Below are positions 1 to 64,000 of a stretch of DNA of 64,000 bases, piece after piece. Below the pieces are notes generated by a model. That model was not told the origin of the DNA. It saw only the letters and a list, made by a program, of their open reading frames with translations, and made no database searches. How positions within the stretch are numbered: position 1 is the stretch's first letter; each line of letters starts with the position of its first letter. Both the position numbers and the translations under genes were made by a program. This DNA is from Streptomyces agglomeratus (lineage in GTDB: Bacteria > Actinomycetota > Actinomycetes > Streptomycetales > Streptomycetaceae): positions 1,489,001-1,553,000 of the forward strand of contig NZ_MEHJ01000001.1 in NCBI RefSeq assembly GCF_001746415.1. The letters are read 5' to 3'.

Positions 1-1214
1 TCGTGAACCGCGCCCTGGTCTTCCTGACCAGCTGCGACGAGCGGCGCGACGACACCTGGGAGCGCACGCCCTGGTGGGAGTTCACCCGGGCCGCGCGCAT
101 GTCCAAGGACTACCAGCGCATCCTCGCCATCGGCGTCACCCGCAACATCGTCGCGACGAAGGCCGAGGAGGCGAGTACACGCACGGTCGGCACGCTCGGC
201 GAGGCTTTCGTGCTCAACGCGCTGGGCCGGGGCGCCGACGGCCCGCCGGACCGCATCCTCAACGCCCCGACGAACGAGGCGTGGATCGACCCGTGGGTGG
301 ACCATCTGCGCGGCCTCGGCGTCGATTTCCGGGTCGGCTGGACCGTACGGGAGATGAGGTACGCCGACGGGAAGATCTCGGCGGCGATGATCGAGGACCC
401 CGACGGCGTACGCCGGACCGTGACCGCCGGGCACTACGTCTGCGCCCTCCCGGTGGAGCACGCGCGCCCCACCTGGAACGCCGCGATGCGCGCCGCCGAT
501 CCGCAACTGGCGCGGTGCGATCGGCTCAGGACGGACTGGATGACGGGCATCCAGTTCTATCTGACGGAACGTACGCCGATCCTGCACGGCCACGTGAACT
601 GCATCGACTCGCCCTGGTCGCTGACCGCCATCGCCCAGGCCCAGCACTGGCCCGGCCGGGACTTCGCCGCCGACTACGGCGACGGCACGGCGGCGGACTG
701 CCTGTCGGTCGACATCTCCGAGTGGGACAAGCCCGGGATTCTGTACGGGAAGACGGCCAAGCAGTGCACCCGCGAGGAGGTCGCGCGCGAGGTGTGGGCC
801 CAGCTCAAGGCCGCGCTCAACGACACCGGCAGGACGGTGCTGCGCGACAGCGCCCTGCACTCGTGGTTCCTCGACCCGGGGGTGGACGGCATCGGAACCC
901 CGAACCCGACCAACGAGGACGAGCTGCTGATCCACCCCGTGGGCACGCTGCACAACCGTCCCTCGGCGGCCACCAGGATCCCCAACTTCTACCTGGCGGG
1001 CGACTACGTGTCCGTCGACATCGACCTGGCGACGATGGAGGGCGCGAACGCGTCGGCCCGCGCGGCGGTCAACGCCCTGCTGGACCGCGCCGGTTCGGCG
1101 GCACCCCGCTGCACGGTCACACCACTGTTCCGGCCGCCGGAGATCGAGTTCCTGAAGCGGCACGACCGGACGCGCTACCGGCTGGGGCTGCGGAACGCGC
1201 TCGATCTCGGGTGA
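1..1214 (+). CDS. FAD-dependent oxidoreductase (amine oxidase / hydroxysqualene dehydroxylase-like), 5' partial
   Basis: The gene runs in from the left edge; about 403 residues are visible and the N-terminal FAD-binding Rossmann fold (GxGxxG) is missing, so the true start is outside the window. The C-terminal end carries the typical flavoprotein signature NFYLAGDYV followed by a Met-Glu-Gly-Ala helix (visible residues about 327-350), which in this superfamily contacts FAD. The body resembles FAD-dependent desaturase/dehydroxylase proteins (phytoene desaturase or hydroxysqualene dehydroxylase relatives). The substrate cannot be told from the sequence. It ends 3 bases before the convergent stop of the NACHT gene, leaving no room for a separate terminator. 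Family assignment is fairly safe; the reaction is not. Confidence 0.75.
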   Translation, partial: VNRALVFLTSCDERRDDTWERTPWWEFTRAARMSKDYQRILAIGVTRNIVATKAEEASTRTVGTLGEAFVLNALGRGADGPPDRILNAPTNEAWIDPWVDHLRGLGVDFRVGWTVREMRYADGKISAAMIEDPDGVRRTVTAGHYVCALPVEHARPTWNAAMRAADPQLARCDRLRTDWMTGIQFYLTERTPILHGHVNCIDSPWSLTAIAQAQHWPGRDFAADYGDGTAADCLSVDISEWDKPGILYGKTAKQCTREEVAREVWAQLKAALNDTGRTVLRDSALHSWFLDPGVDGIGTPNPTNEDELLIHPVGTLHNRPSAATRIPNFYLAGDYVSVDIDLATMEGANASARAAVNALLDRAGSAAPRCTVTPLFRPPEIEFLKRHDRTRYRLGLRNALDLG

Positions 1215-1217
1215 CGG

Positions 1218-4200
1218 TCAGGACGCCTCCGGCCGTCCCGGGTACGCGGCGGCCAGGGCGCGTACCCGGGCCGTGGTCTCCGGCGGTACGTCGCGCAGCT
1301 GGTCGCCGGTGAGCCGGTCCAGCACCTGACGGGCCGCGTCGCCGAACCACCCGCTCGCCCACTGCGCCTCACTGGTCGCGGCCCACAGGGCCAGCACCCG
1401 GCCGAAGGCGTCCGCCCCCAGGAGAACGTCCACCGCCGCCTCCCAGCAGGCCCGCAGCGCGGCGCGGTCCTCCCCCGTGGCGCCCGCCTCCAGTGCCCCC
1501 ATGGCGGCCCTGGCCAGCGCTTCCAGGGCGTGCGGCTCGAGCTCCACCGGATACAGCGCGCCCAGCACCCGCGCCACCACGGGCGGGGGGAGTCGGCCCG
1601 CGTCGTCGGCCAGTTGCCCCAGGATGATCCAGGTGGCGCAGCGCCGGGTGGAGGAGTCGAGACCGGAGTACCGCCGCAGGAAGGTGCCGCAGCGCTCGTA
1701 GAGAACGCCCAGTTCGCCGTCCGGGGTGCCGAGTCGGCTCGCCAGCCACAGGTCCGTCAGGCTGTGCGCGACCGAGGTGGCGGTCCCGTCCGGCGTGCCG
1801 ACGAAGGTCGTGACGGCGGAGCCCAGCCGGCGGAACAGCGGGTCGACGGCGTGCAGGACGACGGCGTCGTTCGTGCCGCCCGACACCGCCATCTTGTGCC
1901 GGATCTGGTCCGGGTAGGGCCGGGACCAGCAGATGCCGCCGGTCCGGTCCCCGTGGCCCGGCGGACGGCCGTACAGCCAGTAGGCGTCGACCGGTTCGGG
2001 GACGAGAGCGTCCGCGGTCGGCCGGATGTCCAGGTCCCGCCGGCCGTCGGTCCAGACGTGGCGGAGGTCCAGCGCGACCGCGAAGTCCGTCCACTCCGGT
2101 TCGGTGAAGGCCGACCGCCACAGCAGGACGTGACGGTGCCAGGTCCCGGCCGGATTGGCGTCGTCGGGGAACACCACGCTCGCCTTCACCCCGTCCCTGA
2201 CCAGAACCGTCAGCATCATGAGGTTCGCGCCGTAGAGGCCGTGGCGCGAGGAAGTCGCACGGAGGGTCGGCCGGTATTCGGCGAAGCGGTGTTCGGTGCG
2301 GTTGCGGTGGTCGGCCATCACGGTGACGAGGAGTTCGCCCAGCCGGTCGCGGTCCTCCGGTGCGATGTGGCGGATGCGGGCGGCGACGAAGCGCAGCATC
2401 TGGCGTGACGACAGCGGCGCGTACGACAGCAGGACGTACAGCAGGTCGTCGTCGACGCCGGTACGGCCGAGCGAGAGCGCGGGGCGCTGGTCGAGCAGGC
2501 CGGTGAGCAGGTGTACGGCGAGACGGGCGGCCAGGTATTCGCCGAAGGTGGCGTGCAGGAATTCGTACGTCGCCAGCCGGTGGTCGTCGCGGAGCGCCTG
2601 GGCCCGCTGGACGAAGAAGAACCGGCCGAGCGCGATCTCCGCCTGGTCGAGCGGCGCGCGGAAGCCGGTGGCCTGCGGCGACTGGGGGCGGCCGAGCAGC
2701 GCCGTCAGGTCCTGCTCCAGTTCGGTGGTGGTGATCCACTGCCGGTGCCGGTTGAGCATGCCGAAGGAGATCAGGGAGAGGCGCTGGAGCTCCTGCTCGA
2801 CCCGGACGGCCAGTTGCGGTTTCGACAGCGCCGTGGCGGACTTGCCGACCTCGCGGACGGCGAAGGACACCAGGAGCTCCTCGTAGAGCTCGGCCTCGTC
2901 CAGGGGTTCGTCGTCCCGCGTCCCGCATTGCAGCGCGTTCCCCGTCGCGTCGTACAGGGCGAGCATCAGCAGGAGCAGCGGCTGGGAGGCGAGGGCCTGG
3001 TGGCGGGCCGCGACGGACGGGGGCAGCGGGCGCAGTCCGTTCGCGGTGAGGTACGGCTCGTTGAGGCGGTTCCACAGGCGCAGCCAGCGCTCGACCTGCC
3101 GCTCCCGGAAGGGTTCCAGGCGCAGGGCCACCGCGCCTTCGGGGTAGCGGGCGCGGTCGGCGACGGCGGTGCGGCTGGTGACGAGCGCGAGTACCGGCCG
3201 CCCCTGGTCGGCTTCGCGCTGCTGGAAGCGGGCCACCCGTACCAGGTAGTCGGACTGGCTGACGCCGGTGGCCTGGAGCAGCTCGTCGAAACCGTCGAAG
3301 AGGAGGACGGGGACCGCTCCGTCGGCGGCCCGGACCAGATCCGGCCAGGAGGCCCGCTCGCCTGTCGTGGCGCGTACGGCGTGCTCGATCTGGTCCTGTA
3401 CGTCGGCGTCGGCCGGCACTTCGCGCAGGATGATCCGCACCGGCAGATAGCCGGCATCGGGCAGCCTGGCCGCGAGGATCTTGGTCAGTACGGACTTCCC
3501 GGCGCCGGGCTGGCCGAGCACGACCAGGGGTGCGGCGGTGGAGGCGACCGAGGTGAGGGCGCCCGCGAGGTACTCGGTGAGGTCGGACCGTACGGGGGCG
3601 CTCTCCCACCACTCCTCTTCGGCGGGCCCGTTCGGGCCCTCGGTGACGGCCCGGACGCGGAAGTCCGGATCGACGTACCCCTCGCCGAGGGTGGGCAGGC
3701 ACACGCCGGTCGGTGCCTCTCCCTCGGCCAGGATGGGGCGCGGCAGGGCTGCCCGGTAGCCGGTGGCGAGGGCGGCTGCCGCGTGGGTGAACGGGCGTAC
3801 CGGGGTCAGGCCCGCGAGGGCCGCCTCGATGCCGGTGAGCGCCCGGCGGATGCCGGTACGCGTGGCCTGGTGCTCGATCTGGCCGGACCAGAAGCCGAAC
3901 TCGGGCACTTCGAGCGCCAGTTGGGCGAACAGCTCCTGGTAGCGCTCGGTCGCCGCCGCGTACAGACGGTCGGCCATGGCTTCCTCGGCCGCGCACCGCT
4001 GCGTCTCGTCCAGACGGTCCCACACGGCGAGGCCGGTGATGAACGGGTGCAGCCGGGCACTGAGGGCCGCGTACCAGTGCTGGAGTTCGTGGAGAACCTG
4101 CTCGTACGGCTGGTGCGGGGCGGGCTGCGGGACGGCGGACGTGACCAGGCGGTGCACGAAGCCTTGTCCGTCGTCCTGGCCCCCCGCAAGGCTGATCTGC

Positions 4201-4553
4201 TCGCGCCGCGTCAGCTCCAGTTCGGCGAAGCGGAACGGAAGTTCCAGCTCACCGAGTGCTTCGAAGTACGCCGTCACCACGATCACCGCGTGCGCCGCCG
4301 CGATCCGTTCCGTACGCTCCGCCCGTTCGCAGGACCCCAGCCGCTCCCGCAGTCCGGTCGTCAGGTCCCGTCCGAGCCTGAGCACCCCCCCCCGCGCCTC
4401 GAACAGGTTGAGCACCGCGTCGCTGGTCCCGCCCGTGGCCATGGACAGGGCCCCGGCCAGTGCCCGGTCGGCCGCCGTCAGGGCGGCGCTGTCGCCGCCG
4501 AGAATCGCCACCGCGTCGCCGTAACTGAGAAGTCGTCGCCCCCGTACCGTCAC
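1218..4553 (-). CDS. NACHT-domain NTPase with NNH7-like N-terminal helical domain
   Basis: A 1111-residue STAND-type NTPase. The first ~130 residues resemble the NACHT N-terminal helical domain 7 found in actinobacterial NACHT proteins. A Walker A motif GQPGAGKS lies at residues 347-354 and a Walker B/DEL stretch (LLFDGFDEL) near residue 420. The rest is a long helical C-terminus without obvious tandem repeats. NACHT proteins act as signal-sensing switches, and several bacterial members are antiphage proteins; a defence role here is inference. The GTG start has in-frame TGA and TAG codons just upstream and no clear Shine-Dalgarno sequence. It lies 25 bases after the ABC-transporter ATPase gene on the same strand, so it could be read from that transcript. 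Confidence 0.85.
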   Translation of the reverse strand: MTVRGRRLLSYGDAVAILGGDSAALTAADRALAGALSMATGGTSDAVLNLFEARGGVLRLGRDLTTGLRERLGSCERAERTERIAAAHAVIVVTAYFEALGELELPFRFAELELTRREQISLAGGQDDGQGFVHRLVTSAVPQPAPHQPYEQVLHELQHWYAALSARLHPFITGLAVWDRLDETQRCAAEEAMADRLYAAATERYQELFAQLALEVPEFGFWSGQIEHQATRTGIRRALTGIEAALAGLTPVRPFTHAAAALATGYRAALPRPILAEGEAPTGVCLPTLGEGYVDPDFRVRAVTEGPNGPAEEEWWESAPVRSDLTEYLAGALTSVASTAAPLVVLGQPGAGKSVLTKILAARLPDAGYLPVRIILREVPADADVQDQIEHAVRATTGERASWPDLVRAADGAVPVLLFDGFDELLQATGVSQSDYLVRVARFQQREADQGRPVLALVTSRTAVADRARYPEGAVALRLEPFRERQVERWLRLWNRLNEPYLTANGLRPLPPSVAARHQALASQPLLLLMLALYDATGNALQCGTRDDEPLDEAELYEELLVSFAVREVGKSATALSKPQLAVRVEQELQRLSLISFGMLNRHRQWITTTELEQDLTALLGRPQSPQATGFRAPLDQAEIALGRFFFVQRAQALRDDHRLATYEFLHATFGEYLAARLAVHLLTGLLDQRPALSLGRTGVDDDLLYVLLSYAPLSSRQMLRFVAARIRHIAPEDRDRLGELLVTVMADHRNRTEHRFAEYRPTLRATSSRHGLYGANLMMLTVLVRDGVKASVVFPDDANPAGTWHRHVLLWRSAFTEPEWTDFAVALDLRHVWTDGRRDLDIRPTADALVPEPVDAYWLYGRPPGHGDRTGGICWSRPYPDQIRHKMAVSGGTNDAVVLHAVDPLFRRLGSAVTTFVGTPDGTATSVAHSLTDLWLASRLGTPDGELGVLYERCGTFLRRYSGLDSSTRRCATWIILGQLADDAGRLPPPVVARVLGALYPVELEPHALEALARAAMGALEAGATGEDRAALRACWEAAVDVLLGADAFGRVLALWAATSEAQWASGWFGDAARQVLDRLTGDQLRDVPPETTARVRALAAAYPGRPEAS

Positions 4554-4578
4554 CGTTCTGGTCTATCACCGGAAGCGG

Positions 4579-5340
4579 TCACAGGCGCCCGGCTTCGACA
4601 ATCCGCCGCAGGAACCGCCGGGTGCGTTCCTCCCGGGGGTCGCCGAAGATCTGCTCCGGCGAGCCGCGTTCCAGTACGACTCCGCCGTCCAGGAAGCAGA
4701 CCTGGTCGGCCACTTCACGCGCGAAGCCCATCTCGTGGGTGGCGAGGACCATCGTCATGCCGTCCCCCTTGAGATCCCGTACGACGTTCAGGACCTCCCC
4801 CACCAGCTCCGGGTCCAGCGCCGCCGTGATCTCGTCGAGCAGCAGCAGGCGCGGGCGTACGGCGAGGGCCCGGGCGATGGCGACGCGCTGCTGCTGGCCG
4901 CCGCTGAGGCGGTCGGGGTAGGCGCTCGCCTTGCCGGCGAGGCCGAGCCGGTCGAGGAGTTCGAGGGCGTGCGCCTGCGCCTGCGACCGCGACGTGCCGT
5001 GTACGCGCCTCGGCGCGAGGGTGATGTTGTCGAGCACCGTCATGTGCGGGAAGAGGTTGTACGCCTGGAACACGACGCCGATCCGGCGCCGCACGGTGTC
5101 CGCGTCGGCCCTCGGGTCGGTGATGTCCTCGCCGTCGAGGAAGATCGCGCCGTCGTCGATCTCCTCCAGGAGGTTCGCGCAGCGCAGGAGAGTCGATTTG
5201 CCCGATCCGGACGCGCCGATGAGAGCCGTGACGGTGTGCGGGGCGACGTCGAGGTTCACGTCACGCAGCACTACCGTGTCGCGCCCGAAGGTCTTGCGTA
5301 CGCCTTCCAGCCGCAGGACCGGTGTCCCGGTGCCGGTCAT
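4579..5340 (-). CDS. Polar amino acid ABC transporter, ATP-binding protein (GlnQ/HisP type)
   Basis: A 253-residue ABC ATPase that powers uptake of a polar amino acid. Walker A GASGSGKST is at residues 42-50, the ABC signature LSGGQQQR near 150 and Walker B LLLLDE near 170, followed by the switch histidine in ATHEM. Length and order are those of the PAAT family. The ATG overlaps the stop of the upstream permease gene (ATGA) and has a GGGAGG ribosome site inside that gene, so translation is coupled. Together with the next two upstream genes it forms a complete importer. The amino acid transported cannot be deduced. Confidence 0.93.
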   Translation of the reverse strand: MTGTGTPVLRLEGVRKTFGRDTVVLRDVNLDVAPHTVTALIGASGSGKSTLLRCANLLEEIDDGAIFLDGEDITDPRADADTVRRRIGVVFQAYNLFPHMTVLDNITLAPRRVHGTSRSQAQAHALELLDRLGLAGKASAYPDRLSGGQQQRVAIARALAVRPRLLLLDEITAALDPELVGEVLNVVRDLKGDGMTMVLATHEMGFAREVADQVCFLDGGVVLERGSPEQIFGDPREERTRRFLRRIVEAGRL

Positions 5341-6221
5341 GTGGTGCCTCCCTGGGCTCGCCGCCGGTCCATGCGGGCCGTCACCCAGTCGGTGAAGCGC
5401 GTCATCGGGATGGTCAGCGCGACGAAGACGAGGCCGGCGACGACGTACGGCGTGTAGTTGAATTCCTTGCTCGCGATGATCTGTGCCGCGTACACGGCGT
5501 CGACGGCGCCCGCGATGGAGACGAGGCCGGTGTCCTTCTGGAGCGACACCAGGTCGTTGAGCAGCGGCGGCACCACCCGGCGCACGGCCTGCGGCAGCAC
5601 CACGAAGCGCAGCGCCTGTCCGTTGGAGAGGCCCAGCGAGCGGGCCGCCGCCCGCTGCGAGGGGTGGACCGACTCGATGCCGGCCCGGAAGACCTCGGCG
5701 ACGTACGCCGAATAGGTCAGGGTGAGCGCCGCGCCGCCGAGCAGCACGGGGTCGGTGGTGACACCGGCCAGGCGCAGGGCGGGTACGCCGAAGACGACCA
5801 GCAGCAGGCAGATGATCAGCGGCAGGCCGCGGAAGAAGTCGGTGTACGCCGCCGCCAGGGCGCGCAGCGGGAAGAACACCGGCCCGCGCAGGGTGCGCGC
5901 CACGGCGAGGAGCATGCCGATGACGAGGACGGCGGCGCCGCAGACGACGAGCAGCCGCAGGTTGAGCCAGAGGCCGTCGATGACCTCGGGCAGCGCGTCT
6001 CGGGCGTACTCGGCGCTGAAGAAGGTCTCGCGCGTACGCGGCCAGCCCGGGGAGTTGGTGACGACGAGGTAGAGGACGGCGGCGGTGGCGAGCGTGCTCA
6101 GGGCCGCGACGGCGGTGGCGCGGCGGGTGCGGGCGCGCCGGTGGCGCTCGCGTTCGAGGCGCCGGGCGGAGGGGACGTACACGTCCTCCACCACCACGCC
6201 GTCCGTCTTCTCCACGGTCAC
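5337..6221 (-). CDS. Amino acid ABC transporter permease
   Basis: A 294-residue inner-membrane permease of the His/Glu/Gln/Arg type. It has a basic cytoplasmic N-terminus (residues about 18-35), then at least five hydrophobic segments and the conserved EAA loop region (EVFRAGIESVHPSQ and RSLGLSNGQALRFVVLPQA) that docks with the ATPase. The start is the GTG overlapping the stop of the binding-protein gene (GTGA at 6218-6221). The reading frame is open much further upstream, but that part overlaps the binding-protein gene in another frame and looks non-coding. It probably works as a homodimer because only one permease gene is present. Confidence 0.9.
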   Translation of the reverse strand: MTVEKTDGVVVEDVYVPSARRLERERHRRARTRRATAVAALSTLATAAVLYLVVTNSPGWPRTRETFFSAEYARDALPEVIDGLWLNLRLLVVCGAAVLVIGMLLAVARTLRGPVFFPLRALAAAYTDFFRGLPLIICLLLVVFGVPALRLAGVTTDPVLLGGAALTLTYSAYVAEVFRAGIESVHPSQRAAARSLGLSNGQALRFVVLPQAVRRVVPPLLNDLVSLQKDTGLVSIAGAVDAVYAAQIIASKEFNYTPYVVAGLVFVALTIPMTRFTDWVTARMDRRRAQGGTT

Positions 6222-7117
6222 TTGAGCACCGGAGCGTCGGCGGCCTCCGACAGCCACCGCTTCTCCAGCCCCGCGAGCGTCCCGTCCGCGCGCAGGGCGT
6301 CCACGGCGCCGGTCACGCAGGACGTGAGCCCGCTGTCCTTGTCGAGTACGAGACCGAACTGCTCGCCGGCGCCGCCGGTGTTCTCCAGCTGGCCGACGAT
6401 CTTCGCTTCGGGGACTTCCGCCGAGGTGATGTAGAAGGCGGTGGGGAGGTCGAGGACGATCGCTTCGACCTGGCCGTTCTTGAGCGCGGTCTTGGCGAAG
6501 TCGTTCTTCTGGAAGACGGCGGGCCGCTGCCCGGGCCTGATGACGTCGTTGACGACGTCGAGGCTGGTGGAGCCGACCTGTGCGCCGAGCTTGACGTCCT
6601 TGAGGCCGGCCAGGGTCGTGACCTTCGCGGCCTTGGAGGACTTGAGCGCGATGACGGCCTGGCGGACGTCGTAGTAGCCGGAGGAGAAGGAGACGGCCTT
6701 CTTGCGGCTGTCGCTGATGGAGATCTGGTTGATGTCGAAGTCGAACTTCTTCTCGCCCGGCGCGAAGGCGGTGTTGAACGGCACGGTCTGCCAGACCACT
6801 TCGTCCTTGCCGTAGCCGAGCTTCTTCGCCACGGCGTGCGCGACGGCCGACTCGAAACCCTTGCCGTTCGCCGGGTCGTCGTCCTCGAACCACGGTGCGT
6901 ACGCGGGCTTGTCCGTCCCGATGGTCAGCTTGCCGGGCACCTCGGTGGACAGTTTGCCGGGCGCGCAGCTCGCCGATGCCCCGGGCGCGGCGACCGGGGA
7001 CTCGGGCTGCGGGGCGCAGCCGGTGACGGCTGCGACGGCCGTCACGGTGAGCGCCGCGAAGGTCGCGAACTGGGCGGGGGAGGTGGTGCGGCGGCGGGGC
7101 CGGGTGGCAGGGCGCAT
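6218..7117 (-). CDS. Amino acid ABC transporter substrate-binding lipoprotein
   Basis: A solute-binding protein of family 3 (about 299 residues). The N-terminus has a twin-arginine-rich stretch, a hydrophobic core and a lipobox-like AVTGC, so it should be a membrane-anchored lipoprotein outside the cell. The mature part has the usual two-lobe features, for example the hinge-region segment LGAQVGSTS. I chose the ATG at 7117 because it places the signal peptide correctly; an in-frame ATG at 7175-7177 would add 20 residues. It is the first gene of the transporter operon and is separated from the divergent VWA gene by about 360 bases that should hold both promoters. Confidence 0.9.
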   Translation of the reverse strand: MRPATRPRRRTTSPAQFATFAALTVTAVAAVTGCAPQPESPVAAPGASASCAPGKLSTEVPGKLTIGTDKPAYAPWFEDDDPANGKGFESAVAHAVAKKLGYGKDEVVWQTVPFNTAFAPGEKKFDFDINQISISDSRKKAVSFSSGYYDVRQAVIALKSSKAAKVTTLAGLKDVKLGAQVGSTSLDVVNDVIRPGQRPAVFQKNDFAKTALKNGQVEAIVLDLPTAFYITSAEVPEAKIVGQLENTGGAGEQFGLVLDKDSGLTSCVTGAVDALRADGTLAGLEKRWLSEAADAPVLK

Positions 7118-7443
7118 GGCGGGAGCGTCGCAGTGGGCGAGGCCGATTGTCCAGGTCGGAGCGGGAAACGTCCGCATCCTGAAATGCGCCCGACATGTGT
7201 CGCGGGAGCGTCGGCATTGGCCGGTTCACGCGCCAGGTGCGAAGCGTTCGCGGCAGGCGCTGGGGGTGAGTCCGGTGCGGCGGCGCGGCCGGCACGGAGG
7301 TTGGCCGCCGTACCGAGTCCGCTCGCGCGGGCGGCGGATTCGACGGCGGGATCGCCGCGCTCCATCAACCGGCAGGCCGGCGCGACGCGTTCGGCGGTGG
7401 GCCGGGCCAGGGGTGTGGTGCCGAGCTGGGCGCCCTCCGCGTT
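7118..7443. other. Divergent intergenic region, no gene seen
   Basis: This stretch separates the minus-strand amino-acid transporter operon from the plus-strand VWA gene. Reading frames crossing it are short or continue antisense to the VWA gene and show no recognisable protein. It must contain the promoter of the transporter operon, but I see no convincing -35/-10 pair or operator for it. Confidence 0.5.
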
Positions 7444-7473
7444 TTGGGCGGCGGGGGCCATCTTCAATAGGAT
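7444..7473 (+). promoter_or_regulatory. Candidate promoter of the VWA gene, possibly leaderless
   Basis: TTGGGC (7444-7449), an 18-base spacer and TAGGAT (7468-7473) lie so that transcription would start close to the ATG at 7480. AGGA within the -10 element could alternatively serve as a ribosome site. Weak -35 match; the assignment is tentative. Confidence 0.3.
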
Positions 7474-7479
7474 CCGGCG

Positions 7480-8772
7480 ATGATCACAAGAAAACGGCTG
7501 ACGGCAGGGGCGTTCGGCCTGTTCGTCGCCCTGGCCGCCGGACTCCTCCCGGCCGGGCCCGCCGCAGCCGCCGCTGCCGCCGACGAACCGGACTCCCGCG
7601 ATTCCCCCAAGGTCGAACTGGTCCTCGATGTCAGCGGCTCCATGCGGGCCAAGGACATCGACGGCCAGTCCCGGATGGCCGCCGCCAAGCAGGCGTTCAA
7701 CGACGTACTGGACGCCGTGCCGGACGAGGTGCTGCTCGGCATACGCACCCTCGGCGCCGACTACCCCGGCGACAACCGCAAGACCGGCTGCAAGGACACC
7801 CGGCAGCTCTACCCGGTCGGCCCGCTCGACAGGACCGAGGCCAAGACCGCCGTCGCGACGCTCTCCCCCACCGGCTGGACGCCGATCGGGCCCGCGCTCC
7901 TCGGCGCGGCCGACGACCTCGAAGGCGGTGACGGCACCCGCAGGATCGTCCTCATCACCGACGGCGAGGACACCTGCGGCCCGCTCGACCCGTGCGAGGT
8001 CGCCCGGGAGATCGCCGCGAAGGGCACCCACCTGGTCGTCGACACGCTCGGCCTGGTCCCGAACGCGAAGATCCGCCAGCAGCTGACGTGCATCGCGGAG
8101 GCCACCGGCGGCACGTACACCGCCGTACAGCACACCGACGAACTGTCTGGCCGGGTCAAGCAGTTGGTTGACCGCGCCGCCGACCCCGTCGTCACTCCGG
8201 TCGCGACCGAGGGCACCGGCCGGTGCGCCGACGCGCCCGAGCTCGGGGCCGGTCTCTACACCGACCGCGAGAAGTTCTCCGAGCACCGCTGGTACCGGGT
8301 CGGCGTACTGCCCGGTCAGGAGCTGCGTGCCTCGGTCAGCATCGGCGCCGACCGCGCCGTCGCCCGTGACTACGGAGTGCTGCTGCGGGCGGTGACCACG
8401 CGCGGCCGGGAGATCGTGCGCGGCTCCGAGGCGGGCGACGGCCGTACGGACGTGATCTCGACCGGCCTGCGCTACCCGAAGGCACCGCTCGACGACGACA
8501 CCGACGGCGAGGTCAAGCCTGCGGCCGAGACCGTGTGTCTCCAGGTCAGCAACTCCTTCTCCGCTCCCGCGTCCGTCAAGACCACGCCCGGCCTGCCCGT
8601 CGAGCTGACCATCGACCTGGTGGACGGCCCCGACGAGGCGTCGGACGTCGCGTTGTTCGGTCTCGGCCACGGCTGGTGGCTGCTCGGCGTGCTCGCGCTG
8701 ACCGGTCTGCTCGCCGGACTGCTGTGGGGCTGGATCTCGCGCTGGCGCTTCGCCGTATGGAGGACCCACTGA
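7480..8772 (+). CDS. Exported von Willebrand factor type A domain protein, membrane-anchored
   Basis: A 430-residue secreted protein. Residues 1-34 form a signal peptide ending in an alanine-rich cleavage region. The VWA domain starts directly after, with a MIDAS metal site DVSGS at residues 50-54 and the later conserved TDGED segment near 160. After about 230 residues comes a second beta-rich domain, then a single C-terminal membrane segment (about 395-418) followed by a short basic tail, so the protein is anchored facing outward. VWA domains bind metal and protein partners. The next gene overlaps its stop (TGATG) and encodes a protein of the same layout, suggesting the two form a surface complex of unknown task. 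Confidence 0.85.
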   Translation: MITRKRLTAGAFGLFVALAAGLLPAGPAAAAAAADEPDSRDSPKVELVLDVSGSMRAKDIDGQSRMAAAKQAFNDVLDAVPDEVLLGIRTLGADYPGDNRKTGCKDTRQLYPVGPLDRTEAKTAVATLSPTGWTPIGPALLGAADDLEGGDGTRRIVLITDGEDTCGPLDPCEVAREIAAKGTHLVVDTLGLVPNAKIRQQLTCIAEATGGTYTAVQHTDELSGRVKQLVDRAADPVVTPVATEGTGRCADAPELGAGLYTDREKFSEHRWYRVGVLPGQELRASVSIGADRAVARDYGVLLRAVTTRGREIVRGSEAGDGRTDVISTGLRYPKAPLDDDTDGEVKPAAETVCLQVSNSFSAPASVKTTPGLPVELTIDLVDGPDEASDVALFGLGHGWWLLGVLALTGLLAGLLWGWISRWRFAVWRTH

Positions 8773-9569
8773 TGCGTACGACGACCCGTCTGCTGACCTG
8801 TGCCGTACTGGCGGGCGCCGCGCTCTTCGCCGCCCCCGCCCCCGCCCTCGCGGACTCGACGCCCTCGCCGGGCGCCGCGGCCCGGGACGGGGACGAGGAG
8901 GCCGCGCCGACCGAGGCGGGCACCACGTTCCGTACGGCGACGAAGATCCGGCCGGACCAGCGGGCCACGGCCGAGGCGTCCACCGGTGACTACCTCTACT
9001 GGGCCTTCGACGCCGACGCGGGGAGCACCGCCACCGTGCGCGCCACCGTGAAGCTCCCGGAGGCCGCCGCCCGGCACGGCGCCGCCACCTGGCAGCTCGA
9101 CGTGTACGACGGACTGCGGCGGCGGCAGGCGTGCGTCCACGGCGGTCAGGCCGAGGCGGCGCCGAAGGACGCCGCGTCGGTGGACCTGTCGTGCACGCTG
9201 CGCACGGTCAGGGCATGGGCGGAGCCGTGGGCCGACGATCCCCTGCCGGGGAGCTACTACGTACGGCTGACGGTGGTCGATCTGCCGCAGGAGGACCTGG
9301 GTCTGCCGGTGGGCGCGGAGGTCGTGGCGACGACGCGGGACGCGGGCGGCGCACGGGCGGTCGACGGCGCGCTGTCGGTCCCGCTGGTGCCCGGCGCGTC
9401 CGGCGCGGAGGTGGCGGAGGCCGCCGGTGACACGTTCTCGTCCGGCTGGTGGTCGTCGCGCTGGCTGTGGACGGCCGGCGGGGGCGTTCTCGGCGCGGCC
9501 GCGGCCCTCGCCGGGTACAGGCTGACGCGCGGGTCGGGGCGGCCCGCCCGGGTTCCGCCGGGCGTGTGA
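8772..9569 (+). CDS. Exported membrane-anchored protein, partner of the VWA protein
   Basis: A 265-residue protein of unknown function. It begins with a signal peptide (residues 1-27, ending near APALA), continues as a beta-rich extracellular domain of about 190 residues with a few cysteines, and ends with one hydrophobic segment (about 232-252) and a basic tail. The ATG shares one base with the stop of the VWA gene, so translation is coupled. The layout mirrors the second half of the VWA protein, so the two may have related ectodomains. No catalytic motif is visible. Confidence 0.75.
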   Translation: MRTTTRLLTCAVLAGAALFAAPAPALADSTPSPGAAARDGDEEAAPTEAGTTFRTATKIRPDQRATAEASTGDYLYWAFDADAGSTATVRATVKLPEAAARHGAATWQLDVYDGLRRRQACVHGGQAEAAPKDAASVDLSCTLRTVRAWAEPWADDPLPGSYYVRLTVVDLPQEDLGLPVGAEVVATTRDAGGARAVDGALSVPLVPGASGAEVAEAAGDTFSSGWWSSRWLWTAGGGVLGAAAALAGYRLTRGSGRPARVPPGV

Positions 9570-9590
9570 GCGCGCGTACGCCCAAGTGAA

Positions 9591-9630
9591 CAGCCGGCCC
9601 TGTTCCGCACACGCGGGACAGGGCCGGCTG
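9591..9630 (+). terminator. Strong hairpin terminator after the VWA pair
   Basis: A 16-bp stem (9591-9606 with 9615-9630, one T-G wobble) closes an 8-base loop. There is no long T run, as is common in Streptomyces. It lies 22 bases after the stop of the preceding gene. Confidence 0.75.
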
Positions 9631-9711
9631 CCGTAACCGGGCGGGGCCACTCAGGTGGCGGGCGGCGCACGGTACTTGTGGCGGGGCCGCCCGGTTGCGC
9701 ACCCTGGCCTC

Positions 9712-9789
9712 ATGTCCACTCCCGTCCACGGTCTCTCATGACCACGCCCCTCCCCGGCATCTCATGACCACTCCCGTCCACGGTCCTGT
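9712..9789 (+). repeat. Three 26-bp tandem units, each beginning with ATG
   Basis: Units at 9712-9737, 9738-9763 and 9764-9789 each start with ATG followed by CCAC-type sequence; units 1 and 3 match at 21 of their first 22 bases. Because 26 is not a multiple of three, only the third ATG is in frame with the MFS gene. Confidence 0.8.
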
Positions 9790-11074
9790 GCCCACGGCGG
9801 CCCGGCCGGTCCGCTCGCGGCGGGCGCTGGTGGCGGGCTCCGTCGGCAACTTCATCGAGTGGTACGAGTTCGGCGTCTACGGCTACTTCGCCACCGTCAT
9901 CGCGGCGCACTTCTTCACCCCCGAGGGCGGCAGCGGCGCGGAGGCGCTCGTCAAGACGTACGCGTCGTTCGCCCTGGCGTTCTTCTTCCGTCCCGTCGGC
10001 GCGGCGCTGTTCGGGCGGCTCGGTGACCGGATCGGCCGCCGGCCGACGCTCATCCTGGTGATCTGCCTGATGACGGGCGCCACGGCGCTGATCGGGGTAC
10101 TGCCGACGTACGCCTCCATCGGTGCGGCCGCGCCCTGGCTGCTGACGCTGCTGCGCATTCTGCAAGGTCTCTCGGCGGGCGGGGAGTTCGGCGGCGCGGT
10201 GTCGGTCATGACGGAGTTCGCGCCGCCGCACAGGCGGGGCCGGTACGGAGCGTGGCAGTCCTTCACGGTCGCGCTCGGGCTGCTCGCGGGCGCGGGCGCG
10301 GCGGCGCTGCTCGCGACGGTACTGACCGTGTCGCAGCTGAACGGGTGGGGCTGGCGCGTGCCCTTCCTGCTGACCCTGCCGCTCGGGCTCGTCGCGCTGT
10401 GGCTGCGGCTGCGCCTGGACGAGACGCCCGCCTTCGCGTGGGACGTGGCGGCGAAGAGCGAGCCCGCGCGACCACCCGCCCGGCAGACGCTCAGGGCGAT
10501 CGCGCTCGGTGCCGGCCGGGTCATGGGGTGGTCTGCGGCCGGGTACACCTTCCTGGTCGTACTCCCCTCGTACCTCCAGAACACGCTGAACGCGACGTTC
10601 CAGCAGGCGCTCGTCGCCACCGTCCTGGCCAACCTCGGGTTCGCGGCGTCGATCCTGCCCGCGGGCACGGCCAGCGACCGGTTCGGGCGGCGGACGGTGA
10701 TGCTGACCGGGGCGCTGCTGGTCGCGGTGCTCGCGCTGCCGCTGCTGAACCTGGTGCAGGACCCGGACGCGTCGACGTACGCGAAGGGGGCGGCGCTCTT
10801 CTGCGCGGGAGCGGCCGTCGGTCTGATGGCGGGGCCCGGACCCGCGATGCTGGCGGAGATGTTCCCGACCACGGTGCGCTACACGGGGCTCGGGCTGGCC
10901 TACTCGCTGTCCAATGCCGTGTTCTCCGGCTGCGCGGGGCTCATCATCACCGAGGCCGTCGAACGCACCGGTGACGCCGACATCCCCGCCTACTACGCGG
11001 CGGCAACCTGCCTCGTCAGCGTCCTCGCGCTGCTGACGCTGCGCGGCGACGACCACAGGCGGGCGCTGCGGTGA
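9764..11074 (+). CDS. MFS transporter, metabolite:H+ symporter (MHS) family
   Basis: A 436-residue, 12-segment transporter. The N-terminal segment GNFIEWYEFGVYGYF is typical of the MHS group (ProP, KgtP, ShiA), and the loop 2-3 motif GRLGDRIGRRPTL is present, with its repeat SDRFGRRTVML in the second half. Members carry organic acids or osmolytes with protons; the substrate here is unknown. The start is the third of three repeated ATGs; an upstream in-frame ATG at 9695 gives a poor N-terminus. The gene overlaps the start of the anhydro-MurNAc kinase gene by four bases, which hints at, but does not prove, a role in importing a wall-derived compound. Confidence 0.88.
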   Translation: MTTPVHGPVPTAARPVRSRRALVAGSVGNFIEWYEFGVYGYFATVIAAHFFTPEGGSGAEALVKTYASFALAFFFRPVGAALFGRLGDRIGRRPTLILVICLMTGATALIGVLPTYASIGAAAPWLLTLLRILQGLSAGGEFGGAVSVMTEFAPPHRRGRYGAWQSFTVALGLLAGAGAAALLATVLTVSQLNGWGWRVPFLLTLPLGLVALWLRLRLDETPAFAWDVAAKSEPARPPARQTLRAIALGAGRVMGWSAAGYTFLVVLPSYLQNTLNATFQQALVATVLANLGFAASILPAGTASDRFGRRTVMLTGALLVAVLALPLLNLVQDPDASTYAKGAALFCAGAAVGLMAGPGPAMLAEMFPTTVRYTGLGLAYSLSNAVFSGCAGLIITEAVERTGDADIPAYYAAATCLVSVLALLTLRGDDHRRALR

Positions 11075-12306
11075 GCGGCGGCATGCGGGTGATCGGCCTC
11101 ATGTCCGGCACGTCGTACGACGCCATCGACGCCGCCGCCGCGGACCTCGCCCTGGACGGGGACACGCTGGTGCTCACCCCGCTCGGCATGATCAGCGAGG
11201 TGTACGACGACGAACTGCGGGCCGCGCTCGCCGGGGCGCTGCCGCCCGCCGGTACGACGCTGGCCGACGTGTGCCGGCTCGACACGCGCATCGGGCAGGC
11301 GTTCGCCGCCGCCGCTGTCCGGGCGGACCGTGAACTGTGCGGCGGGCGGGCCGACTTGATTGCCTCGCACGGGCAGACCGTGTACCACTGGGCGGAGGGC
11401 GGACGGGTCCACGGCACGCTCCAGTTGGGTGAGGCCGCCTGGATCGCCGAGGCCACGTCCCGTCCCGTCGTCTCGGGATTCCGTCCGCGCGATGTGGCCA
11501 CAGGGGGCCAGGGCGCGCCCCTGGTGAGCATCGTCGACGTCATGTGGCTGCGGGGGCGGCCCGGCGTGCCGGTGGCACTGAACCTGGGCGGCATCGGCAA
11601 CGTCACCGTGGCCTCGGCGGGCGTCTCGCGCGAACCACTGGCGTTCGACACCGGGCCCGCGAACGCGCTGATCGACGCGGCGGTGCGGGAGTTCGCGGAC
11701 GGCGGCGGGGCAGCGTACTCCATGGACACCGACGGTGCGCTCGCCGCCCGGGGACGCGTCCACGCGCCGCTGCTGCGACGGCTGCTGGACGAGCCGTACT
11801 ACGCCGCGCCGGCGCCGAAGACGACGGGCAAGGAGCTGTTCCATCTGCCCTACCTGCGTGCGGCCATGGCCGGTTCGGGGACGCCGGCCGCCGAGGATGT
11901 CGTCGCCACGCTCACACGGCTCACGGCGCGGACGGTCGCCGACGCCGTCCGGCCCTTCGCGGCGACGGAGGTGATCGCGTCGGGCGGGGGCACCCGCAAT
12001 CCGGTGCTGATGGAGTGGCTGCGGGAGGAACTGGGCGCGGAGGGCGGCGCGGTGCTGCGGACGTCGGACGAGCTGGGGCTGCCGTCCGCCGCCAAGGAGG
12101 CGTACGCCTTCGCCGTCCTGGGCTGGCTGACCGCGCACGGGCTGCCCGGCACCGTCCCCTCGTGCACCGGTGCCCGGCGGCCGAGCGTCCTGGGCTCGGT
12201 CACCCCCGGCCGTCCCGGCCTGCGCCTGCCGGAGCCGGTGACGACGGCGCCCGCCCGGCTGACGGTTTGCGCCAAGGACAACTCCCACCTCTTTACGGGG
12301 CGTTGA
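11071..12306 (+). CDS. anmK: Anhydro-N-acetylmuramic acid kinase
   Basis: A 411-residue sugar kinase of the ASKHA fold that opens the 1,6-anhydro ring of anhydro-MurNAc and phosphorylates it to MurNAc-6-phosphate in peptidoglycan recycling. The family signature GLMSGTS lies near the N-terminus (about residues 9-15), and the phosphate/substrate segments NLGGIGNVT and FDTGPANALID follow in the middle, with ASGGGTRNP near residue 308. The length is slightly above the usual 370-390 because of a C-terminal extension. The GTG start overlaps the MFS stop (GTGA). No MurQ etherase is visible nearby, so the next pathway step must be elsewhere. Confidence 0.92.
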   Translation: MSGGMRVIGLMSGTSYDAIDAAAADLALDGDTLVLTPLGMISEVYDDELRAALAGALPPAGTTLADVCRLDTRIGQAFAAAAVRADRELCGGRADLIASHGQTVYHWAEGGRVHGTLQLGEAAWIAEATSRPVVSGFRPRDVATGGQGAPLVSIVDVMWLRGRPGVPVALNLGGIGNVTVASAGVSREPLAFDTGPANALIDAAVREFADGGGAAYSMDTDGALAARGRVHAPLLRRLLDEPYYAAPAPKTTGKELFHLPYLRAAMAGSGTPAAEDVVATLTRLTARTVADAVRPFAATEVIASGGGTRNPVLMEWLREELGAEGGAVLRTSDELGLPSAAKEAYAFAVLGWLTAHGLPGTVPSCTGARRPSVLGSVTPGRPGLRLPEPVTTAPARLTVCAKDNSHLFTGR

Positions 12307-12372
12307 CGGCACCCGTACGCTCCCCGCCACCGCGTGATCACCACTCGTACGGCAGACGGAGGGTGCAGCACC

Positions 12373-17313
<4,941 letters not shown>

Positions 17314-17346
17314 ATCCGCGCCGTCCGCCCCGGGCGTCCGAATCGG

Positions 17347-17456
17347 TCCCGTACGCCCCGTACGCCCGTACGCCCGTACCCCGCACCCCGCACCCCGTAC
17401 CCCGTACGCCGGTACCCCGTACGCCCGCACGCCGGTACCCCGTACGCCCGCACGCC
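17347..17456 (+). repeat. Low-complexity CGTACGCC-rich repeat with a perfect 23-bp duplication
   Basis: The interval between a convergent gene pair is built of short GTACGCCC/GTACCCC variants. Its right end has two identical 23-bp units (17411-17433 and 17434-17456). No coding signal; it looks like slippage-expanded non-coding DNA. Confidence 0.75.
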
Positions 17457-17502
17457 GGTCGCGGTCCGGTGGGGCGACGGGTGCCCCTTCCGGCCCGCGA
17501 CC
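17457..17502. terminator. Large hairpin, bidirectional terminator
   Basis: Outer arms GGTCGCGG/CCGCGACC, then CCGG/CCGG and GGGGC/GCCCC arms stack into one long interrupted stem around a 7-base loop. It sits between the convergent helix-turn-helix and permease genes and can serve both. Confidence 0.65.
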
Positions 17503-17515
17503 GATGGCGCGCGGT

Positions 17516-18982
17516 TCAGCGCACGGCGGCGCCCACATAGGGCCCCGCCGGGCCGCCGGGGTCCTCGGCGTCCGCCATGTCCTCCCAGTCGATCTCCATC
17601 GCCTTGCGGCCCGTGAGGACGTTGAAGAACAGGTTCAGCGTGATGGCGGTGAGACCGCCCAGCGTGATCCCGCTGTCGAGGACCGCCTGCACATCGTCCG
17701 GCAGCCGGTCGAAGAACGTCGGCACCGTGGTGGGCAGCATGGCGGCGCCCAGAGAGACGGCCAGGATCAGTGCGTTGCGCTCCTCGCGCAGGTCCACCTT
17801 CCCCAGGATCTGGATGCCGACCGCGGCGACCATGCCGAACATCGAGATCGCCGCTCCGCCGAGCACCGGCGGCGGGATCGCGGCGACCAGGCTGCCCGCC
17901 TTCGGCAGGAGCCCCAGGACGATCATGAAGACGCCGGCCGCGACCACGACGTACCGGCTCATCACCTTGGACATCCGCACCAGCCCGATGTTCTCGGCGA
18001 ACGCCACGTACGGGAACGAGTTGAGGACGCCCCCGAGAACGGTCGCGACACCGTCGGCCCGCAGCGCCCTGGCCACCGTGTCGCCGTCGACCTTCTTGCG
18101 GGTGATCTCCCCGATGGCGTAGACGTCGCCGGTGGTCTCCACCATCGTGATCAGCATGACGACGGTCATCGCGACGATCGGCAGCAGCTCGAACCTCGGC
18201 ATGCCGTAGTGGAACGGCGTACTGACACCGAGCCAGTCGGCCTGCGCCACCGCACCGAAGTGCACGTCTCCGAGGAACCAGGCGACGGCCGTTCCGCCGA
18301 CCAGTCCGAGCAGCACGGCGAGGCTGCTCAGGAACGGCTTGCCGACGCGGACCAGGGCCAGGATGAACAGGAGCGTGCCGAGTGCGTACGCGAGGTTCTC
18401 CGGATCGCCGTACGCCAGATCGCCGATCAGCCGGGCGCCGCCGGCCGCGTCCTGGAGGCCCACCGGTATGAGGGTGAGGCCGATGATGGTGAGGATCGTG
18501 CCGATGACGACCGGCGGGAAGTACTTCACCAGCCGGCTGAAGAACGGCGCGAAGAGGAACGTCGCGATGCCGGCCGTGATCACCGCGCCGTACGCGACGA
18601 GCAGCCCGGCCGTGCCGCCGCCGGCGCCCAGGCCGATGGCGATCATGGGAGAGACCGCGGTGAAGGTGACGCCCTGGACCAGGGGCAGTCTCGCGCCGAT
18701 CTTCCAGACCCCGAGTGCCTGGATGATCGAGGCGATGCCGCAGGTCAGCAGGTCCGCGTTGATCAGGTAGACGAGCTCCGGCCGGGACAGGCCCATGGCG
18801 TTCCCGAGGAGGATCGGGACGATCACCGCGGCCGCGTAGAACGCGAGGACGTGCTGGAAGCCGTAGAGCGTGAGTTTGGGGAGCGGGAGCAGACGGTCCA
18901 CCGGGTGGGTCTGCTGCCGGGAGAGGCTCCTGGCGGACTGCCGGGAGGACTGTCGGGTGGACTGTCGGGAGACTCGTGCCAT
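17516..18982 (-). CDS. NCS2 family nucleobase:cation symporter (uracil/xanthine permease)
   Basis: A 488-residue membrane protein with about 14 hydrophobic segments. The N-terminus before QHVLAFYAAAV is a Ser/Arg/Gln-rich repeat (RQSTRQSSRQSARS). The substrate-binding Glu lies in the ETTGDVYAIGE segment, and the family signature [QEP]NxG appears as ENIGLVRMS, with Glu in the first position as in uracil transporters rather than Gln as in xanthine/urate transporters. The start at 18982 has AAGG upstream. It stands alone, divergent from the ROK regulator across 347 bases. Nucleobase uptake is secure; the exact base is inferred. Confidence 0.88.
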   Translation of the reverse strand: MARVSRQSTRQSSRQSARSLSRQQTHPVDRLLPLPKLTLYGFQHVLAFYAAAVIVPILLGNAMGLSRPELVYLINADLLTCGIASIIQALGVWKIGARLPLVQGVTFTAVSPMIAIGLGAGGGTAGLLVAYGAVITAGIATFLFAPFFSRLVKYFPPVVIGTILTIIGLTLIPVGLQDAAGGARLIGDLAYGDPENLAYALGTLLFILALVRVGKPFLSSLAVLLGLVGGTAVAWFLGDVHFGAVAQADWLGVSTPFHYGMPRFELLPIVAMTVVMLITMVETTGDVYAIGEITRKKVDGDTVARALRADGVATVLGGVLNSFPYVAFAENIGLVRMSKVMSRYVVVAAGVFMIVLGLLPKAGSLVAAIPPPVLGGAAISMFGMVAAVGIQILGKVDLREERNALILAVSLGAAMLPTTVPTFFDRLPDDVQAVLDSGITLGGLTAITLNLFFNVLTGRKAMEIDWEDMADAEDPGGPAGPYVGAAVR

Positions 18983-19329
18983 CTCTGCCTTGCCTTCGCG
19001 AGGTAGGTGAATGAGAGAGGACCGCCGCCGTCGCTTCCCGGATGCCGGGAGGAGGGCGGTTCGGCTCGTACGGAAGCCGACGTCTGGCGGAGTTGCCGAC
19101 ACCACGTCGCCCTGCACTACACAATTGCGTCCTGGATTGACAGGACTTCCTTCGATTGACACGGCAAAGCCCGGTTCACTCATGGGATCCGCAGGCGGTG
19201 TCGATCGGAGCGCTCACCTTAGAGCAACCTCGTCGTTCCTCGCGAGTAACCAGGAACTCACCGGATGTACGACCGGCACTCCGCCCGGACGGACGGCCCG
19301 CGGAGGGCGTCGCTTAGGCTCTCGGTGCC
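18983..19329. other. Divergent intergenic region between the permease and ROK genes
   Basis: No gene is visible. It holds two TTGACA hexamers (19137-19142 and 19156-19161) without good -10 partners and one perfect inverted repeat listed separately. Promoters for both flanking genes must lie here. Confidence 0.5.
19129..19146. promoter_or_regulatory. Inverted repeat GTCCTG-N6-CAGGAC, possible operator
   Basis: Two perfect 6-base arms around 6 bases, about 150 bases upstream of the permease start and 180 bases upstream of the ROK start. It overlaps one of the TTGACA hexamers. No regulator is assigned to it. Confidence 0.35.
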
Positions 19330-20550
19330 ATGAAGAGCAACCCCCCGCGGCTGGAACCCAAGGCCGACAAGGACACCGTGCGCAGGCACAACCTGAGCCT
19401 CGTGCTGCGCGCGGTCCACGACGGGGGCGAGGCGACGCGCGCCGGCGTCGCGGCCCGCGTGGGGCTGACGCGGGCCGCCGTGTCCTCGCTGGTCGAGCAG
19501 CTGATGGAGAGCGGATTCGTCACCGAGTCGGGGAAGACGTTCAGCGGCCAGGCCGGACGGCCCGGCACGGTGCTGAAGGTCGCGCGTACGGGCGTCGCCG
19601 GCCTGGGGGTCGAAGTCAACGTCGACTATGTGTCGGTGTGCGTGACCGATCTGTCCGGGGACGCCCGGGTGCGGCTCACGGAGCACACCGACAACCGCGC
19701 CGCCCCGTCGGCCGAAGTCCTGGCGCGCGCCGCCGCGATCGCGTCGCGGGCGCTGGAGTCGGCGGCCGAAGTCGGCCTGCGGCCCGTCGGCGTACAGCTG
19801 GCGCTGCCCGGTCTGGTGTCCGGCGGCACGGTCCGCCAGGCGCCCAACCTCGGCTGGAACGGCGTCGCCGCGCAGGACGTCTTCGCGCGGGCGCTGGCCG
19901 GACTGCTGCCGGAGCGGCCGGCGCTGCCGGTGGGTTCGGACAACGAGGCGAACCTGGCGGCGCTGGCCGAGCTGTGGTTCGGCGGCCTGGGGCGTGAGCG
20001 TACGTTCCTCTACCTCAGCGGGGAGATCGGCGTCGGCGGCGCGCTCGTCCTCGGCGGGGAACTGCTCCGCGGCGCGCACGGGTTCGCCGGCGAGATCGGG
20101 CATGTGGTGGTGGACCCGGAGGGGCCCGCGTGCCGCTGCGGTTCGCGGGGCTGCCTGGAGCAGTACGCCGGCCAGCGGGCGGTGCTGCGGGCGGCGGGGA
20201 TCGACGAGAACGCCGGACTTCCGGGCGTGGTGGAGCTCGAAGCCCGGGCGCGCGCGGACGACGCCCTGGCCGTGGCCGCGATCCGGCAGGCCGGGTCCAT
20301 GCTGGGGCTCGTACTGTCCGGCGCGGTGAATCTGTTCGATCCGGACGCGGTGGTGCTCGGCGGCATCTACCGGACGCTGATGCCGTGGCTGTCGCCGCCC
20401 GCCGTCGAGGAGCTGAACCACCGGGTGGTGTCCGGCCTGTGGCCGGGCGCCGGCGGCCGGCTGCGTGCCGCGTCCCTCACCGGGGACGCGGCACGCGGCG
20501 CGGCGGCGCTGGTCGTACGCGACGTACTGGCGGACCCGGCGGCGTACTGA
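19330..20550 (+). CDS. ROK family transcriptional regulator, probable xylose repressor (XylR type)
   Basis: A 406-residue regulator. The N-terminal winged helix-turn-helix (about residues 18-75, with VGLTRAAVSSLVEQLMESG) binds DNA; the rest is a ROK sugar-kinase-like fold with the zinc/signature motif CRCGSRGCLEQ near residue 267-277 and the GEIGH segment before it. ROK repressors release their operators on binding a sugar. It lies convergent with xylA and close to xylB, which suggests that it represses the xylose genes in the absence of xylose, as XylR does in other bacteria. This role is contextual. Confidence 0.82.
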   Translation: MKSNPPRLEPKADKDTVRRHNLSLVLRAVHDGGEATRAGVAARVGLTRAAVSSLVEQLMESGFVTESGKTFSGQAGRPGTVLKVARTGVAGLGVEVNVDYVSVCVTDLSGDARVRLTEHTDNRAAPSAEVLARAAAIASRALESAAEVGLRPVGVQLALPGLVSGGTVRQAPNLGWNGVAAQDVFARALAGLLPERPALPVGSDNEANLAALAELWFGGLGRERTFLYLSGEIGVGGALVLGGELLRGAHGFAGEIGHVVVDPEGPACRCGSRGCLEQYAGQRAVLRAAGIDENAGLPGVVELEARARADDALAVAAIRQAGSMLGLVLSGAVNLFDPDAVVLGGIYRTLMPWLSPPAVEELNHRVVSGLWPGAGGRLRAASLTGDAARGAAALVVRDVLADPAAY

Positions 20551-20559
20551 TCCCTCGTC

Positions 20560-20575
20560 GGCGGCGTCCGCCGCC
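20560..20575. terminator. Short hairpin between the ROK gene and xylA
   Basis: A GGCGGC/GCCGCC-type stem of about six base pairs with a 4-base loop in the 39-base gap between two convergent stops. It is small and its function as a terminator is uncertain. Confidence 0.35.
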
Positions 20576-20589
20576 TGCCCCTGGCGTGG

Positions 20590-21762
20590 TTACCCGCGTA
20601 CGCCCAGCAGGTGGTCCAGCGCCAGCTGGTCGAGCACCTCGAACGCCATGCTCCGCCCGGCGGCCTCCGCCACGTCGAACTCCTCGTACGCGCCGCGGTC
20701 GGCGAGCAGCGCCGCGAGGCCGTCGGCGGCGGTCGGGCGCGCCAGATCGTCGAGCCGCGAGGCGCGCAGGGCGGCCTGGACCTCCGGGTCGTCGCGGAAG
20801 GCGGCGGCCCGCTCCTTGAGGATCAGGTAGTTGCGCATGCAGCCCGCGGCGGAGGCCCACACCCCGTCGATGCCGTCGGTGCGCACGGGCTTGAAGTCGA
20901 AGTGGCGGGGTCCCTCGTAGCCGGCCGTCTCCAGCAGGTCGACGAGCCAGAACGCCTGGCGCAGGTCGCCGGCGCCGAAGCGGAAGTCCTGGTCGTACTT
21001 GATGCCGGTCTGACCGTTGAGATCGATGTGGAAGAGCTTGCCCGCCCACAGGGCCTGCGCGATGCCGTGCGGGAAGTTGAGTCCGGCCATCTGCTCGTGG
21101 CCGGTCTCCGGGTTCACGCCCACCAGTTCGGGGCGCTCCAGTCGCTCGATGAAGGCGAGGGCGTGGCCGATGGTGGGGAGCAGGATGTCGCCGCGCGGCT
21201 CGTTGGGCTTGGGCTCGATGGCGAAGCGCAGGTCGTAGCCCTGTTCGGTGACGTACTCGCCGAGAAGGTCGAATGCCTCCTTCATGCGGTCGAGGGCGAC
21301 GCGCACGTCCTTCGCGGCCCCGGACTCGGCGCCCTCCCGGCCGCCCCAGGCGACGTAGGTGGTGGCGCCGAGTTCGACGGCGAGGTCGATGTTGCGGACC
21401 GTCTTGCGCAGGGCGTAGCGGCGTACGTCGCGGTCGTTCGCGGTGAACGCGCCGTCCTTGAAGACCGGGTGGGTGAAGAGGTTGGTGGTGGCCATCGGCA
21501 CCTTCATGCCGGTGGCGTCCAGCGCCTGGCGGAACCGCTTGACGCACGCCTCGCGTTCGGCGTCCGTCGCGCCGAAGGGGATGAGGTCGTCGTCGTGGAA
21601 GGTGACGCCGTGGGCGCCGAGGGCGGCGAGGCGCTGGACGGACTCGACGGGATCGAGGGCGGGGCGGGTCGCCGTGCCGAACGGGTCGACGCCCTGCCAG
21701 CCAACGGTCCACAGACCGAAGGTGAACTTGTCGTCGGGGGTGGGGGTGAAGCGCTCCGACAT
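20590..21762 (-). CDS. xylA: Xylose isomerase
   Basis: A 390-residue TIM-barrel enzyme converting D-xylose to D-xylulose (and glucose to fructose), of the short class I type well known from Streptomyces. Catalytic and metal ligands are visible: His56 and Asp59 in FHDDD, the [10 protein letters not shown] segment near residue 180 with the catalytic Lys, and HIDLNGQ near 245 for metal binding. ATG 21762 has GGAGG eight bases upstream. The frame stays open far upstream, antisense to xylB, but that is a base-composition effect. It diverges from xylB over 88 bases. Confidence 0.97.
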
Positions 21763-21850
21763 GTGACCGGCCTCCATTTGTTTGTTGACATGACTAATAC
21801 TGCACGACCAATCTGTTCCACAGAAGCGAACCGAGGAAACGAGGGGTCCC
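21763..21850. promoter_or_regulatory. xylA-xylB divergent control region
   Basis: Eighty-eight bases, clearly less GC-rich than the flanks, separate the two starts and should hold both promoters and the operator of the ROK regulator. TTGACA is at 21785-21790 and TATTAG (minus strand, 21794-21799) could be a -10 for xylA. I find no strong palindrome. Confidence 0.5.
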
Positions 21851-23317
21851 ATGCCGTCGAGCACGGTCGTCATCGGGGTGGACAGCTCTACGCAGTCGAC
21901 GAAGGCGGCGTTCGTCGACGCCGCGACGGGCCGGCTGCTGGCGGTGGGACGGGCGCCGCACCGGGTCACCGGCGAGGCGGGGGCGCGCGAGAGCGACCCG
22001 GAGGAGTGGTGGCGGGCGCTGGGCGAAGCGGTCGCCGCGGGCCTGCGGGAGTCGGGGGCGGCGGCCTCGGCCGTCACCGGCATCGCGGTCGCCGGCCAGC
22101 AGCACGGACTGGTCGTCCTCGACGACGCGGGACGGCCGCTGCGTCCCGCCCTGCTGTGGAACGACACCCGTTCGGCTCCGCAGGCCACCGCCCTCACCGC
22201 GGCGCTCGGCGGCCCGGCCGCGTGGACGGCACGCACGGGGTCCGTACCGGTCGCCTCCATGACGGCGGCGAAGTGGCAGTGGCTGCGTGAGCACGAGCCG
22301 TACGCCGCCGAGTCCGCCGCCGCCGTGCGCCTCCCGCACGACTTCCTCACCGAGCGGCTGGCGGGGGTGGCGGCAACCGACCCGGGTGACGCCTCGGGCA
22401 CCTGCTGGTACTCCACCGCGACCGGCGCGTACGACCCCGGACTCCTCGGCCTGGCCGGCCTGGACGAGAATCTGCTGCCGCCCGTGGTCCCGACCGGCGC
22501 CACGCGCGTCGGCTCCCTCACACGCGGGGCGGCCGCGCTTCTCGGGCTGCCCGCCGGGATCGCCGTCGCGGCCGGCACGGGAGACAACATGGCGGCGGCG
22601 GTGGGGCTGGGCCTCGGCGGCGCGGGGCTGCTGGACCATCCGGTCCTCAGTCTGGGCACCTCGGGCACGGTGTTCGCGGCGACCCGCACCCGGCCGGCGT
22701 CACCCGCCCTGGCCGGTTTCGCGGCCACCGACGGTACGTACCTGCCGCTCGCCTGCACCCTGAACTGCACGCTCGCGGTCGACAAGGTCGCGGCGCTGCT
22801 GGGCCTGGACCGTGACGACGCCGCGCCGGGCGGCGAGGCGGTGCTCCTGCCGTACCTCGACGGCGAGCGCACCCCCGATCTGCCCGCCGCCTCAGGGCTC
22901 CTGACGGGCCTGCGCCACGACACGACCCCCCAGCAGCTCCTGGGCGCGGCGTACGAGGGAGCGGCGGTCACGGTGCTGCGGGCCCTCGACGAGGTACTGC
23001 GCGCGTGCGGCCTGGACCCCGCCGATCCGGACGTCGCGTCGCGGCCGCTGCGCCTGGTCGGGGGCGGGGCGCGGGGGCGTACCTGGGTGGAGACGGTACG
23101 CCGCCTGTCCGGACGCCCGCTGCTGATCCCGGAGACGGGGGAACTCGTCGCGCTGGGCGCGGCGGCGCTCGCCGCGGGGGCGGTGAGCGGGCGGGACGCG
23201 GTGGCGGTCGCGAGCGAGTGGGGCGCGGGTGGGGGCACGGAAGTGCCCCCACTGGAGCGCGATCTCGCCACGTGGCACCGCGTCACGTCGGTACTCGCCG
23301 GCCTGGTCGACGGCTGA
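21851..23317 (+). CDS. xylB: Xylulokinase
   Basis: A 488-residue FGGY-family kinase that phosphorylates D-xylulose to xylulose-5-phosphate for the pentose phosphate pathway. The N-terminal phosphate-binding loop [12 protein letters not shown] (residues 7-18) and the substrate segment [12 protein letters not shown] fit xylulokinases. The Asp in [11 protein letters not shown] (about residue 244) is the expected catalytic base and [11 protein letters not shown] is the adenosine site. It is divergent from xylA, so the isomerase and kinase are presumably induced together. Confidence 0.96.
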
Positions 23318-23360
23318 ACCGCCGGCTGGGGGACGTGGCCCCGCGCGGCGCGCCGCCCGG

Positions 23361-23401
23361 CCCCTGCCCGCCCTTCCCCACCGGGGCGGGGCGGGTAGGG
23401 G
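23361..23401. terminator. Bidirectional hairpin between xylB and the methyltransferase gene
   Basis: CCCCT(G)CCCGCCC and CCCC arms pair with the mirrored G-rich sequence, about 16 of 19 positions, around a short loop. It lies between two convergent stops. Confidence 0.6.
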
Positions 23402-23452
23402 AAAGCCCGCAGGACCGCCCCCGCCTCCCCCTCCGGCGAAGTGGTCCCGCCG

Positions 23453-24262
23453 TCAGAGCTTGCGGGCCACGCCCGTGTACCCCGGGATCGGGTCGTCACC
23501 CGCGACCGGTATCACTTCACCGAGCTCGGGACGCCACTCGGCGGCCAGCGACACACCCGGCTCGACGAGCTCGAAGCCGTTGAAGAACTCGGCGAACTCC
23601 GCGCGCGAGCGGGGCCGCAGCGTGAGCCCCCTCGCGGAGTACAACGCCGCCGCCTTCGCCGCACCCTCCGGATCGAAGTCGCCGGTGACGTGCGACAGGA
23701 CCAGGTAACTGCCGGGCGCCAAGCGGTCCATGAGCCGGTTCACCAGCGCCTGCGCGCCGTCCTCGTCGCCCACGAAGTGCAGCAGCGCGACGAGCGACAG
23801 GGCGACCGGCTTCGTGAAGTCGAGCGTCTTGCCCGCCCGCTCCAGGATCACGTCGGGTTCACGGGCGTCCGCCTGGATGTACTCGGTCGCGCCCTCCGGC
23901 GTGGAACGCAGCAGCGCCTCCGCGTGGGCGAGCACGATAGGGTCGTTGTCGCAGTAGACGATGCGCGCGTCGGGTGCGGTGCGCTGGGCGATCTGGTGGA
24001 GGTTCGGCTCGGTCGGTATGCCCGTGCCGATGTCGAGGAACTGACGTACGCCGTTCTCAGCGAGCCATCGCGTGGCGCGGTGCATGAACGCCCGGTTGAC
24101 CCGCGCCATGTCACGCCCCCGCGCGTCGAGTGTGAGGAGCTGACGTGCCATCTCCTCGTCGACCGGGTAGTTGTCCTTGCCGCCCAGGAACCAGTCGTAC
24201 ATGCGCGCCGGGTGCGGCTTGCTCGTGTCGATCTCGACGGCGGTGCGGTCTTGCCCGGTCAT
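23453..24262 (-). CDS. SAM-dependent methyltransferase, DUF574/S-adenosyl methyltransferase family
   Basis: About 269 residues. Actinobacterial family with conserved N-terminus ([17 protein letters not shown]), a SAM-binding loop [13 protein letters not shown] (about residues 75-87) and the second SAM contact [13 protein letters not shown]. Streptomyces genomes have many copies; the substrate is not known. I chose the ATG at 24262 because GGAG lies six bases upstream; the ATG at 24274 is possible too. It lies downstream of the DUF397/XRE pair on the same strand, 132 bases away. Confidence 0.85.
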
Positions 24263-24394
24263 ACGGCGCTCCATGGGTCGCGGTGGACGGTGAACAGCGG
24301 ATCTGAACGACGAACGGTGATCAGTGAACGGTGGGGACGGCCGGTGCGTTCCAAGATCCGGCCCCGACTGCGACTTTCGTACGACGCGTACGAC

Positions 24395-24631
24395 TCAGGT
24401 GAGCAGGAAGTCGGCCTGCCCGGCCTTCGCTCCCCGGATGAACGCGGCGATCTCTCCTGGGGTGTAGATCAGCGCCGGCCCCTCGGGATCGGCGGACTGG
24501 CGTACGGCGACCCTGCCGTCAGCGAGCTTCATGGCCTCGATGCAGTTGCCGCCGTTGCCGCCGCTCCAGGGCTTGTACCAGCCCTCCGCGGGCAGGTCGT
24601 TCGCGGGCATGCCGTTGTATATCGGGTCCAT
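24395..24631 (-). CDS. DUF397 domain protein
   Basis: A 78-residue DUF397 protein. The typical features are WYKPWSGGNGGNCIE (residues 18-32) and the C-terminal TPGEIAAFIRGAKAGQ. Such proteins are nearly always next to an XRE/DUF5753 regulator and are thought to act with it in development-linked control in Streptomyces. The start codon lies one base after the stop of the regulator, and its AAGGAG ribosome site is inside the end of that gene, so translation is coupled. Confidence 0.92.
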   Translation of the reverse strand: MDPIYNGMPANDLPAEGWYKPWSGGNGGNCIEAMKLADGRVAVRQSADPEGPALIYTPGEIAAFIRGAKAGQADFLLT

Positions 24632-24632
24632 C

Positions 24633-25502
24633 TCACAGCTCCTTGCGGAGATTCCTGAGGATCTCCTTTGTGCGTTGTGCAGTCGCGGCCTGAGCCGCCA
24701 TGCGGTCCATGACCTCCAGGTGGGCAGCCACCTCGGGGCGCGCGTCGAGGTAGACGGCGCCGGTCAGGTACTCGCTGTAGACCATGTCCGGGAGTTCCGG
24801 CACGGCGAAGCGGAAGAGGACGAAGGGGCCGTAGGTGCCGGGATGGTGTCCCGTGGCGAACTCGGCGATCTGGAGGGTGACGTTGGGCATCTCGACGGCC
24901 TCCAGAAGCCGGTCGATCTGCTCCCCCAGCACGTTCGGGCTGCCCACCGGACGGCGCAGGACCGTCTCGTCCATGACGACCCAGAACTTCGGGGCGTCGG
25001 GGCGATTGAGAAGACTCTGACGCTCCATACGCAGGGCGACATGCCGCTCGATGGCTTCGTCGGCGTCCGCGCCGCGCCGGCCGACGGCTCCACCGCGCAG
25101 GATGGCGCGGGCGTAGCTCTCGGTCTGGAGGAGGCCCGGGACGAACTGCGGCTCGTACGCCCTGATGAGCGACGCGGCGCCCTCCAGGCTGACGTACATG
25201 CTGAACCAGTCGGGGAGGATGCCGTGGAACCGCTGCCACCAGCCCGGCTTGTTCGCCTCCTCGGCCAGCTCGACGAAGGAGTCGATGTCTTCGGCGGTGT
25301 GTCCGTACGCCTGCAACAGCAGCTGTACGTACGGGATCTTGAGCGCGACCTCGGCCGTCTCCATCCTGCGGATGGTGGCCGGGGTGACGCGGAGCACCTT
25401 GGCGGCCTCGTCGCGGCTCAGCCCGGCTCTCTCGCGCAGATCCAGCAGGCGTCTGCCGAGGACGACCTGACCCACCGTCGGGGCGGACCGCGGTTCACTC
25501 AC
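24633..25502 (-). CDS. XRE family regulator with DUF5753 domain
   Basis: A 289-residue regulator with an N-terminal helix-turn-helix (about residues 14-65; GLSRDEAAKVLRVTPATIRRM) and a C-terminal DUF5753 domain (about 100-275; PQFVPGLLQTESYARAIL is typical). This is the BldB/AbaA-neighbourhood type common in Streptomyces. The GTG at 25502 is preceded by GGGGAGG at good spacing and begins just before the domain; the open frame upstream to 25598 is not needed. It forms a two-gene unit with the DUF397 protein and diverges from the ATP-binding protein gene, whose product may belong to the same circuit. Confidence 0.9.
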   Translation of the reverse strand: MSEPRSAPTVGQVVLGRRLLDLRERAGLSRDEAAKVLRVTPATIRRMETAEVALKIPYVQLLLQAYGHTAEDIDSFVELAEEANKPGWWQRFHGILPDWFSMYVSLEGAASLIRAYEPQFVPGLLQTESYARAILRGGAVGRRGADADEAIERHVALRMERQSLLNRPDAPKFWVVMDETVLRRPVGSPNVLGEQIDRLLEAVEMPNVTLQIAEFATGHHPGTYGPFVLFRFAVPELPDMVYSEYLTGAVYLDARPEVAAHLEVMDRMAAQAATAQRTKEILRNLRKEL

Positions 25503-25712
25503 TTCAGAGACCTCCCCGGTGGGCTGTTGCGAGCAGTGTGCCACGCGGTCGCGACCAAAGAAACGACACTCTGCAATTTTCATAGTGCCCCTTGCCAAGT
25601 GTCGCGTTCAGAGGGAGAGTTGCGCGGTGAACCAGTTCACGCGGATGCCGCGAGCTGCCCACCGGTGGGGACGCAGCTTGTACGGCGCTGCCCCCACCGT
25701 GAGGAATCGCTC

Positions 25713-26153
25713 GTGGCACCAGGCACTGCGCTCGTACCCCGGCTCATGGACCGGTGCCGGGGAACGGACATACGCCGGTACGGGTTCGAGCTGCCGGGGC
25801 GACCGGAGTTCGTCTCCTCGGCACGCCGGCTGACGAGGCAGCAGCTCGCACGGTGGGACGTCGACGAGGACACCTGCGACACCGCGACACTGATCATTTC
25901 CGAGCTGTTCACCAATGCCGTACTGCACACCGCGAGCGAACTGGTCGTGTGCGAACTGCGCGACAGCGACGGCCGCCTGCGCGTCGCCGTCAAGGACCAG
26001 GGGCTGCGCCCCACCGGACCCCGGCTGCGCCAGGCGGGCGACGAGGAGCACGGGCGCGGGCTGCAACTCGTCGACACGCTGAGCAGCTTCTGGGGAACGC
26101 GCGACGCAGCGGACGGTCCCGGACGCATCGTCTGGGCGGAGCTTCCTTGCTGA
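25713..26153 (+). CDS. ATP-binding protein, anti-sigma-factor/RsbW-like (HATPase_c_2)
   Basis: A 146-residue GHKL-fold protein. The N box ISELFTNAVLHT (about residues 67-78) and G2-type box HGRGLQLVDTLSS bind ATP; there is no dimerisation or phosphoacceptor domain, so it is not a complete histidine kinase. Streptomyces has many such stand-alone proteins next to DUF397/XRE genes, and they are presumed anti-sigma kinases or their remnants. The GTG at 25713 has GAGGA seven bases upstream; ATG at 25746 is the alternative. The partner sigma factor or antagonist is not in the window. Confidence 0.82.
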   Translation: MAPGTALVPRLMDRCRGTDIRRYGFELPGRPEFVSSARRLTRQQLARWDVDEDTCDTATLIISELFTNAVLHTASELVVCELRDSDGRLRVAVKDQGLRPTGPRLRQAGDEEHGRGLQLVDTLSSFWGTRDAADGPGRIVWAELPC

Positions 26154-26161
26154 GGTCCGTG

Positions 26162-26644
26162 ATGACCGGCCTGCCGGGCGGCCGCCTGTCGCGCGGGCGC
26201 CGCCACGACGGCGGCGCGGGTCTGGACAGCGCGTCGCGGGTCGAGCCGCGGCCCCACAACGGCGTGCACGGCGACGTTCAGGGCCCCGGACGCGTCCTCC
26301 TGCCCGTACCGCCCGGCCTGTCCGCACCGCTCGGCTGCGACGCGGTGGGGGTTCCCGCGCGGCACGGGTTGCGGATGATGGCCCATCTGTCCCGGCCGGG
26401 ATGCGTCTTCTCCGACGCCGACCGGTGGTGGTGGATCGTGCCCGCCGAGTCGGATCTCGGACTGCTCTGGCCGCAGCCCGCCCGTTACGTCTCCGGGGCG
26501 TACGTACCCGCGACGCGTCCGCGTCTGATCCACACACCGGAAGGCAGCGCGCCGTACACGCCGCCGATTCCGCTCTACCTGATGGTCTGCCGGGTCGCGG
26601 GCATCGCTCCGGCGTGGTCCACTGTGCCGCATCAGGGGGCCTGA
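26162..26644 (+). CDS. Conserved hypothetical protein
   Basis: A 160-residue protein of unknown function. The conserved-looking core begins with LRMMAHLSRPGCVF and contains a Trp-rich stretch, RWWWIVPAESD, and later PYTPPIPLYLMVCR. I recall similar small proteins in Streptomyces, often near regulatory genes, but no function. The first 50 residues are low-complexity and basic, so the real start may be further downstream. It follows the ATP-binding protein gene by 8 bases and is probably co-transcribed. Confidence 0.6.
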   Translation: MTGLPGGRLSRGRRHDGGAGLDSASRVEPRPHNGVHGDVQGPGRVLLPVPPGLSAPLGCDAVGVPARHGLRMMAHLSRPGCVFSDADRWWWIVPAESDLGLLWPQPARYVSGAYVPATRPRLIHTPEGSAPYTPPIPLYLMVCRVAGIAPAWSTVPHQGA

Positions 26645-26759
26645 CCGCCCGCGTGCGAGCGACCGTTCCGGCGTCGCACCCCGGACAGCGCATGCCGTGG
26701 CGCGCGTCAACTCCCGAGTCCCGGGTCCGGCCAGCCCCCAGGGGAGGAATCTCCGCGCC

Positions 26760-28028
26760 ATGAACACACCCACGTCACGCGGGCGCGCCCTGCGCGCCCT
26801 GACCGCCGTCGCCCTCGCGATCGGCACGGTCCTCGCCTCCGGACCGCCCTCCACGGCACGGCCCTCCGCGGCCCGGCCCTCCCCGTCGCCCGGGAGCACC
26901 GCTCCGGGCAGGACGCCCGTCGTCACGTGGGCCGCGAGCACGGACCGGCTGTCCACCGCGGGCGCCGCCCCCGAGCGTACGTACCGGCTCGTCGTGCGCA
27001 CCAGCGCCGGCGGCAGCGGGCTGCGAATCCGGCTGTCCAACGCCTTCGGCACCCGTCCGGTGACCTTCGGCCGCGCGTACGCGGGGCTGCGGGCCACCGG
27101 CGCCGCCCTGGTCCCCGGCACGAACCGGCCCCTGTCCTTCGCCGGATCGCCTTCCGTGACCGTTCCGCCCGGCGGATCGGTCCAGAGCGATCCGCTGCCG
27201 GGCGCGGTCCGGCCGGGGTCCGACCTGGCCGTCAGCCTGTACGTGCGCAGCGCGGGCGGCGTCGCCACCGGACACAAGATGGCCCTCCAGACGTCGTACA
27301 CCGCCCCTGCGGGTGACCATGCCGCCGACGACTCAGGCACGCCGTACACGCAGCGGATGACGTCGTGGTTCTACCTCGACGCCGTGACGGTGGACGCCCG
27401 GCGCGGCACGGGCGCCGTCGCCACGCTCGGCGACTCGATCACCGACGGGGCCGTCTCCACCCGCGACACCAACCGGCGCTGGCCGGACTTCCTGGCGCGC
27501 AGGCTGGACGCCGATCCCGGCTCGCGCGTCAAGGGCGTCGCGAACGAGGGGATCTCGGGCAACAAGGTGCTCACGGACGGTTCCGGCGAGTGCGCGCTCA
27601 AGCGGCTCGACCGGGACGTTCTCTCGCAGGCCGGCGTGCGCACCATGGTGCTGCTCGAAGGGGTCAACGACATCAAGGCCGTCCCCGCGCCGACGGCCGC
27701 CGAACTCGTCGCCGCCTACGGGCAGATCATTGCCAGGGCGCACGCCGCGGGCGTGTGCGTCGTGGGGGCGACGGTCATGCCGTACGAAGGCTGGCGGGAG
27801 TGGACCCCGGCGGGCGAGGCCGTACGGCAGGAGGTCAATGCCTTCATCCGCGGCAGTGGCGCCTTCGACGCGGTGGCCGACTTCGACCGGGCCGTCCTGG
27901 ACCCGGCCGCGCCCTCCCGGATCCTTCCGGCGTACAACAGCGGCGACCATCTGCACCCCAACGACCTGGGGATGCGCACGATGGCCGACACCGTCGACCT
28001 GAGGAGCCTGCACTGTCGGAGGCGTTAG
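26760..28028 (+). CDS. Secreted SGNH/GDSL-type esterase or lipase
   Basis: A 422-residue exported hydrolase. After a signal peptide (residues 1-about 40) comes a beta-rich N-terminal domain and then the SGNH hydrolase fold: block I GDSITDG with nucleophile Ser226, block II around NEGISGN, block III EGVNDIK, and block V DHLHPND near residue 396-402 with the catalytic Asp/His pair. This two-domain layout is common in Streptomyces secreted GDSL proteins that deacetylate or de-esterify polysaccharides or lipids; the substrate is unknown. ATG 26760 fits with GGGGAGG 12 bases upstream. It ends just before the 23-bp repeat array. Confidence 0.88.
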   Translation: MNTPTSRGRALRALTAVALAIGTVLASGPPSTARPSAARPSPSPGSTAPGRTPVVTWAASTDRLSTAGAAPERTYRLVVRTSAGGSGLRIRLSNAFGTRPVTFGRAYAGLRATGAALVPGTNRPLSFAGSPSVTVPPGGSVQSDPLPGAVRPGSDLAVSLYVRSAGGVATGHKMALQTSYTAPAGDHAADDSGTPYTQRMTSWFYLDAVTVDARRGTGAVATLGDSITDGAVSTRDTNRRWPDFLARRLDADPGSRVKGVANEGISGNKVLTDGSGECALKRLDRDVLSQAGVRTMVLLEGVNDIKAVPAPTAAELVAAYGQIIARAHAAGVCVVGATVMPYEGWREWTPAGEAVRQEVNAFIRGSGAFDAVADFDRAVLDPAAPSRILPAYNSGDHLHPNDLGMRTMADTVDLRSLHCRRR

Positions 28029-28078
28029 CGCACCGGCGATTGGGGCCGTTCCCGTGAGGGGAGGGTCGTGCTTCGGAA

Positions 28079-28239
28079 GCATTCCTGGGAACGGTTTTGA
28101 AGCGTTCCCCGGAACAGCCCGAAGGCGTTCCGGGGAACAGCCCGAGAGCGTTCCCTGGAACGGTCCGAAAGCGCTCCCGGGAACGGCCCGAGAGCGCTCC
28201 GGGGAACGGTCCGAAGGTGTTCCCGTGAACGTTCCCCGA
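28079..28239. repeat. Array of seven 23-bp tandem units, each holding a GTTCC-N2-GGAAC-like palindrome
   Basis: Exact 23-bp periodicity with units starting at 28079, 28102, 28125, 28148, 28171, 28194 and 28217. Consensus is about GCGTTCCCGGGAACGGCCCGAAA; the TTCC...GAAC arms are kept in all units while the two central bases vary. It lies between the convergent stops of the GDSL gene (28028) and the LAL-type gene (28261). It could be a multi-hairpin terminator or a binding-site array. It is not a CRISPR because there are no spacers. Confidence 0.9.
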
Positions 28240-28260
28240 CCGTTCCCGCGTGCAGCCGGG

Positions 28261-30885
28261 TCAGAGCGAGCGCAGTGCCTCCCGGGCACGCCGTACCAGG
28301 CCGTCCGCGCTGCACTGTTCGGCGAGCTTCAGACCGCGGGTCAGTTCGCTCGCGGAACGTGCCGCGATGCCGTACTCGACCCGCGCCACGGCGTGTTCGT
28401 AGGCGCACGGGGAGCTTTCCAGGAACGCGACGGCCTTGGCCAGCAGTTCCACGGCCTGTTCGCCCTCCTCCAGGGCCGCCGCACAGCGCAGTGACTCCCC
28501 GATGGCGGTGTCCGTGCCGAAGCGCTCGGCGCGGTCCCGTACGTAGCCGACGAGAGCGGCGGCGCGGGCAGGGTCGTCGGCGGCCACCGCACGGGCGAGA
28601 TCGCTCGCCCAGGGCGCCATGACCCCGTTGTGCCGGCCGCGCGCGGTCAGCGCCTCGCCGGCCGCTTCGAGTTCCGCCACGGCTTCCTTGGTACGCCCCT
28701 GGGCGAGCAGCAGCCTTCCCCGTACGCACTGGGCGTCGGGAATGACGATCGACGACGGGTACGGCGGCGCGAACGCGTGGCGGTCGGCCGCCTCCTGGGC
28801 CGCGTCGATCCTGCCCCGCGCGAGCAGCGTGTCGATAAGCATGCACGCCGCGTCCCAGTGCATCGGCAGGCCGTTCCCGACGCGCTCCGCGAGGCGAAGG
28901 CTCTCGCGCAGATACATCTCCGCCCGGTCGAGCCTTCCGCGCCTGCGCTGGAGGTAGCCGACGAGGGCGTGGGCGAAGGCCAGGTGCCCGCCGCTCCAGC
29001 CGGAGATCTCGAAGGCGCGCAGTGCCTCGTCGAAGAGGCACTCGGCCCGGTCGAGCCGGTCGGCGAAGGCGTACGTGAGGCCGAGCAGGGCCGGCGGCTC
29101 GAAACCCCAGGCGGTGTTGGTCCAGCCGAGGCCCGGCGCGAGACCGCCGTCGAGCAGTGCCCGGTCGCAGATCTCGACGACCTCCTCCGCGTTCTCACCG
29201 CGTGCGGTGCCGTCGAAGGCCCTCAGTATGAGGAGCACGCGTTCGGAGTTGTCACGGCCGCGCAGCCCCTCGGCCATCTCGGCCAGGCGCCGGGAACGTC
29301 CCGGTCCGTCGTCCTCGGCGGACTGTACGCCCTCCCACAGGAAGTGCACGGCCTGGAGCCGCATCCGGGTGGGGCCGGGGGCGGTCCTGGCCACCTCGGC
29401 CGCGACCACCTCGGCGGCTTCCCGCGTCTGGTTGTTGTGCGTGAGCGCCTGGGACAGCCGGAAGACCGCGTCCACCCGCCGGCCGGCGTCCAGGCCCGGC
29501 ATGCCGAGGGCGGCCCGCAGGTGGCCGACGGTGGTGGCGGGGGAGGTCAAGAGGGTGGAGCAGCCCAGTTCGTACAGGACCTCGGCATGCACCTCCGGCA
29601 GCGGCGGCTCCTGGACGGCGCGTTCCAGACACCGCCTCGCGGCGTCCGGAGCACCGACGGCGAGGTGCTCGGAGGCGGCCTCGCGCAGCTGGGCGACAAG
29701 CTCCGGATCGTCGTCCGGGTGGACTTCGAGGAGGTGCCGGGCGGCGGCCGCCGGGCCCCGGCCCGCGCGGGTGACCGCCCAGGCGGCCAGGCCGTGCATG
29801 GCGGTGCGGGTGGCCGCGGGAATGGCCCGGTAGACGGCGCCCGCGATGAGCGGATGGACGAACTCCATCGGGTCCGTGCCCGCCAGGATGCGGGCAGCGC
29901 GCAGCCGTTCCGCGCAGTCCGCGGCCTGGTCGCCCGGCAGGCCGGCGAGTGCGGCGGCCAGGTCCAGCGAGATCTCCGTGCCGAGGATGGCCGCCGCCCA
30001 GGCAAACCGGGTGGTGGCGGTGCCCAGTTCCTCGAGCCGGGCGATCAGGCCGCTGCCGCGCGCGGAAGCACCGAGGGCGCGCAGGGCGCCCGCGGAGCCC
30101 TCGACCGGATCCAGGCGTTCGTCGCGCACCTTCGCGACGAGCTCCACCGTCTCGTAGAGGTTGCCGCCGGTGACGGCCCACACCTCGCGGCAGAACGGAT
30201 CGTCGGCGTGCTCGCCCAGGGCTGCCCGCGCGAGGCGCGCCACGGCGTCCGGCGTGAGCGCGCGCAGACTGACGCACCGGCCGGCGGCGGCCTCCATCGC
30301 CCGGATGAACTCCGCGGTGTCGCCGGTCGGTTCCTCGGTGCGGTACGCCATGACGACGAGTACGGGCAGGTCCTCGCGCTGGACGAAGGACGCCAGCCAG
30401 CCGAGGGTCTCCAGGTCGGACCAGTGCGCGTCGTCGACGATCAGGACCAGCGGCCGGTGCGTGTCCGCCAGGCGCAGCAGCAGGGCGTCCAGGCCGTCCC
30501 GGACGCCCTGGGGGTCGGCCTGTCCGCCGGGCGGCGCCACACCGAGCGCGGGGCCGATGATCTCGTACCCGTCGCCGAGCAGTTCCCTGGCGTCGACCGC
30601 GCCCGCCGGAGCGAGCGCGGGCTGGAGGAGTTGCCGTACGACGTGGAAGGGGACGGAGGTGACCGTCTCACCACCGCCTGCGGACCATACCGCGCACCGT
30701 CCGGCGGCGAGCCGCCGGATTTCGGACAGAAGCGCTGTCTTGCCGAGACCGGCCTCGCCGCTGCACACGAGAACCCCACCCGCGGGCGCGTCCGCGCAGA
30801 GCGCGTCGACAGCCTGTGCGGCGGCGGCGAGTTCCGTCTCGCGTTCCAGCAGCGGGACGGTGACCGGGTGCTCCGGGCCGGACAC
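28261..30885 (-). CDS. LAL-type (large LuxR-like) AAA regulator lacking the LuxR DNA-binding domain
   Basis: A STAND-ATPase of about 874 residues. Walker A GEAGLGKT is at residues 43-50, Walker B LVLIVDDAHWSD near 150, followed by a long helical TPR-like region. LAL regulators are usually 900-950 residues and end in a LuxR helix-turn-helix; here the protein stops at REALRSL, exactly where the helix-turn-helix would begin, and no such sequence follows in any frame. It may act as an ATPase without DNA binding or be a truncated gene. Of the possible starts (ATG 30891, ATG 30888, GTG 30885) only the GTG has normal spacing to GGGAGGG. The palindrome array begins 21 bases after its stop. Confidence 0.82.
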   Translation of the reverse strand: MSGPEHPVTVPLLERETELAAAAQAVDALCADAPAGGVLVCSGEAGLGKTALLSEIRRLAAGRCAVWSAGGGETVTSVPFHVVRQLLQPALAPAGAVDARELLGDGYEIIGPALGVAPPGGQADPQGVRDGLDALLLRLADTHRPLVLIVDDAHWSDLETLGWLASFVQREDLPVLVVMAYRTEEPTGDTAEFIRAMEAAAGRCVSLRALTPDAVARLARAALGEHADDPFCREVWAVTGGNLYETVELVAKVRDERLDPVEGSAGALRALGASARGSGLIARLEELGTATTRFAWAAAILGTEISLDLAAALAGLPGDQAADCAERLRAARILAGTDPMEFVHPLIAGAVYRAIPAATRTAMHGLAAWAVTRAGRGPAAAARHLLEVHPDDDPELVAQLREAASEHLAVGAPDAARRCLERAVQEPPLPEVHAEVLYELGCSTLLTSPATTVGHLRAALGMPGLDAGRRVDAVFRLSQALTHNNQTREAAEVVAAEVARTAPGPTRMRLQAVHFLWEGVQSAEDDGPGRSRRLAEMAEGLRGRDNSERVLLILRAFDGTARGENAEEVVEICDRALLDGGLAPGLGWTNTAWGFEPPALLGLTYAFADRLDRAECLFDEALRAFEISGWSGGHLAFAHALVGYLQRRRGRLDRAEMYLRESLRLAERVGNGLPMHWDAACMLIDTLLARGRIDAAQEAADRHAFAPPYPSSIVIPDAQCVRGRLLLAQGRTKEAVAELEAAGEALTARGRHNGVMAPWASDLARAVAADDPARAAALVGYVRDRAERFGTDTAIGESLRCAAALEEGEQAVELLAKAVAFLESSPCAYEHAVARVEYGIAARSASELTRGLKLAEQCSADGLVRRAREALRSL

Positions 30886-31000
30886 CATCATCCCTCCCAA
30901 ACCATGGCGGACCTCGAGCGTAGCCCGGCGGCGCCGAGGGTGGAATCGTTCCGCGCACTTTGGTCCGGTACGAGTGAACGAGCGTTACCTGGTGGCCCCG

Positions 31001-32320
31001 TCACTGGTCGGCCCGGCTTGCGGATTCCGGGGCTCCGGTCAACGGGGGACGGTCGGGTTCGTATACCACCGGGGTCGCACGCGCGTCCGAAGTCCGCTGT
31101 CGCCGGATCAGGAAGACGACGGCGAGGAGGACGGCGACACCGTGCGACCAGGCGACGACCGCGAACGGGGAGAACGTCTCCAGGGCGGCTGCGACCGCGA
31201 TCATCCCCACCCCGAACCCGAGGTTCTCGACGGTGGCCGAGATGCCGAAGGCGTGCCCGCGCAGCGTCTGCGGCAGCGTCTGGAGATGCGACGTGTAGGA
31301 GACCTCCGTGAGTCCGTCGGCGGCGCCCGCGACCAGAGCGATCACCAGGGTCACCGCCGTCGGGAAGCCGGCGAAGCCCAGGATGAACGCCGAGGACATG
31401 GCCACCGTGCCCAGCCCGAACCCCACGGCCCCGACGGACCGCCCGGTGCGCCCGGCCCATCGCTGGATCACCTGCTGGGCCAGTACGTTCCCGAGCGCCC
31501 AGAACAGCCAGAACCGGCTGACGAACGCGGCCGGGTCACCAGGGTCGAGCGCACTGGAGTACACCGGGAGCGCCGCGTTGTGCGAGGAGGAACCGAGGGC
31601 GTCGACACCGCGCAGGCTTACCATGAGACCCAGCACGGGAACGGCCACAAGCGCCGCGAACGCGGCGGACCGACCGCGGCGCCGCGTCCCGTGCTCCTCC
31701 CCGGCCGCCGCGCCCTCTGCCCCGCCCCCGGCCGTCCGCTCCGTACCCCGTCCGCTCCCCCGCCCCGCCGCCGGGAGCGGGATCACCGTCGCCGCGCACA
31801 CCAGGAAGCTCGCCGCGTCGAGCAGGAACGCCGCGGTGAATCCCAGCAGCGAGACGACCACGCCCGCGGAGGCGAAACCCGCCACCATCGCCAGCGAACG
31901 CCCGCCGACCATTAGGGAGTTGGCCCAGCTTCGCCGGTCCTCCCCCACCAGGCCGGGGACGGAGCTGCGCAGCGCGACCGTGAACACGGTGCCGCACGCG
32001 CCGATCGTCGCGGAGGAGACGAACAGGCCCGCGGTGAGCATCTCTTCGGGCACGAAGGCCAGGACCAGCAGGGCGGCGGCCTGGGCCACGTTGGTCCACA
32101 GCATGACCGGTTTGGCCGGCAACCGGGCCAGCAGGGAGCCCGCCGCGAGACCGGCGAGGAATCCGGCGCCGAGGCGTATCGCCATGAACAGGCCCATGGC
32201 GAGCGCGCTGCCCGTCGTCTCGTAGACGAACAGGTTGAGCGCCACCATGTTGAGGAAGGTGCCGTACGAGGAGACCGCGTAGCCCCCGACGAGAATCCGG
32301 TAGCGCCAGTCCGCCGTCAC
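31001..32320 (-). CDS. MFS transporter (MFS_3/DHA-like drug exporter)
   Basis: A 439-residue transporter with about 12 membrane segments; the N-terminal pattern (RILVGGYAVSSYGTFLNMVAL...) fits the EntS/MFS_3 group that exports drugs or siderophores. A Gly/Arg-rich cytoplasmic loop (about residues 200-235) links the two halves. The GTG start overlaps the stop of the phosphopantetheinyl transferase gene (GTGA), so the two are translated together. Such pairs usually sit near secondary-metabolite genes, but none are in this window. Confidence 0.8.
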   Translation of the reverse strand: MTADWRYRILVGGYAVSSYGTFLNMVALNLFVYETTGSALAMGLFMAIRLGAGFLAGLAAGSLLARLPAKPVMLWTNVAQAAALLVLAFVPEEMLTAGLFVSSATIGACGTVFTVALRSSVPGLVGEDRRSWANSLMVGGRSLAMVAGFASAGVVVSLLGFTAAFLLDAASFLVCAATVIPLPAAGRGSGRGTERTAGGGAEGAAAGEEHGTRRRGRSAAFAALVAVPVLGLMVSLRGVDALGSSSHNAALPVYSSALDPGDPAAFVSRFWLFWALGNVLAQQVIQRWAGRTGRSVGAVGFGLGTVAMSSAFILGFAGFPTAVTLVIALVAGAADGLTEVSYTSHLQTLPQTLRGHAFGISATVENLGFGVGMIAVAAALETFSPFAVVAWSHGVAVLLAVVFLIRRQRTSDARATPVVYEPDRPPLTGAPESASRADQ

Positions 32321-33150
32321 GGCGTCGCGGTGCCGTAACGGGGAACGGCGGCGGAGGAGGTAGCGAAGGAGGAGCGGGAAGGGGAAGGAGGGGACGGGGA
32401 CCGGACGGCTACGGCGGCCGCGAATCCGGCCGGAGCGAGCACGTCACCGATCAGCCACCCCGCCGGATGGTTCACCGCCTGCGGACCGGTGCCCAGGTAG
32501 TCGAGGGAGAGGCTGCGGGACAGCCCGATGCCGAGCCCCTTGAGGTACGCCTCCTTGCGCGCCCAGCCGCGCGCGAAGGCGGCCGGCCGCCCGGCCTCCG
32601 GCAGGGCCGAGAGTTCGGCGGTCTCGCGCGGATGCAGCTCCCCCCCGATCTCTCGCACCACTTCCGGCCGCGGCAGGGCCTCCACGTCCACACCCACGGG
32701 CACCGCCGCGCACGCGAGCAGCGCCACGCTGCCGCTGTGGGACAGCGAGAAGTGCACGGGACCGTCCGCCGTGGCGGGCCGCCCGTGCGGGCCGCCACAG
32801 GACAGACACGGCTCCCGGTGCAGACGTACCGCGCCGGGTTCCATCCCCAGCCAGGCGCCCAGCATCGTCCTGAGGGCGACATGGGCGGTGATGTAGCACC
32901 TGCGGTCGGTCTCTCGGACGAACGCCGCCGCCCGCTCCTTCTCACCGTCGTCGAGTACGTCGGCGGCGAGCCGCACCGCTACGTCCCCCTGCCGGCCCGC
33001 GTCCACGCTCCACAGCAGGGGCACCGGGTCGCCGCTTTCCCCGGACGGCTCCGGCAGCGCGACGGAGACCGGCTCTCCGAGAACCGGAGTCATGGGCACG
33101 TACGTCACGGTTCCGTTCACCGGCCGAGCATAGGCAGTACGCAGGTGCAT
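32317..33150 (-). CDS. 4'-phosphopantetheinyl transferase (Sfp type)
   Basis: A 277-residue Sfp-type enzyme that loads the phosphopantetheine arm of coenzyme A onto carrier proteins of polyketide or non-ribosomal peptide synthases. The magnesium site GVDVE and the second motif WARKEAYLKG are intact, and an SLSHSG segment precedes them. A Cys/His pattern (CLSCGGPHG) near residue 120 is typical. It is the first gene of a two-gene unit with the MFS exporter. The start could also be the ATG about 19 residues in (TYVPMTP). The carrier proteins it serves are not in the window. Confidence 0.9.
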   Translation of the reverse strand: MHLRTAYARPVNGTVTYVPMTPVLGEPVSVALPEPSGESGDPVPLLWSVDAGRQGDVAVRLAADVLDDGEKERAAAFVRETDRRCYITAHVALRTMLGAWLGMEPGAVRLHREPCLSCGGPHGRPATADGPVHFSLSHSGSVALLACAAVPVGVDVEALPRPEVVREIGGELHPRETAELSALPEAGRPAAFARGWARKEAYLKGLGIGLSRSLSLDYLGTGPQAVNHPAGWLIGDVLAPAGFAAAVAVRSPSPPSPSRSSFATSSAAVPRYGTATP

Positions 33151-33230
33151 ACCGAAGCGGGTCGGCCGGATTGCGACCGCGTACGGCCGGAATCATGCGC
33201 ACGCGGCCCAGCAGCACGAATTCCGGGGTG

Positions 33231-33851
33231 TCAGTCGGCGGGGACCGGCTCGTACGTCCGGCGGACGCTCGTCCCGAGGCGTGACAGGTCGGCGCCGTAG
33301 ACGTGCAGGGAGACCGCCACGTCCGTGCCCGCGTTCCACACCCGGTGTATGTCACCGGGCGGCGCGAACCCGCAGACCGTTCCCAGCGTGTTGACGAAGT
33401 CCCCGGTGGCGACCAGACGCGCCGCCGAGCCGCCGCCGGACGGGACGAGCCGGTACCGCCGCTCGTGTTCGGCGCCCGCGTGGACCCCGGTCGTGCACCA
33501 CGCCACGTGGTCGTGCACCGGGGTGTACTGGCCGGGCAGCCACACCAGCGCGACGACGGAGAAGCTTCCGTCCCCCTCCGCGTGGAGCAGGTGCTGCCGG
33601 TAGTTCCGGGGATCGCTCGTGCGCTGCCCCGGGGTGAGCAGATCGTCGGCGCCCAGGTGCGGCGCCAGCCGCTCGCCGACGAGGTACGCTGTCGGGTCGG
33701 GCGGAAGTCCCCGGCGGACGACTTCGCGCACGTGTGAGATCAGCGTGGCGAGGCGCCTGGTCGTACGCCCTGCCACGGCTTCGCCGGCCGCTGCGGCTGC
33801 TGTGGTTCCCTTGGTTCCCGTGGCTCCTGTGGCTGCTGTCGAAGGGGGCAT
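33231..33851 (-). CDS. Cysteine dioxygenase-like cupin protein
   Basis: A 206-residue protein of the double-stranded beta-helix superfamily, nearest to cysteine dioxygenase. Iron ligands expected from the family are visible: His-x-His in YTPVHDHVAW and the later His in DIHRVWN. Such enzymes oxidise thiols such as cysteine to the sulfinate with O2; the substrate here is not proven. The first 28 residues are a Gly/Ala/Thr-rich stretch encoded by short repeats and may not be part of the protein. It stands alone between the transferase and LysR genes. Confidence 0.75.
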   Translation of the reverse strand: MPPSTAATGATGTKGTTAAAAAGEAVAGRTTRRLATLISHVREVVRRGLPPDPTAYLVGERLAPHLGADDLLTPGQRTSDPRNYRQHLLHAEGDGSFSVVALVWLPGQYTPVHDHVAWCTTGVHAGAEHERRYRLVPSGGGSAARLVATGDFVNTLGTVCGFAPPGDIHRVWNAGTDVAVSLHVYGADLSRLGTSVRRTYEPVPAD

Positions 33852-33942
33852 ACGAGCAGCTTCCCGCCGTCCGCACCAAGACGTCCAAGGAGCGTTTGTA
33901 CGCCGTCGCCCAAGTCCTGCTTATGCCTCGGCGTCCGCGCCG

Positions 33943-34848
33943 TCAGCAGCCCGCCTTGTTCGCCGCCACCGCTCTGAGTTCCTCCAGCACCAGCGCCGTG
34001 GCCGGAATCCTCAGGTGCTCGCGCAGGACGTACGCCGCCACCTGCCGCCGGGACGCCGGCTGCAACGCGCGCCCCGCCACCTTCGGGTGCCGGAGGAAGT
34101 TGAGTACCAGGCCGGGCATCATCGCCACCCCGAGCCCCTCGGCGACGAGGCTCTGCACCACCAGGTTGTCGTCGGTGGTAAAGGCGATGTCGGGCGCGAA
34201 GCCCTGTTCGGCGCACTCGTGCAGGAAGTGCACGCGGCAGCGCGGGCAGCCGGCGATCCAGCGCTCGTCCGCGAGGTCGGCCAGCCGCACGGCGCGGCGC
34301 CGCGCGAGCGGGTGCCCGGCCCGCAGCAGGACCAGCAACTGGTCCTCCATCAGCGGTACTTCCATCACCTCACCGGGCACGTCCTCGCGCAGCCCCGGAT
34401 AGGTGAAGGCGAGGGTGATGTCGCATTCCCCCCGCGCGAGGCGCCGCAGCGACCCGGGCGGCTCCTCCTCCAGGAGTTCCACCGACACCCCCGGGTGGCC
34501 GGCGGCCAGCAGGGCCAACGCCTCCGGTACGAGGGTGGCGTTGGCGCTGGGGAAGGCGCAGACCCGCACGCGCCCCGCGCGAAGCCGGGTGAAGGAGTTC
34601 ATCTGGCGGCGCGCTGCGGACATGTCGTCGAGGATAACTACCGCGTGCCGCGACAGCGTCTCCCCGGCCTCGGTGAGCCGCAGGCCGCGGCCGGAGCGGC
34701 TGAACAGAGGTGTGCCGACGTCGCGTTCGAGCGCCTTCATCTGCTGGGTGATCGCCGGCTGTGTGTATCCCAGGGCGCGGGCGGCCGCGGAGTACGAGCC
34801 GGTCCTGACCACTTCGTGGAACGTCCTTATGTGCCGCGTGTCGAACAC
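33943..34848 (-). CDS. LysR-type transcriptional regulator
   Basis: A 301-residue LTTR. The N-terminal winged helix-turn-helix (residues 1-62, with SYSAAARALGYTQPAITQQMKAL within it) and a periplasmic-binding-protein-like effector domain (about 90-290) are both complete. There is no divergent neighbour: the gene upstream (an amidase) is on the same strand, 121 bases away, so its target is unclear. The GTG start (34848) directly precedes the helix-turn-helix. C-terminal residues contain two cysteines (CRVHFLHEC) in the sensor domain. Confidence 0.9.
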   Translation of the reverse strand: MFDTRHIRTFHEVVRTGSYSAAARALGYTQPAITQQMKALERDVGTPLFSRSGRGLRLTEAGETLSRHAVVILDDMSAARRQMNSFTRLRAGRVRVCAFPSANATLVPEALALLAAGHPGVSVELLEEEPPGSLRRLARGECDITLAFTYPGLREDVPGEVMEVPLMEDQLLVLLRAGHPLARRRAVRLADLADERWIAGCPRCRVHFLHECAEQGFAPDIAFTTDDNLVVQSLVAEGLGVAMMPGLVLNFLRHPKVAGRALQPASRRQVAAYVLREHLRIPATALVLEELRAVAANKAGC

Positions 34849-34969
34849 CTGCGAACCATAAGCAGAATTTGGGGTGCCCGAACACCACTCCTTCGGCCGT
34901 GCCGACCGGCATCCCGCCCCCTGTGTCCCCCTGCCTCTGCCGCCGTCGGGTGCGTACGGGCGGGGCGGG

Positions 34970-35749
34970 CTACCGTCCCTGGAGCCTAGCGGCCGCCTTC
35001 CTGATCGCGGGGAGTTCCGCCGCGAGCGCGGCGCCGGGACATTGCGTGGAGTAACCGTCGCTGTGTCCCGATACGGCGTGCAGCCGCGCGCTCGTCCCCT
35101 TGGGGAACCTGCTGAGGCTGTTCGAGGACACGAGGCGCACCATGGAGCGCGGGTCGACGTCCGACATGCCGAGCTTCCAGGCGACGACCGCCGCGATGGC
35201 GTCGGTCATGGGCTTCGGGACCGGCACACCGGCGGTGAAGACGCCGATGGCCGCGATGCCCACCGTGTGGTGGTTGAAGCCCTGTGCGTGCGCCCCGACC
35301 ACGGCCCGCCCGGTTCCGCCCGCCCGCCCTTCGTAGACGGTGCCGCAGCGGTCGACGAGGAAGTTGTACCCGATGTCGTCCCAGTGCCGGCCGCCGGCCT
35401 GGGCGGCGTACACCTCGCGGATGATGCCCGGGACGTCGGCGCAGTCGTAATCGTTCGGGGAGTTGGTGTGGTGGATGAAGGCCGCCTCGACGGGGTCTGC
35501 GTAGCGGACCGGCGCCCGGCGGTGCTTGGCGCCCTTCAGCCACTTCTCCCGGGGCACGACGGCAGGCTGCGGAGCGGGGTGCGCCGAGCCGGCCCGTTGC
35601 GCCCGCGTGGTGCCGTCGCCGGCCCGGTTCGGATCCCGGTCGGCTCGCAGAGGGGACGCGGCGGGGCCGACGGCTGCGGCGCACAGCAGCATGAGCCCGA
35701 CGACCGTGGCTCCGGACCCACGGCTCAGCGCCACTCGAAGGACGCGCAT
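34970..35749 (-). CDS. Secreted N-acetylmuramoyl-L-alanine amidase / peptidoglycan recognition protein
   Basis: A 259-residue exported amidase_2/PGRP protein that cuts the amide bond between MurNAc and the stem peptide. There is a signal peptide (residues 1-35). The zinc ligands are visible: the first His in AAFIHHTN, a His in the GAHAQGFN region, and a third in SGHSDGYSTQCPG; the Tyr in IGYNFLVD is the catalytic partner. ATG 35749 gives a proper signal peptide; the frame upstream to 35833 has no coding signal. It diverges from the CHRD gene. It may act in wall turnover or against other bacteria. Confidence 0.9.
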   Translation of the reverse strand: MRVLRVALSRGSGATVVGLMLLCAAAVGPAASPLRADRDPNRAGDGTTRAQRAGSAHPAPQPAVVPREKWLKGAKHRRAPVRYADPVEAAFIHHTNSPNDYDCADVPGIIREVYAAQAGGRHWDDIGYNFLVDRCGTVYEGRAGGTGRAVVGAHAQGFNHHTVGIAAIGVFTAGVPVPKPMTDAIAAVVAWKLGMSDVDPRSMVRLVSSNSLSRFPKGTSARLHAVSGHSDGYSTQCPGAALAAELPAIRKAAARLQGR

Positions 35750-36032
35750 GGTCACCACCCTGTGCCCCGGCCGGGGCCGGCCGCCATACGTGCTCGGCCG
35801 AACGGGGGAAGGGGGAACAGGACCGTGCGGCACACACCGCGCCGCCGCTCACCACGACGTCGTACGGACCTTCGTCCTCTCGGCGTCGAGAGGACCGGTG
35901 CACACCCGTCCAGCCGTACAAATGTTGAGGGACGGTCATGCGTGTCCTTGTGTGGAGCCCAGCGATCCGGCCTCGGTGCGGGCCAACGGGCTCGGCGCCG
36001 CTCGGGTCGCCCGACACAGAGATGAGACGTCC

Positions 36033-36536
36033 ATGCGTGTTCCGACCACCCTGATGGTCTCGGCCGTTTCCTGCGCGGCCGCCCTCGTCACCCTGGCCGC
36101 TCCGGCCGTAGCGGCCGGCCCCGCCGACGGCGGCGGCGACCGGGTGTCCCACGGCCGGGCCGACCTCACCGGCCACGAGGAGGTCCCCGGCCCGGGCGAC
36201 CCTGACGGCAGTGGCGAGTTCTGGTACCAGATCAAGCACGGCACCTTGTGCTACTCACTGAACGTACGCAAGATCGCGAAGCCCACGGCCGCGCATATCC
36301 ACGCCGGCAGGCGGGGCACGGCGGGACCCGTGGTGGTCACGCTCAAGACCCCCACACACGGGTCGGCGAAGGGCTGCATCAAGGCGCGTCCGCACCAGAC
36401 GGCCGCCAACGCCGCCACCGTCCTGACATACGGCGAGCTGAAGCAGATCGCCTGCAAGCCCGGGAAGTTCTACGTGAACGTCCACAACCGTCCCTACCCC
36501 GACGGGGCGATCCGCGGGCAGCTCCACCGCCACTAG
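36033..36536 (+). CDS. Secreted CHRD domain protein
   Basis: A 167-residue exported protein: signal peptide (residues 1-27, ending in AAPAVAA) followed by one CHRD domain with its typical AHIHAG and FYVNVHN segments. The CHRD domain is named after chordin; in bacteria its function is unknown. It has two cysteines that may pair. It stands as a single gene, convergent with the ribose operon, with a hairpin right after the stop. Confidence 0.85.
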   Translation: MRVPTTLMVSAVSCAAALVTLAAPAVAAGPADGGGDRVSHGRADLTGHEEVPGPGDPDGSGEFWYQIKHGTLCYSLNVRKIAKPTAAHIHAGRRGTAGPVVVTLKTPTHGSAKGCIKARPHQTAANAATVLTYGELKQIACKPGKFYVNVHNRPYPDGAIRGQLHRH

Positions 36537-36544
36537 GTACCGGC

Positions 36545-36587
36545 CCGACGGCCGGACGGACTGCCTGTCAGCCCGTCCGGCCTTCGG
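36545..36587. terminator. Bidirectional hairpin between the CHRD gene and rbsD
   Basis: GGCCGGACGG (36550-36559) pairs with CCGTCCGGCC (36573-36582), extended by CCGA/TCGG outside one mismatch. It is nine bases after the CHRD stop. Confidence 0.7.
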
Positions 36588-36736
36588 CACGTCCGCCACC
36601 CGCGGTGAGATCCGCGCCCAGGCGGTGTCTCGGCGGCCAGTGGTCCACCTGCCTGAGAAGTACGGCAACCGGCGAGGCGTCCGCAACCGGCTGCGGATGT
36701 GGGCCGTCGACGGAACCCGGGACCGCTCCTCCCGGG

Positions 36737-37126
36737 TCAGAAGAAGACGCCGCAGCGCAGCAGTACGTTCGCGTAGGGGCGCGCCTCACCCGTCCGCACC
36801 ACCAGCCGGGCACCGGCCGACAGCGACTTGAGCGTGTCGTGCGGCACCAGCACCAGCCCCGGAAGGCGCTCCTCCAGAAGCCCGGCCGCGGCCGGATTCG
36901 ACTCCCGCACCTCCCGCGCGGCCGTCGCGCCCTCGACGACCAGCTCCTCCAGCAGCCCGTCGAGTACGTCGGCGAAGGACGGGATCCCGGCCCGGAAGGC
37001 CAGATCGACGACCTGCGGACCCTCCGGTACGGGCATGCCAGCGTCGCAGACGAGAACCTCGTGACCGTGGCCGAGACCGGCCAGGGCCCCCGCCAGCGGG
37101 CGGTTCAGAATCCCGGCCTTCTTCAC
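36737..37126 (-). CDS. rbsD: D-ribose pyranase
   Basis: A 129-residue RbsD protein that speeds conversion of beta-pyranose to furanose ribose before phosphorylation by ribokinase. Family residues are present: KKAGILNR at the start with the catalytic His in LGHGHEVLVCDAGMP, and ARPYANVLLRCGV at the end. It is the last gene of the ribose operon; its ATG overlaps the rbsK stop (ATGA). Confidence 0.93.
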   Translation of the reverse strand: MKKAGILNRPLAGALAGLGHGHEVLVCDAGMPVPEGPQVVDLAFRAGIPSFADVLDGLLEELVVEGATAAREVRESNPAAAGLLEERLPGLVLVPHDTLKSLSAGARLVVRTGEARPYANVLLRCGVFF

Positions 37127-38088
37127 AGCGCCGAGACCTCGGCGGCGGTCGGGAAGGACGCCTGCGCCCCCTCCTTGGTGACGGCGGCGGCGCCCACCCG
37201 TACCGCGAAGGCGGCCGCCTTCACCAGGTCCTCGCCGAGGCTGAGCCGCCAGGCCAGGGCCGCGGTGAAGGCGTCACCGGCGCCCGTGGTGTCGACGGCG
37301 TCGACCCGGGGGCTCGGGACCCGTACGGTGGCGGCGTCCGGACCGCCTTCGGCGACCAGTGCGCCCCGCGCGCCCATCGTGACGACGACCGACCGCGCGC
37401 CGAGCGCGAGCAGTTCCCGGGCCCAGTCCTCCGGGTCGTCCTCGGCGTGCCCGCCCGCGTCGCCGCCGTCGCCCCCTGGCCCGTCACCGTCGACATCGGT
37501 GTCGCTGTCGGCGAGCATGAACAGGGCCTCGTGCTCGTTCAGTACCAGCGGATCACAGGCGGCGAGCACGTCCGCGGGCAGTGGCCCGGGCGGCGAGGGG
37601 TTCAGTACGAACCGGCTCCCGGCCGCCCTCGTACGTACCACTTCGGCCACCGTCTCCAGCGGGACCTCCAGCTGCGCCGAGACGACGCGCGCGGCGGCGA
37701 GCAGCCCGGCGGCAGCGCGGACGTCCTGCGGGGTGAGCCGGGCGTTCGCACCGGGCGAGACGACGATGCTGTTGTCACCCGAGGGGTCCACGGTGATCAG
37801 GGCGACGCCGGTGGGCGCGCCGCCGGTCAGCACACCACCGGTGTCCACACCGGCCGCGCGCTGCGATTCCAGCAGCAGCCGCCCGTGGGCGTCGTCGCCG
37901 ACGCGGGCCAGCAGCGCCGTCCTGGCGCCCAGACGGGCGGCGGCGACGGCCTGGTTGGCGCCCTTGCCGCCCGGATGGACGGCCAGGTCGGAGCCGAGCA
38001 CGGTCTCGCCGGCCGCCGGGCGGCGCTCGACGCCGATCACCAGGTCGGCGTTGGCCGACCCCACGACCAGCAGGTCGAAGTCGTTCAT
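37123..38088 (-). CDS. rbsK: Ribokinase
   Basis: A 321-residue PfkB-type kinase making ribose-5-phosphate. The PfkB signature 1 region (GGKGANQAVAAARLG, about residues 39-53) and signature 2 with the catalytic Asp, DTTGAGDAF, are intact. An acidic, Gly-rich insertion (about residues 193-220, many Asp/Gly) between the two motifs is unusual and would lie on the surface. Of the two possible starts I chose ATG 38088; GTG 38118 overlaps the upstream gene by 4 bases. The gene precedes rbsD in the operon. Confidence 0.93.
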   Translation of the reverse strand: MNDFDLLVVGSANADLVIGVERRPAAGETVLGSDLAVHPGGKGANQAVAAARLGARTALLARVGDDAHGRLLLESQRAAGVDTGGVLTGGAPTGVALITVDPSGDNSIVVSPGANARLTPQDVRAAAGLLAAARVVSAQLEVPLETVAEVVRTRAAGSRFVLNPSPPGPLPADVLAACDPLVLNEHEALFMLADSDTDVDGDGPGGDGGDAGGHAEDDPEDWARELLALGARSVVVTMGARGALVAEGGPDAATVRVPSPRVDAVDTTGAGDAFTAALAWRLSLGEDLVKAAAFAVRVGAAAVTKEGAQASFPTAAEVSAL

Positions 38089-38114
38089 GCCTGTCCTGCC
38101 TTCGCTGTTCACGG

Positions 38115-40070
38115 TCACGAGAAGTCGGCGACGTTCTTCTTCGTCACGACCTTGACCGGCACCTTTACCACGCTGTCGACCGTCTTGCCGCGCGCCGCCC
38201 CGACGGCGTTGCGGACGGCGATCCTGCCGAGCTCCTTCGGCTGCTGGGCCACCGACGCGTAGAGCGTGCCGGCCCCGACCGCCTTGAGACCGTCCGGGGT
38301 TCCGTCGAATCCGACGACGTGCACGGACTTCCCCGCCTTGCTGCCCAGCGCCTTGACCGCGCCGAGCGCCATCTCGTCGTTCTCGGCGAAGACGCCGGTG
38401 ATTCCGGGGTGGGACTGGAGGAGGTTGGTCATGACGTCCAGGCCCTTGGTTCGGTCGAAGTCCGCGGGCTGCGACGCGGCGACCTTGATTCCCGGGTACG
38501 CCTTCAGCCCGTCGGCGAAGCCCTTCCCGCGCTCGCGGCTGGCGGATGTGCCCGCGGTGCCTTGCAGTACGACGATCTCGCCCTTGCCGCCGAGCTTGTC
38601 GGCGAGTGCCTTCGCGGCCAGCCGTCCGCCGGCCACGTTGTCCGAGGCGACGAGGGTGGCGGTGTCGGCCTTGTTGACGCCGCGGTCGGCGGCGACCACC
38701 GGGATGCCGGCCTTGTTGGCGGCCCGTACGGCAGGACCGGCCGCGTCCGAGTCGACCGGGTTGACGATGACCGACGCCACGCCCTCACCGGTGAAGTTCT
38801 GGAGCTGGTTCGCCTGCTGGGAGGCGTCGTTCTGCGCGTCCGTCACCGTCAGGTCGATGCCGGCCTTCTCGGCCTCCGCCTGGGCGCCCGCCTTCATCTG
38901 CACGAAGAACGGGTTGTTGAGCGTGGAGAGCGACATCCCGACCTTGGTGGTCGTACCGGACGACCCGGAGCCGAAGAAGGACACGGCCGCGACGACGGCC
39001 GCCACGCACACGGCGGTCACCGCGAGTTTCGCCGCCCCCTTGCGCCCGTTCCCATAGACGCCGGACGAGGCCGCGGGAGCGGCCGAACCGCCGCCCGCAC
39101 GTCGCCGCAGTGTGTCCAGCAGTACGGCGAGCGCGATGACCACGCCGATGACGACCTGCTGCCAGAAGGCCGAGACGGACATCAGGTTCAGCCCGTTGCG
39201 CAGTACGGCGAGTATGAGCGCGCCGATCAGGGTGCCGGACGCCTTGCCGACGCCGCCCGCCAGGCTGGCGCCGCCGATGACGACCGCGGCGATGGCGTCG
39301 AGTTCGTACCCCTGCGCGGCCTGCGGCTGGGCGGAGACGAGCCGGGACGCGAGGACAATGCCCGCGACGGCCGCGAAGAGGCCGGACAGCGCGTAGACGA
39401 CGAGCTTCTGCCGCTTGACGCGCAGCCCGGAGAGCCTGGCCGCTTCCTCGTTGCCGCCGATCGCGTACATCGAGCGTCCGATGTACGTACGGCCCAGGAC
39501 GAGCGCGGTCACGAGACCCATCACGACCATCACGAGGACCGGCACCGGCAGCCACCCGCCGAGCGTGTCACCCAGTACCGACACGGACTCGGGGAACGCG
39601 ATCGGGCTGCCCTGCGAGATGACCAGGGACAGACCGCGGCCGATGGAGAGCATGGCCAGGGTGGCGATGAAGGGCGGGAGTTTGCCGTACGAGACGAGGG
39701 CTCCGTTGACGAGGCCGCAGGCGATGCCCGTACCGACGGCGAGGATCACCGCGATCCACACCGGCACTCCCTCGGACGTGGCCGTCCAGGCGAGGACGGT
39801 CGCCGAGAGGGCGGCCACCGATCCGACCGACAGGTCGATGCCCGCCGAGACGATGACGAAGGTGACGCCGAACGCGAGGATCGCGGTGACGGCCGCCTGG
39901 ACGCCGACGTTCAGCAGGTTCTGGGTGGTCAGGAAGTCGCCGGAGAGCAGCGACATCGCCACCACCAGGACGACCAGGGCGCTGAGCGCGCCGTTGTCGA
40001 GCAGGACGCGGCGGACCGTACTCGCGGCGCTCGCGGTGGTGTTGGTCTTGAGCGTGTCAGTAGTGGCCAC
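38115..40070 (-). CDS. Fused ribose ABC transporter permease and binding protein (RbsC-RbsB)
   Basis: A 651-residue fusion. Residues 1-about 325 are an RbsC-type permease with about 8-10 membrane segments and motifs such as SAGIDLSVGS and GNEEAARLSG. A short Gly/Ala linker and one more hydrophobic segment (about 350-368) follow. From about residue 376 comes a complete type I sugar-binding domain (periplasmic-binding-protein fold, KVGMSLSTLNNPFF to the end). The binding protein thus has no separate signal peptide and is tethered to the permease. Start is a GTG 14 bases inside the end of rbsA, with GGAGGG upstream. It works with rbsA as a one-polypeptide-per-half importer. Confidence 0.93.
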   Translation of the reverse strand: MATTDTLKTNTTASAASTVRRVLLDNGALSALVVLVVAMSLLSGDFLTTQNLLNVGVQAAVTAILAFGVTFVIVSAGIDLSVGSVAALSATVLAWTATSEGVPVWIAVILAVGTGIACGLVNGALVSYGKLPPFIATLAMLSIGRGLSLVISQGSPIAFPESVSVLGDTLGGWLPVPVLVMVVMGLVTALVLGRTYIGRSMYAIGGNEEAARLSGLRVKRQKLVVYALSGLFAAVAGIVLASRLVSAQPQAAQGYELDAIAAVVIGGASLAGGVGKASGTLIGALILAVLRNGLNLMSVSAFWQQVVIGVVIALAVLLDTLRRRAGGGSAAPAASSGVYGNGRKGAAKLAVTAVCVAAVVAAVSFFGSGSSGTTTKVGMSLSTLNNPFFVQMKAGAQAEAEKAGIDLTVTDAQNDASQQANQLQNFTGEGVASVIVNPVDSDAAGPAVRAANKAGIPVVAADRGVNKADTATLVASDNVAGGRLAAKALADKLGGKGEIVVLQGTAGTSASRERGKGFADGLKAYPGIKVAASQPADFDRTKGLDVMTNLLQSHPGITGVFAENDEMALGAVKALGSKAGKSVHVVGFDGTPDGLKAVGAGTLYASVAQQPKELGRIAVRNAVGAARGKTVDSVVKVPVKVVTKKNVADFS

Positions 40071-41655
40071 GAGAGCCCTCCACTTCGTTCATGCTGTCGG
40101 GGGCTTCGTCGGTGGTGTCGGGGGCTTGCGCGGTGTCGAGGGCTTGCGCGGTGTCGGAGGCTTGCGCGGTGTCGGGGGCGCTGAGAGCCAGCGCCATCAC
40201 CGCGTCCTGGGTCGCCTCATGTGCGGGGAGTTCGCCGGCGATCCGGCCCTGGGCCATCACCAGCACCCGGTCGCTCATGCCGAGGACCTCGGGCAGATCG
40301 CTCGAAATCATCAGGACGGCGTGCCCGGAGGCGGTCAGTTCATTGATCAGCTGATAGATCTCGACCTTGGCGCCCACGTCGATGCCGCGCGTCGGCTCGT
40401 CGAGGATCAGCACCCGGGTGTCGGCGAGCAGCCACTTCCCGATGACGACCTTCTGCTGGTTCCCGCCCGAGAGCGTGCGGACGTGCTGGCCGAGACCTGC
40501 CATCCGTACGCCCAGCTGTCCGGCGATCCGCGCGGCAGCCGCACTCTGGCCCTTGCGGTCCACGAGGCCGGCTCGGGTGGCCGAACGCATCGTGACCAGC
40601 CCGAGGTTCTCCTGCACCGAGGCGTCGAGCACCAGCCCTTGCCCCTTGCGGTCCTCGGGGACGAGACCGATGCCGGCGCCCATGGCGGCGTTCACGTCGC
40701 CCTTGCCGAGCCGCGCGCCGCGCACCTCCACCGTCCCGGCGTCGTAGGGGTCGGCGCCGAACACCGCGCGTACGACCTCCGTCCGTCCGGCGCCGACGAG
40801 CCCGGCGAAACCGACGACCTCACCCGCCCGCACGTCGAAGCTGACGTCGTGAAAGACGCCCCCGCGCGTCAGCCCGCGTACGGAGAGCAACGCGTCGCCC
40901 ACCGCCGGGCGTTCCCGCGGATACTGCTGCTCGATGCTGCGCCCGACCATCAGCCGTACGAGTTCGTCCTCGGGCGTGGAGGCGGGTACCTGGCCGGCGC
41001 TGCGGCCGTCGCGCAGCACGGTGACGCGGTCGCCGAGGGCCGCGATCTCCTCCAGGTGATGGGTGATGAAGACGATGCCCACGCCGTCCTCGCGCAGCTG
41101 CCGCACGATGCGGAAGAGCTTGTCCACTTCCTCGCTGGTCAGTACGGCGGTGGGCTCGTCCATGATGAGGACACGCGCCTCCAGGCTCAGCGCCTTGGCG
41201 ATCTCCACCATCTGGAGCCGGGCGATGCCCAGTTCACGCACCGGGGTCTTCGGGGACACCTGTACGCCCACCCGCTCCAGCAGCGCCTGTGCGTCGGCCT
41301 CCATCCGCTTGCGGTCGATCATGGCGAAGCGCCGGGGCTGGCGGCCGAGGAAGATGTTCTCGGCGACGGTCAGTTCGGGCACCAGGTTGAACTCCTGGTG
41401 GATGGTGGCGATCCCCAGCCGCTCGGCGTCCTGCGCACCCTGGATACGAACCTCGGACCCGTCGACAAGGATCCGGCCGCCGTCGGGCCGGCAGGCCCCG
41501 GACAGCGTTTTGATCAGCGTGCTCTTGCCCGCGCCGTTCTCACCGAGCAGCACGTGCACTTCGCCGCGCCGAAGATCGAAGTCGACGGAGTCGAGGGCGA
41601 CGACGCCGGGGAAGGTCTTGCGTATGCCTTCGATGCGCAGCAGTTCGCCGCTCAC
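40057..41655 (-). CDS. rbsA: Ribose ABC transporter, ATP-binding protein
   Basis: A 532-residue sugar-type ABC ATPase with two nucleotide-binding halves. The first has Walker A GENGAGKST (residues 38-46), signature and Walker B; the second half has a degenerate Walker A (GLVGAGRTEV), as is normal in the CUT2 family. The C-terminus is extended by a repeat of about DTAQA (roughly residues 492-515) encoded by an 18-bp tandem repeat. The GTG start overlaps the regulator stop (GTGA) and has GAGGAG upstream. It energises the RbsCB fusion. Confidence 0.95.
   Translation of the reverse strand: MSGELLRIEGIRKTFPGVVALDSVDFDLRRGEVHVLLGENGAGKSTLIKTLSGACRPDGGRILVDGSEVRIQGAQDAERLGIATIHQEFNLVPELTVAENIFLGRQPRRFAMIDRKRMEADAQALLERVGVQVSPKTPVRELGIARLQMVEIAKALSLEARVLIMDEPTAVLTSEEVDKLFRIVRQLREDGVGIVFITHHLEEIAALGDRVTVLRDGRSAGQVPASTPEDELVRLMVGRSIEQQYPRERPAVGDALLSVRGLTRGGVFHDVSFDVRAGEVVGFAGLVGAGRTEVVRAVFGADPYDAGTVEVRGARLGKGDVNAAMGAGIGLVPEDRKGQGLVLDASVQENLGLVTMRSATRAGLVDRKGQSAAAARIAGQLGVRMAGLGQHVRTLSGGNQQKVVIGKWLLADTRVLILDEPTRGIDVGAKVEIYQLINELTASGHAVLMISSDLPEVLGMSDRVLVMAQGRIAGELPAHEATQDAVMALALSAPDTAQASDTAQALDTAQAPDTTDEAPDSMNEVEGSRGHY
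40114..40178 (-). repeat. 18-bp tandem repeat inside the 3' end of rbsA
   Basis: Units of 18 bp (GGTGTCGGGGGCTTGCGC and close variants on the plus strand) start at 40114, 40132 and 40150, with a partial fourth from 40168. It is in frame and encodes a Asp-Thr-Ala-Gln-Ala type repeat at the end of RbsA. Confidence 0.8.
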
Positions 41656-42668
41656 AGATTGCTCCTCTGGCTCTGCTCCCCCTCGCCGCAGGACCTGCGT
41701 ACGACAAGACGTGCGGGAAGGGTGACGGACTGCGGGGGCCGGCCCTCGATGAGGTCGACCAGTGCCCGTACGGCGGCCCGGCCCAGTTCGCCGGTCGGCT
41801 GGGCGATCGCGGTGATCGGCGGATCGGTGTGGACGAACCACGGGATGTCGTCGAAGGCGGCGAGCCCGATGTCGTGCGGGACGCGCAGGCCGCGCGCGCG
41901 GATCGCGTCCAGTGCGCCGAGTGCCATCAGGTTGTCGGCGGCGAAGACCACTTCGGGCGGCTCCGGCAGGCCGAGGAACGCCTCGGTGGCCCGCCGCCCG
42001 CTGTCGGCCTGGAAGTCGCCCTGGCCGATGTAGGCGTCGGGCAGTGGCAGCCCGTGCTCCGCCAGCGCCTCGCGGAAGGCTTCGACGCGCTCGCTTCCCG
42101 TGGTGGTCGCGGCGGGCCCGGCGATGATGGCGAGCCTGCGGTGCCCCAGCCGGTACAGGTGGGCGACCAGGTCCCGGACGGCCGGACAGCCGTCGGCGCG
42201 CACTACGGGCACGTCCACACCCGGAATCCAGCGGTCCACGAAGACCATGGGGGTGCCGCCGCGCGCGGCGTCGAGTATCTGCGGCGATCCCCCGTCGGCG
42301 GGCGAGACCAGAAGCCCGTCGATCCGGCGGTCCAGCAGCGTACGTACGTGGTGGTCCTGAAGATCGGGCCGCTCGTCCGCGTTCCCGATGATGACGCTGT
42401 AGCCGAGGGCGCGTGCCGCTTCCTCCACGGACCGGGCGAGCGCCGTGAAGTACGGATTGAGTACGTCGCTGATGACCAGTCCGAGGGTGCGCGTCTGGTC
42501 GGTGCGCAGCGACCGGGCCACGGCGTTGGGCCGGTAGCCGAGTGCTTCTACGGCGGCGAGGACGCGGGTGCGCGCGTCGGGGCTGACGGACGGATGGCTG
42601 TTGAGAACGCGCGAGACCGTGGCAGCGGACACGCCCGCCTCAGCCGCGACATCCTTGATGCTCGCCAC
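41652..42668 (-). CDS. LacI family transcriptional regulator of the ribose operon
   Basis: A 338-residue LacI/PurR-type repressor. The N-terminal helix-turn-helix is at residues 2-22 (SIKDVAAEAGVSAATVSRVL), the hinge with a RPNAVARSL segment at about 45-55, and a periplasmic-binding-protein-like sensor domain follows. It is the first gene of the ribose operon and overlaps rbsA by four bases, so it should be autoregulated. A perfect palindrome just upstream of its GTG start is its probable operator. The inducer is expected to be ribose, by context. Confidence 0.93.
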   Translation of the reverse strand: MASIKDVAAEAGVSAATVSRVLNSHPSVSPDARTRVLAAVEALGYRPNAVARSLRTDQTRTLGLVISDVLNPYFTALARSVEEAARALGYSVIIGNADERPDLQDHHVRTLLDRRIDGLLVSPADGGSPQILDAARGGTPMVFVDRWIPGVDVPVVRADGCPAVRDLVAHLYRLGHRRLAIIAGPAATTTGSERVEAFREALAEHGLPLPDAYIGQGDFQADSGRRATEAFLGLPEPPEVVFAADNLMALGALDAIRARGLRVPHDIGLAAFDDIPWFVHTDPPITAIAQPTGELGRAAVRALVDLIEGRPPQSVTLPARLVVRRSCGEGEQSQRSNL

Positions 42669-42693
42669 GACCGGACCACCTCCTTGTGGGCCT

Positions 42694-42731
42694 GTGGAAT
42701 CGATTACAAGGCGTCATGTAATCGATTCCAC
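42694..42731. promoter_or_regulatory. Perfect 15-bp-arm palindrome, probable LacI-type operator
   Basis: Arms GTGGAATCGATTACA (42694-42708) and TGTAATCGATTCCAC (42717-42731) are perfect inverses around 8 bases. Its near edge is 26 bases upstream of the regulator GTG. The arms carry the AATCGATT-rich sequence typical of LacI operators; each arm is itself partly symmetric. Confidence 0.8.
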
Positions 42732-42883
42732 GCACGAGAGGCAAGACCCGGACCCCACAGCGAGACGCAATCGTGACGAGGCCCGGCCCGGCCGGGGCCG
42801 GTGGGCCGGCAGCTCGTCGGGGCCGGTCGGCCCGGCCGCTCGGCCGAGCCGGCCGGGCGGCCCCCGCCGGGACAGCGGGCGCC

Positions 42884-43363
42884 CTACTCCCCCGCGTACG
42901 CCTTCCGTAGCGCGGCCATGTCGAGCTTGGTCATCCCGTACATCACCTCGGTGGTGCGCTTCGCCTTTTCCGGGTCCGGGTCGACGAGCATGTCGACGAG
43001 CCCGTCGGGGATGACCTGCCACGACACGCCGTACTTGTCCTTCAGCCAGCCGCAGGGACCCTCCGAACCGGCCTCCGAGAGAGCACTCCAGTAGTGGTCC
43101 ACCTCGTCCTGGTCGTCGCAGAAGACCTGGAAGGAGACGGCCTCGTTGAACGTGAACTCCGGCCCGCCGTTCACGCCGACGAACCTCTGCCCGTTGGCCT
43201 CGAACTCGACGGTCATGACCGAGCCCGCCGGCCCCGGCCCGGCCTCGTTGTAGCGGCCGATCCGACCGATCCTGGAGTCCTTGAAGATCGAGACGTAGTG
43301 GTTGGCGGCCTCTTCGGCCTGACCGTCGAACCACAGGCAAGTGGTGAATCCCTTGGTGACCAT
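42884..43363 (-). CDS. VOC family protein (PhnB / 3-demethylubiquinone methyltransferase-like)
   Basis: A 159-residue protein of the vicinal oxygen chelate superfamily, nearest to the PhnB/3-demethylubiquinone-9 group. Paired beta-alpha-beta-beta-beta modules are indicated by KGFTTCLWFDGQAEEAANHY at the start and FNEAVSFQVFCDDQDEVDHYW in the second half. Many such proteins have no proven enzyme activity. ATG 43363 has GGAGG five bases upstream; the upstream frame to 43531 is not needed. It lies between the ribose operon and the tRNA gene, on the same strand as both. Confidence 0.88.
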   Translation of the reverse strand: MVTKGFTTCLWFDGQAEEAANHYVSIFKDSRIGRIGRYNEAGPGPAGSVMTVEFEANGQRFVGVNGGPEFTFNEAVSFQVFCDDQDEVDHYWSALSEAGSEGPCGWLKDKYGVSWQVIPDGLVDMLVDPDPEKAKRTTEVMYGMTKLDMAALRKAYAGE

Positions 43364-43487
43364 CGGTGCCTCCAGCACATGAGCGGTGTGTACCCATGGA
43401 GACCGTTCCCGCGCGTCGAACTCATCGGCGCCCCGCCGGGCCCGTACGGAACGGACTCGCCTCCACCGTGACGACCACCGGGAACGC

Positions 43488-43514
43488 AAAAAAGACCCCA
43501 GATGGACTGGGGTC
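43488..43514 (-). terminator. Rho-independent terminator of the tRNA-Leu gene
   Basis: On the minus strand GACCCCAG and CTGGGGTC (8 bp each) flank a 5-base loop and are followed by six T residues. It is a textbook factor-independent terminator, unusual for its U tract in this GC-rich DNA. Confidence 0.9.
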
Positions 43515-43535
43515 TCCACTTGCTGATGCACTTAC

Positions 43536-43623
43536 TGGTGTCCGAGGGGGGACTTGAACCCCCACGCCCGATAAAGGGCACTAGCACCTCAAGCTAGCGC
43601 GTCTGCCATTCCGCCACCCGGAC
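43536..43623 (-). tRNA. tRNA-Leu (anticodon GAG)
   Basis: Acceptor stem 7 bp (GTCCGGG with CTCGGAC, one G-T pair), anticodon stem CTAGC/GCTAG with loop TTGAGGT giving anticodon GAG (codon CUC), a long class II variable arm (TGCCC/CGGGC type), and T arm GGGGG-TTCAAGT-CCCCC. The 3' CCA is encoded (43536-43538). A U-tract terminator follows 20 bases downstream. Confidence 0.97.
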
Positions 43624-43804
43624 CAGGTGGTCGGCCCCGGTTTCCCGTGGCGACATGGAAAACAATACCAGGGGTTCGGCGCGCCTTTCACCTGCGTATT
43701 CCGTGGTCAGTGGCTTGCGGAGACCTCGGCGGGCGCCGGCCGGACACAGTCGCCCGGCCTTGCTCACAGCGTGTCGCCGCTCGTGTACGCGTAGCGTTCG
43801 CGCG

Positions 43805-45154
43805 GTGAGTTTCGGATACGGATTCGGCCGCCGTGGACCTCGGTATCGCCGGCCGCGCGCCCTGTCGCCGATGCGTGAGCATCTGCGGGACACCTTCTGG
43901 TTCGCGCCGACCCTGGGGCTGTTGTGCGCGTTCGTTCTGTGGTGGGCGGCGTCGGCGCTCGACGCGGAGATCGTCGCGCATCTCCAGGGCGAGGAGGCGT
44001 ACGACGAGGTCGGCGATCTCATCGGGATCGCCGAGGACGCCAAGACGATCGTCACCACGATCAGCTCCGCGATGATGACCTTCATCGGCGTGGTCTTCAG
44101 CATCTCGCTGGTGGCCGTACAGATGGCGAGCGGCGGGTTCACGCCCCGGGTCGTGCGGATCTTCGTGCGGAGCCGGATCACCAAGCTCACGCTCACGGTG
44201 TTTCTCGCGACGTTCCTGTTCTCGCTGCTGGTGCTGACGCAGTACGACAGCAAGTCCGATCCACGGCTGGTGACCACCGTGCCGCTCGTGCAGAGCGTGC
44301 TGGTCGTGATCATGGTGCTGCTCAGCCTGCTGCTGTTCATCGCGTACGTGTCGTCCACGCTGCGGCTCATGCAGGTCGGGCCCGTCGTCGACCGGATCGC
44401 GCGGGAGTCGTTCCGGGTGCTGGCCAGGCACGCGGGCGGTGAGCCCGACGCCCCCTTCGTGACCGGTACACCGGAGCCGCTCGTTCCCGAGAGCGGGCGG
44501 ATCGCGCACCGAGGGCGGGCCGGCGTGCTGCGGGACGTGAACGTCGCGCGGCTGGTACGGGCCGCCCGGCGCGAAGGTGTGGTCCTGCGGCTCATTCCCC
44601 GGATCGGGGACTTCGTCGTACCCGGGACACCCGTGCTCGCCGTGCACGGTGAGGGGGCGCCGTCGCGGCGGACGCTCCGGTACACCATTTACGTCGGGGT
44701 GGAACGGACCTCGCACCAGGATCTCGGGTTCGGGCTGCGGCAGCTCTCCGACATCGCGCTGCGGGCGCTGTCGCCCGCCGTCAACGATCCGACGACCGCC
44801 GTGCAGTGTCTGGACCGGATCGTCCAGTTCCTCGCCGCGGTGGCGGTCAGGCCGCTGGGGGCCGTGCGGCACCGGGACGGGCGGGGGGCGGTGCGGCTGG
44901 TGCAGGACGTGCCGGGGTGGGCCGACCTGGTGGATCTCGGGTTCGCGGAGATCCGGGGGTACGCGGCCGGCAGCCCGCAGGTGTCGAGGCGGCTGCTCGC
45001 CGGGATCGACGACCTCTTGCTGCTGGCGCCGGAGAACAGGAGAGAACCGCTGGTGCGCCACCGTACGCTCCTCGTTCAGGCCGTGGAGCGTACGGTGCCC
45101 GAGGCGGCCGAGCGGGCGTTCGCCCTGCTGCCCGACCACCAGGGCATCGGCTAG
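43805..45154 (+). CDS. DUF2254 membrane protein
   Basis: A 449-residue predicted membrane protein. Four hydrophobic segments are in the first 200 residues (about 31-50, 85-112, 130-148, 160-180), then a soluble C-terminal domain with APAVNDP-like sequence SPAVNDPTTA near residue 325, typical for DUF2254. Function unknown. The GTG at 43805 starts a basic, Gly/Arg-rich N-terminus; the ATG at 43871 is an alternative. Its stop overlaps the stop of the convergent aldehyde dehydrogenase gene (CTAG, 45151-45154). Confidence 0.85.
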   Translation: MSFGYGFGRRGPRYRRPRALSPMREHLRDTFWFAPTLGLLCAFVLWWAASALDAEIVAHLQGEEAYDEVGDLIGIAEDAKTIVTTISSAMMTFIGVVFSISLVAVQMASGGFTPRVVRIFVRSRITKLTLTVFLATFLFSLLVLTQYDSKSDPRLVTTVPLVQSVLVVIMVLLSLLLFIAYVSSTLRLMQVGPVVDRIARESFRVLARHAGGEPDAPFVTGTPEPLVPESGRIAHRGRAGVLRDVNVARLVRAARREGVVLRLIPRIGDFVVPGTPVLAVHGEGAPSRRTLRYTIYVGVERTSHQDLGFGLRQLSDIALRALSPAVNDPTTAVQCLDRIVQFLAAVAVRPLGAVRHRDGRGAVRLVQDVPGWADLVDLGFAEIRGYAAGSPQVSRRLLAGIDDLLLLAPENRREPLVRHRTLLVQAVERTVPEAAERAFALLPDHQGIG

Positions 45155-46694
45155 GGCATCAGGTGGTAGTCGGGGAAGTTGCCCGGAAGGCGTTCGTCGT
45201 GCGGGCCCTCGGTCACCGAGCGGACGAGGAGTTCGCCGCCCACGAACGCGCCTCGCCACGACGCGCCGAAGCCGCCGAAGAGTTCGTCGCGGTCGCCCCG
45301 CGAACGGGGCTTTCCGTGGCCGACCTTGAAGGAACGGATCTGGGGCGACAGCCGTTCATATGTCGAGGGGTCGTCGGTGGAAAGGGTCGCCACCAGGGCT
45401 CCGTTGGAGGCGTTCATCGCGGCGAGGAGTTCCGCCTCCGTGTCGACCAGGACGATGGTGTCCACCGGGCCGAAGGGCTCCGCGTGGTGGAGGGGGGAAG
45501 ATGGGGGCGGGTTCAGCAGGGTGACGGGTGGCAGGTAGGCACTGGTGTCCTGGCCGGGCAGGAAGCGGGCGCCGGCGAGGGAGCCCCGGTGGAGCGGGAC
45601 CGCGCCCCGGTCAATGGCCTCGCTCACCTGGTCGGCCAGTTCCTTGGCCTTGGCCGCGTTGATGAGCGGGCCGAAGTCCAGGGTGGGGAGCGGGTCTTCG
45701 GGTTCTCGACGGCGAGGGGGTGGCCGGTGCGGATGGAGCGTACGGCGGGCAGGTACGCCGCGAGGAACGCGTCGAACAGGGTCCGCTGGACGACGAAGCG
45801 CGGGTAGGCGGTGCAGCGCTGCTTGCCGTAGTCGAAGAGCTTGGGAATGAGGGAGGTCAGGGTGGGCCAGTCCGAGTAGTTCCAGATGCCCCAGGTGTTG
45901 AGGCCCTCCTGTTCGAGGATGTGGCGCTTGCCGAGGTCGGCCACGGCGGTGGCGATACGGGCGCCCGTGTCGCGGCCGCCCACGAACGAGACGCAGCCGA
46001 TCTCCGGGGAGCGGACGAGGGATGCGGAGAGTTCGCTGCCGCTGCCACTGACGAGGGTGACGGGGATGCCTTCGCGTGCTGCCAGGGCCGAGGCGAGGGT
46101 GAGGCAGGCGACGCCGCCGTCGGTGGGGGTCTTGGCGATGACCGCGTTGCCGGCCAGGGCCTGCACCAGCATGGCGTGGACCAGGACGGACATCGGGTAG
46201 TTCCAGCTGGCGATGTTCGACACGGGGCCGGGGAGCGGGGTGCGGTCGGCGAGCATGGGGCCGATGCCGTCGACGTACCAGCGCACGCCGTCGATCGCGC
46301 GGTCGACGTCGGCCTGGGCGAGGCGCCACGGCTTGCCTATCTCCCAGACCAGGAGAAGAGCGAGCAGTTCGCGGTGCTCGGTGAGGGCGTCGAGCGTGGC
46401 GGCCACGCGGGCGCGGCGCTCGGCCAGTGGAACGTGGCGCCAGGCGCGGTGCTGGTCGAGTGACGCGCGTACGGCCTGGCCGGCGGTGGGGGCGTCGAGG
46501 CGCGGCGGGCCCGCGATGGGGCTGCCGTCGACGGGTGAGGTGGCGGGGAGCGCGCGGCCGTCGGGCTTCCAGGCGGAGGCCCAGAGGTTGAGTACGCGGT
46601 CGTCGCGGAACGCTTCGGGGGCGACGGCGCGGCAGCGCTGCCAGGCATCGGACCAGGCTGTGCCGGGCTTGAGGGTGAGGGTGACGGGTGCCAT
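45151..46694 (-). pseudogene. Aldehyde dehydrogenase, broken by a frameshift near 45700
   Basis: Two overlapping frames together encode one aldehyde dehydrogenase of about 514 residues. Frame one starts at ATG 46694 (GGAGA upstream) and runs through the NAD site, the general base Glu in HILEQEG and catalytic Cys in KQRCTAYP, then goes out of register after AVENP and ends at 45624. The rest (EDPLPTLDFGPLINAAKAKE to the end at 45151) is in the next frame. Total length 1544 bases is one short of a multiple of three, so a single base is missing near 45699-45703. Either a real inactivation or a sequencing error. Closest to succinic-semialdehyde/phenylacetaldehyde-type dehydrogenases with an unusual 'PRFVVQR' region. 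Confidence 0.85.
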
Positions 46695-47082
46695 CTGTTC
46701 TCTCCGCTCGTAAGGGGGGCGGGGCGGGACTGAGTGGCGCGGGCCGCCCCGCACGAGGGCGCGTCCGGCGGAGATCCCCCTTTCCCCTGCCCGCCCCTTC
46801 CCGTACCGGGGCGAGTCCCGGGCCCGGACGCGCCGGTGATTCCGGGGCGGTCGGGGCGGACGGCCGCGCGGCGGGCACATCCCGCTCAGCGGCGCGATCG
46901 CAGCCCCTTCGGTGTTCGAGGAGCGGGTCCGGGTCCGGGGGCACGGGGCAGGGCCCCGATGGGACGGGAAGGATTGGTCAGGGGAAGGAGCACTCTGCCG
47001 GCACGCCCCAGGGGCGGTCCTGCCTGGACGGTAGTGACGTCGGACGGCAGGCGGTATCACCGGCGCTCAACTGTGCGCGATG
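46695..47082. other. Intergenic region, no gene seen
   Basis: About 390 bases between the broken aldehyde dehydrogenase and sucD. Both neighbours are on the minus strand, so this holds the end of the sucCD transcript and the upstream region of the dehydrogenase. I see only a few short G/C-rich inverted repeats (for example around 47004-47016) and no convincing terminator or coding frame. Confidence 0.5.
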
Positions 47083-47961
47083 TCACCCCAGTTGGGCCAG
47101 TGCGAGCAACGCCGTCTCGGAGGGGGTCGAGCCGACCCGTACGCCCGCTGCTTCCAGGGCATGTCGCTTCGCCTCCGCCGTGCCCGACGTGCCCGAGACG
47201 ATCGCGCCCGCGTGGCCCATCGTCCTGCCCTCAGGGGCGGTGAATCCGGCGATGTAGCCGATCACCGGCTTGGTGACGCGGTCAGCGATGTACGCCGCTG
47301 CCCGCTCCTCCGCGTCGCCGCCGATCTCGCCTATCAGGATGACGAGTTCGGTGTCGGGGTCGTTCTCGAAGGCGGCGAGGCAGTCGATGTGCGTGGTGCC
47401 GATCACCGGGTCTCCGCCGATGCCGACCGCTGTCGTGAAGCCCGCGTCACGCAGTTCGTACATCAGCTGGTAGGTGAGCGTGCCGGACTTGGAGACGAGT
47501 CCGATGCGGCCGGGTTTCGCGGCGATGTCCGCCGGGATGATTCCGGCGTTGGACTGGCCCGGGCTGATCAGGCCGGGGCAGTTGGGGCCGATGACGCGGG
47601 TGCCGCGTGCCTTCGCGTACGCGTGGAAGGCGACCGCGTCGTGGACCGGGACGCCTTCCGTGATCACGACCACCAGGCCGATGCCGGCGTCCGCCGCCTC
47701 GACGACCGCCGCCCCGGCGAAGGGGGGTGGGACGAAGACGACCGTCACGTCGGCGGCCGTGGCGGCCGCCGCTTCCGCGACCGTGCCGAAGACCGGCACC
47801 GTACGGTCCTCGAAGTCGACGGCGAGGCCCGCCTTGCGCGGGTTGACGCCGGCCACGATGTCGGTCCCGGCGGCGAGCATCCGGCGGGTGTGCTTCATGC
47901 CCTCGGCGCCGGTCATGCCCTGGACGAGGACCTTGCTCCGCTTGGTCAGGTAGATCGCCAT
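47083..47961 (-). CDS. sucD: Succinate-CoA ligase, alpha subunit
   Basis: A 292-residue alpha subunit carrying the CoA-binding Rossmann fold (residues about 1-120, with [20 protein letters not shown]) and the phosphohistidine loop around His250 (GHAGAIVSG). With SucC it interconverts succinyl-CoA and succinate with ATP/GTP formation. The usual Streptomyces TCA-cycle copy is elsewhere in the genome; this pair is next to acyl-CoA and oxalate genes and may be a specialised paralogue (for example acting on another dicarboxylate). ATG 47961 has GAGGAG upstream and lies 12 bases after sucC. Confidence 0.94.
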
Positions 47962-47973
47962 GTCGGTCTCTCC

Positions 47974-49107
47974 TCAAGCTGAGACGGCCAGTTGAGCGGC
48001 TCGGCGGGCGGCGCTGTCCATCGTGGTGGCCTGGTGGACGAGCGGGTGGGCGCGGTCGTCGAGGATGGCGCGGCCACGGGCGGCGGCGTTCCCGTCGAGT
48101 CGTACGACGAGGGGACGGGTCAGGTGGACCGACTCCAGGGCCCGGACGATGCTGTCGGCCACCGCGTCGCAGGCCGTGATGCCGCCGAAGACGTTGACGA
48201 AGACGGACTTCACGGCCGGGTCGGAAAGGATGACGGACAGGCCGTCGGCCATGACCTCGGCCGACGCCCCGCCCCCGATGTCGAGGAAGTTCGCGGGACG
48301 CGCCCCGCAGCCGGCGACCACGTCGAGCGTCGACATGACGAGACCGGCGCCGTTGCCGATGATGCCGACCTCGCCGTCCAGCTTGACGTAGTTGAGGCCC
48401 TTGGCCGTCGCCGCCGCTTCGAGCGGGTCACCGTGCGGATCGGGTGCCTGCGCACTCCAGCGCCCTTGGCGGAAGCGGGCGTTGTCGTCGACCGTGACCT
48501 TGCCGTCGAGGGCGAGGATCCGCCCGTCGGTGGTCCGTACGAGCGGGTTCACCTCCACGAGGAGGGCGTCCTCCCGGACAAGGACCTGCCACAGCCGCTC
48601 CAGTACAGGCGCCACCTCCGGCGGAAGGCCCGCCGCCGCCGCGATGCCGGCGGCTTTCGACGCCGTGACGCCCTCGTCCGGCTCCACGGGGATACGGGCC
48701 ACCGCGTCGGGGCGGCTCGCCGCGACCTCCTCGATGTCCATGCCGCCCTCGGCCGACGCGATGGCCAGGAAGCGCCCGGCGCCGCGGTCGAGGACGTAGG
48801 AGACGTAGAACTCCGCCTCGAAGTCCACCGGTTGGGCCAGCATGACCCGGCCGACGGTGTGGCCCTTGATGTCCGTACCGAGAACCTGCCGGGCCGTCAG
48901 TTCGGCTGCCGCCGGGTCGGCGGCGAGCTTCACCCCGCCCGCCTTTCCGCGGCCGCCCGTCTTCACCTGCGCCTTGACGACGACGCGGCCGCCGAGGCGC
49001 TCGGCGGCGCGACGGGCTTCGTGGGGCGTGTCCACCACCTCGGCGTCCGGCACCGAAACGCCGTGGCGCGCGAAGAGTTCCCTTGCCTCGTGCTCGTACA
49101 GGTCCAT
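47974..49107 (-). CDS. sucC: Succinate-CoA ligase, beta subunit
   Basis: A 377-residue beta subunit: an ATP-grasp domain in the N-terminal half (with [18 protein letters not shown], about residues 46-63) and a C-terminal CoA-ligase flavodoxin-like domain with [18 protein letters not shown] and [11 protein letters not shown]. Start ATG 49107 has GAGGAGCC upstream; the frame upstream adds nothing conserved. It is the first gene of the sucCD pair and diverges from the TPP-enzyme gene over 210 bases, sharing a palindromic control site with it. Confidence 0.94.
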
Positions 49108-49184
49108 ACCGGCTCCTCGGTCCTCAGTCGGAAAGTGCCGCACGCCCCCTGGACACCACCCACCGGATGCGGGATAACAAGCTT

Positions 49185-49208
49185 CATACAGTATTCGTCG
49201 ACTGTATG
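49185..49208. promoter_or_regulatory. Perfect 8-bp-arm palindrome in the sucC-TPP enzyme divergent region
   Basis: CATACAGT (49185-49192), 8 bases, then ACTGTATG (49201-49208). The AT-rich element sits where both divergent promoters are expected: on the minus strand TTGCAT, 17 bases, TATGAA overlaps it as a possible sucCD promoter. It looks like the site of a GntR-type repressor; no such gene is in the window. Confidence 0.65.
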
Positions 49209-49317
49209 CAATCTACCGCGTCACCGCTCCAGACCGGTCAGGGCTGCGTACGCGCTGCTCCGGGACGCTCTTCCCGCACCACCTCCGAGTACCCCTACGA
49301 AGGGAACGGACTTCGCC

Positions 49318-51000
49318 ATGCCCGACAACAGCCAGGAACTCATCTCCGGTGGGCATTTGGTCGCCAAGGCGCTCAAGGCAGAAGGGGTCGACCGCATCTA
49401 CACCCTCTGCGGTGGCCACATCATCGACATCTACGACGGCTGCGTCGACGAGGGCATCGATGTCATCGACGTACGCCACGAGCAGGTCGCCGCCCACGCC
49501 GCCGACGGCTACGCCCGCATCACCGGAAAGCCGGGGTGCGCCGTCGTCACCGCCGGCCCCGGCACGACCGACGCCGTCACCGGAGTCGCCAACGCCTTCC
49601 GCGCCGAGTCGCCCATGCTGCTGATCGGCGGCCAGGGCGCCCACACCCAGCACAAGATGGGGTCCCTCCAGGACCTGCCGCACGTCGACATGATGGCGCC
49701 GATCACGAAGTTCTCCGCGACCGTGCCGGACACCGCGCGGGCCGCCGACATGGTGTCCATGGCGTTCCGCGAGTGCTACCACGGCGCCCCCGGGCCCTCC
49801 TTCCTAGAGATCCCGCGCGACGTGCTCGACGCGAAGGTGCCCGTCACCGCGGCGCGGGTGCCTCAGGCCGGGCAGTACCGCGCCTCGACGCGCGCCGCCG
49901 GTGACCCCGACGAGGTCGAGAAGCTGGCCGATCTGTTCGTACACGCGGAGAAGCCGGCGATCCTGCTCGGCAGCCAGGTCTGGACGACGCGCGCGACGGA
50001 CGCGGCGACCGAGCTCGTACGCACGCTCAACGTGCCGGCGTACATGAACGGCGCGGGACGCGGCACGCTGCCACCCGGCGACCCGCACCACTTCCAGCTC
50101 TCCCGCCGCTACGCCTTCGCGGGCGCCGACCTCATCGTCATCGTCGGCACGCCCTTCGACTTCCGCATGGGGTACGGGAAGCGGCTCTCGCCCACCGCCA
50201 CCGTCGTGCAGATCGACCTCGACTACCGGACCGTCGGCAAGAACAGGGACATCGACCTGGGGATCGTGGGAGATCCCGGGCTGATCCTGAAGTCCGTCAC
50301 CCAGGCGGCGTCCGGCCGGCTCAACGGCGGCTCCGTCGGGCGCAAGGCGTGGCTGGAGGAACTGCGTACGGCGGAGCAGGCGGCCATCGACAAGCGCCTG
50401 CCGCACCTGAAGTCCGATGCCTCGCCCATTCACCCGTACCGCCTGGTGAGCGAGATCAACGACTTCCTGACCGAGGACTCGGTCTACATCGGGGACGGCG
50501 GCGACATCGTCACCTTCTCCGGACAGGTCGTCCAGCCCCGCTCCCCCGGCCACTGGATGGACCCCGGCCCGCTCGGCACGCTCGGCGTCGGGGTGCCGTT
50601 CGTCCTCGCCGCGAAGCAGGCGCGGCCGGACAAGGAGGTCGTGGCGCTCTTCGGGGACGGCGCGTTCTCGCTGACCGGCTGGGACTTCGAGACGCTGGTG
50701 CGCTACAACCTGCCCTTCGTCGGGATCGTCGGCAACAACTCGTCGATGAACCAGATCCGTTACGGCCAGAAGGCCAAGTACGGCGACGAGCGCGAGCGGG
50801 TCGGCAACACCCTCGGCGACGTCCACTACGACAAGTTCGCGCAGATGCTCGGCGGTTACGGCGAAGAGGTCCGCGACCCCGCCGACATCGCGCCCGCGCT
50901 GCGCCGCGCCCGCGAGTCCGGTCTGCCGTCGCTGATCAACGTGTGGCTGGACCCGGACGTGTACGCCCCCGGAACCATGAACCAGACCATGTACAAGTGA
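49318..51000 (+). CDS. Thiamine diphosphate-dependent enzyme, probable oxalyl-CoA decarboxylase or 2-hydroxyacyl-CoA lyase
   Basis: A 560-residue TPP enzyme of the acetolactate synthase/oxalyl-CoA decarboxylase superfamily. The catalytic Glu55 is in [16 protein letters not shown], and the TPP-binding motif runs from [13 protein letters not shown] to VGNNSSMN in the C-terminal domain, with the central ADP-like domain between. Active-site sequence after the NN is SSMNQIRYG and not the GIYRG usual in oxalyl-CoA decarboxylases, so the exact reaction is uncertain. Genes for formyl-CoA transferase and an oxalate/formate-type antiporter follow, which points to decarboxylation of oxalyl-CoA to formyl-CoA. 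ATG 49318 has AAGGGA upstream. Confidence 0.8.
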
Positions 51001-51016
51001 CGGAGGCCAGTCAGCC

Positions 51017-52246
51017 ATGAGCAAGGCTCTGGAGGGCGTGCGCGTCCTCGACATGACCCACGTACAGTCCGGCCCCTCCGCCACCCAGCTCCTCGGCTGG
51101 CTCGGCGCGGACGTCGTGAAGCTGGAGGCGCCGACCGGCGACATCACGCGCAAGCAGCTGCGTGATCTGCCGGACGTCGACTCCCTCTACTTCACGATGC
51201 TCAACTGCAACAAGCGCAGCATCACCCTCAACACCAAGACCGAGCGCGGCAAGGAGATCCTGACGGAGCTCATCCGGCGCTCCGACGTGATGGTGGAGAA
51301 CTTCGGGCCTGGCGCCGTCGACCGGATGGGCTTCACCTGGGAGCGCATCCAGGAGATCAACCCGCGCCTCGTCTACGCCTCGATCAAGGGCTTCGGAGAG
51401 GGCCCGTACACGAACTTCAAGGCGTACGAGGTCGTCGCCCAGGCGATGGGCGGGTCCATGGCGACCACCGGCTTCGAGGACGGCCCTCCGCTGGCCACCG
51501 GGGCGCAGATAGGGGACTCGGGGACGGGGATCCACGCCGTCGCCGGCATCCTCGCCGCGCTCTTCCAGCGGGAGAACACCGGGCGCGGCCAGCGCGTCAA
51601 CGTCGCCATGCAGCACGCTGTGCTGAACCTGTGCCGCGTGAAGCTGCGCGACCAGCAGCGCCTCGCGCACGGGCCGCTCGCCGAGTATCCGAACGACGAC
51701 TTCGGTGACGAGGTGCCGCGCAGCGGCAACGCGAGCGGCGGCGGGCAGCCGGGGTGGGCGGTCAAGTGCGCTCCGGGCGGTCCCAACGACTACGTGTACG
51801 TCATCGTCCAGCCCGTCGGCTGGGGACCGCTCGCCGGGCTGATCGGCCGGCCCGAGCTGGCGGACGACCCCGGGTGGGCGACCCCGGCGGACCGGCTGCC
51901 CAAGCTCGGCAAGATGTTCCAGCTCATCGAGGAGTGGTCCTCGACGCTGCCCAAGTGGGAGGTGCTGGAGCGGCTCAACGCCCACAACATCCCGTGCGGG
52001 CCGATCCTGTCCACCAAGGAGATCTTCGAGGACGCGTCGCTCGCCGCGAACGAGATGGTCGTCCGGGTCGAGCACCCCGAGCGCGGTGTCTTCACCACCG
52101 TCGGCAACCCCATCAAGCTGTCCGACTCCCCCTTCGAGGTGGTCACCTCACCGCTGCTCGGTGAGCACAACGCGCAGGTGTACGTCGGTGAGCTGGGCCT
52201 CGGCGACGAGGAGCTGCGGCTGCTCAAGACGAACGGAGTGATCTGA
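51017..52246 (+). CDS. frc: Formyl-CoA:oxalate CoA-transferase
   Basis: A 409-residue class III CoA-transferase moving CoA from formyl-CoA to oxalate. It is closely similar, in my recollection, to the enzymes of Oxalobacter and E. coli (YfdW): [14 protein letters not shown] at the start, catalytic Asp167 in QIGDSGTG, and the mobile Gly loop ASGGGQPGW near residue 240. All these are intact. It starts 16 bases after the TPP-enzyme gene with ACGGAGG upstream. Together the two enzymes can turn oxalate into formate and CO2. Confidence 0.93.
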
Positions 52247-54393
52247 TGGCGTCCCGTCACGACACCGCCGCCGTGCGCGCCGTGCTCGACGCGGCGGCCG
52301 CCGAGGGCCGCGGCGCGCTGACCGCCCCCGAGGCCAAGCGGATCGCCGACGCGTACGGCATCCCCGTCCCGGCGGAGGCGCTCGCCGAGACCGTGGACGA
52401 CGCCGTCGCCTTCGCCGCCCGGATCGGGTTCCCGGTGGCGCTCAAGATCGTCTCCCCGGAGATCACGCACAAGACGGACGCGGGCGGGGTGCGGACCGGG
52501 CTGACGTCGCCGAGCGAGGTGCGGGCGACGTTCACGGAGATCGTGGCCAACGCCCGTAGTTACGATCCGCGGGCGCGCATCCGGGGTGTCCAGGTGCAGC
52601 AGATGGTGCCGGCGGGGCAGGAGGTCATCGTCGGGGCGGTCACCGATCCGACCTTCGGGAAGATCGTGGCGTTCGGGCTCGGCGGGGTGCTCGTGGAGGT
52701 GCTGAAGGACATCACCTTCCGGCTCGCCCCGGCGTCCGAGGCCGACGCGCTGTCCATGCTCGACTCGATCCGGGCCGCCGAGATCCTGCGCGGCGTACGG
52801 GGCGGGGCGGCCGTGGACCGTACGGCGCTCGCGGAGCTCGTCGTGCGGGTGTCCGAACTGGCCGCCGACTTCCCGCAGATCGCGGAGGTCGACCTCAACC
52901 CGGTGTTCGCGACGGCGGACGGGGTGATGGCGGCGGACGTCCGCATCCTGCTCGGCGGCCCCTCCCCCGCGCCCCGGCGTCGGTACAGCCGGGAGGAGAT
53001 CCTGACCTCGATGCGGCGGCTGATGCAGCCCCGGTCGGTGGCGGTCGTCGGCGCCTCCAACGAGGCGGGCAAAATCGGCAATTCGGTGATGCGCAACCTC
53101 GTCGACGGCGGCTTTCCCGGCGAGATCCATCCGGTGAACCCCCGGGCCGATGACATCGTGGGCCGCAAGGCGTACAAGAGTGTCACGGACGTTCCCGGTG
53201 AGGTGGATGTGGCGGTCTTCGCGATCCCCGCCAAGTTCGTCGCGGCGGCGCTGGAGGAGGTGGGGCGCAAGGGAATCCCCAATGCCGTGCTCATCCCGTC
53301 GGGGTTCGCCGAGACCGGCGAGCACGCCCTCCAGGCGGAGATCGTGGCCATAGCGGAGCGGTACGGCGTGCGCCTGCTGGGGCCGAACATCTACGGCTAC
53401 TACTCCACCTGGCAGGACCTGTGCGCGACCTTCTGCACTCCGTACGACGTCAAGGGCGGGGTGGCGCTGTCCTCCCAGTCGGGCGGCATCGGGATGGCGA
53501 TCCTCGGGTTCGCCCGTACGACGAAGACCGGTGTCTCGGCGATCGTCGGGCTCGGCAACAAGTCGGACCTCGACGAGGACGACCTGCTGACCTGGTTCGG
53601 CGAGGACCCCAACACCACGTGCATCGCCATGCACCTGGAGGACCTGAAGGACGGCCGGGCCTTCGTCGAGGCGGCGCGGGCGACCGTACGGAAGAAACCG
53701 ATCGTGGTGCTCAAGGCGGGCCGTACGAGCGCGGGCGCGAAGGCGGCCGGCTCGCACACGGGGGCGCTGGCCGGTGACGACGCGGTGTACGAGGACATCC
53801 TGCGGCAGGCCGGGGTGATCAGGGCGCCCGGTCTGAACGAGATGCTGGAGTACGCGCGGGCGCTGCCCGTCCTGCCGGTGCCCCGGGGCGACAACGTCGT
53901 GATCATCACGGGCGCGGGCGGGTCCGGCGTACTGCTCTCGGACGCGATCGTCGACAACGGCATGTCGCTGATGGAGATCCCGGACGACCTGGACGCGGCG
54001 TTCAAAGCATTCATCCCGCCCTTCGGGGCGGCCGGCAACCCCATCGACATCACGGGTGGCGAACCCCCTTCGACGTACGAGGCGACCATCCGGCTCGGGA
54101 TGGAGGACCCGCGCATCCACGCGCTGGTGCTCGGCTACTGGCACACGATCGTCACGCCGCCGATGGTCTTCGCCGAGCTGACGGCGCGGGTGGTGGAGGA
54201 GTTCCGGGCGCGGGGCGTCGAGAAGCCGGTGGTGGCGTCGCTGGCCGGTGACGTGGAGGTGGAGGAGGCCTGCGCGTACCTCTACGAGCGGGGTGTCGTG
54301 GCGTATCCGTACACGACGGAGAGGCCGGTGGAGGTGCTGGGCGCCAAGTACCGGTGGGCGCGCGCGGCGGGTCTTCTGGGGGGCGGTCGATGA
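52246..54393 (+). CDS. ADP-forming acyl-CoA synthetase (acetate-CoA ligase family)
   Basis: A 715-residue fused ADP-forming acyl-CoA synthetase. Unusually for fused forms, the ATP-grasp part comes first (residues about 20-230, with KIVSPEITHKTDAGGV) and the CoA-binding/ligase part follows (from about 250, SVAVVGASNEAGKIGN), with SHTGALAG near residue 505 in the phosphohistidine-loop region. It makes or uses an acyl-CoA with ATP; oxalate, formate or acetate are candidate acids. The ATG shares one base with the frc stop (TGATG), so it belongs to the oxalate unit and may prime the cycle by making the first acyl-CoA. Confidence 0.85.
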   Translation: MASRHDTAAVRAVLDAAAAEGRGALTAPEAKRIADAYGIPVPAEALAETVDDAVAFAARIGFPVALKIVSPEITHKTDAGGVRTGLTSPSEVRATFTEIVANARSYDPRARIRGVQVQQMVPAGQEVIVGAVTDPTFGKIVAFGLGGVLVEVLKDITFRLAPASEADALSMLDSIRAAEILRGVRGGAAVDRTALAELVVRVSELAADFPQIAEVDLNPVFATADGVMAADVRILLGGPSPAPRRRYSREEILTSMRRLMQPRSVAVVGASNEAGKIGNSVMRNLVDGGFPGEIHPVNPRADDIVGRKAYKSVTDVPGEVDVAVFAIPAKFVAAALEEVGRKGIPNAVLIPSGFAETGEHALQAEIVAIAERYGVRLLGPNIYGYYSTWQDLCATFCTPYDVKGGVALSSQSGGIGMAILGFARTTKTGVSAIVGLGNKSDLDEDDLLTWFGEDPNTTCIAMHLEDLKDGRAFVEAARATVRKKPIVVLKAGRTSAGAKAAGSHTGALAGDDAVYEDILRQAGVIRAPGLNEMLEYARALPVLPVPRGDNVVIITGAGGSGVLLSDAIVDNGMSLMEIPDDLDAAFKAFIPPFGAAGNPIDITGGEPPSTYEATIRLGMEDPRIHALVLGYWHTIVTPPMVFAELTARVVEEFRARGVEKPVVASLAGDVEVEEACAYLYERGVVAYPYTTERPVEVLGAKYRWARAAGLLGGGR

Positions 54394-54511
54394 GCTGAGC
54401 AGCGGAGCGGACCACGGGGCCGGCGGCGGTCGCCCGCCGCGCGGCCCCGGCACGAAGAGAACGGACAGGGGGCGCTGCCCAGGCTTCTTCGACGCAAGGG
54501 GTTCGATCGAC

Positions 54512-55900
54512 ATGGCGACAACAGACATCTCATCGTCCGTCCCGTACCGGGAGGTGACAGACGCGAACGGCCGGATGTACCGGCTGGGCGAGACCGACGT
54601 GGACATCATGGGCCGCCCGCGCAAGTGGATGGTCATCCTGCCGTGGGTGGGCATGATGGGCATCAGCTCGGCGGAGTACGCGTTCGCGTCCGCCGAGGAC
54701 ACCCTGCACACCGCGCACGGGTGGGGCAGCCAGCACATCTTCTGGATGCTCGGCGTGTGGGTGTTCTTCCAGGCGGCGGTCGCCTTCCCGGCCGGGAAGC
54801 TGCGGGAGAGCGGGAAGCTGCCGGCCCGGTGGGCGATGATGCTGGGCGCGCTGGGGACCCTGCTCGGCTATCTGTCGCTGGCCTTCGCGCCGCATGTGGT
54901 CGTGGCGTACGTCGGCTTCGGCATGTTCAGCGGCATGGGCGCGGGCATGGTCTACGCGACCTGCGTGAACATGGTCGGCAAGTGGTATCCGGAGCGCAAG
55001 GGCGGCAAGACGGGCTTCGTCAACGGTGGTTTCGCGTACGGCTCGGTGCCGTTCGTGTTCCTCTTCACCGGCTACATGGACCTGACGAACTTCCGCTGGG
55101 TGCTGGTGTCGGTCGGGCTGTTCCTGGCGGCGACGGTGGCGTGCGCCGGGTACTTCTTCCAGGACCCGCCGAAGAACTGGTGGCCCGCCGACATCGACCC
55201 GCTGCGCAAGCCGGACGACCCGCGGGCGCGGCGCGCGCTGGAGAAGAACCCTCCGGCCGTCAAGCAGTACACGCCGAGGGAGGCGTGGCAGACGGGTCGC
55301 GTGGGCCTGATGTGGTTCTGCCTGCTGTGTACGTCGGGTGTGAACATCTTCGGCATCGCCTTCCAGGTGCCGTTCGGTGACGAGGCCGGCTTCGCGGGCG
55401 GCATCGTGGCCACGGCCATGTCCCTGAAGGCGATCGTGAACGGCACCGGGCGCGGGGTGATCGGCTGGCTGTCCGACCGGTACGGCCGCAAGCAGTGCCT
55501 GATCTTCGTCTGCGTCGTACTGGGGCTCTCCCAGTACGGGATCCTCTTCTCCGGGAACATCGGGAACCTGCCGCTGTTCCTGCTGTTCTCCAGCATCTCA
55601 GGGTTCGGCGGCGGCGCGATCTTCCCGATGTTCGCGGCGATGACGGCGGACTACTTCGGCGAGAACAACAATGCCTCCAACTACGGGCTCGTCTACAGCT
55701 CCAAGCTGGTGTCCGGTCTGCTCGGGTCCGGCATGGGCGCCGTCGTCGTGGGCGCCTGGGGGTACGGCGGAGCCTTCGTGCTGGCGGGGTCGATCTCCCT
55801 GTTCGCGGGCTTCATCGCGCTCTTCCTGCACCCGCCGGGGCGGCTGCGGGCCCGGCACATCGAGCCGAACCCGCAGCCGATCAGCCGCGACGCGATCTGA
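54512..55900 (+). CDS. OFA family MFS transporter (oxalate/formate antiporter type)
   Basis: A 462-residue MFS protein with about 12 membrane segments. The N-terminus (RKWMVILPWVGMMGISSAEYAF) and the loop motif RGVIGWLSDRYGRKQ fit the oxalate/formate antiporter family, although assignment to oxalate itself rests on the neighbouring frc and TPP-enzyme genes. It would bring in oxalate and export formate. ATG 54512 is chosen because it begins the conserved N-terminus; the 118-base gap after the synthetase gene is G-rich and without a terminator. Confidence 0.85.
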   Translation: MATTDISSSVPYREVTDANGRMYRLGETDVDIMGRPRKWMVILPWVGMMGISSAEYAFASAEDTLHTAHGWGSQHIFWMLGVWVFFQAAVAFPAGKLRESGKLPARWAMMLGALGTLLGYLSLAFAPHVVVAYVGFGMFSGMGAGMVYATCVNMVGKWYPERKGGKTGFVNGGFAYGSVPFVFLFTGYMDLTNFRWVLVSVGLFLAATVACAGYFFQDPPKNWWPADIDPLRKPDDPRARRALEKNPPAVKQYTPREAWQTGRVGLMWFCLLCTSGVNIFGIAFQVPFGDEAGFAGGIVATAMSLKAIVNGTGRGVIGWLSDRYGRKQCLIFVCVVLGLSQYGILFSGNIGNLPLFLLFSSISGFGGGAIFPMFAAMTADYFGENNNASNYGLVYSSKLVSGLLGSGMGAVVVGAWGYGGAFVLAGSISLFAGFIALFLHPPGRLRARHIEPNPQPISRDAI

Positions 55901-55914
55901 TGCCTCTGCCGCTC

Positions 55915-56955
55915 TCAGCAGTCCTTTTCGCGCAGTGAGTGCAGGTGGGCGCTGGACTTGCGGGCGAAGGCGAACGACTCGACGGGGTTGTCGTGTTCCG
56001 CCTGCCAGTGGTGGTCACGACGCCCGCCGCGGGTCTTCGACACCGCCGAGATGAACCGCTGGTAGTCGATGTCTCCGTCCCCGACGTCCACCATCCGGTA
56101 GCCGTCGCGGGCGGATGCGTCGTGTTCGCCGTCCTTGACGTGGAACAGCGGGTAGCGGTCGGGTTGCTTCAGTACGTAGTCGAGGGGGTCGAAGGGCGCC
56201 GGGGTGCCGTCGGCGCGCCTGCCGAACCGGAACTGGGCGGCGTACGCCCAGTAGATGTCCATCTCCAGGTAGACGAGGTCGGGGTCGGTCTCGGCGAGGA
56301 GCACGTCGTAGAGGCGGACGTCGGGCCGGTCGGTCGCGAAGGAGAACTCCTCGGCGTGGTTGTGCTGGTAGAACTTCATGCCGCGCGCCCTGGCCGCCGC
56401 GCCGTAGGTGTTGAAGTCCTCGGCGGCCCGCTTCCAGCCGTCGACGGTCGCGCCGTAGCGCCAGGGGCCGGACGCGGTGCCGATGTGCTTGAGGCCGAGG
56501 GCCTGGGCGTCGTCGAGGACCTTGGTGAGGTTCTGGGCGAAGGTGTACGCGCCGGGGTTGCCGTCGGAGTAGTAGCCGACGTGGCTGCCTATGCCGCGCA
56601 GGCCGTGGTCCCGGGTGAGCTTGCGGAGCTGGGCCAGGGTGATGGCGCCGGCGGAGCCCTGGGTGTAGCCGGCGTACTCGACCTCGTCGTAGCCGAAGCG
56701 CTCCAGCTCGGCGAAGACCTTCGCGAAGCCGAGGGTGGAGACCTTGTCGCGCAGGGAGTAGAGCTGGATGCCGAGGCGGCCGGGGGGCAGGACGGGCCGT
56801 CCCCGGCCGTTGCTCCGCGCCGTGGCGGTGGGCGCCGTGGCTCCGAGGAGGGCCGCGGCGGTGGCCCCGGCGGCCACGCCGAGCATGCCTCGCCTGGAGA
56901 GCTTGCGGGTGAGTTCGGGGTCGGCGGTGGTGGTCTTGCGGCTCATGGGTCGCAC
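55915..56955 (-). CDS. Tat-exported sugar phosphate isomerase/epimerase-like protein
   Basis: A 346-residue TIM-barrel protein of the AP-endonuclease 2/xylose-isomerase-like group. The N-terminus has a twin-arginine motif (LSRRGMLGV, residues 19-27) and a hydrophobic segment, so it should be exported folded. The barrel starts with LGIQLYSLRD; metal-ligand candidates are in HNHAEEF, EMDIYWA and HVKDGEHD. The GTG at 56955 has AGGAG eight bases upstream; ATG 56946 is the alternative. It lies 28 bases after the EboF-type gene and is probably the last gene of the operon. Activity is unknown; the family ranges from isomerases to 3-keto-glucoside enzymes. Confidence 0.8.
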   Translation of the reverse strand: MRPMSRKTTTADPELTRKLSRRGMLGVAAGATAAALLGATAPTATARSNGRGRPVLPPGRLGIQLYSLRDKVSTLGFAKVFAELERFGYDEVEYAGYTQGSAGAITLAQLRKLTRDHGLRGIGSHVGYYSDGNPGAYTFAQNLTKVLDDAQALGLKHIGTASGPWRYGATVDGWKRAAEDFNTYGAAARARGMKFYQHNHAEEFSFATDRPDVRLYDVLLAETDPDLVYLEMDIYWAYAAQFRFGRRADGTPAPFDPLDYVLKQPDRYPLFHVKDGEHDASARDGYRMVDVGDGDIDYQRFISAVSKTRGGRRDHHWQAEHDNPVESFAFARKSSAHLHSLREKDC

Positions 56956-56983
56956 GGGTGGAACTCCTTTGTCAGGGCTCTTG

Positions 56984-58387
56984 TCAGTGCAGTCCGGCAA
57001 GCTGGAGGAGCAGGGCTTTCACATCGGTGGCCGCTACGCGGCCGTCGACGGCGCGGGGGGTGGAGCACAGGATGAGCGGACCTTCGTCGTCGCTCTCGGG
57101 GAGGCGGCCGTGGCTGCCACGGACAGGTGAGGGGTCGAGGGGCACGACCGCCATGCGGTAGCGCATGCCGAGCTTCTTGCGGGCGAGTGCCGTGGCCGCC
57201 TTGACGCGTACGTACGGATCGAGGGGGTCCATGAAGAGTTCGACGGGGTCGTAGCCGGGTTTGCGGTGGATCTCGACGAGCTGGGCGAAGTCCGGGGCCT
57301 TGGCGTCGTCGAGCCAGTAGTAGTACGTGAACCAGGCGTCCGCCTCGGCCACGGCGACGAGCTCACCGGAGCGGGGGTGGTCGAGGCCGTGGCTCTTCTT
57401 GCCCTCGTCGTCGAGGAGTTCGGCGACGCCTTCGAGGCCGGCGAGAGCGGCGCGGGCGGCTTCGAGATCTTCGGGGCGGCGGACGTAGACGTGCGCGAGC
57501 TGGTGGTCGGCCACGGCGAACGCCCGGGAGGTCATGGGGTCCAGGTACTCCATGCCGTCCTGGGTGTGGACCTCGACGAGGCCGGCGCGGCGCAGGGCGC
57601 GGTTGATGTCGACCGGCCGCGAGACGCGGGTGATGCCGTACTCGGAGAGCGCCACGACCGTGCGGCCCTCGGCGCTCGCGTCGTCGAGCAGCGGTGCGAG
57701 GGCGGCGTCGAGGTCGGCTGCCGCGCGGTGGGCGCGGGGGTCGTCGGGGCCGTAGCGCTGGAGGTCGTAGTCGAGGTGCGGGAGGTAGCACAGGGCCAGG
57801 TCGGGGTGGCGGGTGCGCAGAATGTGGCGGGTGGCGTCGATGATCCACCGGGAGGAGACGAGGTCGGCGCCGGGGCCCCAGAAGTGGAAGAGGGGGAACG
57901 TGCCGAACCGGTCGGTGAGTTCGTCGTGGAGGGCCGGGGGCCGGGTGTAGCAGTCGGGTTCCTTGCGGCCGTCGGCGTAGTAGACAGGGCGTGGGGTGAC
58001 GGTGTAGTCGGTGTCGGCGCCCATCGCGTACCACCAGCAGATGTTGGCGACGGTGTATCCGGGGTGGGCGCGGCGGGCGGCGTCCCAGATCTTGTCGCCG
58101 GCGACGAGGCCGTTGTGCTGGCGCCACAGGAGTACTTCGCCGAGCTCGCGGAAGTACCAGCCGTTGCCGACGATGCCGTGCTCGGCGGGGGTGGTGCCGG
58201 TGAGGAAGGTCGACTGGGCGGCGCAGGTGACGGCGGGCAGGACGGTGCCGAGGGGGGCCTGGGAGCCGGACCGGGCGAGCCGCCCGAGACGCGGCATGTG
58301 GGCGAGCAGCCGCGGGGTCAGGCCGACGACGTCCAGGACGAGCAGGGGCGTGGGGCCGCCGCCGGTGGTGGTGCGTGTCTCGGTCAC
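56984..58387 (-). CDS. eboF: Nucleotide pyrophosphatase/phosphodiesterase-type protein (EboF-like)
   Basis: A 467-residue alkaline-phosphatase-superfamily protein. The N-terminal LLVLDVVGLTP and the nucleophile region LPAVTCAAQSTFLTG (Thr/Ser) are like nucleotide pyrophosphatases, and DYDLQRYGPD supplies metal ligands. The later motif where the superfamily has SDHG reads LSEYGITRV, as I recall is characteristic of EboF. A conserved AFAVADHQLAHVYV follows. Start GTG 58387 has AAGGAG and overlaps the eboE stop by four bases. In the ebo cluster of cyanobacteria the proteins help export a scytonemin precursor; the substrate in this organism is unknown. Confidence 0.78.
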   Translation of the reverse strand: MTETRTTTGGGPTPLLVLDVVGLTPRLLAHMPRLGRLARSGSQAPLGTVLPAVTCAAQSTFLTGTTPAEHGIVGNGWYFRELGEVLLWRQHNGLVAGDKIWDAARRAHPGYTVANICWWYAMGADTDYTVTPRPVYYADGRKEPDCYTRPPALHDELTDRFGTFPLFHFWGPGADLVSSRWIIDATRHILRTRHPDLALCYLPHLDYDLQRYGPDDPRAHRAAADLDAALAPLLDDASAEGRTVVALSEYGITRVSRPVDINRALRRAGLVEVHTQDGMEYLDPMTSRAFAVADHQLAHVYVRRPEDLEAARAALAGLEGVAELLDDEGKKSHGLDHPRSGELVAVAEADAWFTYYYWLDDAKAPDFAQLVEIHRKPGYDPVELFMDPLDPYVRVKAATALARKKLGMRYRMAVVPLDPSPVRGSHGRLPESDDEGPLILCSTPRAVDGRVAATDVKALLLQLAGLH

Positions 58388-59553
58388 GGCAGCTCCTTGA
58401 GGCCGAGGTCGACCAGGAGGTCGCGGGCAAGGGTGAGTTCGGCGGCGATGCCCTCGGCGAGCTGGGTGCGGTTGCGGGGGCGCAGCTCGGGCGGGAGTGC
58501 CTGCCAGGTGTACGTCTCGACCTCCAGGTGCCGGGTGAGGGGCGCGGGGCCGCCGACGAGGCGGGCGAGGGCGTCCCGGAGCACCGGGAGGGTGGAGGTG
58601 AGCGGTGGGGCGGGCGGGGCGTGGAGGGGGACGTGGAAGTGGGCGCGCCACGGGGCGCCGTCGGGGAGGACCGCTCCGGTGAGTGCCTCGGGGAGGTCGT
58701 CGGTGCCGCGCAGGCCGGCCGCGGTGCGGGTGCGGGTCTGGTGGAGGAAGCGGGGTTCGGCGAAGGCGGCGAGGGCTTCCCGCACTTCGGGGAGGTGGGG
58801 GTGTTCGGCGTGCAGGGCCGCGGAGAGCTGCACCTTGGGGATGGTGACGCCGGCGGCGGTGAGCGCGCCGAGGGCGGTCGCCGGGTCCTCGAAGGAGGTG
58901 GCGAGGTGGCAGGTGTCGACGCAGACGCCGATGCGCGGGGTGGCGAGGGCGGTGAGGGGGCCGATGGCGTCGGCGGTGGTCTCGACGGTGCAGCCGGGCT
59001 CGGGTTCGAGGCCGATGCGGATGGACTTGCCGGTGAGCTCCTCCAGCACGTCCAGGCGTTCGGCGAGCGTCGTGAGGGCCGTGTGGGCGGCCTCGGCGCC
59101 GGCCGCGTTGAAGGGGGTGCGCCAGGCGAGGGGGAGGGTGGAGACGGTGCCTTCGGTGACGTCGTCGGGGAGGAGGGCCGCGAGGAGGTGGGCGAGGTCG
59201 GTGGTGTGGTCGAGCCGCGGGGGCTCGGTCCAGTCGGGCCGGTACACGCGGTACTTGACCTCGTCGGCACCGAACCCCTCGTACGGGAAGCCGTTGAGGG
59301 TGACGACTTCGAGGCCGCGCCGGTCCAGTTCGCCGCGCAGGCCGCGCAGGGCCGCCGGGTCGGTGATCAGTGCGCGGGCGGCGTCCTTCGCGAGCCACAG
59401 ACCGATGCCGAGGCGGTCCCGTCCCAGGCGTCGGCGTACGGGCTCGCAGTGGTCGCGGAGCTGGGCGAGTACGCCGTCGAGGGTCTCGGCGGGGTGGACG
59501 TTGGTGCAGTACGCGAGGTGGACGGTGGAACCGTCGGGGTGGCGGAATCGCAT
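58384..59553 (-). CDS. eboE: Metabolite traffic protein EboE (TIM-barrel isomerase-like)
   Basis: A 389-residue TIM-barrel protein of the EboE family: HLAYCTNVHPAETLDGV near the N-terminus is a family hallmark, and barrel ligands appear in LEPEPGCTVE and VCVDTCHLATSFE. EboE is sugar phosphate isomerase-like, reaction unknown. ATG 59553 has GAGGGGAG upstream; the earlier frame to 59622 has no conserved sequence. It is followed by eboF with a GTGA overlap and preceded by the TatD-like gene at 16 bases, all on the minus strand. Confidence 0.85.
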   Translation of the reverse strand: MRFRHPDGSTVHLAYCTNVHPAETLDGVLAQLRDHCEPVRRRLGRDRLGIGLWLAKDAARALITDPAALRGLRGELDRRGLEVVTLNGFPYEGFGADEVKYRVYRPDWTEPPRLDHTTDLAHLLAALLPDDVTEGTVSTLPLAWRTPFNAAGAEAAHTALTTLAERLDVLEELTGKSIRIGLEPEPGCTVETTADAIGPLTALATPRIGVCVDTCHLATSFEDPATALGALTAAGVTIPKVQLSAALHAEHPHLPEVREALAAFAEPRFLHQTRTRTAAGLRGTDDLPEALTGAVLPDGAPWRAHFHVPLHAPPAPPLTSTLPVLRDALARLVGGPAPLTRHLEVETYTWQALPPELRPRNRTQLAEGIAAELTLARDLLVDLGLKELP

Positions 59554-59569
59554 CGTGGCTCCCCTCCCC

Positions 59570-60421
59570 TCATTCCCCGCCGCGAAGGATGGAGTTGCCC
59601 TCGTGGAGCGGCTCGGGGGCATCGGACAGGTCGAGGCGCAGGCGGCCGCTGAGCCCGTAGAAGGCGACGGGATTGCGCCACAGGACCTGGTCGACGTCGT
59701 CCTCGGTGAAGCCCGCGGCGAGCAGGGCGTCGCCGACCTTGCGGGTCTTGAGCGGGTCGCTCTTTCCCCAGTCGGCGGCGGAGTTGACGAGGATCTTCTC
59801 CGTACCGTGGTCCTTGATGACGGCGACCATGCGGTCCTCGTCCATCTTCGTGTCGGGGTAGATGGAGAAGCCGAGCCAGCAGCCGCTGTCAGTGGCGGCC
59901 TTTACGGTGGTCTCGTTGAGGTGATCGAGGAGGACACGCTCCGGGGGGAGGTTCGATTCACGGATGACGTCGACGGTGCGGTGGAGACCGGCGAGCTTGT
60001 CGCGGTGCGGGGTGTGGACGAGGGCGGGCAGCCCGTGGTCGGCGGCGAGCTGGAGCTGGGCGGCGAGGGCGGTGTCCTCGGCGGGGGTCATGGAGTCGTA
60101 GCCGATCTCGCCGACGGCGACGACGGAGTCCTTGACGAGGTAGCGGGGAAGCGCGTCGAGAACGGGGGTGCAGCGGGGGTCGTTCGCCTCTTTGGGGTTG
60201 AGGGCGAGCGTGCAGTGGTGGGCGATGCCGTACTGGGAGGCGCGGAAGGGCTCCCAGCCGAGGAGTGCGTCGAAGTAGTCGAAGAAGCTGGCGGGCGAGG
60301 TGCGGGGCTGGCCCAGCCAGAAGGAGGGCTCGACGACGGCGCGCACTCCGGCGGCGTACATCGCCTCGTAGTCGTCCGTGGTGCGGGAGGTCATGTGGAT
60401 GTGGGGGTCGAAGATGCGCAT
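59570..60421 (-). CDS. eboB: TatD family metal-dependent hydrolase (EboB-like)
   Basis: A 283-residue hydrolase of the TatD/amidohydrolase fold. Metal ligands are in place: HxH in DPHIHM near the start, Glu in VGEIGYD, His in VHTPHRDK, His in LDHLNE and Asp in NSAADWGK. TatD proteins include DNases and lactonases; the ebo-cluster members have no known reaction. It is six bases downstream of eboA and 16 bases upstream of eboE. Symbol assigned by cluster context, so less certain than the fold. Confidence 0.82.
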   Translation of the reverse strand: MRIFDPHIHMTSRTTDDYEAMYAAGVRAVVEPSFWLGQPRTSPASFFDYFDALLGWEPFRASQYGIAHHCTLALNPKEANDPRCTPVLDALPRYLVKDSVVAVGEIGYDSMTPAEDTALAAQLQLAADHGLPALVHTPHRDKLAGLHRTVDVIRESNLPPERVLLDHLNETTVKAATDSGCWLGFSIYPDTKMDEDRMVAVIKDHGTEKILVNSAADWGKSDPLKTRKVGDALLAAGFTEDDVDQVLWRNPVAFYGLSGRLRLDLSDAPEPLHEGNSILRGGE

Positions 60422-60427
60422 CAGAAC

Positions 60428-61264
60428 TCAGGACTCCTCTGTGGGGGCGGCCGTGGTGTCCGGGAGGGCCGTGAGGGCCAGGACGCGGTGGAGATCGTCC
60501 GGTACGGGGCGGCCCGCGGCCGTGCGTTCGGCGGCGTAGTCGCGGAGCATCCGGGCCAGTTCGGTGTCTCCCTGGGAGCGCGGGGACAGGGCGTCGACGG
60601 CCTCGACCGGCACACCGGTGAACAGGCACTTGAGGACGGCGTGCCGCCAGGCGTGCTGGTCGAGGTGCTCGGCGGCGTACGGTCCGACCGCGGCGGCGAC
60701 GAGTCGTGTGTCGTTGGTGCGCAGGGCGTCTTCGACGAGCGGGAGCGCGGCCCGGGGGGGCGTGAGCGTGGCACCGAGACGAGGCAGGGCCCACAGCACC
60801 GCGCGGCGTTCGGCGGCGGTGCCGTGGCTGTACAGGCGGGCGGTGGTGGCGTGGTCGGCTCGTACGGCGTGCAGCAGGAGGACGCGGGCGGCGTCGGCCA
60901 GGTCCTCGGCGTGCCGGGCGTCCGGGGCGGCAGGTGCGGTCGGGACGTGGGCCGGACGGCAGTGGCGGCCGGCTTCGGCGAAGCGGATCTCCCAGAGGGG
61001 CATCGACCACCGGGCGCGAAGTCCGTCCGCCGGGCCGGGCAGCTCGGCTTCCGCTTCGGCTCCCGCCTTGGTCGCTGCCCCCGCCCTGGCCGCTGCCGCC
61101 GTCTTTTCCGCTGCCGCTGCCTCTTCCGCTGACGTTGCCTCTGCTTCGGCTTCCGCCTCGGCCAGGGCTTCGTGGAGCCAGGCACGGCCCGCGCCCGCCA
61201 GTTGTGCTTCGAGTGCGGCTTGCAGGACGGAGGGCGGGGCTCCGTTGGTCAGCTCGGTCAGCAT
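60428..61264 (-). CDS. eboA: EboA domain protein
   Basis: A 278-residue EboA-family protein. The conserved core begins with RAWLHEAL, then an Ala/Glu-rich low-complexity insertion (about residues 34-75, alternating Ala-Glu and Ala-Ala-Ala), and continues with SMPLWEIRFAEAGRHC, a HEAT-like helical part (LWALPRLGAT, ALRTNDTRLVAAAVGP) and LDQHAWRHAVLKCLFTGVP. EboA proteins are found only in ebo clusters and their role is unknown, probably protein binding. ATG 61264 overlaps the end of the isomerase gene by seven bases, indicating coupled translation. Confidence 0.85.
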   Translation of the reverse strand: MLTELTNGAPPSVLQAALEAQLAGAGRAWLHEALAEAEAEAEATSAEEAAAAEKTAAAARAGAATKAGAEAEAELPGPADGLRARWSMPLWEIRFAEAGRHCRPAHVPTAPAAPDARHAEDLADAARVLLLHAVRADHATTARLYSHGTAAERRAVLWALPRLGATLTPPRAALPLVEDALRTNDTRLVAAAVGPYAAEHLDQHAWRHAVLKCLFTGVPVEAVDALSPRSQGDTELARMLRDYAAERTAAGRPVPDDLHRVLALTALPDTTAAPTEES

Positions 61265-62178
61265 CGTGCGCCTCCCGCCGGGAGAGCGCTGCCCGCTCCG
61301 GCGGGCTGCGCCTTGCGCAGGAAGTCGATCGACCGGGCGGCCAGTTCGGGGCCGGCGTGCGAGTGGCGGGGAAGCTCGACCACCGTGAGGCCCTGGTAGC
61401 CGGTGGCCGCGAGTGCCTCCAGGACGGGCGGGAAGTCGATCTCGCCGTCACCGAACGGAAGGTGCTCGTGCACACCACGCCGCATGTCCTCGATCTGGAC
61501 GTGCCGCAGCCAGGGAGCGGCCTCGCGCACGCAGTCGGCGGGCGAGGACGGCTCCAGGCACTGACAGTGGCCGATGTCGAGGGTGAGGCCGAGAGAGGAC
61601 GGGTCGCCGAGGGCGCGGCGCAGGTGGTGGAAGTCGGCGAGGGTGGCGAGGAGGTGACCGGGTTCGGGCTCCACGGCCAGCGGTACGCCGGCGGTGGCGG
61701 CGGCCTCGATGACCGGGCCGAGTGACTCCCTCAACCGCTGCCACGCGAGGTCGGGCGGCGTGCCGGCGGGGGTGACGCCGCTGAAGCAGTGCACAGCACG
61801 GGCGCCGAGGTCGGCGGCGACGCGTACCGCCGTGAGGAGCAGTCCGGCGCGGGCGGCTCGGGCGGCCGGGTCCGGGTCGAGCAGGGAAGGGCCGTGTTTG
61901 CGGCGCGGATCGAGGACGTACCGGGCGCCGGTCTCGATGGTCACCCCCAGGCCGAGCTTCGAGAGCCTGCGGCCCACGTGCCGGGTACGGGCGGCGAGTC
62001 CGGGGGCGAGGGGATCGAGGTGCATGTGGTCGAGGGTCAGGCCGACGCCGTCGTAACCGAGGCCGGCGAGGAGGGCCAGAGCGTCGTCCAGACGGAGGTC
62101 GGTGAGGCCGTTGGTGCCGTACCCGAAGCGCAGCGGCGTGGTGTGCGCGGCGGGAGTGGGGGCGGGGGTGACGGTCAT
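61258..62178 (-). CDS. Sugar phosphate isomerase/epimerase (TIM barrel)
   Basis: A 306-residue cytoplasmic barrel of the xylose-isomerase-like AP2EC family (inositol catabolism IolE/IolI relatives). Metal ligands expected for the family are in VEPEPGH, LDIGHCQ, QIEDMRRG and VVELPRHSH. It starts with a GTG/ATG overlapping the UbiA gene stop (ATGA at 62175-62178) and overlaps eboA at its end. An isomerase beside an inositol-phosphate synthase suggests work on an inositol or keto-sugar intermediate; this is inference. Confidence 0.85.
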   Translation of the reverse strand: MTVTPAPTPAAHTTPLRFGYGTNGLTDLRLDDALALLAGLGYDGVGLTLDHMHLDPLAPGLAARTRHVGRRLSKLGLGVTIETGARYVLDPRRKHGPSLLDPDPAARAARAGLLLTAVRVAADLGARAVHCFSGVTPAGTPPDLAWQRLRESLGPVIEAAATAGVPLAVEPEPGHLLATLADFHHLRRALGDPSSLGLTLDIGHCQCLEPSSPADCVREAAPWLRHVQIEDMRRGVHEHLPFGDGEIDFPPVLEALAATGYQGLTVVELPRHSHAGPELAARSIDFLRKAQPAGAGSALPAGGARC

Positions 62179-63239
62179 GTGGGGCTCACCTTTCGCGACA
62201 GCATTCGGGCGAGGGGTACGAGCCCCATGAGCGCCGCGCCCGCCCCCGCCGCACCGCTGCGGGCGGCGAGTGCGGCCTGGAGCGGGATCATGGCCCGGAT
62301 TCCGCCGCCGACGGCGCGCTGGGTCAGGGGCGGGGAGGGATTGAGCACGGCGTGGAAGAGGGGCTTGGCCGCGGTGCGGAAATAGGCGGCGGCCGCGAAG
62401 GTGGCGGGGGTCGCTAGGCGGGTGGCGACGCGGATCGCCGGGTGGAGGGCGGGCGGGGGCGCGGCGGCCGGCGCCGACCCGCCGCCGGCCGCCGGCCGGG
62501 GCGGAGCGCCGGCCGCCTCCGCACCGGGGCGTTCACGGGCGGCCAGGGTCGCCAGTACGGCTGCTGCCGCCAGGGCGGCGAGGGGCGCAGCGGTGGAGCC
62601 GCCCTGCGTCTCGCGGCGCGAGACCGCTGTGACGGCGTAGGTGTGGGCGCCGAGCATGGCCGCGGCGGTCAGTGCGGCCGGGCTGCGGCGGGTCCCGGTG
62701 AGTAGGTTCCCCGCCCCACCCCTTTCGGGACCTCGGGCCAGGTCTGGGAGGGGAAAGCTGACGTCTGGTGAACCGGTCCTCGCCCCCGTCGCCGTCGCGC
62801 CCAGCAGGAGGTCCAGTGCTCGCGCGGCGGCCATCGTCGCGGGCGCGGCCGGCGTGTGCTTCAGCCGCAGGTCGTAGGCCCAGATCGTGGCGGCCAGCCC
62901 CGTGGCCACCGCCAGCGCCGGGCGGCCCGCGCCCGCCGCCAGGGCGAGGCCGGCCACCGTCAGGGCGCCCGACGCCGCCAGCGCCTGCCGGGGAGTGACG
63001 CGGCCGGAGGGGATCGGACGGTGCGGGCGGTCCACAGCGTCCTCGGCGCGGTCCGCCCAGTCGTTCAGCGCCATGCCCGCCTCGTACAGGCACAGCGAGG
63101 AGCCGACGGCCAGCGCCGTCCCCCGGTTGGGGCGTACGCCGATGGACGCCGCCCCCGCCACGGCGTCACCCGGGACGGTGAACAGGGCGGACACCCGCAG
63201 GAGTTCCGCCCAGGCGGCGAGGCGAGCGGACCGCCTCAT
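62175..63239 (-). CDS. eboC: UbiA-like prenyltransferase (EboC-like)
   Basis: A 354-residue membrane protein of the UbiA family that attaches prenyl chains to an acceptor. The first Asp-rich motif NDWADRAED (with NDxxD) is near residue 58, and PHRPIPSGRV follows. The normally present second Asp motif is weak or shifted, and the region from about residue 150 to 180 and from 235 to 275 is unusually rich in Gly, Pro and Ala. ATG 63239 overlaps the stop of the inositol-phosphate synthase gene (ATGA). In ebo clusters the UbiA-type gene is EboC; acceptor unknown. Confidence 0.85.
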   Translation of the reverse strand: MRRSARLAAWAELLRVSALFTVPGDAVAGAASIGVRPNRGTALAVGSSLCLYEAGMALNDWADRAEDAVDRPHRPIPSGRVTPRQALAASGALTVAGLALAAGAGRPALAVATGLAATIWAYDLRLKHTPAAPATMAAARALDLLLGATATGARTGSPDVSFPLPDLARGPERGGAGNLLTGTRRSPAALTAAAMLGAHTYAVTAVSRRETQGGSTAAPLAALAAAAVLATLAARERPGAEAAGAPPRPAAGGGSAPAAAPPPALHPAIRVATRLATPATFAAAAYFRTAAKPLFHAVLNPSPPLTQRAVGGGIRAMIPLQAALAARSGAAGAGAALMGLVPLARMLSRKVSPT

Positions 63240-64000
63240 CGGGCCTCCCGCAGGCGGCCCGCGAAGGCCAGCAGTGCCTCGTACTGCTCCCCCAGCGCCG
63301 CGGGTCCGCCACCGTCCGGGTCCTTGAAGTAGAAGCCCAGCTCCGGCAGCGGGCCCGAGACGCCCACCTCGTGGGCGCGGGCCAGCAGCCGCGCCAGGTC
63401 CAGGACGAGCGGCGCGGCGAGCGCCGAGTCGCACCCCTGCCACGTGGTCTGGAGCGTCATCCGGGACCCGAGGAAGCCGGCGAAGGCGATGTGGTCCCAG
63501 GCCGTCTTCCAGTCACCGAGCGCCGGTACGTCGTCGATGTGTACGTCGCCCTGCGGAAGCGCGCCCAGCGTGTCCGCGAGGACGCGGTTCTTGCCCGCGT
63601 TCTTCGCCGCCGCTGCGGCCGGGTCGGCCAGCGCTGCCCCGTCCCCGCCGCCGAGCAGATTCGTGCCCGACCATGCCCGTACGGGCAGGGCGCGCTGCAC
63701 GAACATCGGCGCGAGTACGGAACGGAGCAGCGTCTGGCCCGTCTTGCCGTCGCGTCCCGCGTGGGGAAGGCCGCTGGCCGCGACGGCGTCCTGGAGGGCC
63801 GGGGCGCGCAGCCCGGTGGAGGGGGTGAAGTTGACGTACGGGCAGCCGGCTCGCAGGGCGGCCGCCGCGTAGAGGGAGCTGGGCGGGAGCACCTCTGGGT
63901 CCGCCGGCGCGGGCTCCGTCGAGGCGACGTTGACGACGACGACCCGGTCGAGACGCTGCCGCCGCGCGAAGTCCAGCAGGTCCGCCGCGAACGCGCCGAT
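63236..64000 (-). CDS. Inositol-3-phosphate synthase-like enzyme, 5' end beyond the window
   Basis: The last 254 residues of an NAD-dependent myo-inositol-phosphate synthase-type protein. The visible part begins in the VVVVNVASTEP strand (typical of INO1) and includes DGKTGQTLLRSVLAPMF, WSGTNLLGGGDG, the conserved Lys segment KNRVLADTLG and HIDDVPALGDWKTAWDH. These match the INO1 catalytic fold. The frame is open to the right edge, so the gene starts outside. The first gene here of the ebo-like operon; it may replace the dehydroquinate-synthase-type EboD cyclase of other ebo clusters, which is inference. Confidence 0.85.
   Translation of the reverse strand: MGAFAADLLDFARRQRLDRVVVVNVASTEPAPADPEVLPPSSLYAAAALRAGCPYVNFTPSTGLRAPALQDAVAASGLPHAGRDGKTGQTLLRSVLAPMFVQRALPVRAWSGTNLLGGGDGAALADPAAAAAKNAGKNRVLADTLGALPQGDVHIDDVPALGDWKTAWDHIAFAGFLGSRMTLQTTWQGCDSALAAPLVLDLARLLARAHEVGVSGPLPELGFYFKDPDGGGPAALGEQYEALLAFAGRLREAR

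Follow-up and report, generated by a model that had tools for sequence, protein, structure and literature searches.

An ebo-type gene cluster of Streptomyces and some other Actinomycetota with an INO1-fold cyclase in place of EboD

The ebo cluster is thought to build and export a lipid-linked sugar-alcohol, and the ebo papers found (2016 to 2022) did not identify its product. Here, we analyzed a locus at the right end of a 64,000-nt stretch of Streptomyces agglomeratus DNA (the window), which resembles the known cluster eboA-F (Yurchenko 2016, PMC5133447; Klicki 2018, PMC6282210) in combining an EboA domain, EboB, EboE, EboF, a UbiA-superfamily protein, and a sugar-phosphate cyclase in one unit. 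Unlike eboA-F, this cluster is a MIPS-type variant in which an INO1-fold cyclase takes the place of EboD, which is missing, together with an extra TIM-barrel isomerase (Iso), a distinct UbiA subfamily, the gene order MIPS-C-Iso-A-B-E-F, and, in the majority of such Streptomyces loci, a Tat-exported protein. The EDB cluster of Pseudomonas fluorescens NZ17, which PMC6282210 presents as a full ebo cluster and whose mutant is edible to nematodes, differs from the Streptomyces cluster in having, by the account of that paper, an eboD homologue. Beyond the known ebo papers and two transcriptome studies that name SCO3242 or SCO3243 (PMC3610822 is one of them), no paper on a MIPS-type variant was found in the library searched.

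The eight ORFs of the locus lie on the minus strand in the order listed in Table 1. Adjacent genes overlap by 4 bases at INO1/UbiA, UbiA/Iso, and EboE/EboF and by 7 bases at Iso/EboA, while gaps of 6, 16, and 28 bases separate EboA from EboB, EboB from EboE, and EboF from the exported isomerase (the last counted from the GTG at 56955). With overlaps of 4–7 and gaps of 6–28 bases, a single tight transcription unit is predicted, and the ORFs, strand, and spacing all agree with the original prediction. The INO1 gene exceeds the window; in L003, a fetched stretch of the source genome that extends 10.5 kb beyond it, the GTG start lies at position 9881, i.e., 381 bases beyond the last window base (64000) on the right. 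A same-strand gene for a 1,241-aa protein with secreted-type domains has its stop codon 137 bases before that start. A scan of L003:1300-10200 for sites that might break the unit found no sigma-70-like promoter or terminator-like site, which is a weak test for Streptomyces, with little power at its G+C content. The order INO1-UbiA-Iso-EboA-EboB-EboE-EboF is repeated in all eight MIPS loci outside Streptomyces (with a weaker, partial EboA match in one of them, L041), so this arrangement is far beyond chance.

Table 1. Genes of the MIPS-type ebo cluster (window coordinates unless L003 is given)
Feature	Position	Strand	Length and profile
INO1/MIPS-type cyclase	63236..64000, continuing past the window (L003:8736-9881)	-	381 aa; PF07994, PF01658
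UbiA-type prenyltransferase, EboC position, SCO3242 family	62175..63239	-	354 aa; NF045897
Cytoplasmic TIM-barrel isomerase (Iso)	61258..62178	-	306 aa; PF01261
EboA-domain protein	60428..61264	-	278 aa; NF035938
EboB, TatD/amidohydrolase-like	59570..60421	-	283 aa; PF01026
EboE	58384..59553	-	389 aa; NF035939
EboF, NPP/alkaline-phosphatase fold	56984..58387	-	467 aa, GTG start; PF01663
Tat-exported TIM-barrel protein	55915..56955	-	346 aa, GTG start with AAAGGAG; PF01261

Profile searches of the Ebo families supported the assignment for EboE (NF035939, 423.8 bits against a cut-off of 250) and for the EboA domain (NF035938, 158.5 bits against 50) but not for EboC and EboD (see below). EboA fell below the cut-off of the stricter EboA_family profile (NF035937, 61.3 against 320). 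Its structure model is all-helical (pLDDT 85); a profile search for a solved relative of EboA returned none, and the matches that Foldseek gave for the model, to armadillo/HEAT-type repeats, were all weak, the best at E 0.27. EboB (PF01026, 49.6 bits) is covered by a single profile together with the EboB of EboD-type loci, and its residues D5, H7, H9, E105, H136, H167, and D217 are retained in 130–132 of 132 loci. EboF (PF01663, 223.9 bits; NPP fold) is 46–70% identical to 31 other EboF proteins in one alignment. In terms of residue numbers and metal-ligand roles that we take from Xac NPP, T90, D210, and H363 are kept, while D54 is replaced by V/A, H214 by Q, D257 by E/G, and H258 by Y. All 133 loci with an EboF row of 400 residues or longer have lost these four usual metal ligands, which makes the original label of EboF as a phosphodiesterase doubtful.

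Both MIPS domains of the cyclase scored above cut-off (PF07994, 118.8 bits; PF01658, 103.7 bits), and the EboD profile found no match in L003, confirming that an INO1-type gene occupies the place where EboD was expected. A dehydroquinate-synthase-type EboD further to the right was looked for and rejected, given that no protein of the source genome matches EboD better than AroB (35% identity over part) and that none of 150 Streptomyces genomes had EboD at 1e-80 (a search whose controls are rows of the search model itself). We also rejected the idea that the cluster INO1 is the cell's mycothiol enzyme, since it scored 28.3 bits against the 638-bit cut-off of mycothiol_INO1 (TIGR03450), while a separate mycothiol Ino1 elsewhere in the genome scored 719 bits; the cluster enzyme is the second such synthase of the genome. 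Its closest solved relative is the Ino1 of 1u1i (200 bits), presumably an archaeal Ino1 structure; 7nwr scored 122 bits and 6k96 44 bits. The closest solved relatives carry the names Ino1 or inositol-3-phosphate synthase, and 6k96, a MIPS homologue, is a five-membered-cyclitol-phosphate synthase; that MIPS homologues can make other cyclitols was counted against an inositol reading. Across the aligned stretches, 3qvw, 3qvx, and 3qw2 each differ from 1u1i by a single change (K to A, K to A, and N to A, respectively). The altered residues, together with further Lys/Asp, are kept in INO1 as in 1u1i, whose fold family it shares, and are invariant in eight of eight ebo MIPS. We take these Lys, Asn, and Asp residues to be the catalytic residues of MIPS, and because those checked are kept, an inositol-phosphate-type product is likely on sequence grounds.

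The transferase proved to be UbiA-like, as originally predicted, but not an EboC equivalog: it belongs to the SCO3242 family (NF045897, 375.6 bits against a cut-off of 260), whose name gives neither a substrate nor a link to ebo, and scored only 115.3 bits against the EboC cut-off of 250 (NF035940). It carries the stretch NDWADRAEDAVDRPxRP, the N, D, and R residues of which are invariant in 26 relatives. All 26 UbiA proteins tested from MIPS-type and MIPS-less actinobacterial loci matched SCO3242_trans at 1e-60 and none matched EboC, while in 26 proteins from EboD-type or related loci the corresponding counts were 0 and 21 (both sets chosen for spread and length; L179 was skipped for length, and L106, in the second set, has neither cyclase in its fetched stretch). 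Iso (PF01261, 150.8 bits) has ketose/ribulose-5-P 3-epimerases as its nearest solved relatives, with IolE lower down. Its gene is the neighbor of UbiA in actinobacterial clusters of the MIPS-type and MIPS-less kinds but not in those of the EboD type; among loci with a UbiA match, the two adjoin in 39 of 39 MIPS loci versus 0 of 71 EboD loci (which omits four MIPS and five EboD loci).

We surveyed 140 EboE loci for the cyclase and found MIPS in 43, EboD in 76, neither in 21, and both in none. Among the loci with neither, the contigs of L156, L167, and L191 stop short of where MIPS would lie, L159 appears rearranged, L104 spans only 3.6 kb, and the EboE match of L043 is split in two; four loci outside Actinomycetota (L092, L106, L109, and L127) lack both cyclases over a full stretch. 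EboB, EboE, and EboF, and in most loci EboA, are common to both cluster types. All 43 MIPS-carrying loci come from Actinomycetota (Streptomyces and some others), where MIPS-type ebo relies on a ring-forming enzyme different from that of other bacteria. No MIPS-type cyclase occurs in the 80 named loci; because the query that retrieved them starts with an EboD-type row, taxon and cyclase type are confounded. The cyclase swap may be a single event and the 140 loci are not independent, a point counted against the MIPS-type reading. In an EboE tree of those 130 of the 140 loci whose match covers at least some 300 residues, one branch (SH-aLRT 100) sets 49 rows, MIPS or MIPS-less actinobacterial, apart from the remaining 81. 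Of the 150 Streptomyces genomes, 107 encode EboE (104 above the family cut-off) and 105 an ebo-like MIPS, with both present in 104 of the 108 having either. In at least 11 Streptomyces loci, MIPS is missing and a contig end does not account for it, and one genome (G460) has EboE and no ebo-like MIPS, so the MIPS gene is not always needed. Seven MIPS-less Streptomyces paralogues have an inositol-monophosphatase-family gene upstream. A strong ebo-like MIPS (561 bits) lies outside any ebo cluster in L200, and this stand-alone MIPS, the MIPS-less Streptomyces loci, and G460 were all counted against the MIPS-type reading.

The exported isomerase (PF01261, 60.7 bits; closest solved relatives 8tcd/8tcs/8tct) has a Tat leader, LSRRGMLGVAAGATAAALLG, identified by eye, and is predicted to be exported. 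We took its start as the GTG at 56955, which AAAGGAG precedes, rather than the TTG at 57000 that opens the longest ORF. The operon ends with this gene here, as the original prediction had it, but we rejected it as a general part of the variant: it follows EboF in Streptomyces only, lying no more than 1.5 kb from EboF in 29 of 38 Streptomyces loci of its kind (three of the 29 lack a MIPS match; L165, among the other nine, has the isomerase and no EboF match) and adjoining it in none of the eight MIPS loci elsewhere. Among 42 MIPS loci, it is within 0.8 kb of EboF in 20. Nearby are transporter-like genes, a levoglucosan-dehydrogenase-like fusion protein, and a ThuA/3-keto-disaccharide-hydrolase protein.

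We consider it somewhat probable that the cluster is a MIPS-type ebo variant making an inositol-phosphate-based, prenyl-linked product that crosses the membrane. The INO1-type cyclase would convert glucose 6-phosphate to inositol phosphate, or to a closely related cyclitol phosphate, for this pathway alone; Iso, EboE, and EboB would modify this cyclitol, and the UbiA protein would attach a prenyl chain to it within the membrane. Both EboA and the altered EboF may act as scaffold or ligand-binding parts while the lipid-linked product passes across the membrane, and in Streptomyces the Tat-exported TIM barrel and the ThuA, 3-keto-disaccharide-hydrolase, and sugar-dehydrogenase domains could act outside on the product or its cargo. 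Prenylation and export of a cyclitol, as originally proposed, are plausible. For a UbiA enzyme in the EboC position, the one activity found in the literature is that of farnesylating quinoline acids and other aromatics (PMC9235831) rather than a cyclitol, which was counted against a prenyl-cyclitol. The exchange of cyclase fold supports the published guess of a cyclitol core, with an inositol-based head group predicted in Streptomyces, and makes the identity of the ebo product testable, as mutants, inositol labeling, and lipidomics are routine in this genus. Since EboE occurs in so many of the sampled Streptomyces species (107/150), a common metabolite or carrier of the genus may have been overlooked. 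Taken further, and rather unlikely as a whole, ebo might be a modular pathway for a new class of prenyl-linked cyclitol membrane carrier, with two unrelated cyclases as alternative sources of the head group: most Streptomyces would use a prenyl inositol(-phosphate) as the carrier, EboF would be a ligand-binding protein that is non-hydrolytic or acts in a different way, and the cargo would be freed and trimmed outside by secreted keto-sugar enzymes.

An unlikely, though still appreciable, alternative is that the MIPS-fold enzyme has been re-specialized for a non-inositol cyclitol (e.g., from sedoheptulose 7-phosphate or fructose 6-phosphate), so that both ebo types would arrive, through different cyclases, at identical or very similar end products. 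The Ebo proteins common to both types, the inclusion of the 6k96 enzyme in the MIPS fold, and the low score with the mycothiol Ino1 family are consistent with it. However, the nearest solved relatives are Ino1/inositol-3-phosphate synthases, the INO1 catalytic residues are kept, an inositol-monophosphatase-family gene accompanies the Streptomyces paralogues, and the switch of cyclase came with changes in the UbiA subfamily and Iso, which points to a different substrate. It is improbable that INO1 merely raises the inositol pool (for mycothiol or phosphatidylinositol) as a passenger in the operon while the Ebo proteins work on another substrate: inositol is a general precursor and MIPS-less Streptomyces ebo loci exist, but the genome has its separate mycothiol Ino1, the ebo-like MIPS nearly always accompanies EboE in Streptomyces (104/108), and MIPS and EboD never share a locus (0/140).

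The neighboring genes bear on a very improbable third reading, namely, a catabolic unit that would work with the transporter-like, levoglucosan-dehydrogenase-like, and ThuA/3-keto-disaccharide-hydrolase genes to import an unusual glycoside or inositol derivative and break it down through oxidation and elimination. Three TIM barrels, two of them PF01261 proteins, accompany EboE, and the fetched stretches of the 29 Streptomyces loci with the exported isomerase contain ThuA (24), 3-keto-disaccharide-hydrolase (24), and sugar-dehydrogenase (23) domains. According to PMC10628242, one of two Agrobacterium proteins annotated alike cleaves a 3-keto-glycoside, and the second, on preliminary evidence, hydrates the cleavage product; by sequence, these and the exported isomerase appear to have an annotation class and the TIM-barrel family in common, and nothing further. 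Against catabolism, each of the three domains occurs near 0 of 12 MIPS-less paralogues and they are partly missing near the MIPS loci outside Streptomyces (ThuA 2/8, hydrolase 1/8, and dehydrogenase 4/8), the UbiA transferase and MIPS are biosynthetic, and published ebo mutants were interpreted as synthesis or export defects.

Finally, among 201 genomes of the phylum of Herpetosiphon giganteus, MIPS scored over 1e-60 in four, all at 219–231 bits; these are unlike the ebo type, full-length members of which score at least 498 bits with the ebo profile.

Eight minus-strand genes form the ebo unit, and the spacing of their reading frames bore out the overlaps and short gaps of the original prediction. 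Positions refer to the window, except that of the inositol-phosphate-synthase-fold cyclase (INO1, or MIPS), which is given on L003, the fetched stretch around the window's own locus (C1:1543501-1563500, C1 being contig NZ_MEHJ01000001.1; L003 coordinates equal window coordinates minus 54500).

Genes of the ebo unit in transcription order
Feature	Position	Strand	Order
INO1-type synthase	L003:8736-9881	minus	first
UbiA protein	62175-63239	minus	second
Iso (cytoplasmic TIM barrel)	61258-62178	minus	third
EboA domain protein	60428-61264	minus	fourth
EboB	59570-60421	minus	fifth
EboE	58384-59553	minus	sixth
EboF	56984-58387	minus	seventh
Tat-exported TIM barrel	55915-56955	minus	eighth, last

INO1 had been predicted to stand where EboD, a dehydroquinate-synthase (DHQS)-fold cyclase, would be expected, and this held when a DHQS-type EboD was sought further right: an EboD profile found no match in L003, which extends 10.5 kb beyond the window. 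With the EboD of locus L029 as query (NF004852, named 3-dehydroquinate synthase, 563 bits), the best match in the window's genome (35% identity over 272 residues) was rejected as EboD, the gene being AroB (343.8 bits, cut-off 305). A nine-row profile found no EboD in 150 Streptomyces genomes at 1e-80; its matches to EboD reached at least 1e-187 in each of three control genomes (G381, plus the genomes holding L074 and L079), which supply rows of the profile and show only that the search works. In the 12 other actinobacterial EboE genomes given, the best match was 2e-49, with nothing at 1e-30 in G318 and G444, and we read matches of 2e-49 or weaker there as AroB-level. EboE occurred in 107 of the 150 Streptomyces genomes and an ebo-like MIPS in 105, both being present in 104. 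EboE stood without such a MIPS in three (G408, G444 and G460) and the MIPS without EboE in one (G526); the G444 and G526 assemblies are split into more than 1000 contigs, and G460, a single contig, is a real exception.

Next, we compared cyclases across 140 EboE loci, comprising 20 from an Actinomycetota survey (19 of 396 genomes matched; the window's own locus included), 80 named loci (the best 80 of more matches from a search of genome contigs) and 40 further Streptomyces loci. MIPS was found in 43 (17, 0 and 26, respectively), EboD in 76 (1, 75 and 0), neither in 21 (2, 5 and 14) and both in none. In a quick EboE tree with uneven letter make-up, one branch (SH-aLRT 100) held all 39 MIPS rows plus 10 MIPS-less actinobacterial rows, and the opposite side held all 76 EboD rows plus five with neither cyclase. 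EboE of L029, the sole actinobacterial EboD locus among the 140, grouped with Thermomicrobiota, Chloroflexota and one Rhodothermota row (support 88). The tree is consistent with a single ancient cyclase exchange, without giving its direction; with cyclase type tracking a single branch, the 140 loci cannot count as independent trials.

Other parts differ together with the cyclase. Among loci with a UbiA match, Iso adjoins the UbiA gene in 39 of 39 MIPS loci versus 0 of 71 EboD loci. At 1e-60, UbiA fell in SCO3242_trans (NF045897) in all 26 actinobacterial members given and in EboC, the UbiA-superfamily protein of known ebo clusters, in 21 of the 26 others given. Neither group had a member in the other's family at this threshold, and five of the second group, including L029, fell in neither family. 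Since cyclase, isomerase and transferase differ together, this co-variation, seen once and on one branch, argues for a substrate that changed along with the cyclase rather than mere enzyme replacement.

The INO1 protein itself is 91-93% identical to Streptomyces-annotated proteins, and its closest solved relatives are the 1u1i group (200 bits) and 7nwr (122), followed by 1jkf (presumably the yeast protein; 55), 6k96 (a five-membered-cyclitol synthase; 44) and 1gr0 (presumably mycobacterial; 34). Three 1u1i-group chains each differ from 1u1i at one residue over the aligned stretches, and those residues are kept in INO1. Lys, Asn and Asp positions, which we take from the Ino1 literature to be catalytic, are invariant in eight divergent ebo MIPS, and the window's genome carries a separate mycothiol Ino1. 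By sequence, INO1 thus looks active and dedicated.

Gene content and order, cyclase exclusivity, these conserved residues and the export signal can be read from sequence; in the pathway we infer, the synthase would form inositol phosphate, and the product would be prenylated at the membrane, exported and processed outside the cell. The putative prenylation matches, in the text available, the lipid carrier suggested by Klicki et al. (PMC6282210) and the isoprenoid cyclitol suggested by Yurchenko et al. (PMC5133447). The one enzyme activity seen reported for the EboC position, in the accessible part of PMC9235831, is the farnesylation of quinoline acids and of a small number of further aromatics, which is no direct match for a cyclitol acceptor. 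At L029, a type 2 isopentenyl-diphosphate isomerase gene (L029:12822-13862) directly follows EboF in the EboD-type cluster, consistent with an isoprenoid step. No literature linking MIPS to ebo was found in a search with most subscription journals and preprints outside it. As far as the text available goes, PMC5133447 mentions, without presenting the data, actinobacterial EboA joined to a xylose-isomerase-like region, and lacks the word 'inositol' in its main text; two transcriptome papers, PMC3610822 among them, name SCO3242/SCO3243, and in one of the two SCO3243 appears with the CDA-cluster genes, described as myo-inositol phosphate synthase.

EboA was predicted to be all-helical (pLDDT 85.0). 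A profile search found no solved relative and Foldseek no match under E 0.27, its weak matches being mostly armadillo- or HEAT-type repeat proteins. The model agrees with, short of proving, the helical-repeat scaffold idea in the available text of PMC6282210.

In 29 of 38 Streptomyces loci of the MIPS type, the exported isomerase is no more than 1.5 kb from EboF; it adjoins EboF in 0 of 8 MIPS loci elsewhere, two of which (L040 and L042) have a relative beside MIPS. A twin-arginine leader was recognized by eye in the 29 Streptomyces members; a scripted pattern gave hits too, which in some rows fell on residues further upstream and unrelated. Of the 29 fetched stretches, 24 contain a ThuA domain, 24 a 3-keto-disaccharide-hydrolase domain and 23 a GSDH domain. 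Solved relatives are 8tcd, 8tcs and 8tct, which we take to be enzymes of a 3-keto-glycoside pathway. Two Agrobacterium proteins bear a sugar phosphate isomerase annotation (PMC10628242, as far as accessible): one is an enzyme that cleaves a 3-keto-glycoside, and preliminary evidence points to hydration of the product by the other. Outside the cell, the exported protein may thus catalyse an elimination or hydration on a keto-sugar or keto-cyclitol, which is no more than a reasonable guess.

To the right of the window's unit, on the same strand, lie genes for a 1241-aa protein with GSDH, PKD, CBM6, ThuA and 3-keto-disaccharide-hydrolase domains, a 772-aa Gfo/Idh-isomerase fusion and three proteins that by sequence resemble a sugar ABC transporter. 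At the other end, a converging MFS gene (54512-55900) abuts the unit. Oxalate-use-type genes (51017-55900) for a formyl-CoA transferase (677 bits), an acyl-CoA ligase-like protein and an OxlT-like MFS carrier converge on it; an OxlT relative lies in 22 of the 29 Streptomyces stretches with the exported isomerase.

A second Streptomyces ebo type lacks both MIPS and the exported isomerase (12 loci, of which L191 is cut by a contig end; L197 is one more). Seven (L026, L153, L158, L166, L168, L171 and L176) carry an inositol-monophosphatase-family gene and an FAD oxidoreductase upstream, Pfam-assigned in two of them. A P450 lies downstream in all four MIPS-less loci scanned: L166, the sole one of the seven, and L162, L174 and L178, which are without the upstream pair. 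The phosphatase gene gives indirect support to inositol chemistry; its family dephosphorylates other substrates too.

At L200:1535-10529 an ebo-like MIPS gene stands alone, no further ebo gene having been called there; a gene for a cis-prenyltransferase and three of the vanadium-chloroperoxidase type are in its vicinity. A mini-locus (L201:7962-14873) comprises isomerase, MIPS, a UbiA piece and exported isomerase, with no EboA, B, E or F match among called genes. L159 has two EboE genes 3 kb apart, interleaved with EboB, EboA and EboF matches, perhaps through rearrangement or misassembly.
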